This document shows positions 1 through 41,393 of a stretch of DNA of 41,393 bases, in pieces. The notes under the pieces are model-generated. The model did no database searches and was not told the origin of the DNA. It saw only the letters and a program-made list of their open reading frames with translations. Source of the stretch: Planctomycetota bacterium (GTDB lineage: Bacteria > Planctomycetota > UBA1135 > UBA2386); NCBI GenBank assembly GCA_016872675.1, contig VGZG01000028.1, positions 1 through 41,393 on the forward strand, in the 5' to 3' direction. Each line of letters begins with the position of its first letter. Position 1 is the stretch's first letter. The translations under genes and the position numbers were made by a program.

Positions 1-69
1 GGGCGGGGCGCTGCCGCATGCCGCCAGCCCGACGGCCAACGCGAGCAGGCTGGCGACGCGACAGCTCAC
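1..69 (-). CDS. lipoprotein, N-terminal part only (cut by window edge)
   Basis: On the minus strand a GTG at 69..67 overlaps the TGA of the M16-like gene (GTGA), an arrangement typical of translational coupling. The 23 visible codons give a hydrophobic stretch ending in the lipobox LAAC, with the lipidated cysteine at residue 18, then Gly-Ser-Ala-Pro-Pro. This is a textbook type II signal peptide, so the product should be a membrane-anchored lipoprotein exported by Sec. The body of the protein lies outside the window. M16-like pseudo-peptidases are often encoded next to an active partner, so that is one possibility, but nothing visible proves it. Confidence 0.6.
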   Translation of the reverse strand, partial: MSCRVASLLALAVGLAACGSAPP

Positions 70-1487
70 TGGCTCGCCTCCACGATCGCGGCGGGCGCGG
101 CGAAGATCTGCTGCGCGCACGCCTGCACGGCGGTCGCCGCTGGCGGGGCCGGTGGGCCGAAGCGGAACGGTTGCGACGGCCACGCGAGGTGCGTGGCCGC
201 TGCGCTGGCTGCGGCGCTGCGTGCGTCGGGGTTGACGGCGCGCCACGCGCGCATGCAGGCGGCGTGCGCGCGCGCAAGGTCGTCGTCGGCTGGCGCGCCG
301 GCTGCCGACGCTTTGCAGGCTGCGATGATGGCGTCGGCCAGGCCGGCCAGGCCCGCCGGATCGGTGGCTTCGATTGTCAGCAGCGCGCGGCCATCGCGCG
401 CCGCTGGCCACGGCGCGACGACGCGGGCCCGCGCCTCGGCGCGGCCGGCGGCGCGCAGACGGCGGGCGAGTTCGCCATCGTCGCCGCCGAGCCACTCCGC
501 AATCGCAGCCACCGTGTCGCCGTCGACCGGCGTCGGCAGCGGCCAGGCCAGCGCGATCGTCGGCGTGACCGACCAGACGATCCGCGAGCGGCGTTCGCCG
601 GCGAGCGGCGCCAGTAGCGGCATCGCCGGCAGCGGCGGCGCGATCAGGTCGCTGCGCGCGAACGCGGCCGCCAGCGTGGCCTTCGCCGCTGCGACGTCGA
701 GGTCGCCGACCAATACGTGCACCGCGCGCGACGGCGCCTGCGTGGCGGCCCAAGCCGCCGCCGCCTGTTCGCGCCTCGGTGGCGCCGGGTTGGGCGGATC
801 GATCGCGCGTGCCGACGGATGGCCCGCCATGGTCAGCGCCAGCAGTTCGGCGCGCAGGTTGATTAGTGGGTCGGAGACACGCTCGCGAGCGCGCTCCTCG
901 AAAGTCTCGAGCCAGCCGCGCTCGAGGTCGCGCAGCGCCTGATCCTCGCGTCGCTCGACGAGCAGGCGCGCGACCTCGGGCAGCGCCGCGCGCGTCGTCG
1001 TCAGGCTGAACACGGCGGCTCCGTCGCGGGCGGCGAGTTTCGGTTGCCACGCCGGCGCGGCCGCCAGCGCGCGCAGCCACGCACGCTGGTCGCCCAGTTC
1101 GCGCGCCTGCTCGCCCCAGCGCTTGGCGTCCGCCGCGGCGACGGTGTCGCTCGGGTTGTTCTGCATGCGCAGCCACGTCTCCTCCAGCCCAAGCAGGGCT
1201 TGCTGTTCGCGCGTGACGTCTTGCGAGCCGATTCGCCAGGTGCCGTGCAGCGAGACGCGTGCGACCGTCCAGCCGAGGCCTTCGTGGCCGGCGGGGTCGA
1301 ACGCGATGTCGATCGGGCTGGCGAGGGCCCAGTGCACCACCGTCGCCGAAGGTTCGGCGACGAGCAGGAAGCGCGAGCCGTCGGGTGCGGTGAATGTCGC
1401 CGGCGATGGTCGCTGGGCGGCAGTGGTCATCAGCAGCAGGGCCGTGGCCGCTGCCGTCGCCGCGAGGTCACGCCAGGGCCGAGGCAT
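66..1487 (-). CDS. secreted M16 (insulinase-like) peptidase homologue lacking the zinc motif
   Basis: 473 residues. Signal peptide at 1-24 ending TTAA before Gln25. The stretch after it (PDGSRFLLVAEPSATVVHWA) resembles the start of an M16 peptidase N-terminal domain. Residues 70-83 (GLGWTVARVSLHGT) line up residue for residue with the M16 signature GLAHFLEHMLFKGT. However, the two zinc histidines and the catalytic glutamate of HxxEH are Trp73, Arg77 and Ala76. It is therefore most likely a non-catalytic M16 fold, like the beta subunits of M16 heterodimers. The start lies inside the end of lpxA (20-base overlap), and the stop overlaps the next lipoprotein start, so the three genes probably form one operon. 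The family assignment rests on this motif and overall layout; the rest is poorly conserved by eye. Confidence 0.65.
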   Translation of the reverse strand: MPRPWRDLAATAAATALLLMTTAAQRPSPATFTAPDGSRFLLVAEPSATVVHWALASPIDIAFDPAGHEGLGWTVARVSLHGTWRIGSQDVTREQQALLGLEETWLRMQNNPSDTVAAADAKRWGEQARELGDQRAWLRALAAAPAWQPKLAARDGAAVFSLTTTRAALPEVARLLVERREDQALRDLERGWLETFEERARERVSDPLINLRAELLALTMAGHPSARAIDPPNPAPPRREQAAAAWAATQAPSRAVHVLVGDLDVAAAKATLAAAFARSDLIAPPLPAMPLLAPLAGERRSRIVWSVTPTIALAWPLPTPVDGDTVAAIAEWLGGDDGELARRLRAAGRAEARARVVAPWPAARDGRALLTIEATDPAGLAGLADAIIAACKASAAGAPADDDLARAHAACMRAWRAVNPDARSAAASAAATHLAWPSQPFRFGPPAPPAATAVQACAQQIFAAPAAIVEASQ

Positions 1488-2316
1488 CGGTTGCCAGGTC
1501 CTGGCCGTCCGCGCGCGCGTGGCGGTTGCTGCGCGGGCTGCAGACGCCGCGCCTGCTGGCGGCGACGAAGTCGACGATCTCGCGGCACAGCGGCTCGCCG
1601 AACAGCGCGTTGGCGCGCACGGCGTCGAGGCGCTGCTGCAGGGTGCCGGCGCGCCAGAACAGCAGTCGGAACACGCGCTTGACCAGCGCCTTCTGCCCGG
1701 CGTCGAAACCGTTGCGGTGCAGGCCGACGACGTTGACGGCGACCAGCTTGGCGCGGTCGCCCTGGACCATCGCGAACGGTGGCGCGTCGTGCGACACCAT
1801 CGCGCCGGCGCCGATCATCGCCATGCGGCCGACGCGCGCGAACTGGTGGATGCCGACCATCGCGCCGAGGATCGCGCGGTCGCCGATCACGGTATGGCCC
1901 GCAGCCATCGCGCCGTTGGTGAATACCACGTGGCTGCCGATGGTCGCGTCGTGCCCGATGTGGGCGCCGACGAGGATCATGTTGTGGTCGCCGATCGTCG
2001 TTGTGCCGCCGCCGAACGGCGTGCCGCCGTGGATGGTGACGTGCTCGCGGATGCGGTTGTGGGCGCCGATGCGCAGCTTGCCGGCGGTATCGCCGGCCTT
2101 GAGCTTCTTGTCCTGCGGGGTCACGCCCAGGACCGCGAACGGGAACACCTCGCAGTCCTCGCCCAGCCACGTGTCGCCATCGATGACGCAGTGGCTGATC
2201 AGCCGCGCGCGGGCGCCGATGCGGACCATGGGGCCGACCGTGCAGTACGGTCCGATCTCGACGTCGGCGCCGAGTTCGGCGCCGGGGGCGATGATGGCGG
2301 TTTTATGGATGCCCAT
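1468..2316 (-). CDS. lpxA: acyl-ACP--UDP-N-acetylglucosamine O-acyltransferase (LpxA)
   Basis: Transfers a hydroxyacyl chain from acyl carrier protein to UDP-GlcNAc, the first step of lipid A synthesis in the cytoplasm. The chosen start is the ATG at 2316 (MGIHKTAIIAPGAELG), which gives 282 residues against about 262 in E. coli. The start about 69 bases upstream adds a proline-rich leader with no family similarity. Left-handed beta-helix hexapeptide repeats (I/V-G-x-x-x-x) run from about residue 8 to 190. The catalytic histidine is in HIGHD (His122, equivalent to E. coli His125), and AGH and VGIHQF are present. The C-terminal helical part (KALVKRVFRLLF) is also present. It shows that the organism makes lipid A and so has an outer membrane. 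The neighbouring fabZ and lpxD genes common elsewhere are absent here. Confidence 0.93.
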   Translation of the reverse strand: MGIHKTAIIAPGAELGADVEIGPYCTVGPMVRIGARARLISHCVIDGDTWLGEDCEVFPFAVLGVTPQDKKLKAGDTAGKLRIGAHNRIREHVTIHGGTPFGGGTTTIGDHNMILVGAHIGHDATIGSHVVFTNGAMAAGHTVIGDRAILGAMVGIHQFARVGRMAMIGAGAMVSHDAPPFAMVQGDRAKLVAVNVVGLHRNGFDAGQKALVKRVFRLLFWRAGTLQQRLDAVRANALFGEPLCREIVDFVAASRRGVCSPRSNRHARADGQDLATDASALA

Positions 2317-2543
2317 CGGCTGGGGGAATGCGGGCCGCGGTCCGCCGGGCGCGGGCGGCGACGTGCGTATGTCTACCCGAGGCAAGAAGATCGCGCTACC
2401 CTTGCCAATCGGGCCGCGTGCGCGTCAATGCGCGCCGTCCGCTCCGCGCCTGCCATTCCGATGATGCCTTCGTTCGCAACGCCGTCCCTGTCGCGCGCGC
2501 GCGCCGTCGCGCGCCGCCGCCGCCACCGTGCGGAGGCCCGCCC

Positions 2544-4265
2544 ATGACCCGCCTGCGCGGCGAGTGCGTCGCCCCCGGCGTCGCGGTTGGACCGGTGGTG
2601 TTGCGGGGCTTCGACGCGCAGCAGACATCGCGGCGCATCGCCGCGGACGAAGTCGAAGGCGAGTTGACGGCGCTGCGCGTCGCGCTCGACAAGAGCCGCG
2701 AGCAGATCGAGGAGATCAAGCAGAAGCAGGGTGGCGCGCTCGGCGAGTCGGAGCTGCGCATCTTCGACGCTCACCTTTCGTACCTCGCCGACGCAATGTT
2801 CGTCACCGAAATCGAATCGCAGGTGATCAAGGAGCGGTTGTCGGTGCGCGAGGCCGTGCAGGTCGTGTTCGGCAAGTACGACCGCATCTTCCAGCTGGTC
2901 GAGAACGACCTCTTGCGTCGCCGCGCCAGCGACCTGCGCGACGTCGCCACGCGCATGCTGCGCAACCTCGACAAGACGGCCGTGCGCGGCGGCGCGCCGG
3001 CCAACGTGCCGTACATTCTCGTCGTGCGCCGGCTGACGACGGCGGACATGTTCAACGTCGCCAATGAGAAGGTCGAGGGCATCGTCGCGGAGGAGGGCGG
3101 CATGAACTCGCACGCGGCGATCCTGGCGCGCAGCATGGGCATTCCGACGGTGACCGGCATCCATGGCCTGCCGAGCGACCTTCGCGACGGCGACCCCGTG
3201 GTGCTCGACGCGACGCACGGCGAGTTGGTGACGCGCCCGGCCGATACCGAACTCGCCGACGCGACGGCGGCGGCGCAGCGCTGGAAGGCGAGCCTGTCGG
3301 AGCGCGCCGAACCGGCTGGGGCCGCCGAGCACGCGACCCGCGATGGCGTCGCCGTGCGCATCCTGGGCTCTTGCGGCAGCGCTGGCGAGGCCGAGTTGGT
3401 GCGTTCGTTCGGCATGGCCGGCATCGGCGTGTTCCGCACCGAGCTGCAGTTCTTGACCGAGAGGATGCGGCCGACGGAGGATGCGCTGGTCGCCGCGTAC
3501 CGGAAGGCCATCGAGACGCAGCTTGGCAAGGACGTCGCTTTCCGCCTACTCGACGTGATGGCGGCGTCGCGGGCGGCCGACGGCGCGCCGGCGGAGCGCA
3601 ACCCGACGATGGGACTACGCGGCGTGCGCGGCTTGCTGCGCTCGCCCGATCTGATGCGCATGCAGTTGCGCGCGATCCTGCGCGCCGGAGCCGGCGTAGA
3701 GGGCATCGGCATCCTGGTGCCGTTCGTCACCGGCCTCCCGGACCTGCAGCGCGTCAAGGCGGCGCTGCTCGAGGAGCGCGTCGCGCTCAAGAAGGCGCGC
3801 ATACCAGTCGCCGAGGATGTGGCGTTGGCGCCGATTGTCGAGGTGCCGGCGGCGGCGATGCAGCTCGGCGCGCTGTTCAACGAGAGCGATTTCGCCGTCG
3901 TCGCCGTCGACGACCTGCAGGCGCACATGCTCGCCGCCGACCGCGACAACGCCGACGTGCGCGAGTACCACGAGATGGCGCACCCGGCGGTGTTCGAGCT
4001 GCTGGCGCGCATGGCCAAGGACGCCGAGCGCCGCGAGAAGCCGATCGTGCTGTTCGGCGAGTGCGCCGCCGACCCGGTGCGCGTGCCGTTCTACCTCGGC
4101 GTCGGCTACCGCAACTTCTCGGTCGCGCCGGTGCGCCTGCGCGGCCTGCTCAAGGCGCTCAGCCGCTACTCGATCGACGAGTGCCGGCGCATCGCCGCGC
4201 GCGTGCTCGAGGCGCCGCGCACCGTCGATGTGCAGAAGGTGCTGGTCAGCATCGAGACCGTCTGA
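2544..4265 (+). CDS. ptsI: PTS Enzyme I-like PEP phosphotransferase with altered active site
   Basis: 573 residues, the normal length for Enzyme I. The start ATG is preceded by CGGAGG (2531-2536) at good Shine-Dalgarno spacing; the longer upstream reading frame is low-complexity Arg/Ala. Enzyme I passes phosphate from PEP to HPr through a histidine, here His190 in GGMNSHAAILARS. The PEP-binding barrel keeps FRTEL, FRLLD, NPTMGLRGVR, IVEVPAAA and the Arg of ADRDN. Three normally fixed features are changed: the GGDK loop after RTMDI is replaced by VMAAS, the Asn of TNDL is Asp (VDDL), and the proton-donor Cys502 (MCGE) is Phe504 (LFGE). The phosphohistidine is kept, so it may still act as a regulatory phosphocarrier, but full PEP turnover is doubtful. 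No ptsH or sugar permease gene lies nearby. Confidence 0.85.
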   Translation: MTRLRGECVAPGVAVGPVVLRGFDAQQTSRRIAADEVEGELTALRVALDKSREQIEEIKQKQGGALGESELRIFDAHLSYLADAMFVTEIESQVIKERLSVREAVQVVFGKYDRIFQLVENDLLRRRASDLRDVATRMLRNLDKTAVRGGAPANVPYILVVRRLTTADMFNVANEKVEGIVAEEGGMNSHAAILARSMGIPTVTGIHGLPSDLRDGDPVVLDATHGELVTRPADTELADATAAAQRWKASLSERAEPAGAAEHATRDGVAVRILGSCGSAGEAELVRSFGMAGIGVFRTELQFLTERMRPTEDALVAAYRKAIETQLGKDVAFRLLDVMAASRAADGAPAERNPTMGLRGVRGLLRSPDLMRMQLRAILRAGAGVEGIGILVPFVTGLPDLQRVKAALLEERVALKKARIPVAEDVALAPIVEVPAAAMQLGALFNESDFAVVAVDDLQAHMLAADRDNADVREYHEMAHPAVFELLARMAKDAERREKPIVLFGECAADPVRVPFYLGVGYRNFSVAPVRLRGLLKALSRYSIDECRRIAARVLEAPRTVDVQKVLVSIETV

Positions 4266-4281
4266 CGCTCGGCCCGGCGGT

Positions 4282-5343
4282 TCAGCGGCCTTTGCCGCCG
4301 CCCGCCGGCAACGGCTCGGCGCCCTTGCCGCCTTCGTCGTCGCCGCCCAGCGCCTTCTCCAACTCGTCCATCGGGTCGGCGACGCCCGGCTTGAGCGTGT
4401 CGACGTAGGCGTGGAACTCGATCTCCAGCTTGGCGAGGTCGATGCCCTTGAAGACCTTGCCCTGCACCGCCTCCCAGTTGGTCGTGCGCGCGATCTCGGC
4501 GACGTACTGCGGGATCAGCTTGGCGTACTTGCCCTCGGCGCCGTGCAGCAGGAACTGGCAGAAGGCCCAGCCCTGCGCGTAGCAGATGCTCGGGTTGCTG
4601 TAGTAGTCGCGCTGCAGCATGCGCAGGAACTCGGGCAGCGGCACCATGCGCGACTGCGCCTTCGCGGCCTTCAGGATGCGCAGGCGGCCGTCGAAGATGC
4701 GGCCGAGGTCCGCCTTCTTGCCCTTCCCGTCGCGCGGCGCCGCCGTGTAGAAGTAGTCGCCCACGCCTTCGTTGATCCACGAGGGCAGGTCGACGCGGCT
4801 GACGACGAGCCAGTGGTAGTACTGGTGCCAGCCCTCGTGCGCGGCGCAGCCGAGGATGTCCATCTTCATCATGTCCTCGAAGTCGCCGAGTCGGCGCGCC
4901 AAGCGGTCCTTGGCGGTTTCCTTGCCCGTGGCGGCGGCCTGCTCCTTGTCCTCGTCGCTCCACTTGCCGGTGTCGTAGCAGACCATCTCGCGGTCCGACG
5001 AGCTGTAGTAGGCGCCGGCGCCAGCCGGCGCGCCGTAGGCGTGGAACGCCTTGTCGTCGACAAAGACCTTGATGGTCTGCAGCTTCACGCCGCCGGTCCC
5101 GCTCGGCTTGAACATGCGCCGGTAGACGGCGTTCATGACCTCCATGTGCTCGCCGAGGCGCTTCGCCTTGTCGAGGCCGCACTGTGACTGGATGTGGTAG
5201 TTCTTGGTGTTGTGCACCACCCAGCCCTCCGGAACCTTGCTGGCGCTGGTCCAAGGGCCCGGCCGGATCTGGCTCTGGGCCGCGACCTGGGTGAGCAGGA
5301 GGGCGAACGCAGCGGCGAAGCGCACGGGGAGCCGGGTCGTCAT
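4282..5343 (-). CDS. secreted HExxH (gluzincin-like, DUF1570-type) peptidase
   Basis: 353 residues from the ATG at 5343, which begins a clear signal peptide ending QVAA before Gln. An earlier in-frame start adds only an Arg-rich leader. The zinc motif is HEGWH (about residues 169-173), with the likely third ligand Glu192 in SWINEGVGDYF. This HExxH...NEG layout is that of the DUF1570/peptidase MA-like gluzincins. The protein would act in the periplasm or outside the cell; its substrate is unknown. The tail is acidic and Gly-rich (GGDDEGGKG). It converges on the Enzyme I gene with only 16 bases between the stops. I see no further partner gene. Confidence 0.75.
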   Translation of the reverse strand: MTTRLPVRFAAAFALLLTQVAAQSQIRPGPWTSASKVPEGWVVHNTKNYHIQSQCGLDKAKRLGEHMEVMNAVYRRMFKPSGTGGVKLQTIKVFVDDKAFHAYGAPAGAGAYYSSSDREMVCYDTGKWSDEDKEQAAATGKETAKDRLARRLGDFEDMMKMDILGCAAHEGWHQYYHWLVVSRVDLPSWINEGVGDYFYTAAPRDGKGKKADLGRIFDGRLRILKAAKAQSRMVPLPEFLRMLQRDYYSNPSICYAQGWAFCQFLLHGAEGKYAKLIPQYVAEIARTTNWEAVQGKVFKGIDLAKLEIEFHAYVDTLKPGVADPMDELEKALGGDDEGGKGAEPLPAGGGKGR

Positions 5344-5457
5344 GGGCGTGGGGGCGGCGGACCGGGTTGGCGGCACTCGACGCGCGACAGGGCGTAAGGC
5401 TCCCCGTCGCGGGCGAAGGCCGCAAGTGCGCAAACTGCCAAAGAATCTGTCACGCCC

Positions 5458-6030
5458 TCACGAACCAGCCGCTGGCGGCTGCGGGCAAGGCTTGCCGCCG
5501 AGCGCGCGGTGCGACGGCCCGGTCGGCCGCAAGTCACTCGCGTACAGGGCCAACCCCGTGGGCGTGAATGGCTTCGGGTTGAGCTGCTCGCCAAGCTTCG
5601 TCGCCGCGTCGGCGAGCGCGTAGACGCCAAAGCGCCCCTTTACCCGGCCGAGGGTGACGTGCGGCGTGAAGCCGCGCTTCTCGCGCTCGACGCCGAATTC
5701 GCCGCCGCGGGCGACCAGTTCGTCGTGCAGCGCCGTCACCGCGTCGACGTCGCCGCCAAGTCCGGCCCAGACGACGCGCGGCTCGCCACGCGCCGGGAAA
5801 CAGCCCAGCCCGGCGAGATGGAGCGAGAGCGGCGGCAGCGTCAGCGAGCGCACGAGCTCGGCGAACTCCTTGGCGCGATCGTCCGGCGCTTCGCTGGCGA
5901 AGGCCAGCGTCAGGTGCATCTGCTCGGGCGGCACCCACTTCACGTCGAAGCGCTCGCGCAGCGGCGCGGTGACCTTGGCGAGATGGTTGCGGACAGGCTC
6001 GGGCAGGTCGAGGGCGACGAAGCAGCGCAC
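5458..6030 (-). CDS. thpR: RNA 2',3'-cyclic phosphodiesterase (ThpR)
   Basis: 190 residues, a usual length for this 2H phosphoesterase family. The two HxTx motifs that form the active site are HLTL (His39-Leu42) and HVTL (His124-Leu127). The N-terminal RCFVALDLPEPVR and the PFTPTGLALYAS-type C-terminus are typical. It hydrolyses the 2',3'-cyclic phosphate of RNA ends to a 2'-phosphate and was first described as a 2'-5' RNA ligase. The start is GTG; a TAGCAT hexamer sits exactly 6 bases before it, so the transcript is probably leaderless. It is divergent from the phzF-like gene across a 209-base spacer. Confidence 0.9.
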   Translation of the reverse strand: MRCFVALDLPEPVRNHLAKVTAPLRERFDVKWVPPEQMHLTLAFASEAPDDRAKEFAELVRSLTLPPLSLHLAGLGCFPARGEPRVVWAGLGGDVDAVTALHDELVARGGEFGVEREKRGFTPHVTLGRVKGRFGVYALADAATKLGEQLNPKPFTPTGLALYASDLRPTGPSHRALGGKPCPQPPAAGS

Positions 6031-6036
6031 GCGCAG

Positions 6037-6042
6037 ATGCTA
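6037..6042 (-). promoter_or_regulatory. putative -10 hexamer TAGCAT of thpR
   Basis: TAGCAT ends 6 bases before the GTG start of thpR. At that distance transcription would begin at or next to the start codon. No convincing -35 element is visible in the GC-rich sequence upstream. Confidence 0.4.
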
Positions 6043-6227
6043 GGAGTCCGCGCCATGGATGGCCACGCCGCGAGCCCACGCGCCGTTGCGCCCGGGAGCT
6101 CGCCGGCGAGCCTTGGCGCACTGATCCACCTGCGGTCGTCGGCTTCGCCCCGACCGCGCATCCACGCGCAGGATCGGCTCGCGTCCTCGATGATGACTCC
6201 TGGCGGTCGCTGCTCCATCGCGCGTGC

Positions 6228-6233
6228 TACAAC
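6228..6233 (+). promoter_or_regulatory. putative -10 hexamer TACAAC of the phzF-like gene
   Basis: TACAAC ends 6 bases before the ATG at 6240, in an otherwise GC-rich spacer with no Shine-Dalgarno sequence before the ATG. This suggests a leaderless transcript. Confidence 0.4.
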
Positions 6234-6239
6234 CTGCGG

Positions 6240-7034
6240 ATGACGACGACTCCGTGCTTCACCGTCGACGCGTTCGCCGATGCGCCGTTCCGTGGCAACC
6301 CCGCCGCCGTCTGCCTGCTCGCCGCGCCGAGACCGGCGAAGTGGCTACAGGCGGTCGCCGCCGAGCTCAACCTGTCCGAGACAGCGTTCGTCACGCCGAA
6401 GAAGGGCGGCTTCGGTCTGCGCTGGTTCACGCCCGTTTGCGAGGTCGACCTCTGCGGCCACGCCACGCTCGCCGCCGCGCACGTGCTGTGGAGCGAGGGC
6501 CTCGCGCCCGCCGGCGACACGATCCGCTTCGCCACGCGCAGCGGCGCGCTGGCGGCAGCCCGCGCGGCGGACGGTCGCGTCGCCATCGACCTGCCGGCCG
6601 GCACGCTGCGCCCGGCCAAGGCGCCGCTGGCGCTCGCCAAGGCGCTCGGCCAGAAGCCGGTCGATGTCTGTCGCGGCGGCGACGACCTGCTGGTGGCGCT
6701 GCGCGACGAGCGCGCCGTGCGCGCCGTGCGGCCCGACCTCGCCGCGCTCGCGCGCCTGCCGTACCGCGGCGTCGTCGTCACGGCGCGCGCGACGCGCGGC
6801 GCCGACTTCGTCTCGCGCTGCTTCTATCCGGCGGTCGGCGTGCCCGAGGACCCGGTCACCGGCTCGGCGCACTGCGCGCTCGGCGTCTACTGGGCGGTCG
6901 AGCTGGCGAAGACGACGCTGCGCGGCTTCCAGGCCTCGGCTCGCGGCGGCTTCGTCGATGTGACGCTGCGCGGCGACCGCGCGCTGCTGCGCGGCGGCGC
7001 GGTGACGGTTGTGCGCAGCGAGCTGCTCGCCTGA
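6240..7034 (+). CDS. PhzF family isomerase/epimerase
   Basis: 264 residues, a single complete PhzF fold (two diaminopimelate-epimerase-like halves). The N-terminus TVDAFADAPFRGNPAAVCLL is the family signature. Glu47 in NLSETAF is the conserved catalytic acid. WFTPVCEVDLCGHATLAAAHVL and EDPVTGSAHCAL follow in the usual order. In phenazine producers PhzF isomerises dihydro-hydroxyanthranilate, but most bacterial members have unknown substrates. No phenazine genes are nearby, so a phenazine role should not be assumed. The start is supported by the family alignment. A beta-hydroxylase remnant begins immediately after the stop. Confidence 0.88.
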   Translation: MTTTPCFTVDAFADAPFRGNPAAVCLLAAPRPAKWLQAVAAELNLSETAFVTPKKGGFGLRWFTPVCEVDLCGHATLAAAHVLWSEGLAPAGDTIRFATRSGALAAARAADGRVAIDLPAGTLRPAKAPLALAKALGQKPVDVCRGGDDLLVALRDERAVRAVRPDLAALARLPYRGVVVTARATRGADFVSRCFYPAVGVPEDPVTGSAHCALGVYWAVELAKTTLRGFQASARGGFVDVTLRGDRALLRGGAVTVVRSELLA

Positions 7035-7207
7035 CGCGCGCCGGCGCCGGCTCGCCCTCGGCGGCGACGGCGGCGGCGAACAGCGTGGCGACGCTGCGTT
7101 GGCGCGAAGGCGAGTGCCTCGTGTTCGACGACACGTTGGCGCACACGGCGTGGAACCTCGGCGCCGGCGACCGCACCGTGCTGCTGGTGACGTTCGCTCG
7201 GCCGTGA
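7035..7207 (+). pseudogene. remnant of an aspartyl/asparaginyl beta-hydroxylase-like gene (C-terminal end)
   Basis: In a frame other than phzF's, the last 40 codons (7085-7204, beginning with an in-frame GTG) encode WREGECLVFDDTLAHTAWN and end RTVLLVTFARP. This is the C-terminal end of the aspartyl/asparaginyl beta-hydroxylase (LpxO-like) family. It includes the distal iron-ligand histidine (DTLAH) and the 2-oxoglutarate-binding arginine (GDRTVLLV). The proximal His motif and the first two thirds of the domain are missing, and upstream the frame runs only through phzF as a meaningless shadow. It is best read as a gene fragment left by deletion or insertion. A 40-residue functional peptide starting at the GTG is less likely. 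Confidence 0.5.
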
Positions 7208-7271
7208 GCGGCGCACCGGAGGCATCGCGGCTGCCGCAGCCGCCCGCCGGCGGATAGGCTGCGCGCCCGCC

Positions 7272-9092
7272 ATGACGCTCCGCCTGCTCGCCGCCGCACT
7301 GTTCGCCACCGCCGCCGTCGCGGCTCAGCAGGCTCCGGTCTGGAAGCTGCCCAAGCACGGCGCCGCCGAGTACCGGCGCACCTACTCGGCCGTCAGCGAC
7401 GTCGCCGCCAAGGCGGCCGAGGCGCCGGCCCTCGACGCCAAGGGCAAGGTCCCGGACGAGCTGCTGCCCGACCTGCTGCCAGCGCCGTGGATCTGCCAGG
7501 GCGAACTCACCGACGACCAGCTCGCGATCGGCGACAAGCCGCGCGATCTACGCGACGTGCTGCGCCTCGTCGCCAGCGACCTGCGCCTCGCCGGCGCGGT
7601 CAAGCTGCGCGCGCACCGCATCGTGCCGTTCGGTGACCTCGTCGTGACCGGCAAGGCCGAGCCGATGGCCGCCGACGGCGCGCAGTCGCTGACGTTCGCG
7701 GTCGCCACCGAGGACCCCGAGGTGCTGCCCGGCGAGTCCAAGGCGACGATGGCGAAGTTCGTGCGCGACCTGTGCAAGCACCAAGCCAAGGGCGAGCTGC
7801 GCCTGCGCCGCACGTTCGACGCGCAGCGCGGGGCGGTCGGCAGCTGGCAGGGCGAGCTGTCGCTCGTGTACGAGGAGAGCAAGGGCGCGTGGCGCAAGCT
7901 CGTCGTCCGCGACGCCTGGGACCTCGTCGCCGTGCACGACAACCAGGACGCGGCGTTCCGCGGCGCGGTCGCGCAGGCGATCCGCGAAGGCGCCAAGTGG
8001 CTGCGGCGCGACCTGGAGAAGCTCGACCGCAGTCACCTGCTGGATCGCGACGACAAGTCGAACACGTACGGCGCTGGCCGCATCGCGCTCGCGCTGCTGA
8101 CGTTGTTGCACGCCGAGACGCCGGTCAACGACCCGGTCGTCGCCGCCGGATTCGCCGAGCTCAGGAAGCGCGTGCTCGTCGACACCTACTCGCTCGCCGT
8201 CGCGTTGATGGCGCTCGCCGAGCGCTACACGCCACCAGGCGAAGCGGACCTGCTGCGCAGCGGCACGCTGGCGGCGCCGAAGCCGCGCGTGCTGTCGGCC
8301 GAGGACAAGAAGATCGCCGCCGAGTGGCTGGCGGCGCTGCTGCAGAACATCGACACGCGGCACAAGCCCGACCGCCGGTTGGCGTTCAACTACACGGCCG
8401 GCCCGCGCTTCGACAACTCGCTGACGCAGTACGGCCTGCTCGGCCTGTACGCGGCGTTGCTGTGCGACCTCGATGTGCCGAAGACCGCGTGGGCGGCGGC
8501 GGCCGAGCACCAGCTGCTGCAGCAGTGCGACCACTTCGGGCGCGCCGCCGTGCCGCAGCTCGTGCGCTACGCCGACCGCGCGGCGCAGGCGCGCGGCGAG
8601 CTGCAGAAGCAGAAGCCCAGCACCGGGACGCCCGCGCCCGTGCGCGGCTATTGCTACCGCGAGCCGACGCGACCGGCATACGGCTCGATGACCGCCGCCG
8701 GCGTCGGCAGCCTGCTGATCAGCCGCTTCGGCCTGCTGTACACGGGGCAGGCCAAGTCCGACGCGCTGCCCAAGATCGACGCCGGCATCCAGAGCGGCTT
8801 CGCGTGGCTCGGCGAGGAGTTCAGCGTGCGCAGCAACCCGGGCTTCGTCGAGAAGGGCGACGACAGCTACTACTACTACCTCTACGGCCTCGAGCGGACG
8901 TGCGAGCTCGCCGGCGTGGCGCTGCTGCACGATCGCGATTGGTACTACGAGGGCGCGGTGCATTTGCTGGCGCTGCAGAACCGCAACGGCAGCTGGCCGG
9001 TTGAGCGGCGCGGTCGCCTGATGATCGACGCCACGTGCTTCGCGGTGCTGTTCCTCAAGAAGGCGGCGCTGCCGCCGACGACCGGCGGATGA
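7272..9092 (+). CDS. secreted alpha/alpha-toroid (prenyltransferase/squalene cyclase repeat-like) protein
   Basis: 606 residues. Signal peptide 1-19 ending VAA, with Gln at +1. The second half shows repeated helical pairs of the terpenoid-cyclase/prenyltransferase toroid type: NTYGAGRIALALLTLL, NSLTQYGLLGLYAALL, SMTAAGVGSLLISRFGL, and a final SYYYYLYGLERTCELAG with LLALQNRNGSW and DATCFAVLFLKK. No DxDD or other cyclase catalytic motif is seen, so this is probably a structural or binding toroid outside the cytoplasm rather than a hopanoid cyclase. The first half (about 25-240) is not recognised. Its stop overlaps the next gene's start (ATGA), so the two are likely cotranscribed. A TAGGCT hexamer at 7255-7260 may be its -10 element. 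Confidence 0.65.
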   Translation: MTLRLLAAALFATAAVAAQQAPVWKLPKHGAAEYRRTYSAVSDVAAKAAEAPALDAKGKVPDELLPDLLPAPWICQGELTDDQLAIGDKPRDLRDVLRLVASDLRLAGAVKLRAHRIVPFGDLVVTGKAEPMAADGAQSLTFAVATEDPEVLPGESKATMAKFVRDLCKHQAKGELRLRRTFDAQRGAVGSWQGELSLVYEESKGAWRKLVVRDAWDLVAVHDNQDAAFRGAVAQAIREGAKWLRRDLEKLDRSHLLDRDDKSNTYGAGRIALALLTLLHAETPVNDPVVAAGFAELRKRVLVDTYSLAVALMALAERYTPPGEADLLRSGTLAAPKPRVLSAEDKKIAAEWLAALLQNIDTRHKPDRRLAFNYTAGPRFDNSLTQYGLLGLYAALLCDLDVPKTAWAAAAEHQLLQQCDHFGRAAVPQLVRYADRAAQARGELQKQKPSTGTPAPVRGYCYREPTRPAYGSMTAAGVGSLLISRFGLLYTGQAKSDALPKIDAGIQSGFAWLGEEFSVRSNPGFVEKGDDSYYYYLYGLERTCELAGVALLHDRDWYYEGAVHLLALQNRNGSWPVERRGRLMIDATCFAVLFLKKAALPPTTGG

Positions 9093-10168
9093 CCGCGCCG
9101 GCCCTGTTGCGCCCGCTCGCGCTCGGCAAGGTCGCGGTCGGCATGCCGGCGGTGCAGGCCGCGCTCAGCGGTTACTCGGATCTCGCGATGCGCACGGTCG
9201 CGCGCGAGCACGGCGCGCCCTACGCGCTCAACGAGGTCGTGCTCGACGAGGTGGTGCTGCAGAAGGGCAAGCTGCAGCGGCGCATCCTGTCGGTGCCCGA
9301 GCACGACCATCCGGTCGGCGGCCAGCTGATGGGCAGCGATCCGGCGCGCTTTGGCGCCGCGGCGCGCGAACTGGTCAAGGCCGGCTACGACGTCGTCGAC
9401 GTCAACTTCGGCTGCCCGGTCAACAAGGTGCTCGGCCGCCGCCGCGGCGGCTGGCTGCTGCAGGACCCAGCGACCGCGCTGGCGATGGTCGACGCCGTGC
9501 TGCAGGCGGTAGCGGGCGACGCGCCGGTGACGGTCAAGATGCGCCGCGGCTCCGACGACTCGCCCGACGCCGAGCGGCGCTTCTGGACGATTCTCGAAGG
9601 CGTGATCGCGCGCGGCATCACTGCCGCGACGGTGCATCCGCGCACCGTCGCGCAGAAGTACGTCGGCAGCAGCCGCTGGGAGTTCCTGGCGAACGTGAAG
9701 CGCCACGTCGGCGCTTTTCCGATCCTCGGCAGCGGCGACCTGTTCTCGCCGTTCGACGTCGTCGCGATGCTGCGGCAGACCGGCGTCGACGGCGTGACGG
9801 TGGCGCGCGGCTGCATCGGCAATCCGTTCGTGTTCGGGCAGGTCCGCGACCTGCTGGCGGGACGGCCGGCGCAGCGGCCGTCGATGGCGATGACGCGCGC
9901 GGCGCTGGCGCGGCACTGGCACTTGGCCGTGCCGCTCTACGGCGACGAGCGCCGCGCGCTGCCGCACGCGCGCATGCACTGCATCAAGTACGGTCAGTAC
10001 CACCGCGAGCCGGTGTGGGCGCGCGAGCGGCTGGTGACGATGCGCGGGCCCGAGCACTGGGGGTCGTTGGTCGACGAGGTGTTCGCCGATCGCTTCGACG
10101 AAGGGCGCGCCATGGAACTGCGCCCCGAGGACGCGGTCGTGCCGGCGCTGCAGTCGTGCAGCGAGTGA
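9089..10168 (+). CDS. tRNA-dihydrouridine synthase family protein (Dus)
   Basis: 359 residues from the ATG at 9089, which overlaps the previous TGA (ATGA). Dus enzymes reduce uridine in tRNA to dihydrouridine using FMN and NADPH. Visible family features: GQLMGSDPARF (FMN barrel strand), VNFGCPVNKVLGRR with the catalytic Cys109, VTVKMRRG, TVHPRTVAQKYVG, ILGSGDLFS, and VDGVTVARGCIGNPFVF. The extended C-terminal helical part is present. The usual GSALL after the active-site loop is GGWLL. Which Dus subfamily (B-like or other) cannot be fixed by eye. The overlap with a secreted toroid protein is probably gene packing rather than shared function. Confidence 0.88.
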   Translation: MTAPALLRPLALGKVAVGMPAVQAALSGYSDLAMRTVAREHGAPYALNEVVLDEVVLQKGKLQRRILSVPEHDHPVGGQLMGSDPARFGAAARELVKAGYDVVDVNFGCPVNKVLGRRRGGWLLQDPATALAMVDAVLQAVAGDAPVTVKMRRGSDDSPDAERRFWTILEGVIARGITAATVHPRTVAQKYVGSSRWEFLANVKRHVGAFPILGSGDLFSPFDVVAMLRQTGVDGVTVARGCIGNPFVFGQVRDLLAGRPAQRPSMAMTRAALARHWHLAVPLYGDERRALPHARMHCIKYGQYHREPVWARERLVTMRGPEHWGSLVDEVFADRFDEGRAMELRPEDAVVPALQSCSE

Positions 10169-10179
10169 GCGCGCGGCGG

Positions 10180-10185
10180 TAGAGT
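10180..10185 (+). promoter_or_regulatory. putative -10 hexamer TAGAGT of the lipoprotein gene
   Basis: TAGAGT (5 of 6 to TATAAT apart from the GC-rich middle) ends exactly 6 bases before the ATG at 10192. There is no Shine-Dalgarno sequence in between, again fitting a leaderless start. Confidence 0.4.
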
Positions 10186-10191
10186 GTCGGG

Positions 10192-10875
10192 ATGGAGTCG
10201 AAGTTCGCCTTGTCGTCTTGGTCACGGTCGTCGTCGTGCGCGACCATCGCCCTCGTCGCCGTGCTGCTCGCCGCCTGCGCCATGTCGCCACCCCGCGGCC
10301 CGACCCCGGGCGCGCAGGGCTTCGACGGCGACCTCGCCGGTTGGCGGGCGGCGAGCACCGGCGGCAGCGGTCCGGACGCGAAGTGGATGGTCGTGATCGA
10401 CGAGCGCGCGGTCTCCGCGCCGCGGGTGATGTCGATGGTCGCCGCCAGCGCGGGCGGCGAGGACCGCTTCAACCTGTATTGGACGCCGGAGCCTGCGATC
10501 GCCGACGGGCGCGTGTCGGTCGCCGTGCGCGCCGACGGCGGCGAGGTCGACCAGGGCGGCGGCCCGATGTGGCGCGTGCAGGACGCCGACAACTACTACG
10601 TCTGCCGCTTCAACCCGCTCGAGTCCAACTTCCGCGTCTACGTCGTGCAGGACGGCGTGCGGCGGCAGCTCGGCACGACGCTCGTCATCACCAAGCCCGG
10701 CGACTTCCACCGCGTCATCGTCACCTTTGTCGGCGACCACATCACCTGCGCGCTCAACGGCGCCGTGATGCTCGACGTGCGCGACGCGACGATCGGCAAG
10801 GCGGGCGGCATCGGGCTATGGACGAAGGCCGACGCGCGGACGTCGTTCGACGACTTCGTGGCGACGGCGAAGTAG
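10192..10875 (+). CDS. lipoprotein with DUF1080/LamG-like beta-sandwich domain
   Basis: 227 residues. The hydrophobic signal ends in the lipobox LLAAC with Cys29 lipidated. Residues about 42-225 form one domain. It opens with GFDGDLAGWRA, has a central WRVQDADNYYVCRFNPLESN, FRVYVVQDG and DHITCALNG, and closes with GGIGLWTKADARTSFDDF. This pattern is that of the DUF1080 (3-keto-disaccharide hydrolase-type)/concanavalin-like domains abundant in planctomycetes, probably binding glycans at the cell surface. No catalytic residues can be assigned. The gene converges on the dehydratase gene with 22 bases between the stops. Confidence 0.7.
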   Translation: MESKFALSSWSRSSSCATIALVAVLLAACAMSPPRGPTPGAQGFDGDLAGWRAASTGGSGPDAKWMVVIDERAVSAPRVMSMVAASAGGEDRFNLYWTPEPAIADGRVSVAVRADGGEVDQGGGPMWRVQDADNYYVCRFNPLESNFRVYVVQDGVRRQLGTTLVITKPGDFHRVIVTFVGDHITCALNGAVMLDVRDATIGKAGGIGLWTKADARTSFDDFVATAK

Positions 10876-10897
10876 CGGCCGCGCGCCGTCCATGCCG

Positions 10898-11914
10898 TCA
10901 GGCCGGCGCGCCGCGCTCCATGCACTGCGCAAACGTGCGATGGTCGACGTTCGACCCGCACACGAGCACGCCGATGCGCTTGCCGGCGAGCTGGTCGCGC
11001 AGTTGCAGCATGCCGGCGAGCGCAGCGGCGCCGCCCGGTTCGACGGCGAGCTTGCCGTCGGCGAACAGCAGCCACATCGCGCGGCAGATGGCGGCGTCGT
11101 CGATGCGCACGAGGCCGTCGAGCAGCCGCCGGCACAGGCCGTAGGTGTACGGCATCGCGGTGGGCGAGCCGAGGCTGTCGGCGATCGTGCGCACGGCGTC
11201 GATGCGCTGCGGTTCGCCGGCGGCGAAGCTGCGGTGCATGGTGTCAGCGCCCTCGGGCTCGACGCCGTAGACCTTGCAGCGCGGCTGGAAGTGCTTGACC
11301 GCGCTGGCGACGCCGGCGGCGAGGCCGCCGCCGCCGATGGCGACGAACAGCGCGTCGAGCTGGCCGGTCTGGATCAGGAACTCCATGCCGAGCGTCGACG
11401 CGCCGAGCGCCATCTCCTCGCTCTCGAACGGCGGCAGGTAGGCGCGGCCGTCGCGCGCTTCGATTGCCTTGGCCTCGTCGAACGCGGCGGCGACGTGCTC
11501 GACCAGCACGACCTCGGCGCCGAGCGTGCGGCAGGCGGCGACGCGCGTCGGGTTGGCGGTCTGCGGCATCACCACCTTGGCGCTCACGCCGGCGCTGCGC
11601 GCCGCCCACGACACCGCCATCGCGTGATTGCCGCCGCTGACGGCGACGACGCCAGCCTGTCGCTGTGCGTCGGTGAGCCGCTGCATCGCCAGCAGCACGC
11701 CGCGCGTCTTGAACGAGCCGGCGTGCTGCAGCAGTTCGAGCTTGAGGTGCACGACGGCGCCCTCGGGCTTGGCGGCGTCGATGCGCAGGCCCTGCCATTC
11801 CCACGACGGCGTGTGGCGCACGCGACCGGCGAGCTGGCGCCGCGCTTCCTGGATGGCTTCGACCGACGGCGGTTGCGGCAGTCCGGCGAATGGGTCGGCG
11901 GCGGGGAAGGTCAC
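10898..11914 (-). CDS. threonine/serine dehydratase-like PLP enzyme
   Basis: 338 residues from a GTG at 11914 (VTFPAADPFAGLP). The frame is open further upstream, but there it lies inside the thioesterase gene. It is a fold-type II PLP enzyme: the Schiff-base lysine is Lys69 in GSFKTRG, the substrate loop is SGGNHA, and the phosphate-binding loop is GGGGLAAG. VEPEGADTMHRS and the C-terminal VLVCGSNVD complete the family pattern. There is no ACT regulatory domain, so it resembles catabolic threonine ammonia-lyases, serine racemases and hydroxyaspartate dehydratases rather than biosynthetic IlvA. The exact substrate cannot be read from the sequence. It follows the thioesterase gene by 41 bases on the same strand, so cotranscription is likely. 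Confidence 0.85.
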   Translation of the reverse strand: MTFPAADPFAGLPQPPSVEAIQEARRQLAGRVRHTPSWEWQGLRIDAAKPEGAVVHLKLELLQHAGSFKTRGVLLAMQRLTDAQRQAGVVAVSGGNHAMAVSWAARSAGVSAKVVMPQTANPTRVAACRTLGAEVVLVEHVAAAFDEAKAIEARDGRAYLPPFESEEMALGASTLGMEFLIQTGQLDALFVAIGGGGLAAGVASAVKHFQPRCKVYGVEPEGADTMHRSFAAGEPQRIDAVRTIADSLGSPTAMPYTYGLCRRLLDGLVRIDDAAICRAMWLLFADGKLAVEPGGAAALAGMLQLRDQLAGKRIGVLVCGSNVDHRTFAQCMERGAPA

Positions 11915-11955
11915 GGCGGGGTTGTCGTGCGAGCGGTGGTTGTCGGGCGTCGGGT

Positions 11956-12420
11956 TCAGCCCCAGCGGTGGAACGCGGGGTGGCCTTCCTGCACGGCGAC
12001 GAACAGGCCGTCGCAGGTGGCGCAGACCTTGCCGCCGGCTTCGAGCGTGCCCTGCACGCGGGCGCGGTCCGCGCTCGACTCGACGACCTTGGCGCGCAGC
12101 AGCACCGGGCCGGAAGTAGGCGTCGGTCGCCGCAGCTTGATCGCGTACTCGGCGGTGACCGTGCACGGCGGCGCGCTGGCGCCGCGCTGCTGCATCAGGT
12201 GGATCGCCGCCGTCCAGTTGCAGTGGCAGTCGAGCAGCGCGCCGGCGATGCCGCCGTTGAGCATGCCGGGAAACGCTTCGTGCATCGTCGCGGGCTGCCA
12301 TGTGCACGTGCACTCGTCGCCGACCACAAAGCTGCGGATGCGCAGGCCCTTGTCGTTGGCGGGGCCGCAGCCGAAGCACGCGCTCTTCGGCGCGTACCGT
12401 TCCTGCAAACTCTGGCTCAT
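11956..12420 (-). CDS. PaaI/YbgC-type hotdog thioesterase
   Basis: 154 residues. A short cysteine-containing N-terminus (KSACFGCGPANDKGLRI) is followed by the hotdog core: HEAFPGMLNGGIAGALLDCH is the typical N-G-G-I-x-x-x-L-x-D helix with its catalytic Asp, then VTAEYAIKLRRPTP and ARVQGTLEAGGKVCATCDG. These proteins hydrolyse acyl-CoA thioesters; the substrate here is unknown. The CFGCG motif occurs in many family members that carry a short Cys-rich head. It is the first gene of a probable two-gene operon with the dehydratase. TAACGT lies 6 bases before the ATG. Confidence 0.85.
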   Translation of the reverse strand: MSQSLQERYAPKSACFGCGPANDKGLRIRSFVVGDECTCTWQPATMHEAFPGMLNGGIAGALLDCHCNWTAAIHLMQQRGASAPPCTVTAEYAIKLRRPTPTSGPVLLRAKVVESSADRARVQGTLEAGGKVCATCDGLFVAVQEGHPAFHRWG

Positions 12421-12426
12421 GCGCGC

Positions 12427-12432
12427 ACGTTA
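12427..12432 (-). promoter_or_regulatory. putative -10 hexamer TAACGT of the thioesterase gene
   Basis: Read on the minus strand, TAACGT is followed by GCGCGC and then the ATG at 12420, the same 6-base spacing seen at several other genes in the window. Confidence 0.35.
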
Positions 12433-12491
12433 GGCGGTCGCTGCGCGACGGGACACTGGCGAGTTGCCGCGCGCGCGCGAATGATGCGGCG

Positions 12492-13823
12492 ATGACCTCG
12501 TCCCGCCGTCAGTTCGTCGCCACCGGTCTCGCCGCTGCCAGCGCCATCTGGCTTCCTGGTTGCGCCACCGCGCCGAGCGGTCGCGCGCCGCGCGATCCCA
12601 AGCAGAAGGCGCGGCTCATGGTGATCGGCGTCGGCGGCCGCGGCGGCGACAACCTCAACGGCGTCGCCAAGGAGGACATCGTCGTGCTGTGCGACGTCGA
12701 CAAGAACACGCTGGCCGGCGCGGGCAAGCGCTTCCCCGGCGCGCAACTGATCACCGACTACCGCGAAATCCTGCGCGACGCGACGCGCGTGCGCGAACTG
12801 GCGTTGGATGGCGTCGTCGTCAGCACGCCGGACCACACGCACTTCCTGCCGTCGATGCTCGCGCTGCAGCAGGGCCTCGACGTCTACTGCGAGAAGCCGC
12901 TGACGCACACGATCTCGCAGGCGCGCGCGCTGGCGCGCGAGGCGGCGGCGCGCGGCGCGGTGACGCAGATGGGCATCCAGATCCACGCCAACGCCAACTA
13001 CCACCGCGTCGTCGAGGCCGTGCGCAGCGGCGCTGTCGGCACGGTGCGCGAGGGGTACGTGTTCGTGAACGGCACCAACTGGTCGGCCGACAGCGTGCCG
13101 ACCGGCGGCGAGTGCCCCGCGCACCTCGACTGGAACTGCTGGCTCGGCCCGGTCGACCGGCCGTACGCCGATGGCTTCCACCCGGCCGACTGGCGGCGTT
13201 ACTGGGCGTTCGGCGGCGGCACCACGGCCGACATGGCCTGCCACTACATGGACCTTGCGTTCTGGGCGCTCGAACTCGACGCCCCGGTCGTCGTGCAGGC
13301 CAACGGCCCCGAGCCGCACCCGCACTGCGCGCCGCGCGGCATGCGCTGCGAGTACGCGTTCCCGCCGCGCGGCAAGCGGCCGGCGGTCAAGCTGCACTGG
13401 CACGCCGGCAACGACCGGCCGACCGAGGTGTTGGCGAGTCGCGGGCTCGAGAAGTGGACCAACGCCGTGCTGTTCATTGGCGACGACGGCTGGCTCGTCA
13501 GCAACTACGACCGCCACGAGATTGGCCCGAAGGCGCGCGCGGACGCGTGGAAGGCGCCGGCGCCGTTCCTCACCCCGTCGCCGGGGCATCACCGCGAGTG
13601 GCTGGACGCGTGCGCGCGGAGGACGCAGCCGTCCGCGGCGTTCGCGTACGCGGGGCCGTTGACCGAGGCGGTGTTGTTGGCGAACGTCGCGTACCGCGCT
13701 GCGCGCGGCAAGGCGCTGACATGGGACGCAGCCGGCATGCGCACCGGGGATGCAGCGGCGGATGCGTTGGTGGCCAACTGGATGCCCGACGAGAGCGACC
13801 GCGGCGCGATGTGGGGCGCGTGA
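12492..13823 (+). CDS. Tat-exported Gfo/Idh/MocA family oxidoreductase
   Basis: 443 residues. The N-terminus MTSSRRQFVATGLAA carries a twin-arginine motif, followed by LPGC, so the folded protein is probably exported by Tat and may be lipid-anchored. The Rossmann NAD(P) site is MVIGVGGRGGDN, followed by VVLCDVD, GVVVSTPDHTH and CEKPLTHT, all standard for the family. YWAFGGGTTADMACHYMDLAFWAL is the C-terminal-domain signature seen in planctomycete members. They oxidise or rearrange sugars; the substrate is unknown. The chosen ATG starts the Tat signal; AATGAT lies 6 bases upstream. It is divergent from the thioesterase operon. Confidence 0.88.
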   Translation: MTSSRRQFVATGLAAASAIWLPGCATAPSGRAPRDPKQKARLMVIGVGGRGGDNLNGVAKEDIVVLCDVDKNTLAGAGKRFPGAQLITDYREILRDATRVRELALDGVVVSTPDHTHFLPSMLALQQGLDVYCEKPLTHTISQARALAREAAARGAVTQMGIQIHANANYHRVVEAVRSGAVGTVREGYVFVNGTNWSADSVPTGGECPAHLDWNCWLGPVDRPYADGFHPADWRRYWAFGGGTTADMACHYMDLAFWALELDAPVVVQANGPEPHPHCAPRGMRCEYAFPPRGKRPAVKLHWHAGNDRPTEVLASRGLEKWTNAVLFIGDDGWLVSNYDRHEIGPKARADAWKAPAPFLTPSPGHHREWLDACARRTQPSAAFAYAGPLTEAVLLANVAYRAARGKALTWDAAGMRTGDAAADALVANWMPDESDRGAMWGA

Positions 13824-13887
13824 GGCGTCACCCCCGCGCTCCAGTCCCAACGCGGAACGCCTTGGCGGCGATGGGTTTCGCCAGTAG

Positions 13888-14655
13888 CTAGCGGCTGACC
13901 GCGCGCACCACCCGCGCGACCATCTCGCCATCCGTCTCGCGCACGACGTACTCGTCCACCGCGATCGCCGCGCCCATCGGCACGGCTGCCCGCCGGTACG
14001 CCATCCCGCTCGGCCGCCAGTTCGTCGCCGACAGGTGCACTTCGCGCACGCCGCTCATCGCCACCAACTCCCGCACGTTCTCCGCCCGCACGCCAGCGCC
14101 GGCCATCACGATCAACCGGTCCCGCGCCTGCTGCACGAACGCGCGAATCACCGCCGCGCCCGCCGGCGCGCTGGCTGCCTGGCCGCTGGTCAGCACGCGC
14201 GGCACGCCGAGTTCGACCAGCGTCTCTAGCGCCGTCGCCGCATTGGCGCACACGTCGAAGCAACGATGGCAGGTGAACGGCGCCGTTCCGGCCGCCAGCT
14301 TGAGCTCGCGCATTCGCGCTGCATCGAGGCTGCCGTCCGCTCGCAGCGTGCCGCTGACGATGCCGGCCGCGCCGCCCGCGCGCAGAGTCGCGATGTCGCG
14401 CAGCATCGCCGCAAACTCACCGTCGTCGTATAGGAAGTCGCCGCTGCGTGGTCGCACCATCGCGAACACGGGCGTATTCACCGCCGCGCGCACCTCCGCG
14501 AGCAGTCCGACGCTCGGCGTCAGGCCGCCGAGTTCCAACGCGGCGCAAAGCTCGAGCCGTTGCGCGCCTGCCGCGACGGCGGCGCGGGCGCCGGCGACCG
14601 AATCGACGGCGACTTCGACGAGCACAGGCGCGTTGGCAGCGGCAGGCATCAGCAT
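13888..14655 (-). CDS. cutC: CutC family protein (copper homeostasis, PF03932)
   Basis: 255 residues; two ATGs (14655 and 14649) are possible. TIM-barrel CutC family: LVEVAVDSVAGARAAVAAGA, RLELCAALELGGLTPS, VFAMVRPRSGDFLYD, IVSGTLRADGSLD, FTCHRCFDVC, VLTSGQAASAP, IVMAGAGVRAENV and VHLSA follow in the family order. CutC was linked to copper tolerance in E. coli, but the biochemical role is still unclear. The reading frame stays open far upstream, but that part is antisense to the FHA-protease gene and is not coding. The start is only 12 bases from the divergent FHA-protease start, so the two promoters must overlap. Confidence 0.88.
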   Translation of the reverse strand: MLMPAAANAPVLVEVAVDSVAGARAAVAAGAQRLELCAALELGGLTPSVGLLAEVRAAVNTPVFAMVRPRSGDFLYDDGEFAAMLRDIATLRAGGAAGIVSGTLRADGSLDAARMRELKLAAGTAPFTCHRCFDVCANAATALETLVELGVPRVLTSGQAASAPAGAAVIRAFVQQARDRLIVMAGAGVRAENVRELVAMSGVREVHLSATNWRPSGMAYRRAAVPMGAAIAVDEYVVRETDGEMVARVVRAVSR

Positions 14656-14661
14656 TATGGT
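14656..14661 (+). promoter_or_regulatory. putative -10 hexamer TATGGT of the FHA-protease, overlapping a CATAAT for cutC
   Basis: TATGGT ends 6 bases before the ATG at 14668. On the other strand CATAAT (14659..14654) lies just before the second possible cutC ATG at 14649. The two putative -10 elements occupy the same bases. Confidence 0.35.
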
Positions 14662-14667
14662 GCGGCG

Positions 14668-16092
14668 ATGCGGGCGCAAATGCTGCACCTTTCCGGCCCC
14701 ATGCGCGGCCGGACGCTGACGTACCAAGACCGGCTGGTGTCCATCGGCAGCGGCAATGACTGCACCGTGCGTATCGAGGCGCCCGGCGTGGCGACGCAGC
14801 ACGTGCTGCTTGAATACAAGCCTGACGAGTGCCAGTTCCACCTCAAGCGCGGCGAGGGGCAGACCTTCGTCAATGGCATCGAGGTCGACGAGGTCATTTT
14901 GCAGGACGACGACCAGATCGAGGTCGGTGTTGGCGGCCCGATGCTGCGGTTCCGCTCGTACTGGCCGACCGGCGCGGTCTGCAAGCCGGTGCGCAAGATG
15001 CTCTCCGACGCGCGCGACGTAGCGCGCGTCAGCGGCGGCGCGGCTGCGACCGAGACGTTGACCCGCGATCTGCTGACGCAGGCGACGCTGCAGCTGAAGG
15101 TCTTCTTCCCAGTGTGCGTCATCGGCGGCGCGTTTCTCGCCGGTTGGTTCGGCGGCTGGATCGGGCGGCCGGCGTCGCCGGTGACCCGCGAAGAGCTCGA
15201 GGTGCTGCGCGCGCAGCAGTTGGAGATGCGCCAGATCGCCGAGTCGGTGAAGCGCGAGGACCTCGACGCGCTTCGTGCCGCGCAGAAGAAGCAGCAGGAC
15301 AACCTCGACAAGCTGGCGCGAGCCAGCGTCGCCATCCAGCGTATCCAGAAGGAATGGACGCGCGGCGTCTGCCTGCTGCACGGCATCTACCGGCTGCGTA
15401 TGCCCGATGGCAGTTGGTTCGAACCCGAGGGCGAAGTGTTCGAGGTCGAGTACACCGGCTCGGGGTTCCTGGTCACTGCCGCCGGCCACGTTGTCACCAA
15501 CCGCCACGTCGTGGCGCCCTGGCTCGAGTCGCCGCCCGTGCGGCGCATGATCGAGCGCGGGGCGGTGCCGGAGTTCACGCGCCTGTCGGCGACGTTCCCC
15601 GGCAAGCCGCCGATCGATGTGCCGCCGGCGAGCGTCAAACGCCGCGTCGACGCCATCGACGTCGCCGTCGTGCAGGTGCCCGCCGAAGTCGTCGTCGACG
15701 TGCCGGCGCTGCCGATGCGGCTGGGCGCCGTGGAGTCCGACGACATGAGTTGCTTCGTGGTCGGCTACCCGACGGGGCTGACGGCGCTGCTGGCCCGCGC
15801 CGACAATGCGGTGGTCGAGGATCTGCGCGAGCGCTCGGCGAGCATGACCGAGGCGATCGAGCGGTTGGCCCAGTCCGGGCAGATCACTCCGCTGACCACC
15901 AAGGGCATGGTCAGCAACGTGCAGAAGGAGATGCTCGTCTACGACGCCGAGACGACCCACGGCGGCTCCGGCGGCCCGGTCTTCGGCAGCGACGGCGAAG
16001 TGATCGGCGTGAACTTCGCGATCCTGCCGGGCTTCGGCGGCGCCAACTTCGGCGTGCCGATCCACTACGCGCGCGACCTGCTGCCGAAGTGA
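14668..16092 (+). CDS. membrane-anchored FHA domain trypsin-like serine protease
   Basis: 474 residues. An FHA domain at about 10-100 (SIGSGNDCTVRI, TQHVLLEY, TFVNGIEVDE) is followed by one transmembrane helix at about 144-166, a coiled coil at about 173-230 and a trypsin-like protease domain. The triad is His280 (VTNRHVV), Asp331 (IDVAVVQ) and Ser434 (THGGSGGPVFG), all intact. There is no PDZ domain. With no N-terminal signal, the FHA domain should be cytoplasmic and the protease periplasmic, so phosphothreonine recognition inside could control proteolysis outside; that link is inference. The FHA core is slightly divergent (GS instead of GR). The next gene is a ParA-type ATPase. Confidence 0.88.
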   Translation: MRAQMLHLSGPMRGRTLTYQDRLVSIGSGNDCTVRIEAPGVATQHVLLEYKPDECQFHLKRGEGQTFVNGIEVDEVILQDDDQIEVGVGGPMLRFRSYWPTGAVCKPVRKMLSDARDVARVSGGAAATETLTRDLLTQATLQLKVFFPVCVIGGAFLAGWFGGWIGRPASPVTREELEVLRAQQLEMRQIAESVKREDLDALRAAQKKQQDNLDKLARASVAIQRIQKEWTRGVCLLHGIYRLRMPDGSWFEPEGEVFEVEYTGSGFLVTAAGHVVTNRHVVAPWLESPPVRRMIERGAVPEFTRLSATFPGKPPIDVPPASVKRRVDAIDVAVVQVPAEVVVDVPALPMRLGAVESDDMSCFVVGYPTGLTALLARADNAVVEDLRERSASMTEAIERLAQSGQITPLTTKGMVSNVQKEMLVYDAETTHGGSGGPVFGSDGEVIGVNFAILPGFGGANFGVPIHYARDLLPK

Positions 16093-16200
16093 CCGCGGCG
16101 CGCCGCGAGCGCGCGCTTTACTTCGCGGGCCGTTGCGGCATTATCCGCGCCCCGTGCGGTTGGTCGCCGCGCGGTTGTTTCCATGGTGACGAGGGCAGCG

Positions 16201-17130
16201 ATGGGCGGGGCCGCAGACGGCGGCAAGGCGAAGCCGGGTGGGCTGGGGCCACGCGGCCGTGGCCTGTTCAGTCGGCTGTTCGACGGCCTGCGCGGCGCTG
16301 CGCCGGCGCGCCGCGAAGCCGCGACCATCGCCATCGCCAGCGGCAAGGGCGGCACCGGCAAGTCGTTTCTCGCCTCGTCGCTGGCGGTGCTGCTGCATCA
16401 GAAGGGCCTGCGCACGGCCATCGTCGACTGCGACTTCGGCATGGCGTGCGACCATCTGCTGCTCGGCGTCAAACCGACCGTGACGCTGCAGCACCTGCTC
16501 GCGGGCCAGGCCACGCTCGACCAGACGCTGATCGCCACGCCGGTCGGGCCGCGGCTGTTGCCGGGCGCGTCGGGCGTGCGGCGCTTGGCCACGCCGAGCG
16601 ACAAGGAGTTGCTCGTTTTCGCGCGCGAACTCGGCGCGCTGTCGGCGCGCGAGGACGTGCTGCTGCTCGACTGCGGCGCCGGCATCGGCTCGGCAACCGT
16701 GTTGACGATGCTCGCCGCCGACCACGTTGTGCTGGTGACGCAGCCGGAGATCGCCGCGCTCGTTGACGCCTACGCGATGGTCAAGAGCCTCGCGCACCTA
16801 CGCAAGGACGCAGAGTGCCTCGTCGTCGTCAATCGCGTGCTGCAGCCGGGCCGCGGCGAGCTCGCGTTCCAGCGGCTGACCGAGGTCGCGCGCCAGCACG
16901 TCGGCGTCAAGCTGCACTACCTCGGCGAGCTGCCCGACGATGTGTCGGTGATGCAGCACCGCCTCGGCCAGTTGCCGCTCGTCGCCACCGACCCGCAGGC
17001 GCCGATGTCGCGCACGCTCGCGACGGTGGCCGAACGGCTGCGTCAGCATGGCGGCGGGCTCGTCGCGCGCGACGTCGCGGCCGAGGCCGGCGTCGAGGCG
17101 CGTTTCCGCCAGCACCGCTTGTTCCTCTAG
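16201..17130 (+). CDS. ParA/MinD (FlhG-like) P-loop ATPase
   Basis: 309 residues from the ATG at 16201, which has GAGGG 7 bases upstream; an in-frame ATG at 16183 is possible but lacks a ribosome site. Deviant Walker A SGKGGTGKS, switch I VDCDFGMACDHLLLG, Walker B-like VLLLDCGAGIG, and VLVTQPEIAALVDAYA place it in the MinD/FlhG group, which positions flagella, division or other polar machines. The N-terminal 45 residues are basic and Gly-rich, and the C-terminus lacks a clear MinD amphipathic helix. No flagellar gene is nearby. The upstream partner is an FHA-protease and the downstream convergent gene is FHA-GGDEF, so a signalling or localisation role is plausible but not proven. Confidence 0.85.
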   Translation: MGGAADGGKAKPGGLGPRGRGLFSRLFDGLRGAAPARREAATIAIASGKGGTGKSFLASSLAVLLHQKGLRTAIVDCDFGMACDHLLLGVKPTVTLQHLLAGQATLDQTLIATPVGPRLLPGASGVRRLATPSDKELLVFARELGALSAREDVLLLDCGAGIGSATVLTMLAADHVVLVTQPEIAALVDAYAMVKSLAHLRKDAECLVVVNRVLQPGRGELAFQRLTEVARQHVGVKLHYLGELPDDVSVMQHRLGQLPLVATDPQAPMSRTLATVAERLRQHGGGLVARDVAAEAGVEARFRQHRLFL

Positions 17131-17188
17131 CGGCGAACGCGGCGTCAGACGCAGGCCGTTGGAACGAGTCACCGGACGCGAGTCGCGC

Positions 17189-18097
17189 TCAGGCGCGCAC
17201 GCAGTTGCGGCCGGCGGCCTTGGCGCGGTAGAGCGCCTCGTCCGCGGCGCGCGTCAACTGCTCGACGTTGACGCCGTCGTCGGGATGCACGGCGAAGCCG
17301 ATCGAGATCGTTGGCGCGACCGTGATGTCGCAGGCCAGGATCGGCTCGTCGGCGACTGCGCGGCGCATCGCCTCGCCGAGCTCCTGCGTGAGGGCGCGGT
17401 CGGCGCGCGGCACGAACGCCGAGAACTCGTCGCCGCCGAAGCGGCTGGCCATGCCGCCGGCGCGCGCGATCAGCGCGCCGAGGCGTTTGCCGACCGTCGC
17501 GATCGACGCGGCGCCGACGAGGTGGCCGAAGGCGTCGTTGATCTTCTTCAGGCCGTCCATGTCCATCATGAAGACGGTCATGGGATCGCCGTGGCGGCGG
17601 GCCGCGAGCAGGGCGTCGTGCAGCTTCGCCTGGAAGACGCGCTGCACCGGCAGGCCGGTGAGGTCGTCGACGTTCATCAGGTGGTCCACCTGGCGGTGGA
17701 ACTCCTCCTCCAACTCGTCGTGGAAGGTGAACTTCATCACCGTCTCGCCGATCAGCAGCCGGTCGCCGTCCTGCAGCATGCGCGTGGTCACGCGGTCGAC
17801 GCCGACGACCGTGCCGTTGGTCGACTGCAGGTCGACGACCCGCCATTGGTCGGCGCCGGCGGCACGTTCGAAGCGGCAGTGCTGGCTCGAGATCAGAGCG
17901 TCGCCGGCGACGACGAGCTGGGACCGGTCAGCTCGGCGACCGAGCACCAGCACGTTCTCGTTGAGCAGGTATCGGCGGCCGACCTGGTTGCCGCGCAGCA
18001 CGACGAGAACCGGCAAGCGCCTGCCCTGGCCTTCGAGTCGCGCCGGCGCGACGTTGTAGACCGTGCGGCTGTAGTCGGGGTTGTCGGGGACTGTCAT
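17189..18097 (-). CDS. FHA-GGDEF diguanylate cyclase
   Basis: 302 residues from the ATG at 18097 (MTVPDNPDYSRTVYN). The N-terminal FHA domain is complete: VLGRRADRSQ, ISSQHCRF, VVDLQSTNGT, LQDGDRLLIG. The C-terminal GGDEF domain has DDLTGLPVQRVF, MDMDGLKKINDAFGH and an intact RFGGDEF active site, so it should make cyclic di-GMP. The inhibitory I-site RxxD just before it is RAGG, so product inhibition is probably lost. No transmembrane segment is present. It follows the symporter gene by 16 bases on the same strand and is probably cotranscribed with it. Confidence 0.9.
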   Translation of the reverse strand: MTVPDNPDYSRTVYNVAPARLEGQGRRLPVLVVLRGNQVGRRYLLNENVLVLGRRADRSQLVVAGDALISSQHCRFERAAGADQWRVVDLQSTNGTVVGVDRVTTRMLQDGDRLLIGETVMKFTFHDELEEEFHRQVDHLMNVDDLTGLPVQRVFQAKLHDALLAARRHGDPMTVFMMDMDGLKKINDAFGHLVGAASIATVGKRLGALIARAGGMASRFGGDEFSAFVPRADRALTQELGEAMRRAVADEPILACDITVAPTISIGFAVHPDDGVNVEQLTRAADEALYRAKAAGRNCVRA

Positions 18098-18113
18098 CGC
18101 AGGGTGGGGGAGA

Positions 18114-19943
18114 CTAGCCGGCGCGAGCTGCATGCGCCGCGCTCGGCGCCAGCCGCAGCATCGTCACCGCGCTCGCCGCAGCGCCGGCGAGGCATGCCGC
18201 CGCCTTGGCCCACTCGCCGAAGATCACCGCGCCGATGCCGGGCAGCGTCAGCCAGATCACGGCAGTGCCGAGCACGGCGCACAGCACGCTGCGGCCGAGG
18301 CCGCCGTCGGGCCGCACGTCCGGCGCGGCGGCGGCGATCGGGCCCCAGCCGGGGCCGTCCGGCCGGATCTTGCGGAAGAACGATACGAGCCGTTCGCGCG
18401 GCTCGGCTGGCGTCAGCGCAGTCGCCAGCAGCCAGACGACCAGCGTGCTGCCAGCGACGATCAGCGCAATGTACTGGCCGGGCAGGCGCGCGGCCGGCGG
18501 CAGGCCTTTCTCGTGCGCTTCCAGCCAGCCGGTGAAGCCGAAGTACATCGCCGCCGAGCCGACCATCGCGGCGATCTCGCTCCACGCGTTGATGCGCCAC
18601 CAGAACCAGCGCAGGATCAGCACCGCGCCGACGCCGGCGCCGAGCGCGGCCAGCAGCGCCCACGCCGCCTGCACCGACACGTCGCGCACGATCATCAACC
18701 ACGCCGCAGCGCCGCCGACCACGAGCACGAGCGCCGACGCGCCGCGCGAGGCAGCGACCAGCTGCGCGTCGCTGGCGCTCGGCTTGAGGAAGCGCTTGTA
18801 GACGTCGTTGACGAGGTAGCTGGCGCCCCAGTTCATCTGCGTGCTGATCGTCGACATGAACGCCGCGAAGAACGTCACCAGCAACAGCCCGCGCAGGCCG
18901 CTCGGGGCGAGTTCGCGGATCAGCATCGGGAAGCCTTTGCCGGGGTCGGTCTTCGGGTCGCCGTCGGTCGCCCATGTGCGCAGCTCCGGGTGCAGCGCCA
19001 GCGCCGCGAACGCGACCAGGATCCACGGCCATGGCCGCACGCAGTAGTGGGCGAGCTGGAAGAACAGCGTCGCCTTGACGGCGTCGCGTTCGCTGCGGCA
19101 CGAGGCCATGCGCTGCACGATGTAGCCGCCGCCGCCCGGCTCAGCTCCCGGGTACCACGTCGCCCACCACTGGCCGAGCACGAGCGCCAGGAACACGCCG
19201 AACGGCATCCACGCCGCCGCGCTGAAGTCCGGCACGAAGTCGAACAGCTGCGTGCCGCCGAAGTTGGTCTGCGCCTTCTGCTGCAGCGCCTCGACGCCGC
19301 CGACGTGGTCGACAGCGACGACGGCGAACAGTACGCAGCCGACCATTGCCAGCACGAACTGCACGGCGTCAGTCACGGCGACGCCCCACATGCCGGAGAC
19401 GGCGCTGTAGACGCCGGTGACGCCGAGCATGGCGACGACGACCCAGAAGTCCTGCGTGCTGCCGGGCTCCAGGTCGGTGAACACCGTCTGGCGCAGCACC
19501 GACACCATCGCCTGCGTCACCCAGCCGATGACGATCGCGTTGACCAGCACGGCCATGTAGACGGCCCGCAGGCCGCGTAGGAACGCCGCCGGCCTGCCGG
19601 CGTAGCGCAGCTCGATCAGCTCGACGTCGGTCAGCACCTCGGCGCGCCGCCACAGCTTGGCGAACACGAACACGGTCAACATTCCGCCGAACGCGAAGGC
19701 CCACCAGAACCAATTGCCGGCGAGGCCGTTCTCGGCGATCAGGCCGGTGACGGCCAGCGGCGTGTCGGCGGCGAATGTCGTCGCCACCATCGACGTGCCG
19801 GCGATCCACCACGGCAGGTTGCGGCCGGAGACGAAGAACTCGACGAAGCTCGAGCTCGCCTTGCCCTTGAACCACAGCCCGATGCCGAGGCTCACCGCGA
19901 AGTAGCCGACGAGGATGCTCCAGTCGATGCCGCTGAGTTCCAT
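18114..19943 (-). CDS. sodium:solute symporter (SSS) family transporter
   Basis: 609 residues from the ATG at 19943 (MELSGIDWSILVGYFAVSLG). At least 12-13 hydrophobic helices are visible. Typical SSS motifs: SSSFVEFFVSGRNLPWW, AADTPLAVTGLI, YSAVSGMWGVAVTDAVQF and the sodium-site helix FFAAFMSTISTQMNWGAS followed by YLVNDVYKRF. It imports a small solute with sodium; the substrate (sugar, amino acid or carboxylate) cannot be told. The C-terminal part (about 500-609) carries two extra helices. No sensor domain is fused, but the downstream FHA-GGDEF gene suggests coupling of uptake to c-di-GMP signalling. Reading upstream of 19943 gives only Arg-rich antisense sequence. Confidence 0.9.
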   Translation of the reverse strand: MELSGIDWSILVGYFAVSLGIGLWFKGKASSSFVEFFVSGRNLPWWIAGTSMVATTFAADTPLAVTGLIAENGLAGNWFWWAFAFGGMLTVFVFAKLWRRAEVLTDVELIELRYAGRPAAFLRGLRAVYMAVLVNAIVIGWVTQAMVSVLRQTVFTDLEPGSTQDFWVVVAMLGVTGVYSAVSGMWGVAVTDAVQFVLAMVGCVLFAVVAVDHVGGVEALQQKAQTNFGGTQLFDFVPDFSAAAWMPFGVFLALVLGQWWATWYPGAEPGGGGYIVQRMASCRSERDAVKATLFFQLAHYCVRPWPWILVAFAALALHPELRTWATDGDPKTDPGKGFPMLIRELAPSGLRGLLLVTFFAAFMSTISTQMNWGASYLVNDVYKRFLKPSASDAQLVAASRGASALVLVVGGAAAWLMIVRDVSVQAAWALLAALGAGVGAVLILRWFWWRINAWSEIAAMVGSAAMYFGFTGWLEAHEKGLPPAARLPGQYIALIVAGSTLVVWLLATALTPAEPRERLVSFFRKIRPDGPGWGPIAAAAPDVRPDGGLGRSVLCAVLGTAVIWLTLPGIGAVIFGEWAKAAACLAGAAASAVTMLRLAPSAAHAARAG

Positions 19944-20040
19944 GGCGGGGGATGTTGCGCGGCGAACCGGCGATGCGCCACGACGGCGCGCCCATTCAGT
20001 CCGCGCGCGTCCCGCGCTTGATCGCTGCGGGCGCGGCGGA

Positions 20041-20046
20041 TAGCCA
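20041..20046 (+). promoter_or_regulatory. putative -10 element TAGCCA of the ferredoxin gene
   Basis: TAGCCA ends 6 bases before the ATG at 20053. The intervening AGAAGCC could also be a weak ribosome site, so this is less certain than the other sites. Confidence 0.25.
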
Positions 20047-20052
20047 GAAGCC

Positions 20053-20355
20053 ATGGACCTCGTCGAGGTGCGCTTCGTTGGCCCGGACAAGACCGTCTTC
20101 GTGCAGCCCGGCACGACGCTGCTCGCGGCGGCCGAGCTGGCCGGCGTCGACGTGATGACCGGCTGCACGCGCGGCATGTGCGGCACCGACGCCGCGACGG
20201 TCGTCGGCGACCGGCCCGACGCGCTGCACGACGCCGCCGAACCGGAGCGCGGCACGCTCGATCGGATGGGGCTGGGCGGCGGCTGCCGCCTGCTGTGCTC
20301 GGCCAAGGTCCGCTGCGGTCGCGTCGAAGTGCGCGGCGACGCTGTGCTCGGCTGA
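20053..20355 (+). CDS. [2Fe-2S] ferredoxin-like protein with an Asp in place of the third cysteine
   Basis: 100 residues, the size of a plant-type ferredoxin. A beta-grasp start (VEVRFVGPDKTVFVQPGTTL) leads to TGCTRGMCGTDAATVV. Cys38 and Cys43 match the first two ligands of C-x4-C-x2-C-xn-C, but the third position is Asp46. The fourth ligand matches Cys82 in GCRLLC, with two extra cysteines (78 and 88) nearby. It would be a soluble electron carrier if a cluster is bound; Asp ligation or use of Cys78 is possible. No oxygenase or reductase partner is adjacent: upstream is the divergent symporter, and the next gene (a methyltransferase) follows by about 75 bases. Confidence 0.82.
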   Translation: MDLVEVRFVGPDKTVFVQPGTTLLAAAELAGVDVMTGCTRGMCGTDAATVVGDRPDALHDAAEPERGTLDRMGLGGGCRLLCSAKVRCGRVEVRGDAVLG

Positions 20356-20429
20356 CCGCCGCGCGCCCGCCGTGTCGTCGCCGGCGTGTTCCCGGCGTGG
20401 GTCGGCCAAGTGCGGATGGGGCGAGTCTT

Positions 20430-21092
20430 GTGCCGCCCCGAGTCGACGGGCACATTTTCGATGTGCCGCCTTACATCGCCGCCGCCGCCGGCTCCAACCA
20501 GCCGCTCCGTGAAAGCATCGGCTTCTTCGGCCGGTTCCTGCGCAACCCGACCCAGATCGGCGCCGTGCTGCCGAGCAGCCGGTATCTGTCGCGCGCGCTC
20601 GTCGGCCGGCTCGATCTCGCGCCCGGCCAAGCGGTCGTCGAGTTCGGCCCGGGCACCGGACCGGCGACGGCCGTGCTGCACGAGCTACTGCCCAAGGGCG
20701 TGCACTACCTGGGCATCGAGCTCGACGAGGGCTTCCACGGCCTGCTGACGCGGCGTTTCCCGACGCTGCAATTCGTCAACGGCTCGGCCGCCGATCTGCG
20801 CGCGATCCTGGCCGACCGCGGGTTGCCGGCGCCGTCGCGCATCGTGTCGGGCTTGCCGTTCGCGAGCCTGCCGCCGAAGGCGCACGACGACATCGTCAGC
20901 GCCGTCGTCTGGGCGCTGCGCCAGACCGGCGGCGAGTTCCGCACCTTCCAGTACGTGCACGCGTACGGCATGCGGACGGCGCGGCGCTTCCGCGCGATGA
21001 TGCAGGAGCGCTTCGCCGGCTTCGAGCGCATTGGCCCGACCATACGCAACGTCCCGCCAGCATTCGTGCTGCGCTACTGGGACGCGAAGTAG
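20430..21092 (+). CDS. class I SAM-dependent methyltransferase (phospholipid methyltransferase-like)
   Basis: About 220 residues. The start is uncertain: GTG at 20430 has GGATGGGG upstream, and GTG at 20463 is an alternative. The N-terminus FGRFLRNPTQIGAVLPSS is followed by motif I VVEFGPGTGPAT, the acidic residue YLGIELDE, and IVSGLPFASLPP. This set is typical of PmtA-like phosphatidylethanolamine N-methyltransferases and related rRNA-dimethylase-like proteins. The C-terminus (NVPPAFVLRYWDAK) also fits that group. Methylation of a membrane phospholipid is the most likely role, but the substrate is not proven by the sequence. It converges on a small membrane-protein gene. Confidence 0.8.
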   Translation: MPPRVDGHIFDVPPYIAAAAGSNQPLRESIGFFGRFLRNPTQIGAVLPSSRYLSRALVGRLDLAPGQAVVEFGPGTGPATAVLHELLPKGVHYLGIELDEGFHGLLTRRFPTLQFVNGSAADLRAILADRGLPAPSRIVSGLPFASLPPKAHDDIVSAVVWALRQTGGEFRTFQYVHAYGMRTARRFRAMMQERFAGFERIGPTIRNVPPAFVLRYWDAK

Positions 21093-21114
21093 CGGCTGCT
21101 GCCGCCGCTGCGCG

Positions 21115-21402
21115 TCAGCGCGGCAGCGAGCGCCGCGCGCGCGCGTCGTCGGTCAGGGCGTCGACGTGCGCCTGCAGGCGGTCGACCTTGGCTTCGAGCG
21201 CGCGGATGCGTGCCTGCGCGCCCTTGCCGTGGTGCCACGCGGCGAGCGCGACCCACGCGAGGCCGAGCACGAACGACACCACGCCGATGCGCGGCGAGTT
21301 CCACAGCGGCAGCTTCTGCGCGGCGACGTGCTCGACGAACAGCGCGATGACGAGCAGCGCTGCCATGCGCAGGTGGAAGGACGTGTCGTCGGGGAAGCGC
21401 AT
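21115..21402 (-). CDS. small membrane protein with C-terminal coiled coil
   Basis: 95 residues, family not recognised. Residues 12-29 look like a signal peptide or first membrane helix ending VAAQ. A second hydrophobic helix follows (IGVVSFVLGLAWVALAAW), then a charged heptad-like tail (RIRALEAKVDRLQAHVDAL) ending in Arg-rich residues. The tail probably forms a coiled coil on the cytoplasmic side. It sits between the convergent methyltransferase gene and the divergent leuS gene. The consistent membrane/coiled-coil organisation makes it a believable gene, but no function can be given. Confidence 0.6.
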   Translation of the reverse strand: MRFPDDTSFHLRMAALLVIALFVEHVAAQKLPLWNSPRIGVVSFVLGLAWVALAAWHHGKGAQARIRALEAKVDRLQAHVDALTDDARARRSLPR

Positions 21403-21539
21403 GGGCGTCGGTGGGGGGGCTGGCGGGCCACTTTTGCCGCCGCCGCCGGCGATGCAAGCGCGGATCCCGCCGCGGCCGCTGCTGCGCCGTTCTCCGGCCG
21501 CCGCCGCTCGGGCATACTCCTCGCCCGCGGATTCCGCCC

Positions 21540-24155
21540 ATGACCGAGCCGAAGAAGCAGACGTACGATCCTGCGACGATCGAACCCAAGTGGCAGCAGT
21601 TCTGGCTGGCCAACAAGGTGTTCAAGACGCCGAACCCGGGCGACCCCTGCTTCGATCCCAAGCGCCCGAAGTTCTACGCGCTCGACATGTTCCCGTACCC
21701 GTCGGCGGCCGGCCTGCACGTCGGCCACCCCGAGGGCTACACGGCGACCGACATCGTCTCGCGCTACAAGCGGGCCAAGGGCTGCAACGTGCTGCACCCG
21801 ATGGGCTGGGACGCCTTCGGCCTGCCGGCCGAGCAGTACGCGATCCAGACCAACACGCACCCGGCGAAGACGACCGAGCAGAACGTCGCGACGTTCCGCC
21901 GCCAGCTGCAGCGCCTGGGCTTCTCGTACGACTGGGACCGCGAGATCAGCACCGCGGACCCGAAGTACTTCCGGTGGACGCAGTGGATCTGGAAGCAGTT
22001 GCACCAGCGCGGGCTGGCCTACGAGAGCAACGCGCCGGTGTGGTGGTGCGAGGAACTCGGCACCGTGCTCGCCAACGACGAGGTCATCAACGGCCGCAGC
22101 GAGCGCGGCGACCACCCGTGCGAGCGCCGGCCGCTGCGCCAGTGGGTGCTCAAGATCACCGAGTACGCCGAGCGCCTGATCACGGACCTCGACGGCCTCG
22201 ACTGGACCGAGTCGCTCAAGACGATGCAGCGCGAGTGGATCGGCCGCAGCGAGGGCGCCGAGATCGACTTCGACGTCGAGGGGGCCGGCGCGCGCATCCG
22301 CGTGTTCACCACGCGCCCGGACACGCTGTTTGGCGCGTCGTTCATGGTGCTGTCGCCCGAGCACCCGCTGGTAGCGCAGATCACCACGCCAGCACAGCGC
22401 GACGCCGTCGCCGCCTACCAGCGCGCCGCAGCGGCCAAGAGCGAGCTCGAGCGCACCGACCTCGCCAAGGACAAGTCCGGCGTGTTCACCGGCGCGTACG
22501 CGCGCAACCCGCTGTTCGCCGCCGCCGACCCGCGCGGCCGTCTGCCGGTGTGGATCGCCGACTACGTGATCGTCACCTACGGCACCGGCGCGATCATGGC
22601 GGTGCCCGCCGGCGACGAACGCGACTTCGCGTTCGCGCGGCAGTTCGGCCTGCCGATCCCGGGCATCTTCGCGCCGAGCACCGGCGACGCCGAGCGCGAC
22701 GCGCGCATCGCCGCGGGCCAGGAGTGCCACAGCGACGACGCGCCGTTCGGGCCGCAGAACGACAACGGCACGCTGTCGCTCGCGGGCTTGGGCATGGCGG
22801 CGGCCAAGCGCAAGGTGATCGACTGGCTGGTGGCGCAGGGCCGCGGCCAGGCGAAGGTGACCTACAAGCTGCGCGACTGGCTGTTCTCGCGCCAGCGTTA
22901 CTGGGGCGAGCCGTTCCCGGTGCTGCACACGCAGGACGGCGTCGAACTGGTGCCCGACGACCAGCTGCCCGTGACGCTGCCGCACATGGACGACTTCCAG
23001 CCCGGCGGCGTGCCGGAGTCGCCGCTGATCCGCGCCAAGGAGTGGGTGGCGACCAAGGATGGCTTGGGCCGGCCAGCGCAGCGCGAGATCAACACCATGC
23101 CCGGCGCCGCCGGGTCGAGTTGGTACTTCCTGCGCTTCTGCGACCCGCACAACGACAAGGAGTTCTGCGGCAAGGCGGCGAGCGACTATTGGTTGCCGGT
23201 CGACCTCTACGTCGGCGGCACCGAGCACGCGGTCGGCCACCTGCTGTACTCGCGCTTCTGGACCAAGGCGCTGCACGACCAGGGCTGCGTCGGCGTCGTC
23301 GAGCCGTTTAAGAAGCTCTACAACCAGGGCATGATCCAGGCGTTCGCGTACGAGGACGCGCGCGGCGCCATCGTGCCGAAGAAGGACACGCGCGAGGACG
23401 GTGACAAGGTCGTCCACGCTGTCACCGGCGAGACGCTCAAGCCGATCGTCACCAAGATGAGCAAGCGCTACGGCAACGTCGTCAACCCCGACGACGTCGT
23501 CGGCGAGTACGGCGCCGATACGCTGCGCCTGTACGAGATGTACATGGGGCCGCTCGCGGACAGCAAGCCGTGGAACCCCAAGGACGTGCCCGGCGTGCAC
23601 CGCTTCCTGCAGCGCAGCTGGCGCCTCGCGGTGCCCGAGTTCCCCGAGAACGGCCCGCTGCACGCGCACCTGCGGCAGGACCGCGCCGACGACCCCGAGC
23701 TGGCGAAGGCGCTGCACCGCACGATCCACAAGGTCGAGGGCGACATCGAGCGCATGGCGTTCAACACCGCGATCGCGGCGATGATGATCTTCGTCAACGA
23801 CGCGACCAAGGCGATGGACAAGCTGAGCCGCAGCCAACTGCTGCGCTTCGCGCAACTGCTGCAGCCGTTTGCACCGCACGTCGCCGAGGAGCTGTGGGAG
23901 CGCCTCGGCGGCCAGGGGTGGCTGGCCTACGCGCCGTGGCCCCAGGTCGACAAGCGCCTGCTCGTCGACGACGAGATCGAGGTCGCCGTGCAGGTGCTCG
24001 GCAAGGTGCGCGGCCACGCCAAGGTGCCCAACGGCGCGCCCAACGACGTCGTGCTGGCGGCGGCGCGCGTCGCGGTCGCGGCGTGGCTCGACGGCAAGGC
24101 GGTCGTCAAGGAGATCGTCGTGCCGGGCAAGCTGGTCAACTTCGTCGTGAAGTGA
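21540..24155 (+). CDS. leuS: leucyl-tRNA synthetase
   Basis: 871 residues, normal for bacterial LeuRS. It charges tRNA-Leu in the cytoplasm. Class I signatures: HVGH at about 60-63 (GLHVGHPEGYTATD) and KMSKR at 639-643, where the usual final Ser is Arg. The CP1 editing domain is present (TRPDTLFGASFMVLSPEHPL, GTGAIMAVPAGDERDFAFA), keeping the catalytic aspartate region though the common AHD is AGD. LYVGGTEHAVGHLLYSRFW and SSWYFLRFCDP are standard. The start MTEPKKQTYDPATIE matches family N-termini. A possible -10 element CATACT lies at 21513-21518. The gene converges on the antiporter across a GC-rich hairpin. Confidence 0.97.
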   Translation: MTEPKKQTYDPATIEPKWQQFWLANKVFKTPNPGDPCFDPKRPKFYALDMFPYPSAAGLHVGHPEGYTATDIVSRYKRAKGCNVLHPMGWDAFGLPAEQYAIQTNTHPAKTTEQNVATFRRQLQRLGFSYDWDREISTADPKYFRWTQWIWKQLHQRGLAYESNAPVWWCEELGTVLANDEVINGRSERGDHPCERRPLRQWVLKITEYAERLITDLDGLDWTESLKTMQREWIGRSEGAEIDFDVEGAGARIRVFTTRPDTLFGASFMVLSPEHPLVAQITTPAQRDAVAAYQRAAAAKSELERTDLAKDKSGVFTGAYARNPLFAAADPRGRLPVWIADYVIVTYGTGAIMAVPAGDERDFAFARQFGLPIPGIFAPSTGDAERDARIAAGQECHSDDAPFGPQNDNGTLSLAGLGMAAAKRKVIDWLVAQGRGQAKVTYKLRDWLFSRQRYWGEPFPVLHTQDGVELVPDDQLPVTLPHMDDFQPGGVPESPLIRAKEWVATKDGLGRPAQREINTMPGAAGSSWYFLRFCDPHNDKEFCGKAASDYWLPVDLYVGGTEHAVGHLLYSRFWTKALHDQGCVGVVEPFKKLYNQGMIQAFAYEDARGAIVPKKDTREDGDKVVHAVTGETLKPIVTKMSKRYGNVVNPDDVVGEYGADTLRLYEMYMGPLADSKPWNPKDVPGVHRFLQRSWRLAVPEFPENGPLHAHLRQDRADDPELAKALHRTIHKVEGDIERMAFNTAIAAMMIFVNDATKAMDKLSRSQLLRFAQLLQPFAPHVAEELWERLGGQGWLAYAPWPQVDKRLLVDDEIEVAVQVLGKVRGHAKVPNGAPNDVVLAAARVAVAAWLDGKAVVKEIVVPGKLVNFVVK

Positions 24156-24164
24156 CCGAGCGTT

Positions 24165-24183
24165 GGCGCGGCGCTGTCGCGCC
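24165..24183. terminator. possible bidirectional hairpin between leuS and the antiporter gene
   Basis: GGCGCG (24165-24170) and CGCGCC (24178-24183) form a perfect 6-bp stem with a 7-base loop in the 36-base gap between two convergent stops. There is no T-run, so terminator activity is uncertain. Confidence 0.35.
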
Positions 24184-24191
24184 CCGCCGCC

Positions 24192-25493
24192 TCACGGCCC
24201 CGCCGCCGCGCGTCCGTCGAGGTCCAGCTCCGGCGTCCGCTCGCCGACGAAGCCCTTGCCGACCAAGCGGTCGAAGATCGGGCTCGCCATCAGCGTGGTG
24301 ACGATCGCCATGATCACCAGCGTGGCGAACAGGCCGGGGCCGATGATGCCCCGGCTGAGGCCGATGTTGATGATGATCAACTCCATCAGGCCGCGTGCGT
24401 TCATCAGCACGCCGATGCCGAGGGCTTCGCGCGGCGGCACGCCGGTGAGCCGCGCCGCCGCCCAGCAGGCGACGCCCTTGCCGAGCACGGCGGCGACCAG
24501 CACGGCGCCGCACATCAGCCACAGGAACGGCGTGTCGATCAGCGTGATTCGGGTGTTGAGCCCCGAGTAGGTGAAGAACAGCGGCAGCAGCAGCGCGACC
24601 GTCAGCGGCTGGATGCGCGCGATGACGTCGCGCGCGACGCTGCGCGGGATGGCGCTGCCGGCGACGAAGGCGCCGAACACGGCGTGCAGGCCGATCGCGT
24701 CGGTGACGAAGGCGCCGAGCGCCATCGTCGCCAGCGCGACGACAAGACCGGTCTCGGTCAGCGAGCCCTTGTCGAACAACCGCTGCGACAGCCAGCCCAG
24801 GAACGGCCGCACGGCTAGCAGCATGACGGCGACGAACAGCAGGCCGCCGCCGACGTTCTGCACGGCGTAGGCGACGTCGCCGTCGAAGCTCGCCAGCACG
24901 ATGGCCAGCAGGCACCACGCCGCGGCGTCGTCGAGCGCGCCGGCGCCGATCGCGACGGTCCCCATGCGCGTGCCGGCAAGGCCTTTGAAGTGGATGATGC
25001 GCGCCAGCATCGGGAAGGCGGTGATCGACATCGATGCGCCGAGGAACAGCACCGCCTCGAGCAGCGAGGTTCTGGCTGGGAACAGGTCGGTCCACGACTT
25101 CATCGCCCAACCGAGCAGGCCGCCGAGCACGAACGGCGTGACGATGCCCGCCGCCGACACCGCCACCGAGCTCCGGAAGTGCTGCTTGATGATGTCGACG
25201 CGGAACTCCATGCCGACGACGAACATGTAGAGCGCGAGGCCCAGCTGCGACGCCGGGAACAGGTAGCTCTGCGTGTCGCGGGTCTGCTGGCTCGGATCCC
25301 ACGGGAAGATCCACGCCTGCGCCTCGGGCGCCAGCAGGCCGAACAGTGACGGCCCGAGCATCACGCCGGCGATCATCTCGGTGACGACCTGCGGCTGGCC
25401 GAAGCGCTTGGCGACGAGCCCGACCAACCGGCAGACCAGCAGGATCACCGCGATCTGCGCGAAGAAGTGGACGGCGAGCGACAGGTTGGTCAT
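24192..25493 (-). CDS. monovalent cation:proton antiporter (CPA2 family)
   Basis: 433 residues from the ATG at 25493 (MTNLSLAVHFFAQIAVILLV). About 12 transmembrane helices. Family marks: QPQVVTEMIAGVMLGPSLFG, FVVGMEFR, the double-aspartate ion site GAGALDDAAAWCLL, FGAFVAGSAIP, FFTYSGLNTRI and NARGLMELI. It exchanges Na+ or K+ for protons across the inner membrane. There is no C-terminal TrkA-N or USP domain; the protein ends shortly after the last helix. The frame upstream of 25493 is Arg/Pro-rich antisense sequence and was excluded. Confidence 0.92.
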   Translation of the reverse strand: MTNLSLAVHFFAQIAVILLVCRLVGLVAKRFGQPQVVTEMIAGVMLGPSLFGLLAPEAQAWIFPWDPSQQTRDTQSYLFPASQLGLALYMFVVGMEFRVDIIKQHFRSSVAVSAAGIVTPFVLGGLLGWAMKSWTDLFPARTSLLEAVLFLGASMSITAFPMLARIIHFKGLAGTRMGTVAIGAGALDDAAAWCLLAIVLASFDGDVAYAVQNVGGGLLFVAVMLLAVRPFLGWLSQRLFDKGSLTETGLVVALATMALGAFVTDAIGLHAVFGAFVAGSAIPRSVARDVIARIQPLTVALLLPLFFTYSGLNTRITLIDTPFLWLMCGAVLVAAVLGKGVACWAAARLTGVPPREALGIGVLMNARGLMELIIINIGLSRGIIGPGLFATLVIMAIVTTLMASPIFDRLVGKGFVGERTPELDLDGRAAAGP

Positions 25494-25633
25494 GTGCGCG
25501 CAGCGATCGGGCGGCGGACGGTAGCCGATACCCACGTTCGGCGCAGCGTTCGGGCGCAGCGGCGCGGGCGGATGCGACGGAGACGCGACAGGCTGCGGGT
25601 TGCCGACCGACCGAGGCGAGGTATTTCTAGGGT

Positions 25634-28366
25634 GTGCTGCCGACCCTGCCGATCCCGTCCATCGTTCGCGCCGCCGCCGCCGCGGCCGCGCTGCTCGCCG
25701 CCGCCGCCGCGCAGCACGGCGCGGCACCCGCCGGCGGGGCCGACTGGTGGGCGTACCGCCCGCTGCAGCGGCCCGAGGTCCCGGCCGTGCGCGCCGCCGG
25801 CTGGGTGCGCAATCCGGTCGACGCCTTCGTGCTGGCCGGGCTCGAGCGCCGCGGTCTGACGCCGGCCCGCGAGGCTGACCGCCACGCACTGCTGCGCCGC
25901 GTCACCTACGACCTCACCGGCCTGCCGCCGACGGCTGACGAGATCGCCGCCTTCGTCGCCGACGTCTCACCGGACGCCTACGAGATGGTCGTCGATCGCC
26001 TGCTCGCCTCGCCGCAGCACGGCGTCAAGTGGGCCCAGCACTGGCTCGATTGCGTGCGCTACGCCGAGACCGACGGCTACGAGCGCGACCGCAAGAAGCC
26101 GTTCATCTGGCGCTATCGCGACTGGGTCGTCGACGCCTTCAACGCCGACTTGCCGTACGGCGAGTTTCTGCACAAGCAGCTCGCCGGCGACGAACTGCCC
26201 GACCCCAAGGTCGCCGACCTCGTCGCGACCGGCGTGCATCGCCTGGGCATCTGGGACGACGAGCCGACCGATCGCGAACAGCACCGCTACGACGACCTCG
26301 ACGGCGTCGCCGACACCGCCGCGCGCACGATGCTGGCGCTGTCGCTCGGCTGCGCCCGCTGCCACGACCACAAGAAGGACCCGCTGTCGCAGGCGGAGTA
26401 CCACTCGTTCCTCGGCTTCTTCGAGAACTTGCGGCCGCAGGAGCAGAACGCCAGAGCGGTGCCGGTCGACGGCGCGCGCGAGCGCTTCGAGCGCGACCTC
26501 GCCGACTACACGGCGGCTCGCGACGACGCGACCAAGGCGCTGCGCGTGGCGGCAACGGCGGCGTGGGACGCGATGGACGACGGCGGGCGCATCGCAGCGG
26601 CCAAGCGCGCGCTCGCCGACGTCGTCGCCAGCTACCCGGGCGAACGTGGCAGCGCGTCGCGACTGATCGACGAGGTCGCCGGCCAGGACGGTCGGAACAG
26701 CGGGCAGGTCGTGCAGGTGCCCGGCGTCTTCGGCCAGGCGCTGCGCTTCGACGGCGACGACCATGTGACCGTGCCGCGCGTCGTCAGCGGCTCGTTCTCG
26801 ATCACGTTCTTCGTGCGCAGCGAATGGCGCGGCGGGGGCAGTGGCAACGACACGCGCTGGTTCACCGGCACCGGCCTCGTCGATGGCGAGGTGCCTGGTA
26901 TCGTGCGCGACTTCGGCGTCGCGTGGCACAGCGACGGCCGCGTCGTCGCTGGTACGGGCGACCCCGAGACCTTCGTCGCGTCGGGCCCGGGCCACCACGA
27001 CGGCCAGTGGCATCATGTCGCATTCACGCGCGACCAGCAGACCGGTCGCATCGCGCTGTACGTCGACGGCGTGCTCAGCGGCGATGCGACTGGCAACAAG
27101 AAGCCGCTCGAAGCGACCAGCGAGCTGACGATCGCGCGCATGCACCCGGGTGGCCGCGGCTTCGTCGGCGACCTTGACGAGATCGCCTTCCACGACCGCG
27201 CGCTCGCTGCCGCCGAGGTCGCAGCGCTCGCCCACCAGCTACCGGGCGGCGTCGTCGCCGCGCCGGTCATTGCCGAGCTGCCGGCGTTCGCGCAGTTGCG
27301 CGCGCTGCGCCGGCCGGACATCGAGACCGTCGAGGTGCTCGCGGTGCAGGAGCACGGCGGCGATGGGCCGGAGGCGTACGTTCGCCTGCGCGGCAACGTG
27401 CACAGCAAGGGCCCGAAGGTGTCGCTCGCGTTTCCAGCGCTCGCCGGCGGCGGCGCGCCCGCCGAGGTCGTGCCGACGCAACACAGCTCCGGCCGACGCA
27501 CCGCGCTGGCGCAGTGGATCACGCGACCAGACCACGTGCTGACTTGGCGCGTCGCCGCCAACCGCGTCTTCCAGCACCACTTTGGCCGCGGCATCGTGCG
27601 GTCGAGCAGCGACTTCGGTCGCCTTGGCGACCAGCCGACGCATCCCGAGCTGCTCGACTGGCTGGCGACCGAGTTGCTGGCGCGCGGGCAGAGCCTCAAG
27701 GCGCTGCACAGGCTTTTGGTGACGTCGGCGACGTACCGCATGGCGTCGACGCACGACGACAAGGCTGCCGCCGTCGATCCGCAGAACGACGGGCTGTGGC
27801 GCTTCGACCGCCGGCGCCTGACCGCCGAGGAGATCCGCGACTCGATCCTGGCGACGACCGGCGAACTCAATCTCGAGCGCGGCGGCCCGAGCGTCTACCC
27901 GCCGATGCCGAAGGAAGTGCTCGCCACCGCGTCGCGCCCCGACGAGGCGTGGGGCGACTCACCGCCCGCGCAGGCCGCGCGCCGCAGCCTGTACGTGCAC
28001 GTCAAGCGCTCGCTCGCCGAGCCGCTGCTCGCCGGCTTCGACCGCGCCGACACCGATGCGAGTTGCCCGGTGCGCTTTGCCACCGTGCAGCCCACTCAGG
28101 CGTTGACCATGTTGAATGGCGACTTCGCGCAACTGCAGGCGCAGCGCTTCGCCGCGCGGCTCTTGCAGCAGGCGCAGGGGCTCGACGCGCAGGTCCGGCT
28201 GGGCCTCGAACTGGTGACGCAGCGGCCGGCGCGCGCCGACGACGCGCAGCGGCTGCTGGCGCTGGCCAGCGACCTGCGCCGTGACCATGGCCGCGACGAC
28301 GCGCAGGCGTTGCAGCGCGTCTGCCTCGTGCTGCTCAACGCCAACGAGTTCGTCTACCTCGACTGA
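25634..28366 (+). CDS. PSD1 protein: DUF1549 - LamG - DUF1553 secreted planctomycete protein
   Basis: 910 residues from a GTG start. Signal peptide ending AAAA with Gln at +1. The N-terminal DUF1549 region (about 50-260) contains VDAFVLAGLERRGL, RRVTYDLTGLPPT and CARCHDHKKDP (Cys240-His244). A LamG-type beta-sandwich (about 360-540) has GDDHVTVPRVVSGSFSI and DGVLSGD. The C-terminal DUF1553 region contains RTALAQWITRPDHVLTWRVA, NRVFQHHFGRGIV and TYRMAS. These large secreted proteins are a hallmark of planctomycetes and are nearly always paired with a DUF1501 protein, as here 32 bases downstream. No PSCyt1 haem domain is fused at the N-terminus. Their biochemical role is not established; polymer degradation has been suggested. 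Confidence 0.93.
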   Translation: MLPTLPIPSIVRAAAAAAALLAAAAAQHGAAPAGGADWWAYRPLQRPEVPAVRAAGWVRNPVDAFVLAGLERRGLTPAREADRHALLRRVTYDLTGLPPTADEIAAFVADVSPDAYEMVVDRLLASPQHGVKWAQHWLDCVRYAETDGYERDRKKPFIWRYRDWVVDAFNADLPYGEFLHKQLAGDELPDPKVADLVATGVHRLGIWDDEPTDREQHRYDDLDGVADTAARTMLALSLGCARCHDHKKDPLSQAEYHSFLGFFENLRPQEQNARAVPVDGARERFERDLADYTAARDDATKALRVAATAAWDAMDDGGRIAAAKRALADVVASYPGERGSASRLIDEVAGQDGRNSGQVVQVPGVFGQALRFDGDDHVTVPRVVSGSFSITFFVRSEWRGGGSGNDTRWFTGTGLVDGEVPGIVRDFGVAWHSDGRVVAGTGDPETFVASGPGHHDGQWHHVAFTRDQQTGRIALYVDGVLSGDATGNKKPLEATSELTIARMHPGGRGFVGDLDEIAFHDRALAAAEVAALAHQLPGGVVAAPVIAELPAFAQLRALRRPDIETVEVLAVQEHGGDGPEAYVRLRGNVHSKGPKVSLAFPALAGGGAPAEVVPTQHSSGRRTALAQWITRPDHVLTWRVAANRVFQHHFGRGIVRSSSDFGRLGDQPTHPELLDWLATELLARGQSLKALHRLLVTSATYRMASTHDDKAAAVDPQNDGLWRFDRRRLTAEEIRDSILATTGELNLERGGPSVYPPMPKEVLATASRPDEAWGDSPPAQAARRSLYVHVKRSLAEPLLAGFDRADTDASCPVRFATVQPTQALTMLNGDFAQLQAQRFAARLLQQAQGLDAQVRLGLELVTQRPARADDAQRLLALASDLRRDHGRDDAQALQRVCLVLLNANEFVYLD

Positions 28367-28398
28367 TCCCTCCGCGACCGCCGACCTCCGCACCGACC

Positions 28399-29865
28399 AT
28401 GGCTTCGATCCAGAACGGCTTCTGTGGCCGCACCCGCCGCGAGTTCCTCTGGCAGGCGGGCGGCGGCTTCGCCTCGCTCGGCCTGACCGACCTGCTTTCG
28501 CGCGACGGCTTCTTCGCGCGCCGTGATGGTCTCGGCGTCGCCGGCGGCGAACCGGCTGGGCCGCTCGCGCCGAAGGCCCCGCACCACCCGGCGAAGGCCA
28601 AGGCCTGCATCTTCCTGTTCATGTACGGCGGCCCGAGCCAGGTCGACACGTTCGACTACAAGCCCAAGCTCTACGGCCTCGACGGCAAGACCATCGACAT
28701 CGCCACCAAGGGCCGCGGCGGCAGCAAGAACCAGGGCCGCGTCGTCGGGCCCAAGTGGCGCTTTCGGCCTTACGGCGAGTGCGGCCACCACGTCAGCGAC
28801 CTGTTCCCGCACGTCGCCCGCTGCGTCGACGACATCGCCTTCGTGCACAGCATGTACGCGGAGTCGCCGCTGCACGGCTCGGCGATGCTGATGATGAACA
28901 GCGGCAAGATCCTGTCGGGCGCGCCATGCCTGGGCAGCTGGGTCAACTACGGGCTCGGCACCGAGAACCAGAACCTGCCGGGCTTCGTCGTGATGCTCGA
29001 CCAGTCCGGCGGCCCGATCTCGGGCGCGAAGAACTGGAACAGCGGCTACATGCCGGCCGTGTACCAGGGCACCGTGCTGCGCCCGTCCGGCGAGCCGATC
29101 CTCGATCTCGCGCTGCCCGAGGGCATGACGCCGCGCGAGCAGCGGCGGCTGCTCGACACGCTGCGTCAGCAGAACGAGGCGCACCTCGCGGCGCGGCCCG
29201 GCGACACCGACCTCGCGGCGCGCATCCAGAGCTACGAGCTGGCGTACCGCATGCAGGCCAACGCGCCGGAGGCGATCGACCTCGCCGACGAGCCCGAGCA
29301 CATCCGGCGGCTCTACGGCCTCGACAACCCGCGCACCGAGGACTTCGCCCGCAAGTGCATCCTGGCGCGGCGGCTCGTCGAGCGCGGCGTGCGCTTCATC
29401 CAGGTCTACTCCGGCGGCAACCACAACGACCACAACTGGGACGCGCACGGCGACCTCGTGCACAACCACGAGAAGCACGCCGGCGACACCGACCAACCGG
29501 TCGCAGCACTGCTCACCGACCTCAAGCAGCGCGGCCTGCTGGATTCGACGATCGTCGTGTGGGGCGGCGAGTTCGGCCGCCAGCCGACCGCCGAGTACGC
29601 GGAGGGCACCGGCCGCGACCACGACTCGGCGGGTTTCACCATGTGGCTCGCCGGCGGCGGCATCAAGGGCGGCATCAAGGTCGGCGCGACCGACGAACTC
29701 GGCTACAAGGCCGTCGAGAAGCCGTTCCACGTCAAGCACCTGCACGCGACGATCCTGCAGCAGATGGGCCTCGACCCGAATCGGCTGTCGTTCTTTCACG
29801 CTGGTTTGGCCCAGCGTTTGGTCGGCACCGAAGGCGCAGAGCCGATCCGCGAGCTGATCGCGTAG
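28399..29865 (+). CDS. DUF1501 family protein (Tat-exported, sulfatase/phosphatase-like fold)
   Basis: 488 residues. Tat motif TRREFLWQAGGGFASLGL at the N-terminus. DUF1501 body: KACIFLFMYGGPSQVDTFDYKP, GKWRF-like KWRFRPYGECGHHVSDLFPH, FVHSMYAESPLHGSAMLMM, LPGFVVMLD, VRFIQVYSGGNHNDHNWDAHGD and TIVVWGGEFGR, all in the expected order. The fold is related to alkaline phosphatase and sulfatase. It is exported folded and is the usual partner of PSD1 proteins; the 32-base gap suggests one operon. The chosen ATG starts directly at the Tat leader. Confidence 0.93.
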   Translation: MASIQNGFCGRTRREFLWQAGGGFASLGLTDLLSRDGFFARRDGLGVAGGEPAGPLAPKAPHHPAKAKACIFLFMYGGPSQVDTFDYKPKLYGLDGKTIDIATKGRGGSKNQGRVVGPKWRFRPYGECGHHVSDLFPHVARCVDDIAFVHSMYAESPLHGSAMLMMNSGKILSGAPCLGSWVNYGLGTENQNLPGFVVMLDQSGGPISGAKNWNSGYMPAVYQGTVLRPSGEPILDLALPEGMTPREQRRLLDTLRQQNEAHLAARPGDTDLAARIQSYELAYRMQANAPEAIDLADEPEHIRRLYGLDNPRTEDFARKCILARRLVERGVRFIQVYSGGNHNDHNWDAHGDLVHNHEKHAGDTDQPVAALLTDLKQRGLLDSTIVVWGGEFGRQPTAEYAEGTGRDHDSAGFTMWLAGGGIKGGIKVGATDELGYKAVEKPFHVKHLHATILQQMGLDPNRLSFFHAGLAQRLVGTEGAEPIRELIA

Positions 29866-29908
29866 CGGCGGGGCGCGAGGAGCGGGCCGGCGCGGCGCGA
29901 GCAGGGAC

Positions 29909-29914
29909 TAGAAT
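29909..29914 (+). promoter_or_regulatory. putative -10 hexamer TAGAAT
   Basis: TAGAAT (5 of 6 matches to TATAAT) stands out in a very GC-rich spacer after the DUF1501 gene. It would start transcription about 40 bases before the small gene at 29961, which then has its own ribosome site AAGGA. Confidence 0.4.
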
Positions 29915-29960
29915 GGCTCGCGTTCGCAGGCGCGGATGTGACGCCGCGCGAAGGATCCCG

Positions 29961-30194
29961 ATGATCGGCAATCCGCACGAGCCCAAGCCGGCGTCCCCTC
30001 TCGAGGCTGCGCCGCGCATGGCGTTGCTGCGCGGCCAGGGGCACTCCTTGCCGCCGATTGGCACGGGACGCCACCATGACGCGGCGCATCATTCGCGCCA
30101 ACGCTGGACCGGCGCGCTACTCGCGCTGCTGCTATTCGGCGGCACGCTGGTCGGGGTCATCGGCATGGGACTTGGCTGGTGGAGCCGCTGGTGA
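29961..30194 (+). CDS. small single-pass membrane protein
   Basis: 77 residues, not recognised. The ATG at 29961 has AAGGA at 29951-29955, 5 bases upstream. An in-frame ATG at 29913 overlaps the putative -10 element and would add an Arg-rich leader, so it was not used. The first half is Pro/His-rich and polar (PPIGTGRHHDAAHHSRQR); the second is a single transmembrane helix (WTGALLALLLFGGTLVGVIGMGLGWW). N-in or N-out cannot be decided. It follows the PSD1-DUF1501 pair and might be part of their operon. Confidence 0.5.
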   Translation: MIGNPHEPKPASPLEAAPRMALLRGQGHSLPPIGTGRHHDAAHHSRQRWTGALLALLLFGGTLVGVIGMGLGWWSRW

Positions 30195-30243
30195 GCTGCG
30201 GTCGGCTGCGGCCCCACGCGCGACTGGATCCAACGCCCGCTGT

Positions 30244-30570
30244 CTAGTTGGTGCTCGGCGAGCGATCCGGCTGCGCTAGCTCGCCCTCGACGCGGTTGAT
30301 GTCGAGCGCGACGAGTGTGGCGAGGTATACGGCGCTGTCCTCCGGCCGCTCGGCGACGAAGGCGCGCGCAACGGCGACGAACTCGCGGAAGCCGATGATG
30401 CCGGCTTCACCGCGGCTCAACAGGCGCGCGCCGAAGTCGAGGGCGTGGGGGAGTGCGATTCGGCGCAGGGACTTGCGCGCTTGTGCGGCGGGCGTGGGTG
30501 GCAGCATGGTGGAGATGGCGCGCTGGCGGGCAACGCGCGCGCGGGCGAGGTAGTGCGCGACCGGGGGCAA
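30244..30570 (-). CDS. hypothetical protein downstream of senB
   Basis: 108 residues from a TTG at 30570 (or 87 from the ATG at 30507). No family recognised. It starts 25 bases after the senB stop on the same strand, so it may be cotranscribed. The sequence is mostly helical and soluble-looking, with no signal or membrane segment. The central part (GFREFVAVARAFVAERPEDS) and YLATLVALDINRVEGEL look like real protein rather than antisense shadow. If real, it could belong with selenosugar metabolism, but nothing in it shows this. Confidence 0.45.
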   Translation of the reverse strand: MPPVAHYLARARVARQRAISTMLPPTPAAQARKSLRRIALPHALDFGARLLSRGEAGIIGFREFVAVARAFVAERPEDSAVYLATLVALDINRVEGELAQPDRSPSTN

Positions 30571-30595
30571 GCGCGGCGCGCGCCGTCGCCGCCGG

Positions 30596-31585
30596 TCAGT
30601 CGAGGCCGATGTCGGCGAGCAGCGCGGCCCAGGCGGCGCGTTCGCGCGCCGGCGCCACCATCGGCCGCAGCGCTGCGGCGCGGGCGCGCAGCCCGGCGAA
30701 GAACGCGGCGTCGCCGGCCGCGCGCGCGAGCAATGCGCCGAGCGCCGCCGCGTCGCCGGCCGGGAACAGGCCCGGCCAGTCGTCGCCGAGCAGCGCGGTG
30801 TTGCCGGGCACGGCGGTGGCGAGCGGCGGCACGCCGGCGGCGAGCGCTTCCGACACGACGTTGGCGCCGCCTTCGGCCGCCGACGGCACGACCAGCACGT
30901 CGCTCGCGGCGAGCAGCGCGCGGGCTTGGCGGCGCGGCAGCTCGCCGAGCCAGCGCGCGCGCGGCTCGGCGGCCACCGCGGCGCGCATCGCGGCGGCGAG
31001 GTCGTCGGTCAGCGCGCGGCCGGCGACGACGACTTGGACCAAGGGCGTGTCCGGCACGTGCGCGAGCGCGTGCACGGGCAGCAGCGGGTCCTTCACGAGG
31101 CGCAGGTGCGCGAGCACGCACGCGACGAACGGGCGCGCGACGGCTCCGGACGACGCCGCGTGCGCGCCCACCGTCGTCGCCGACTGCACGATCGCGCGCG
31201 CCTTGGCGCGCAGCGCCGCCGGCAGCGCCGACGCGGCGAGCGGTTGCAGCGCCACGATCGCGTCGGCCGCGGCGAGCGCTGCCGCGCTGTCCGGCGTCGG
31301 CTCGTAGCGCGGATAGACGTCGGTGCCGGCGAGCATCACGACGAACCGCGCGTCCGGCCGGGCCGCCTTCGCCGCGACCGCCGCCGTCGCCGACTTCACC
31401 GCGTGCACGGCGACGACGAGGTCGCACGGCTCGTCGCGCCACGCGGTGCGCACGCGCGTCGTCCAGCCGAGCTGGCGCAGCAGACCGGCGACGCGCAGCG
31501 CGGTGGTGCGATTGCCCGCACGGCTGCCGCGCGGCGCCGGCGTCAGCACGACGGCGATGCGACGGCGCGCTACGTTGTCAGCCAT
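30596..31585 (-). CDS. senB: SenB-type selenosugar synthase (TIGR04348 glycosyltransferase)
   Basis: 329 residues from the ATG at 31585. GT4-like two-domain glycosyltransferase. The N-terminus RRIAVVLTPAPRGSRAGNRT, then EPCDLVVAVHAVKSA, FVVMLAGTDVYP, ADAIVALQPLAASALP and RAKARAIVQSA, matches the TIGR04348/SenB pattern. The C-terminal nucleotide-sugar site is SDVLVVPSAAEGGANVVSEAL. SenB joins selenophosphate to a UDP-sugar to make a selenosugar, which SenA-type enzymes use for selenoneine. Neither senA nor senC (selD-like) lies in the window, so the pathway end product is open. Its start codon overlaps the divergent lipoprotein start in the palindrome CATG. A selenoprotein gene lies 354 bases away on the same strand. 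Confidence 0.8.
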   Translation of the reverse strand: MADNVARRRIAVVLTPAPRGSRAGNRTTALRVAGLLRQLGWTTRVRTAWRDEPCDLVVAVHAVKSATAAVAAKAARPDARFVVMLAGTDVYPRYEPTPDSAAALAAADAIVALQPLAASALPAALRAKARAIVQSATTVGAHAASSGAVARPFVACVLAHLRLVKDPLLPVHALAHVPDTPLVQVVVAGRALTDDLAAAMRAAVAAEPRARWLGELPRRQARALLAASDVLVVPSAAEGGANVVSEALAAGVPPLATAVPGNTALLGDDWPGLFPAGDAAALGALLARAAGDAAFFAGLRARAAALRPMVAPARERAAWAALLADIGLD

Positions 31586-31913
31586 GTCGCCCCGCCTCCT
31601 CGCCGTCGCCGCTGGCGTGGCAACCATGTTCGCTGCCTGCGCCGCCGCGCCGCCGCCGCCCGCGCCGTTCGACCCGGCGACGGCGCAGAGCGTGCGGCCG
31701 GGCATCAACGCCGACTTCACCAACCCGCGGCTCGACATCGACGCGATGGCCGAGCGCATCGAGGGCACGAGCCGCCAGTGGATCGTCGACCACGTGCGCT
31801 ACGGCCGCGAGACGGCGATCCAAGAAGTCACCGCCGCCGACTTCGCTCTCGTCGTGGTCGTGCCAGTCGGATGGACGGAGAACTACTTCCTCCGCTTCAA
31901 GGAGCGCGGCTGA
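31584..31913 (+). CDS. lipoprotein: internally deleted SAM-methyltransferase-like protein
   Basis: 109 residues from the ATG at 31584; an in-frame ATG at 31557 is also possible. Lipobox FAAC. The mature part has two blocks recalling secreted planctomycete SAM methyltransferases: RPGINADFTNPRLDIDAMAE, which in full-length members precedes the Rossmann core, and SRQWIVDHVRYGRETAIQEV through ENYFLRFKERG, which forms their C-terminus. The whole SAM-binding core (about 130-150 residues with the GxGxG motif) is absent, and the blocks meet at RIEGTSR. Both blocks naturally contain an R-x-x-x-x-SR motif there, so an in-frame recombination deletion is a good explanation. The product cannot be an active methyltransferase. 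It may be a relic or a repurposed binding protein. Confidence 0.6.
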   Translation: MSPRLLAVAAGVATMFAACAAAPPPPAPFDPATAQSVRPGINADFTNPRLDIDAMAERIEGTSRQWIVDHVRYGRETAIQEVTAADFALVVVVPVGWTENYFLRFKERG

Positions 31914-31918
31914 GCCCG

Positions 31919-31938
31919 CGTGCGCGCCGCGCCGCACG
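31919..31938. terminator. possible hairpin between the convergent lipoprotein and selenoprotein genes
   Basis: CGTGCG (31919-31924) pairs with CGCACG (31933-31938) across an 8-base loop, filling the gap between the two convergent stop codons. There is no T-run on either side. Confidence 0.3.
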
Positions 31939-32169
31939 TCAGCCCTGGCCGAACTGGCGAAGGATCTCGTCGTGGTGCGGGAAGCGGTCGCCGTCGCGCC
32001 GCTTCTTGTCCCACAGCAGGGCGCCGTCGGCCCTCACCACGAAGTCGCCGCGGCCGCCGGGCTTCGTCTCCACTTGCGCGCCCGGATGGGCCTTCTTGAT
32101 CGCGGCGGCCAGACTGGTCGCCTTCGGCAGGTAGCTTCAAGCCACGCAGTATTCGATCGTGACGCGCAT
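31939..32169 (-). CDS. SelT/SelW/SelH (Rdx) family selenoprotein, Sec encoded by in-frame UGA
   Basis: 76 residues if the UGA at 32139..32137 is read as selenocysteine. The ATG is at 32169 and the final stop is a second TGA at 31941..31939. The start MRVTIEYCVAU puts Cys8 and Sec11 in the CxxU redox motif of the Rdx family. SYLPKATSLAAAIKKAHPGA, then KPGGRGDFVVRADGALLWDK and DGDRFPHHDEILRQFG, follow the family from end to end, with no other break. These small thioredoxin-like proteins act as cytoplasmic redox proteins. A SECIS-like hairpin begins 14 nt after the UGA. The alternative, a nonsense mutation, would have had to hit exactly this codon. TACACT lies 6 bases before the ATG. SenB, 354 bases away, shows that selenium is used here. 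Confidence 0.85.
32104..32122 (-). promoter_or_regulatory. bacterial SECIS-like hairpin of the selenoprotein mRNA
   Basis: On the minus strand, 14 nt after the UGA, the sequence GGCGACCAGUCUGGCCGCC folds as GGCG/CGCC, one A-C mismatch, CCA/UGG, and an apical GUC loop. E. coli fdhF has GCA-GGUC-UGC in the same position, with its loop about 18 nt after the UGA. A G-U in the apical loop at this distance is what SelB needs. Folding was done by hand. Confidence 0.6.
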
Positions 32170-32175
32170 GGTGGG

Positions 32176-32181
32176 AGTGTA
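32176..32181 (-). promoter_or_regulatory. putative -10 hexamer TACACT of the selenoprotein gene
   Basis: TACACT (minus strand) is followed by CCCACC and the ATG at 32169, the same 6-base leaderless spacing seen elsewhere. It lies in the 39-base gap behind the DUF423 gene. Confidence 0.4.
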
Positions 32182-32208
32182 GGCCGGAGCGGGTGGCCCG
32201 GCACGCCG

Positions 32209-32583
32209 TCACGCCGCCGATTCATCGCGCCGGCCGAGCGCCAGCAGGACCCAGCCGACGACCAGCAGCACGCCGCCGATCGGCGTGATCGCGCCGAGCC
32301 ACTTCGCGCCGGTCAGGACGAGCGCGTAGAGCGTGCCGGAGAACGCTAGCACGCCGGCCAGCAACGCTCGCGCGGCGCCGGCGGTGCGCCAGCCGCGCTC
32401 GGCGAGCAGGCCGCACAGCACGAGTGCGAGCGCGTGGTAGGTCTGGTAGCGCACGGCGACCTCGAAAGTCTGCAACGCGCGGTCATCGAGGCGGCCCTGC
32501 AGCGCGTGCGCGCCGAAGGCGCCGGCGACGACGGCGAGCGCGCCGAGCGCGGCCCCGAGGCGGATTGATGTCGTGGATCGCAT
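32209..32583 (-). CDS. DUF423 family membrane protein
   Basis: 124 residues, the usual length. Four transmembrane helices. The family pattern is clear: LGALAVVAGAFGAHALQGRL, RALQTFEVAVRYQTYHALAL, and FSGTLYALVLTGAKWLGAITPIGG in two blocks. Function unknown. Its stop lies 39 bases before the selenoprotein start on the same strand, but the selenoprotein seems to have its own promoter, so cotranscription is uncertain. Confidence 0.9.
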   Translation of the reverse strand: MRSTTSIRLGAALGALAVVAGAFGAHALQGRLDDRALQTFEVAVRYQTYHALALVLCGLLAERGWRTAGAARALLAGVLAFSGTLYALVLTGAKWLGAITPIGGVLLVVGWVLLALGRRDESAA

Positions 32584-32714
32584 TGCCGCATGCTACGCGG
32601 CGCAGCGGCGCGGATCCGCCCTTGCCGCGGGGGTTCCATGGCAGGCAGTCTCGACCTGGGCCATACGGATTGCGTCCCGTGTACGCGCGTTCAGGCAGGG
32701 CCGATAGCGCGTGC

Positions 32715-34601
32715 ATGCAGCGCCTTCGCATTCTGTTTTCGTTCGTTTTCGCCTGTAGCCTCGTCGCCCAGGGCAACGAGTTGCCCGGCGTCGCCGCGTT
32801 CGTGAATGAAGCCACGAACACCTTGCGCGATGACGGCACGGGTCTGGTCGTCGTCCGCGGCGATGAGGTCCTGCACCGCACCGTCACTGGCGCGCTCCGG
32901 GGCGACAGTGCGTTCGCCATCGGCACAGCCAGCAAGTGGCTGGCAGTCGCGACGATCCTGACGCTCGTCGACGAGGGCAAGCTCGACCTCGACGCACCGG
33001 TCGCCAACTACGTCAAGGAGTTCGACCGCGCCGACAAGCGCGCGATCACGCTGCGGCAGTGCCTCGCCAACACCGGCGGCCTGCCGAGCAAGATCAACGG
33101 TCGCGCGCGTGGCTGGAACATGGACACATTCGCGGCCGCAGTCGCTGTGTCCGGCGTGCGCGAACAACCTGACATGTCATTTCGCCACGGCGAGGTCGGC
33201 TTGCAGATCGCGGCCGTCGCCGCCTGCCGCGTGACCGGCGCGAGCTGGCACCAGCTGTTCGAGAACCGCATCGTCGCGCCGCTCAACCTCGACGGCACGC
33301 GCTTCGGCGCGCAGCAGCCGCAGGGCGCCGAAGCCGGCACGACGGCCCTGCCGTGGGTTGCGTCGGGCGCGGTGTCGACCCTCGACGACTACGCGAAGTT
33401 CTTGCGCATGCTGTCCAACTGCGGCCGCTTCCAGGGCAAGCAGGTCGTCGCCGCGGGCTCGGTCGCCGCGATGCTGCGCGATCAGGCGCCGGAGCCGGTG
33501 ACCATCGTCGCCGACGGCTTCCGCGCCGATAACGTCCGCTACGGCCTCGGCACGTGGGTCGAGACGCTGGCCAACGGCGCGACACGCGTCGTCGAGCCGA
33601 ACAGTTACGGGTTCACGCCGTGGCTCGACCTCGACCTCGGCGTCGCCGGCTTGTTCGTCGCCAACGTGCGCGCGAGCAAGCCACTGCCGCAGGCGGCGCG
33701 CGTCCAGGCCAAGGTCCGTGAGGTCATGAACTCGCCCGAAGTCGCCGGCACGAGCGCCAAGCACGCCACGAGCCACCACGGCCGCGATCGCAGCTACGAG
33801 CTGCACATGCCGCCGGTCGCGGCGAAGGGCGGCGCGTTGCCGCTGCTGGTCGTGTTGCACGACGACAAGGACAGCGCCGCGCAGGCGCGCACGGAAACCG
33901 GCTTCGCCACGGCCGGCACGCGCAACGGCTACGTTGTGGTGTTTGCGAACGGCACGGGCGTCTCGACCGAGCGCGGCCTGACGTGGAACAGCGGCGTCGT
34001 GACCAACTACGCGTCCGAGAACCGCATCGACGACGTCGACTTCCTGCGCAAGGTCGTCGCCGAGGTCAGCAAGCGGGCGCCGATCGACGCCAACCGCATC
34101 TTCGCTGTCGGTCACGGCCAGGGCGGCGCGATGTGCCACCGCCTCGCCCGTGAGGCGAGCGATGTGTTCGCCGGCATCGCCACATACGGCGGCGCGACAA
34201 TGCAGCCGTCGCCGCTCGGTCAGGCGCCGATCGCAGCGCTGCTGCTGCAGGGCACCAACGACCACGCCGCCCGCTTCGGCGGCGCCGGCGACACGACCGA
34301 TCCGGTCGCGGCGACGGTCGGCTACTACGTGCAGCGCAACCAGCTGGTCGGCTACCCGCAGCAGGACGTCGATGGCAAGGTGTGCACGCAGACCTTCGGC
34401 AAGGGCCGCAATAGCCAGAAGACGCAGACGGTGCGTGTAGTCACATTGGAGGGCGGCAACCACGCGTGGCCGGGCGCCAACTGCAAGCCGCGCACGCCGG
34501 CGGAATCGGCGTTCCCGTTCGACGCCACGGCCGCGACGCTCACGTTCTTCCGCGACGTCACGCTGACCACGCCCGAGATGGCGTCGCCGACCGGCGGCTG
34601 A
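32715..34601 (+). CDS. secreted fusion: beta-lactamase-like domain + CE1/PHB-depolymerase-like domain, both nucleophiles replaced
   Basis: 628 residues from the ATG at 32715. Signal peptide ending SLVA with Gln at +1. Residues about 22-340 resemble class C beta-lactamase/esterase folds (FAIGTASKWLAVATILTLVDEG...). The SxxK nucleophile is Thr71 (TASK), the YxN motif reads HGE (SFRHGEVGLQ), and no HxG is seen near the end. Residues about 355-610 resemble the feruloyl esterase/PHB depolymerase family (GVVTNYASENRIDDVDFLR, RIFAVGHGQGGAMCHRLA, LLLQGTNDHAARFGG, GGNHAWPG). Here the GxSxG serine is Gly468 (GHGQG), while the Asp and His regions remain. Both domains are therefore probably non-hydrolytic and may bind a polymer or peptidoglycan fragment. 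Confidence 0.7.
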   Translation: MQRLRILFSFVFACSLVAQGNELPGVAAFVNEATNTLRDDGTGLVVVRGDEVLHRTVTGALRGDSAFAIGTASKWLAVATILTLVDEGKLDLDAPVANYVKEFDRADKRAITLRQCLANTGGLPSKINGRARGWNMDTFAAAVAVSGVREQPDMSFRHGEVGLQIAAVAACRVTGASWHQLFENRIVAPLNLDGTRFGAQQPQGAEAGTTALPWVASGAVSTLDDYAKFLRMLSNCGRFQGKQVVAAGSVAAMLRDQAPEPVTIVADGFRADNVRYGLGTWVETLANGATRVVEPNSYGFTPWLDLDLGVAGLFVANVRASKPLPQAARVQAKVREVMNSPEVAGTSAKHATSHHGRDRSYELHMPPVAAKGGALPLLVVLHDDKDSAAQARTETGFATAGTRNGYVVVFANGTGVSTERGLTWNSGVVTNYASENRIDDVDFLRKVVAEVSKRAPIDANRIFAVGHGQGGAMCHRLAREASDVFAGIATYGGATMQPSPLGQAPIAALLLQGTNDHAARFGGAGDTTDPVAATVGYYVQRNQLVGYPQQDVDGKVCTQTFGKGRNSQKTQTVRVVTLEGGNHAWPGANCKPRTPAESAFPFDATAATLTFFRDVTLTTPEMASPTGG

Positions 34602-34631
34602 GACGGCGCCCCTGATTTTGCTCCGGGCCCG

Positions 34632-34662
34632 GCGCCGCCGTCTTCGAAGGCCACGGCGGCGC
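34632..34662. terminator. strong GC hairpin between convergent genes
   Basis: GCGCCGCCGT (34632-34641) pairs perfectly with ACGGCGGCGC (34653-34662) over an 11-base loop, with further imperfect pairing of CCGGGCCC outside. It sits between two convergent stops (34601 and 34683) and could end transcription from both sides. It lacks a clear T-run. Confidence 0.45.
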
Positions 34663-34682
34663 GGGGTCCGGGGTCTTTCCGC

Positions 34683-36392
34683 TCACCAGTACAGGCGAAA
34701 GCGCCAAGTACGGTCGGCGTAGCCGGTGGCGGTGCGCAGCGTCGCGAGGTTGTTGGCGCGCAGGCGCGCGATCCAAGCGTCCTTCGCGGCGGCCATCGCC
34801 TCGCGGTCGAGTTCCTCGCCGTCGACAAAGGGATTGCCGAGCAGAAAGCCGCCGAAGCCTTCGAACAGCGCATCGTAGACGACGCTGCCGTGCTGCAGGT
34901 CGTAGCGCGACGCGCCGGACATGCCGGCCGGCAGCGTGCGCCGCAGGCCGTCGAAGGCCGCGTCGATCGCCGTCGGTCCCGTGACGCTGGTCGGGGCCGC
35001 CTCGACCGCAGCGACCAGCGTCGCCAACTCCTCGGCCGCCTCGCTGCCGCCGGCGAGGTAGAAGCCGCGCGCGCCGGCGCCGAGCCAGAGCGGGTAGTTT
35101 AGGACGTTGCCGTAGCGGCTGCACGCCACACCGGCGATCGTCTCGGTGTCGAGGCGCGTGACGTTGGGCTTCAGCGCGTCGAGGAGCGCCTGCAGCGCCG
35201 GCGCGAAGCGGACGCCGTCCTTGAGCCCGATCGCCAGCGCCCACGTGGCCTTCGCCGGGCGGTCGGGGTCGTCGACCGGTCGCGTCGTCACGAGGACCTC
35301 GTCGCCGAGCAACCGGAAGAAGCCGTCGCCGAGGTCGACGCCGACGCCCTGCGCGATCTCCTTCGTCATCGCTTCGGTCGTCGTGCGGCTGTCGGCCGCC
35401 GCGGCCGCGACGACGAAGTCCCACATGGCGGCGAAGTCGAAGTGGCCGACGCGGAACGTCGGCGCGCCGGCGGGCAGCGCGCGGACGAGTTGCGGCAGGG
35501 CGGCGCGCGGCGCGGTCAGCGCGGCGAACAGGCCGGTCGGCGCGTCGGCGAAGCGCGCCGCCGCCTCCATCACGATGTGCGGTCCGGCCGACGTGATCGT
35601 CGTCGTGACCTCGCGCAGGCCGTCGGCCCCGCTGAGCTTCCAGACGTCCGGGCCGTCCGGCGAAATGCCCAGCGCGCCGAGCATCGCTTGCGGCGCCCAC
35701 GAGACGACCAGCGGCGGCCTCTGGGTCGCGGTCCTGTTCGGCGTGGCTTTGGCGAGCATGGCGTCGGCGGCGCGGTGCAGTGCCTCGAGCGACTCCGTCT
35801 GCGAGCGCGTCACCGCGACCACGAGGTGGCCGTTCTTCACGCTGGCCTCGCTCATGCGCGTCCACGGCGACTCGCGCACGAGCAAGCTCGCGCCGCCGAC
35901 CGTCCGGTCGACCCATTCCCCGGGCGTCTGCTCCTGCAGCACGCGCAGGTCGGCGGCGAGCTTCGTCATGTCGGTGTGGCCGTCGCCCTCGGCGACGAGC
36001 CATGCCGCGCGCAGGCCGAAGCTCGCGCCGCCGTCTTCGTCGAACCACGCCGCGACGTGGATCGTGCCGTCGTAGTCGAGGAAACGCTGTTGCGCGGCGA
36101 GCCAGTTGGTCTCGGCCGCGAAGACCCTGCCGACAGCCGTCGCCATGGCCTCGGCGTAGCCGCCCCAGACCGCGCGCCCGGCGTCCGAGTCGAGCAGCAG
36201 GCCGACGTTGGTCGGCCCGAGGCGGATGCGCCAGCCTTGCGGGCCGAGTGTGGTGATGCGCAGATCCGGCGCGGCCACCGTGTCGGTCGCCGCCGGGGCA
36301 GTCGGCGCAGCGGCCGGCGGCGGCGCGGTCTGCGCGGCGAGGTCGACGGCGAAGCAGGCAGCGAAGACGAGCGAAAGCGTACGGCGCGTCAT
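34683..36392 (-). CDS. secreted protein of unknown function
   Basis: 569 residues. Signal peptide 1-20 ending DLAA with Gln at +1, then a Pro/Ala/Thr linker (PPPAAAPTAPAATDTV). The body alternates strands and helices without a catalytic motif I recognise: LLLDSDAGRAVWGGYAEAM, FLDYDGTIHVAAWFDEDGG, VSWAPQAMLGALGI, GHFDFAAMWDFVVAAAAADS and VDLGDGFFRLLGDEVLVTT. The last resembles DUF3352-like planctomycete secreted proteins, but only loosely. It sits between a convergent fusion-protein gene and, 70 bases upstream, the MFS gene on the same strand. No function can be proposed. Confidence 0.7.
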   Translation of the reverse strand: MTRRTLSLVFAACFAVDLAAQTAPPPAAAPTAPAATDTVAAPDLRITTLGPQGWRIRLGPTNVGLLLDSDAGRAVWGGYAEAMATAVGRVFAAETNWLAAQQRFLDYDGTIHVAAWFDEDGGASFGLRAAWLVAEGDGHTDMTKLAADLRVLQEQTPGEWVDRTVGGASLLVRESPWTRMSEASVKNGHLVVAVTRSQTESLEALHRAADAMLAKATPNRTATQRPPLVVSWAPQAMLGALGISPDGPDVWKLSGADGLREVTTTITSAGPHIVMEAAARFADAPTGLFAALTAPRAALPQLVRALPAGAPTFRVGHFDFAAMWDFVVAAAAADSRTTTEAMTKEIAQGVGVDLGDGFFRLLGDEVLVTTRPVDDPDRPAKATWALAIGLKDGVRFAPALQALLDALKPNVTRLDTETIAGVACSRYGNVLNYPLWLGAGARGFYLAGGSEAAEELATLVAAVEAAPTSVTGPTAIDAAFDGLRRTLPAGMSGASRYDLQHGSVVYDALFEGFGGFLLGNPFVDGEELDREAMAAAKDAWIARLRANNLATLRTATGYADRTWRFRLYW

Positions 36393-36462
36393 GGCGCGCC
36401 CAGTGTCCGGCGCGGCCGGCGGTTTGTCGCCGCAGCGCCAACGATTTCGCGCGCCAGCGCGC

Positions 36463-37677
36463 TCAGGCCGGCTGCCGCCGCAGCACGATGATCGCGCTGG
36501 CGAGTGCGAGCGCGGCGAGGCCGGCGCTGACGAAGTACACCGTGCCGGCGGGCACGTCGCCGGCCGCCGTGCCGATCGACCACGCGAACACGTAGCCGCC
36601 GAGCGGGTAGCCGATGATGTTGGCGAGGCTCTGCGCGCTGGTCAGCGCGCCTTGCACGAGGCCCTGCTGGTCCGGCCGGATCGTCTTGGTGATCAGCGAC
36701 TGCGCCGCCGGCATGGCGATGCCGCCGAGCGCGGCGATGCCGATCGCGAGGTAGATCATCCAGCCTGCCGACGCGCTGGCGTAGCCGACGTACGCCAGCA
36801 CGGCGAGCAACAGGCCCAACTGCAGCGCGCGCGGTTCGCCCATGCGCGGCACCAACCGCCGTGCGAGGCCGCCTTGCACCAGCGCGCCGCCGACGCCGAC
36901 GGCGAACATCGACCAGCCGATGTCCTTCGGCTGCCAGCCGTAGCGGTGCTCGGTGTACAGCGCCCAGGTCGCGTGCAGCGCGAACTGCGCGAGGTTGAGC
37001 AGGAACAGCACGCCGGCGAGGCTGCGCGCGATCGGGAACTCCGCGAGCACGCGCAGTGCGGCGAACGGACTGCCGATCGGATGCGTGTTGCGGCGCTCGG
37101 GCGGCAGCGACTCGGGCAGCACGAACAGGCCGTAGGCGGCGTTGAGCAGCGCGAGGCCGCCGGCGATCCAGAACGGCAGGCGGATGTCGATGTCGCCGAG
37201 GATGCCGCCGAGCAGCGGGCCGAGCACGAAGCCAAGGCTGGCGGCGGCGCCGAACACGGCGAAGCCGGCGGCGCGCTTCTCCGGCGGCGTGACGTCGGCG
37301 ATGTAGGCCGACGCGGTGGTGACGCTGGCGCCGGTGATGCCGTTGATCGCGCGCGTGAGCCACAGCACCGAGAGCGACGGCGCCAGCGCCATCGCGAAGT
37401 AGTCGAGGCCCGAGCCGAGCATCGAGAACAGCAGCACCGGGCGGCGGCCGACGCGGTCCGAGAGCGCGCCGAGCAGCGGCGCGCACAGGAACGCCATGAT
37501 CGAGAACGTCGCGCCGAGCCAGCCAACCAGCGGCGCGGCTTCGGCTTCGCTGCCGCCGCTGAGCTGCGTCACCAGCTTGGGGCCGACCGGGATCAGCAGG
37601 CCGATGCCGAGCAGATCGATCAGGACGACGAAGAAGACGAAGCGAAGCGCGGGCTTGCGGTCGGTCACGCAGCGCAT
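36463..37677 (-). CDS. MFS transporter, TetA-like DHA1 family
   Basis: 404 residues, 12 transmembrane helices. MFS motif A GALSDRVGRRPVLLFSM lies between helices 2 and 3. The DHA1 antiporter motif C region (GFVLGPLLGG) is in helix 5, and ARRLVPRMGEPRALQLGL marks the second half. The N-terminus FVFFVVLIDLLGIGLLIPVGP is close to Tet/TCR-type transporters. It probably exports a drug-like molecule or other small compound by proton exchange; resistance cannot be claimed from the sequence. No TetR-type regulator is adjacent. It lies 70 bases upstream of the unknown secreted protein on the same strand. Confidence 0.92.
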   Translation of the reverse strand: MRCVTDRKPALRFVFFVVLIDLLGIGLLIPVGPKLVTQLSGGSEAEAAPLVGWLGATFSIMAFLCAPLLGALSDRVGRRPVLLFSMLGSGLDYFAMALAPSLSVLWLTRAINGITGASVTTASAYIADVTPPEKRAAGFAVFGAAASLGFVLGPLLGGILGDIDIRLPFWIAGGLALLNAAYGLFVLPESLPPERRNTHPIGSPFAALRVLAEFPIARSLAGVLFLLNLAQFALHATWALYTEHRYGWQPKDIGWSMFAVGVGGALVQGGLARRLVPRMGEPRALQLGLLLAVLAYVGYASASAGWMIYLAIGIAALGGIAMPAAQSLITKTIRPDQQGLVQGALTSAQSLANIIGYPLGGYVFAWSIGTAAGDVPAGTVYFVSAGLAALALASAIIVLRRQPA

Positions 37678-37785
37678 CGTCGCGCGGTGATGGGGGTGCG
37701 TCCATTGCGCAGCGCGACAAGCGGCGCGCCGTGGCGTGTTCGCAAGGGGGGCGGTCAGCGGCGTGGATGAGTGGCGTCGCGCGAC

Positions 37786-39903
37786 TCAGCCCTTCTTGTC
37801 CTTCTTCGGCGCGGCCCAGCGCAGCGGCTGCGCGCCGTTGCCGGCCGGCGAACATGCGACGTGGCCCGATCCCTGCGCCGTCGCCTTGGCCCATAACCGC
37901 CACGTCGCGCCGGCTTCGATCGGCGGCAGCGTCGCGCCGAACACGCCGTCGTTGGCCGCGCCGTCGCCGTGCTGGCCATCGTCGTGCATCGCCATCGTCG
38001 CGTACGCGCCGAACGGCCCCTGGTCGAACGCCAGCGTCACGCCCGCGACCGGCGCGCCGCCGGCCTTGCACGTCACGGTGACGACGTGTTCGTCGCCGCG
38101 CGCCTGCGCCCTGGCCGTCAGTTCGCCGAGCGTCGGCCACGCGCCCTGCAGCGCCGGGTCGTCGAGGATCGACTTGCGCTTGGCGGCGATCAGCGCGCGC
38201 AGCGAACGCGGGGCCGGCTTGCCTTGGTCGTCGAGCGCGAATTGCTGGCGGAAGGCGTCGTGGCCGGCCTGCGAGTGCGCGTCGACCTGCACGAGCGGAT
38301 CGAGCAGGCGCTGCCACGCGTCGAGTTGCGCGCTGACGACGTCGTCGGCCAGCGCGGTCTCGGCGATGGCGCGCAGGTTGGCGAGGTAGCGCGCGCGCCA
38401 CTGCGGCACGTTGAGCAGCGTGTGCAGCAGCGGCCGGTCGGTGCGCGAAGCGCCCTGCAGCGGCGTCGTCGCCGTGCCGCCGCCGGGGCCACCGCCGCGG
38501 CCACCGCGGCCGCCGGGGCCCTGGCCGCCAGGACCTTGGCCCACCGGCGGCTGCCCGCCCGGACCCTGCGGACCGGGTTCGCCGGGGCGCGCGCCCTCGG
38601 GCGGCGGACCGCCAGCGCCGGGGCCGCCGGGCCCGCCGAAGCCACCCGGACCACCCGGCCCGCGGCCACCGCCGCGCGCGCCGAGCAGGATCTCGTTGTT
38701 GTCGCGCGGGATCGGGTGGAAGCGGCCCTTCGGATCGCGGAACAGCAGGTAGTCGCTGGCGCGCGAGTAGTAGCCGTCGTCGTCACCGAGCGCGAAGTCC
38801 ATGGCGAGGAACCACAGCGCCGCGTCGACGTCGAGATGCTGCGGCAGGATCTCCGGCAGGCGCTCGGCCGGCGCGTCGGCGAGCACGGCGCACAGGTCGA
38901 CGAGGCCGCGCCACGCGCGCTCGTTGTCGTCGGACTTGAGGTCGTAGCTGCGTTTGTACGCCGCCGGATCCTCGCCGAGGAAACGCAGGCCGCCGTTGCC
39001 GCTGAAGTCCGGCGGCACCTTGAAGCGATCGCCGCCCTTGCCGTCGAAGTGGTCGGCGACGAAGTCCTTGTCGAACTGCTGCATCGCCGTGTACGTGCCG
39101 AAGTCCTCGCCATTGACGACGACGCGCACGAGCGCGGTGCGCGGCGCGGGGAAGAAGCGGTTGGCGACGACGCCGTGCAGCATCTCGCGCAGCTGCGACG
39201 GGTCGGTGTTGTTGTTGAGCAGATCGAGGTTGCGCAGGCCGCGGAAGCTCTGCTTGCCGTCGACGAGGTCGAACGTCAGGTCGAACGACTTCTTCTTGCC
39301 GCGCGCCATCTGGAACGACGTGTTGCCGCGGAACTGCACGCCGACGTTTTGGTAGGTGACGCCGTCGATCTTCACCGTCGCCGGCACGCAGACGTCGGTG
39401 CGGTGGAACTCGGTCAGTTCCTGGGACCAATCGTCGCCCGGGATCTCGAGGAAGAACGTGCGCACAACGTTCGCGTCCCACACGCCGGCGTCGGCGTGGC
39501 TGCGGACCTGCTCGGGCGCGACCTTGCCACCGACCTTGGGCGCACCGGTGTCGGCAGCGCCGCCGGGACCGCCGGGGCCGCCCGGACCACCGAAGCCGCC
39601 GCGACCGCCGGGGCCGCCGGGGCCGCCCCGCCGCGGCCGGTTGTCCTTGAGCCACGCGCGCGCCGCCTTGCGCTCGGTGGCGTCGAGCACACCGTTCTTG
39701 TCGGCGTCGAAGCGGTCCTTCACCTCGATCGAGCCGCCCATCGGGCCGCCGGGCCCACCCTGCCCACCCGGACCGCCGGGCCCGAAACCACCAGGCGGGC
39801 CGAAGCCCGGATCGCCGGGCGGGGGGCCCTGCGGGTCCTGTGCGGCGAGCGCGCAAGCAAGTGTCAGCAGCAGCGACAGGGAACGGGCGGCGTGGCTGGC
39901 CAT
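37786..39903 (-). CDS. secreted CotH kinase family protein with collagen-like tracts and an EF-hand
   Basis: 705 residues from the ATG at 39903. Signal peptide ending ALAA with Gln at +1. After it come a Gly/Pro-rich tract, one EF-hand calcium loop (DADKNGVLDATE), a second Gly-rich tract and the CotH domain: FHRTDVCVPATVKIDGVTYQ, GVQFRGNTSFQ, KKSFDLTFD, LDLLNNNTDPSQLREML and YLLFRDPKGRFHPIPRDNNE. A third collagen-like tract (about residues 410-480) interrupts the domain near its active-site end. The C-terminal part resembles a beta-sandwich (GVTLAFDQGPFGAYATMAMH). CotH proteins are atypical kinases that phosphorylate secreted proteins. Interruption by a Gly/Pro tract is unusual but occurs in planctomycetes. 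Confidence 0.88.
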   Translation of the reverse strand: MASHAARSLSLLLTLACALAAQDPQGPPPGDPGFGPPGGFGPGGPGGQGGPGGPMGGSIEVKDRFDADKNGVLDATERKAARAWLKDNRPRRGGPGGPGGRGGFGGPGGPGGPGGAADTGAPKVGGKVAPEQVRSHADAGVWDANVVRTFFLEIPGDDWSQELTEFHRTDVCVPATVKIDGVTYQNVGVQFRGNTSFQMARGKKKSFDLTFDLVDGKQSFRGLRNLDLLNNNTDPSQLREMLHGVVANRFFPAPRTALVRVVVNGEDFGTYTAMQQFDKDFVADHFDGKGGDRFKVPPDFSGNGGLRFLGEDPAAYKRSYDLKSDDNERAWRGLVDLCAVLADAPAERLPEILPQHLDVDAALWFLAMDFALGDDDGYYSRASDYLLFRDPKGRFHPIPRDNNEILLGARGGGRGPGGPGGFGGPGGPGAGGPPPEGARPGEPGPQGPGGQPPVGQGPGGQGPGGRGGRGGGPGGGTATTPLQGASRTDRPLLHTLLNVPQWRARYLANLRAIAETALADDVVSAQLDAWQRLLDPLVQVDAHSQAGHDAFRQQFALDDQGKPAPRSLRALIAAKRKSILDDPALQGAWPTLGELTARAQARGDEHVVTVTCKAGGAPVAGVTLAFDQGPFGAYATMAMHDDGQHGDGAANDGVFGATLPPIEAGATWRLWAKATAQGSGHVACSPAGNGAQPLRWAAPKKDKKG
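38474..38685 (-). repeat. collagen-like Gly-Pro-Gly coding tract inside the CotH gene
   Basis: Repeated GGNCCN codons encode runs such as GPGGPGGFGGPGGPGAGG and GPGGQGPGGRGGRGG. Two further tracts of the same kind lie near the gene's 5' end at about 39558-39640 and 39736-39836. Expansion or contraction by slippage is likely. Confidence 0.75.
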
Positions 39904-40005
39904 GGGGCGCTTGCTACGGGTTTGGCAGTCGTCGGCCAACGGGCGACGCGGGAAAGACGATCACGGGACGCGGCGCGGCGCGCGCTCGCTATCGTCCGCC
40001 GCCCG

Positions 40006-40665
40006 ATGAACCGTCGCGCGGCCGTGATCTTCGACATGGATGGCGTGCTCGTGCTCAGCATCGCGGCGCACGCGACCGCGTGGCGCGCGACCGCCGAGCG
40101 TTACGGGCGGCCGATGACCCACGCCGACTTCCTGCGCGTCAACGGCATGACCAACCAGGACATCTGCACGACGCTGTGGGGGCCGGAGCGCGCGACGCCG
40201 GAGTTCATCGCCCGCATCGGCGACGAGAAGGAACGCGCCTACCGCGACGCGGTGCGCGCCGACCTGCCGCTCGCGCCCGGCCTGCGGCCGCTGCTGCAGC
40301 GGCTGCGCGCCGCCGGCGCTGTGCTGGCTGTCGGCACCTCGGGTCCGCAGGAGAACGTCGACCTCATCCTCGACCAGGGCGGCATCCGCTCGTTCTTCGG
40401 CGGGGTCGTACACGCGGGGCTGGTGCAGCGCGGCAAGCCAGCGCCCGACATCTTCTTGCGCGCGGCCGAGCTGCTGGGCGCGGCGCCCGACCACTGCACC
40501 GTCGTCGAGGACGCGCCGACCGGCGTACGCGCAGCGCTGGCGGCGGGCATGCGCTGCGTCGGCGTGGCCACGACGCACGCCGGCGACGAGTTGACCGCGG
40601 CCGGCGCGCATCTGGTGCGGGCCGACCTCGCGGCCCTGTCGGCCGACGACCTGCTGGCGAGCTGA
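40006..40665 (+). CDS. HAD superfamily hydrolase, beta-phosphoglucomutase/phosphatase-like
   Basis: 219 residues from the ATG at 40006 (MNRRAAVIFDMDGVL). HAD motif I DMDGVL, motif II GTSGP, motif III lysine RGKPAPDIF and motif IV VVEDAPTGVRAALAAGM are all intact, with the type I helical cap between motifs I and II. After motif I the usual VDS is VLS. The group includes beta-phosphoglucomutases, phosphoglycolate and sugar phosphatases; substrate unknown. A TATCGT hexamer at 39990-39995 could be its -10 element. It is divergent from the CotH gene. Confidence 0.9.
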   Translation: MNRRAAVIFDMDGVLVLSIAAHATAWRATAERYGRPMTHADFLRVNGMTNQDICTTLWGPERATPEFIARIGDEKERAYRDAVRADLPLAPGLRPLLQRLRAAGAVLAVGTSGPQENVDLILDQGGIRSFFGGVVHAGLVQRGKPAPDIFLRAAELLGAAPDHCTVVEDAPTGVRAALAAGMRCVGVATTHAGDELTAAGAHLVRADLAALSADDLLAS

Positions 40666-41021
40666 CGGCGACGCACTGCGGGCCTGCGGGCCGGCCGCCG
40701 CCGCCCCCTCCCAGTGCCCCGGCGGTCGCGCCGGCGTCGGGCTTCCTGCCCGACCCCCTCTCCGGGTGGACGATTCTCCACATGGCGGTGGCCGGGGCGG
40801 GGGTCGACCGCTAGGTTTCTGCGCCGGATCGCGGCCAGTCGACGCGTTCCGGTTCGTACATCGACTGGATGGAACCGCGTCCTGCGCGGCTTCTGCCGGC
40901 GCATTCGCAATGGCGGCCCTCTCGTCGAGGGCGCACTGTGGCGTGTGCATCCGTTCGATCGCAGCACAGTGCTGTAGGTCTGCCCGGCAAGGCCCCGCGA
41001 ACACGGTTCCGGAGACTCCCC
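40666..41021. other. intergenic region upstream of the RRM gene
   Basis: 356 bases, the longest gap in the window. No credible gene was found. It holds a hairpin TCGGGC/GCCCGA (40737-40742 and 40748-40753, 5-base loop) followed by CCCCCTCTCC, possibly the end of the HAD transcript. It also holds a perfect inverted repeat CAGCACAGTGCTG at 40962-40974, directly followed by TGTAGG, which could be an operator overlapping a promoter for the RRM gene. The remaining sequence may be a long 5' leader. Confidence 0.4.
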
Positions 41022-41393
41022 ATGGGTAAGCGTTTGTTCGTCGGCAACCTGTCCTTCAACACGACCGAGGACACCCTGTCCGAGATGTTCCAGCAGAATG
41101 GCATCGCCACCGCCAGCGTGCAGGTGATGCTCGACCGTGACACCGGCCGCTCGCGCGGCTTCGCGTTCGTCGACCTCGCCAACGACGCCGATCTGGCGAA
41201 CGCCGTCAAGGCGCTCGACGGCAAGTCGCTGGACGGCCGTCCGCTCCGCGTCAACGAGGCCGAGGAGCGCAAGCCGCGCTCGGGCGGCGGTGGCTTCGGC
41301 GGCGGTGGCGGCGGCGGTGGCCGCGGCGGCTACGGCGGTCGTGGCGGCGGCGGTGGCGGCGGTGGCGGCGGTGGCGGCGGTGGCCGCGATCGC
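41022..41393 (+). CDS. glycine-rich RRM RNA-binding protein (cut by window edge)
   Basis: 124 codons, open at the right end. The ATG at 41022 has GGAG at 41011-41014 upstream. One RNA-recognition motif fills residues about 3-80: RNP2 is LFVGNL, RNP1 is RGFAFVDL, with the two helices and LDGRPLRVNEAEER at the end. It is followed by a long Gly-rich tail (GGGGFGGGGGGGGRGGYGG...) that runs to the edge. Such Rbp proteins, known from cyanobacteria and other bacteria, bind single-stranded RNA and are often cold-induced. The long leader with an inverted repeat fits a regulated gene, but cold control is only a guess. Confidence 0.93.
   Translation, partial: MGKRLFVGNLSFNTTEDTLSEMFQQNGIATASVQVMLDRDTGRSRGFAFVDLANDADLANAVKALDGKSLDGRPLRVNEAEERKPRSGGGGFGGGGGGGGRGGYGGRGGGGGGGGGGGGGGRDR
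41281..41393 (+). repeat. 9-bp tandem repeat (GGTGGCGGC) encoding poly-Gly
   Basis: From about 41346 to 41384 the unit GGTGGCGGC repeats almost perfectly, coding for glycine only; the flanking part is the same with Phe, Arg and Tyr insertions. The copy number is likely to vary by slippage and may be misassembled. Confidence 0.7.

Follow-up and report, generated by a model that had tools for sequence, protein, structure and literature searches.

The window, by which we mean the whole stretch of 41,393 nucleotides analysed here, contains on its minus strand a gene for a predicted SenB homologue, a GT-B selenosugar synthase (Se-glycosyltransferase) of 329 amino acids (30596..31585, with its ATG start codon at 31585). 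Upstream of it, on the same strand, is rdx, a gene for a predicted SelW-like selenoprotein of 76 amino acids with a CVAU motif (31939..32169, ATG start codon at 32169). Both genes lie on the strand and at the places that an earlier note on this DNA had given, although the gap between them is 353 bp rather than 354. The gap is not empty: it holds, on the plus strand, a lipoprotein SAM methyltransferase gene reduced to a relic (31584..31913, 109 amino acids), whose start codon overlaps that of senB. The N- and C-termini of the relic align to the 238-residue protein of a sister species, and approximately 130 residues comprising the SAM-binding core have been deleted in frame. The methyltransferase gene is intact in the sister species, and is missing from the rdx–senB gap in several relatives.

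Directly 3′ of senB on the minus strand is a gene for a small conserved protein, p108 (30244..30507). It had been described as an unknown protein of 108 residues; the small gene is there, but that length needs a TTG start at 30570, and judged by its homologues the protein is probably 87 residues long, starting from the ATG at 30507. Profile searches with p108 gave no match in Pfam or NCBIfam. Homologues are found at the same position in 13 SenB genomes from 6 genera, and are retained also where senB has been lost. On the other side of rdx is a gene for a DUF423 membrane protein (32209..32583, minus strand; Pfam DUF423, 95.5 bits), a member of the syntenic block with a conserved position. The order of the block is DUF423, rdx(UGA), methyltransferase (on the opposite strand, and a relic in the window), senB and the small gene. 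It is flanked by two convergent syntenic genes on the plus strand, encoding a DUF1501 protein (28399..29865; Pfam DUF1501, 500 bits), which is a conserved flank, and a protein that we take from its sequence type to be serine-hydrolase/esterase-like (32715..34601), syntenic in 13 genomes of the family. No known RNA element was found in the window at the Rfam gathering thresholds.

The SenB homologue matches the NCBIfam profile TIGR04348 over its whole length (289.6 bits, E = 2.4e-86), missing the curated cut-off of 300 bits by 10 bits. Orthologues from the same clade in the family score 269–318 bits, several of them above 300. Its best matches in the PDB are the SenB crystal structures 8fbx/8jjq (E = 5e-41), and in the tree it lies within the f1 SenB clade. 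We also checked whether it aligns better outside the SenB clade: the nearest non-SenB NCBIfam family gives 118 bits compared to 290 for TIGR04348, and the placement stands. In SenB from Variovorax paradoxus, Lys158 is catalytic and Asn20, Thr23, Glu231 and Gln131 are sugar residues, with Arg155 also listed (PMC10891094). K158, N20, T23, E231, Q131 and R155 correspond to K165, N25, T28, E238, Q134 and R162 in the window protein. On this comparison the catalytic lysine and sugar-contacting residues are in place, and the protein is a homologue of SenB, as the earlier note had proposed. Within the selenophosphate pocket (H58, R61, T83 and T85), the histidine and T85 are kept, T83 is replaced by Ala and R61 by Lys. 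These two substitutions, together with the score 10 bits below the curated cut-off, could be taken to mean that the enzyme has departed from selenium chemistry and is now an ordinary GT4 glycosyltransferase. We regard this as very unlikely: the T83A (LAGTD) form is also present in the closest SenA-bearing relatives, and none of the catalytic positions (Lys, Arg, Asn, Thr, Glu and Gln) has changed.

The Rdx protein scores well above the family cut-offs, with 55.8 bits for TIGR02174 (cut-off 34.2) and 64.9 bits for Pfam Rdx, PF10262 (cut-off 22.6). Its in-frame TGA (32137..32139, minus strand) is found in all 14 linked relatives. It is followed after 18–34 nt by a bSECIS-type hairpin with a GUC loop (32105..32121, minus strand), which has 7 bp and was found in 14/14 genomes using RNAalifold; five of the seven pairs are kept in 14/14, with compensatory changes. 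The genome encodes a full-length tRNA-Sec (contig C14), a SelB above cut-off (contig C1) and a SelD whose gene itself contains one TGA (G000:C131:1270-2190, 344 bits) and is unlinked to senB. Because this machinery is present and the hairpin is conserved, the UGA of rdx very probably encodes selenocysteine, in agreement with the original identification of Rdx as a UGA-containing selenoprotein. The same note had reported senA and senC to be missing. Genome-wide, this holds for senA; a selenophosphate synthetase is however present, in the form of the UGA-containing SelD on another contig. We note that the genome has one further Rdx gene with a UGA, more divergent than the first (G000:C36:20021-20251, 28 bits).

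We then analysed the neighbourhood of rdx and senB in related genomes, using a survey of the planctomycete order that comprised 151 genomes, 75 of them with SenB. In 14 genomes (that of the window and 13 others), all from one planctomycete family, a UGA-containing rdx immediately precedes senB on the same strand; among the loci read in the order, no such pair was found outside this family. The gap between the two genes is as short as approximately 20–60 bp in some of the family genomes. The SenB proteins of the 14 linked genomes, together with that of one genome cut by a contig end, form a clade of 15 with 99% SH-aLRT support. Chance proximity, one of the two explanations offered previously, is rejected on the basis of these 14 conserved cases, since 13 genomes besides that of the window share its gene order and orientation.

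Conserved adjacency might suggest that rdx and senB act together as one functional unit, in which Rdx reduces a selenosugar diselenide or passes selenium to or from SenB. The constant arrangement of the pair across the 14 family genomes and the short gaps in some of them fit this idea, as does the character of SelW-type proteins, which carry a CxxU motif and belong to the redox proteins, and the finding (described below) that SenB appears to carry selenocysteine itself in other lineages. We nevertheless consider it unlikely. The 14 cases represent a single inherited arrangement, and in at least eight family members (G007, G008, G012, G022, G026, G027, G030 and G031) rdx directly adjoins the small gene, with no senB between the two, so that dependence of rdx on senB in an operon is rejected. 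Mapped on a block-gene tree, senB comes or goes seven times, most simply as one gain and repeated losses. The pair was not seen in other phyla: across 80 SenB loci drawn from many phyla, the only ones with rdx detected beside senB were the 8 of the window's own family; SenA was nearby in 51. Finally, the flanking genes are about as conserved as the rdx–senB pair. Because the blocks without senB keep rdx, and the flanks are about equally conserved, the adjacency reads as old inherited synteny that requires no functional tie.

The partners expected of SenB are found elsewhere in most of these genomes. The genes for SenA-type proteins of the family adjoin egtD; the two make up an operon of their own, located between flgB and cysC and unlinked to senB. 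SenA is present in 11 of the 15 genomes that have SenB in the block. The family SenA proteins group with SenA encoded next to senB elsewhere (99% support), the one family SenA compared with the PDB was closest to selenoneine synthase, and the lower-scoring paralogues are of the EgtB type. SenA and SenB co-occur in the family: as raw counts that ignore kinship, 12 of its genomes have both, 6 have SenB only, 1 has SenA only and 15 have neither. The rdx–senB pair is thus usually one half of a split selenoneine pathway, the other half of which is absent only in some lineages, including that of the window.

In the window genome, profile searches gave no SenA/EgtB/OvsA/OvoA-type match at 1e-20 (SenA model NF041186) and no EgtD (TIGR03438), and a genome-wide search of the sister species (G001) found neither SenA nor EgtD. 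In both genomes a single contig spans the flgB...cysC interval without a break and carries several of the same intervening genes, with no egtD or senA. A different state is seen in G005, in which egtD is at flgB...cysC, senA has gone from the same contig and senB is kept. The absences of SenA and EgtD rest on profile searches of draft genomes, the window genome being a MAG of 182 contigs (95% complete) and the sister a MAG that is 92% complete. With assemblies of this kind it could be argued that the selenoneine pathway is complete and that egtD–senA was simply missed. This is extremely unlikely, given that the home locus is continuous without both genes in two independent MAGs and that neither gene was found anywhere else in either.

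The SenB proteins of the window and sister species differ at approximately 20% of residues, and neither gene has a stop or frameshift. Since the split of the two species, senB has evolved with a pN/pS of 0.41 (p=4e-9 against neutrality), compared to 0.34–0.47 in SenA-bearing pairs: constraint in the orphan pair is no weaker. In the SenA-less lineage of the window, senB is under purifying selection. Because egtD–senA is cleanly gone and pN/pS is 0.41, we conclude that senB has been maintained after loss of the selenoneine-forming enzymes. The situation is not confined to this lineage. In the order, a SenA match of at least 380 bits, a threshold set in this analysis and checked against the tree for the rows tested, is missing from 41 of the 75 SenB genomes; by hand count, 15 of the 32 SenB genomes of high quality have neither EgtD nor SenA; and there are whole SenB clades elsewhere in the order without SenA/EgtD.

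On balance we favour, by a modest degree of confidence, the explanation that a working selenosugar synthase has persisted after the other parts of the selenoneine pathway were lost and that its selenosugar has another fate, as the earlier note had raised as a possibility on seeing SenB and Rdx(U) present and SenA absent. SelD would make selenophosphate, and SenB would move its selenium onto a UDP-sugar to give a 1-selenosugar. This could be an end product, serving as a selenium store or antioxidant, or the substrate of an enzyme other than SenA/OvsA. Rdx would be a SelW-type thiol/selenol oxidoreductase in its own right, close to senB through inheritance, although it is possible that it keeps the selenosugar reduced. 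Several observations count against a working orphan SenB, namely the score below the NCBIfam cut-off, T83A and R61K, and the draft state of both MAGs.

Since SenB outlived SenA, the data are best explained by a different fate of the selenosugar; the main rival is decay, in which selenoneine production ended with the egtD–senA deletion and senB is a relic whose loss is still to come. The adjacent methyltransferase gene has already decayed in the window, and senA is absent in all six inferred losses of senB in the family, so that SenA loss may come first and SenA-less lineages could be on their way to losing senB. We think decay rather improbable for the window, although it is the alternative that we take most seriously. 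The deletion is common to two species whose SenB proteins have diverged as described, without stop or frameshift and with pN/pS like that of SenA-bearing pairs, and the SenB clades without SenA/EgtD elsewhere in the order also argue against it.

The wider survey revealed a further feature of SenB. Eight planctomycete SenB genes contain a single in-frame UGA, positioned 4–7 residues after the glutamine equivalent to the sugar-touching Q131 and following a QS motif (loci L045, L046, L049, L062, L064, L077, L085 and L112). On the tree this UGA arose twice, and within genus g80 one species has it and another has Cys at roughly this position. One Latescibacterota SenB (L259, SenB 3001-3936) has a UGA in the same active-site loop. 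In five Poribacteria (G151:C521, G152:C147, G153:C26, G177:C48 and G178:C46; loci L273, L274, L282, L283 and L285), the UGA is instead at the column just before GHLR (GHLRPVKDP). This column is Cys in seven other Poribacteria (TGT or TGC) and in 53 of the 67 scorable loci across phyla. The window SenB has Cys (C156) here and no UGA. SelB is above the cut-off in G151–G154 and in six of the eight planctomycetes with UGA, and fell short in G064 and G132 (G177 and G178 were left out of this comparison). The sequence following the UGA of planctomycete SenB can be folded into a hairpin, but GC-rich controls that lack a UGA do so just as well. Exchange between Cys and UGA is the usual computational sign of selenocysteine. 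On this sign, SenB is apparently a selenoprotein in some bacterial lineages, and the UGA-type SenB of Poribacteria is probably one.

We discounted two other UGA codons, in the SenB of G050 (L094, after RWAR) and in L235 (at an Arg column), since neither falls at a redox column; the former may reflect a pseudogene, an error or an odd Sec site. We also note that a MoaA-like gene is directly upstream of the UGA-type senB in L045, L046, L062 and L085, which belong to genera g43 and g53 only, and that two radical-SAM B12-type genes are directly upstream of senB in several genera (L051, L053, L056, L059, L061 and L095). No glycosyltransferase is named in the main text of an inventory of selenoproteins in prokaryotes from 2026 (PMC13188914), our coverage of the literature being partial.

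A broader reading, which we put forward tentatively and which may well prove wrong, is that a second, SenA-independent selenosugar pathway is widespread in the order, and that its product, a selenosugar or derivative, is kept reduced by selenol proteins: the neighbouring Sec-Rdx here, and selenocysteine inside SenB elsewhere.

One of the closest known systems is the sen cluster (senA-senB-senC) of V. paradoxus, which makes selenoneine. The SenB proteins have the same catalytic residues, and SenA and EgtD, too, occur in relatives of the window. The window genome differs in having neither SenA nor EgtD, in its unlinked SelD with a UGA-containing gene, and in the Rdx selenoprotein gene beside senB. 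The ovoselenol pathway, with the selenoxide synthase OvsA, is likewise a known route to a selenium-containing histidine derivative, of which the SenA model found no counterpart in the window genome. The window Rdx belongs to the same family as the SELENOW-like prokaryotic selenoproteins, sharing CxxU and a SECIS-type hairpin; in the literature we found no description of members beside senB. A further close system is the split selenoneine pathway of the family itself, which has an identical rdx–senB block and from which the egtD–senA half has been deleted in the lineage of the window.

If the UGA at the Cys column or in the active-site loop is read as selenocysteine, SenB, an enzyme of selenium-sugar synthesis, would itself be a selenoprotein in some bacteria. 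The literature that we found names two selenium-containing small-molecule products of bacteria, selenoneine and ovoselenol. A lineage in which the selenoneine-forming half of the pathway has been deleted while SenB remains under selection offers a concrete genome in which to seek a third.

Follow-up and report, generated by a model that had tools for sequence, protein, structure and literature searches.

How is a stop codon read when it interrupts an otherwise open frame? The window analyzed here (the whole stretch of 41,393 nucleotides, which is contig C28 of a 3.58-Mb assembly, 95% complete and in 182 contigs) raises this question on its minus strand, where a short frame is crossed by a TGA close to its start. 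A sequence-only reading of the locus had described a 77-codon frame whose sole internal stop is this TGA, at codon 11, and which continues in the register of Rdx proteins to its true end, the UGA being decoded as selenocysteine (Sec). The first two points held, since coordinates and translation agree and the product matches both Pfam Rdx and TIGR02174 above their cut-offs; the third is the subject of most of what follows.

A SelW-like frame on the minus strand

The gene and its internal codon are located as follows.

31939..32169, minus strand: SelW-like (Rdx family) selenoprotein gene, 76 aa plus stop, defined by translation with TGA as U, Pfam, TIGR02174 and dN/dS
32137..32139, minus strand: in-frame UGA, codon 11, predicted selenocysteine codon of CxxU, defined by codon counts in relatives

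The frame runs from an ATG at 32169 to a terminal TGA at 31941-31939 and, when the internal TGA is translated as U, encodes MRVTIEYCVAUSYLPKATSLAAAIKKAHPGAQVETKPGGRGDFVVRADGALLWDKKRRDGDRFPHHDEILRQFGQG. With the UGA read as Cys, residues 2-72 of this product match Pfam Rdx (PF10262) with 65 bits, for a cut-off of 22.6 bits, and the NCBIfam model TIGR02174 (CXXU_selWTH) is matched with 55.9 bits, for a cut-off of 34.2. Because the Rdx match extends across the TGA to the end of the protein, the frame is not a chance one. The top-scoring NCBIfam model is NF041051 (SelTWH_Campy), with 79.8 bits over residues 3-72; equivalogs of this model score at least 88 bits, and the product is therefore filed under the broader Rdx/SelW-like family only. 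Its redox motif, C8-V-A-U11, lies near the N terminus and aligns with that of CxxU and CxxC relatives. The product is also a sequence homologue of Rdx proteins of solved structure, including MIEN1/C17orf37 (PDB 2ljk), which has a Cys where the protein of the window is predicted to have Sec, and, with a weaker match, mammalian selenoprotein W (2npb). We conclude that 31939..32169 is a genuine SelW-like selenoprotein gene, well supported and ordinary in kind, that is, a real coding gene of the sort that standard gene calling would cut or miss at the UGA.

Bacterial SelW-like selenoproteins with a CxxU motif were described by Zhang, Fomenko and Gladyshev in 2005 (PMC1088965), 2006 (PMC1794560) and 2008 (PMC2398784). 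With 48 genes they were the most abundant selenoprotein family of the Sargasso Sea set (PMC1088965), as they were, with 427, in the GOS survey (PMC2398784), and they were listed among sequenced bacteria in 2006 (PMC1794560). For planctomycetes, full sets of Sec-insertion genes and selenoproteins have been reported in a study whose main text does not name SelW (PMC4807772). Known since 2005-2006, abundant and covered by NCBI models, the family gains an additional member here, which leaves the understanding of selenocysteine decoding unchanged. The gene shares with these selenoproteins a small Rdx-type product, the CxxU motif, an in-frame UGA and a bacterial SECIS just downstream; it differs from them in host lineage and sequence only, being found in a planctomycete-type genome with a DUF423 gene upstream and a SenB-like gene near.

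The UGA codon among relatives and the Sec machinery

The codon at the UGA site was counted in 73 homologous frames, among them that of the window and its paralogue, and 41 of the 73 had been found by peptide patterns that left out this very codon. It is TGA in 69 and Cys in the remaining four, so that the random sense codon for which relatives were to be checked occurs in none, and the TGA is common to 68 further homologous frames from several phyla. The TGA form is common within the phylum, where it is present in 138 of the 392 genomes sampled. Among these carriers selA was found in 126, versus 120 of the 254 other genomes (Fisher p ~8e-20, a value that overstates independence because the compared genomes are related). 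Six of the 12 carriers without selA have a tRNA-Sec above cut-off, so the absence of selA from them is plausibly an assembly gap; in the other six, all of them fragmented assemblies at most 90% complete, neither selA nor tRNA-Sec was found at the thresholds used.

The genome to which the window belongs has all the Sec machinery that the sequence-only reading had asked to be sought and that we looked for: selA (447.5 bits), selB (343.5 bits), a tRNA-Sec (72.7 bits; anticodon UCA by ARAGORN) and, directly after selA, selD (344 bits; locus L020, 1270-2190, on contig C131). This selD carries an in-frame TGA of its own in the N-terminal stretch YASGSGUAAKLPPG, which we take to be the site where selenoprotein SelDs have Sec, and is itself a predicted selenoprotein (GSGUAAK). 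The same genome also contains a second, more distant SelW-like gene (locus L002, 1498-1752, on contig C36), which begins MKVTIKHCVSUGFGSRAAG and has its TGA at the CxxU position, in a CVSU motif.

The sequence downstream of the UGA bears the mark of a protein-coding region. Compared with its closest relative (locus L052, 88% identity), the window copy has a dN of 0.052 and a dS of 0.325 3' of the UGA, the values relative to locus L053 being 0.22 and 0.47, and dN is lower than dS in three pairwise comparisons. The differences from L052 fall mostly at third codon positions of the minus-strand SelW-like frame. Given that dN is below dS, these alignments are best explained by a stretch after the UGA that is translated and under purifying selection.

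A SECIS-type hairpin after the UGA

Eukaryotic SECIS elements are located in the 3' UTR and bacterial ones adjoin the UGA, and in Escherichia coli fdhF the SECIS is a short hairpin that closely follows the UGA and has G-U in its loop. A candidate for such an element is found in the window.

32104..32122, minus strand: bacterial SECIS-type hairpin, loop GU(C), defined by folding and by fixed-register pairing across 68 relatives

The window copy folds as GGCG-A-CCA-GUC-UGG-C-CGCC, which spans nt 18-36 if the U of the UGA is numbered 1. This leaves 14 nt between the UGA and the stem; the apical loop is GUC, its G-U lying at 32114-32113, and seven of seven pairs are formed. It resembles the fdhF SECIS in being short, in directly following the UGA and in its G-U loop; it differs in that the SelW-like group has a three-base apical loop GUC (or GGUCU) in a fixed register. 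The position and the GU loop given in the sequence-only reading are thus right, but the stability of the single sequence does not bear it out, and it is the pairing in relatives that does. The energy of the window hairpin is no better than that of shuffled sequences (z -0.5 to +1.2), which means that the single sequence is no evidence and that the comparative data are what makes the hairpin evidence. When the register was left free in a search of 20 homologues, the mean z was -1.35 and a different hairpin was chosen in the window copy. An Rfam scan of 30-34 kb gave no matches.

When the register was fixed and no gaps were allowed, 90.3% of the seven pairs were formed across 68 distinct relatives, versus 67.0% (sd 1.6, maximum 71.4%) in controls in which codons were redrawn among synonyms according to each gene's own third-position composition. 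A fixed-register SECIS hairpin is thereby demonstrable against synonymous codon choice, and of the folding analyses this was the decisive one. At pair 21-33 the relatives have CG (44), GC (14), TA (4), TG (2) or AT (1), and the CG, GC, TA and AT variants are compensatory. Of the 68 relatives, 62 have AGT or GGT as the loop codon, versus 50 of 387 (~13%) GGN/AGY codons elsewhere in the same genes. All seven pairs are also present, in the same register, in the second SelW-like gene of the genome on contig C36. The four Cys forms, on the other hand, keep just two or three of the seven, the GU-loop hairpin going with the TGA form only. These comparisons strongly support the hairpin, which, like its GU loop, is preserved to a greater extent than the encoded protein requires, and both the fixed-register pairing and the loop are as predicted for a bacterial SECIS that binds SelB and retains GU in its loop.

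The locus is almost certainly that of a SelW-like Rdx selenoprotein whose UGA would be decoded as Sec, at codon 11, via the SECIS and the Sec machinery. This reading, which had been proposed from the window alone, is supported by the machinery present in the genome, by relatives that have only TGA or Cys at the site and by the conservation of the hairpin. SelB, with GTP and Sec-tRNA(Sec), would recognize the GU-loop hairpin 14 nt after the UGA, and the selenocysteine inserted at codon 11 would complete the C8-x-x-U11 motif of a small protein with a thioredoxin-like fold, probably a selenol/thiol oxidoreductase.

Other explanations can be weighed against this evidence. The TGA could be a former Cys codon (TGC or TGT) in a decaying or mis-assembled gene, an idea to which the fragmentation of the assembly lends some color, as do the facts that one-base changes occur and that a neighboring gene seems to miss its middle. 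It is refuted by the recurrence of the same TGA in the homologous frames of several phyla, and the TGA of the second SelW-like copy in the genome, the purifying selection 3' of the UGA and the conserved SECIS-type pairing all argue against it as well; we regard a pseudogene or an error as extremely improbable. A frame that stays open across the UGA would also be seen if the codon were an ordinary sense codon, for Trp or Cys, because of a suppressor tRNA or a change in the genetic code. Yet the genome has a dedicated tRNA-Sec(UCA) together with SelA, SelB and SelD, genes of the window, the SelW-like gene among them, terminate at TGA, and in relatives Cys is the alternative residue and the hairpin accompanies only the TGA form, so a sense reading deserves hardly any credence.

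There is, finally, the matter of strand. Long open frames overlap on both strands, as GC-rich DNA yields in number, and the minus-strand frame could be incidental to plus-strand frames (e.g., 30926-32134) that are the real genes. It is the minus-strand frame, however, that matches protein families above curated cut-offs, and it is in this frame that changes relative to L052 concentrate at third codon positions and dN is much lower than dS; the chance that the plus-strand frames are the real genes is accordingly minute, and the Sec-decoded SelW-like gene is the reading that we retain.

Neighborhood and SenB-like genes

The SelW-like gene is flanked on the same strand by the following two genes.

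32209..32583, minus strand: DUF423 membrane protein gene, directly upstream of the SelW-like gene with a 39-nt gap (Pfam DUF423, 95.5 bits)
30596..31588, minus strand: SenB-like (TIGR04348, selenosugar synthase) glycosyltransferase gene, downstream of the SelW-like gene (TIGR04348, 289.6 bits)

The DUF423-SelW order is found by tblastn in L052 and L053 as well. The score of the SenB-like gene is just under the TIGR04348 cut-off of 300, which the L053 copy passes with 302.2 bits. SenB is present in 65 of the 392 genomes of the phylum sample, and a SenB-like gene lies next to or near SelW in the window, in L053 (about 1734-2705) and in L052 (from about 2511). A tblastn search against the fetched SelW loci, with ~1.5 kb of flanking sequence, found no SenB near SelW beyond these three. 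We therefore rejected a general SelW-SenB linkage, and the adjacency is lineage-specific. A possible association of the SenB-like neighbor is with selenium metabolism. SenA was not found above cut-off in the genome of the window (best 66.5 bits versus 420), and an orphan selenosugar pathway, with a SenB-like gene by SelW, is possible. That SelW and the neighboring SenB-like Se-glycosyltransferase might act together in this lineage, with SelW for instance as a redox partner in the synthesis or use of a selenosugar-derived metabolite other than selenoneine, is a speculative idea that we consider unlikely.

Among SenB-like genes in other genomes of the same order, two (L125 in G355 and L123 in G259) have an in-frame TGA at a shared alignment site, QSAPDU and QSAPAU respectively, located between the two halves of the enzyme and with a hairpin downstream. 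The other SenB sequences inspected all lack Cys at this site; the two genes possibly encode a Sec-containing SenB or possibly share an error. Another SenB-like gene (L124 in G140) has a single in-frame TGA elsewhere (RWARULRSLGH), where relatives have ordinary residues, and this may be a sequencing error.

Two features of the plus strand were also noted. A methyltransferase gene at 31323-31913 keeps its ends and lacks the central SAM-binding part when compared with the L052 copy, which looks like an internal deletion that preserves the frame or a collapse of the assembly. At 31606-31687, ARAGORN called a tRNA-Arg (anticodon GCG), but no tRNA was found there by the Rfam scan, and this call is probably a false positive.
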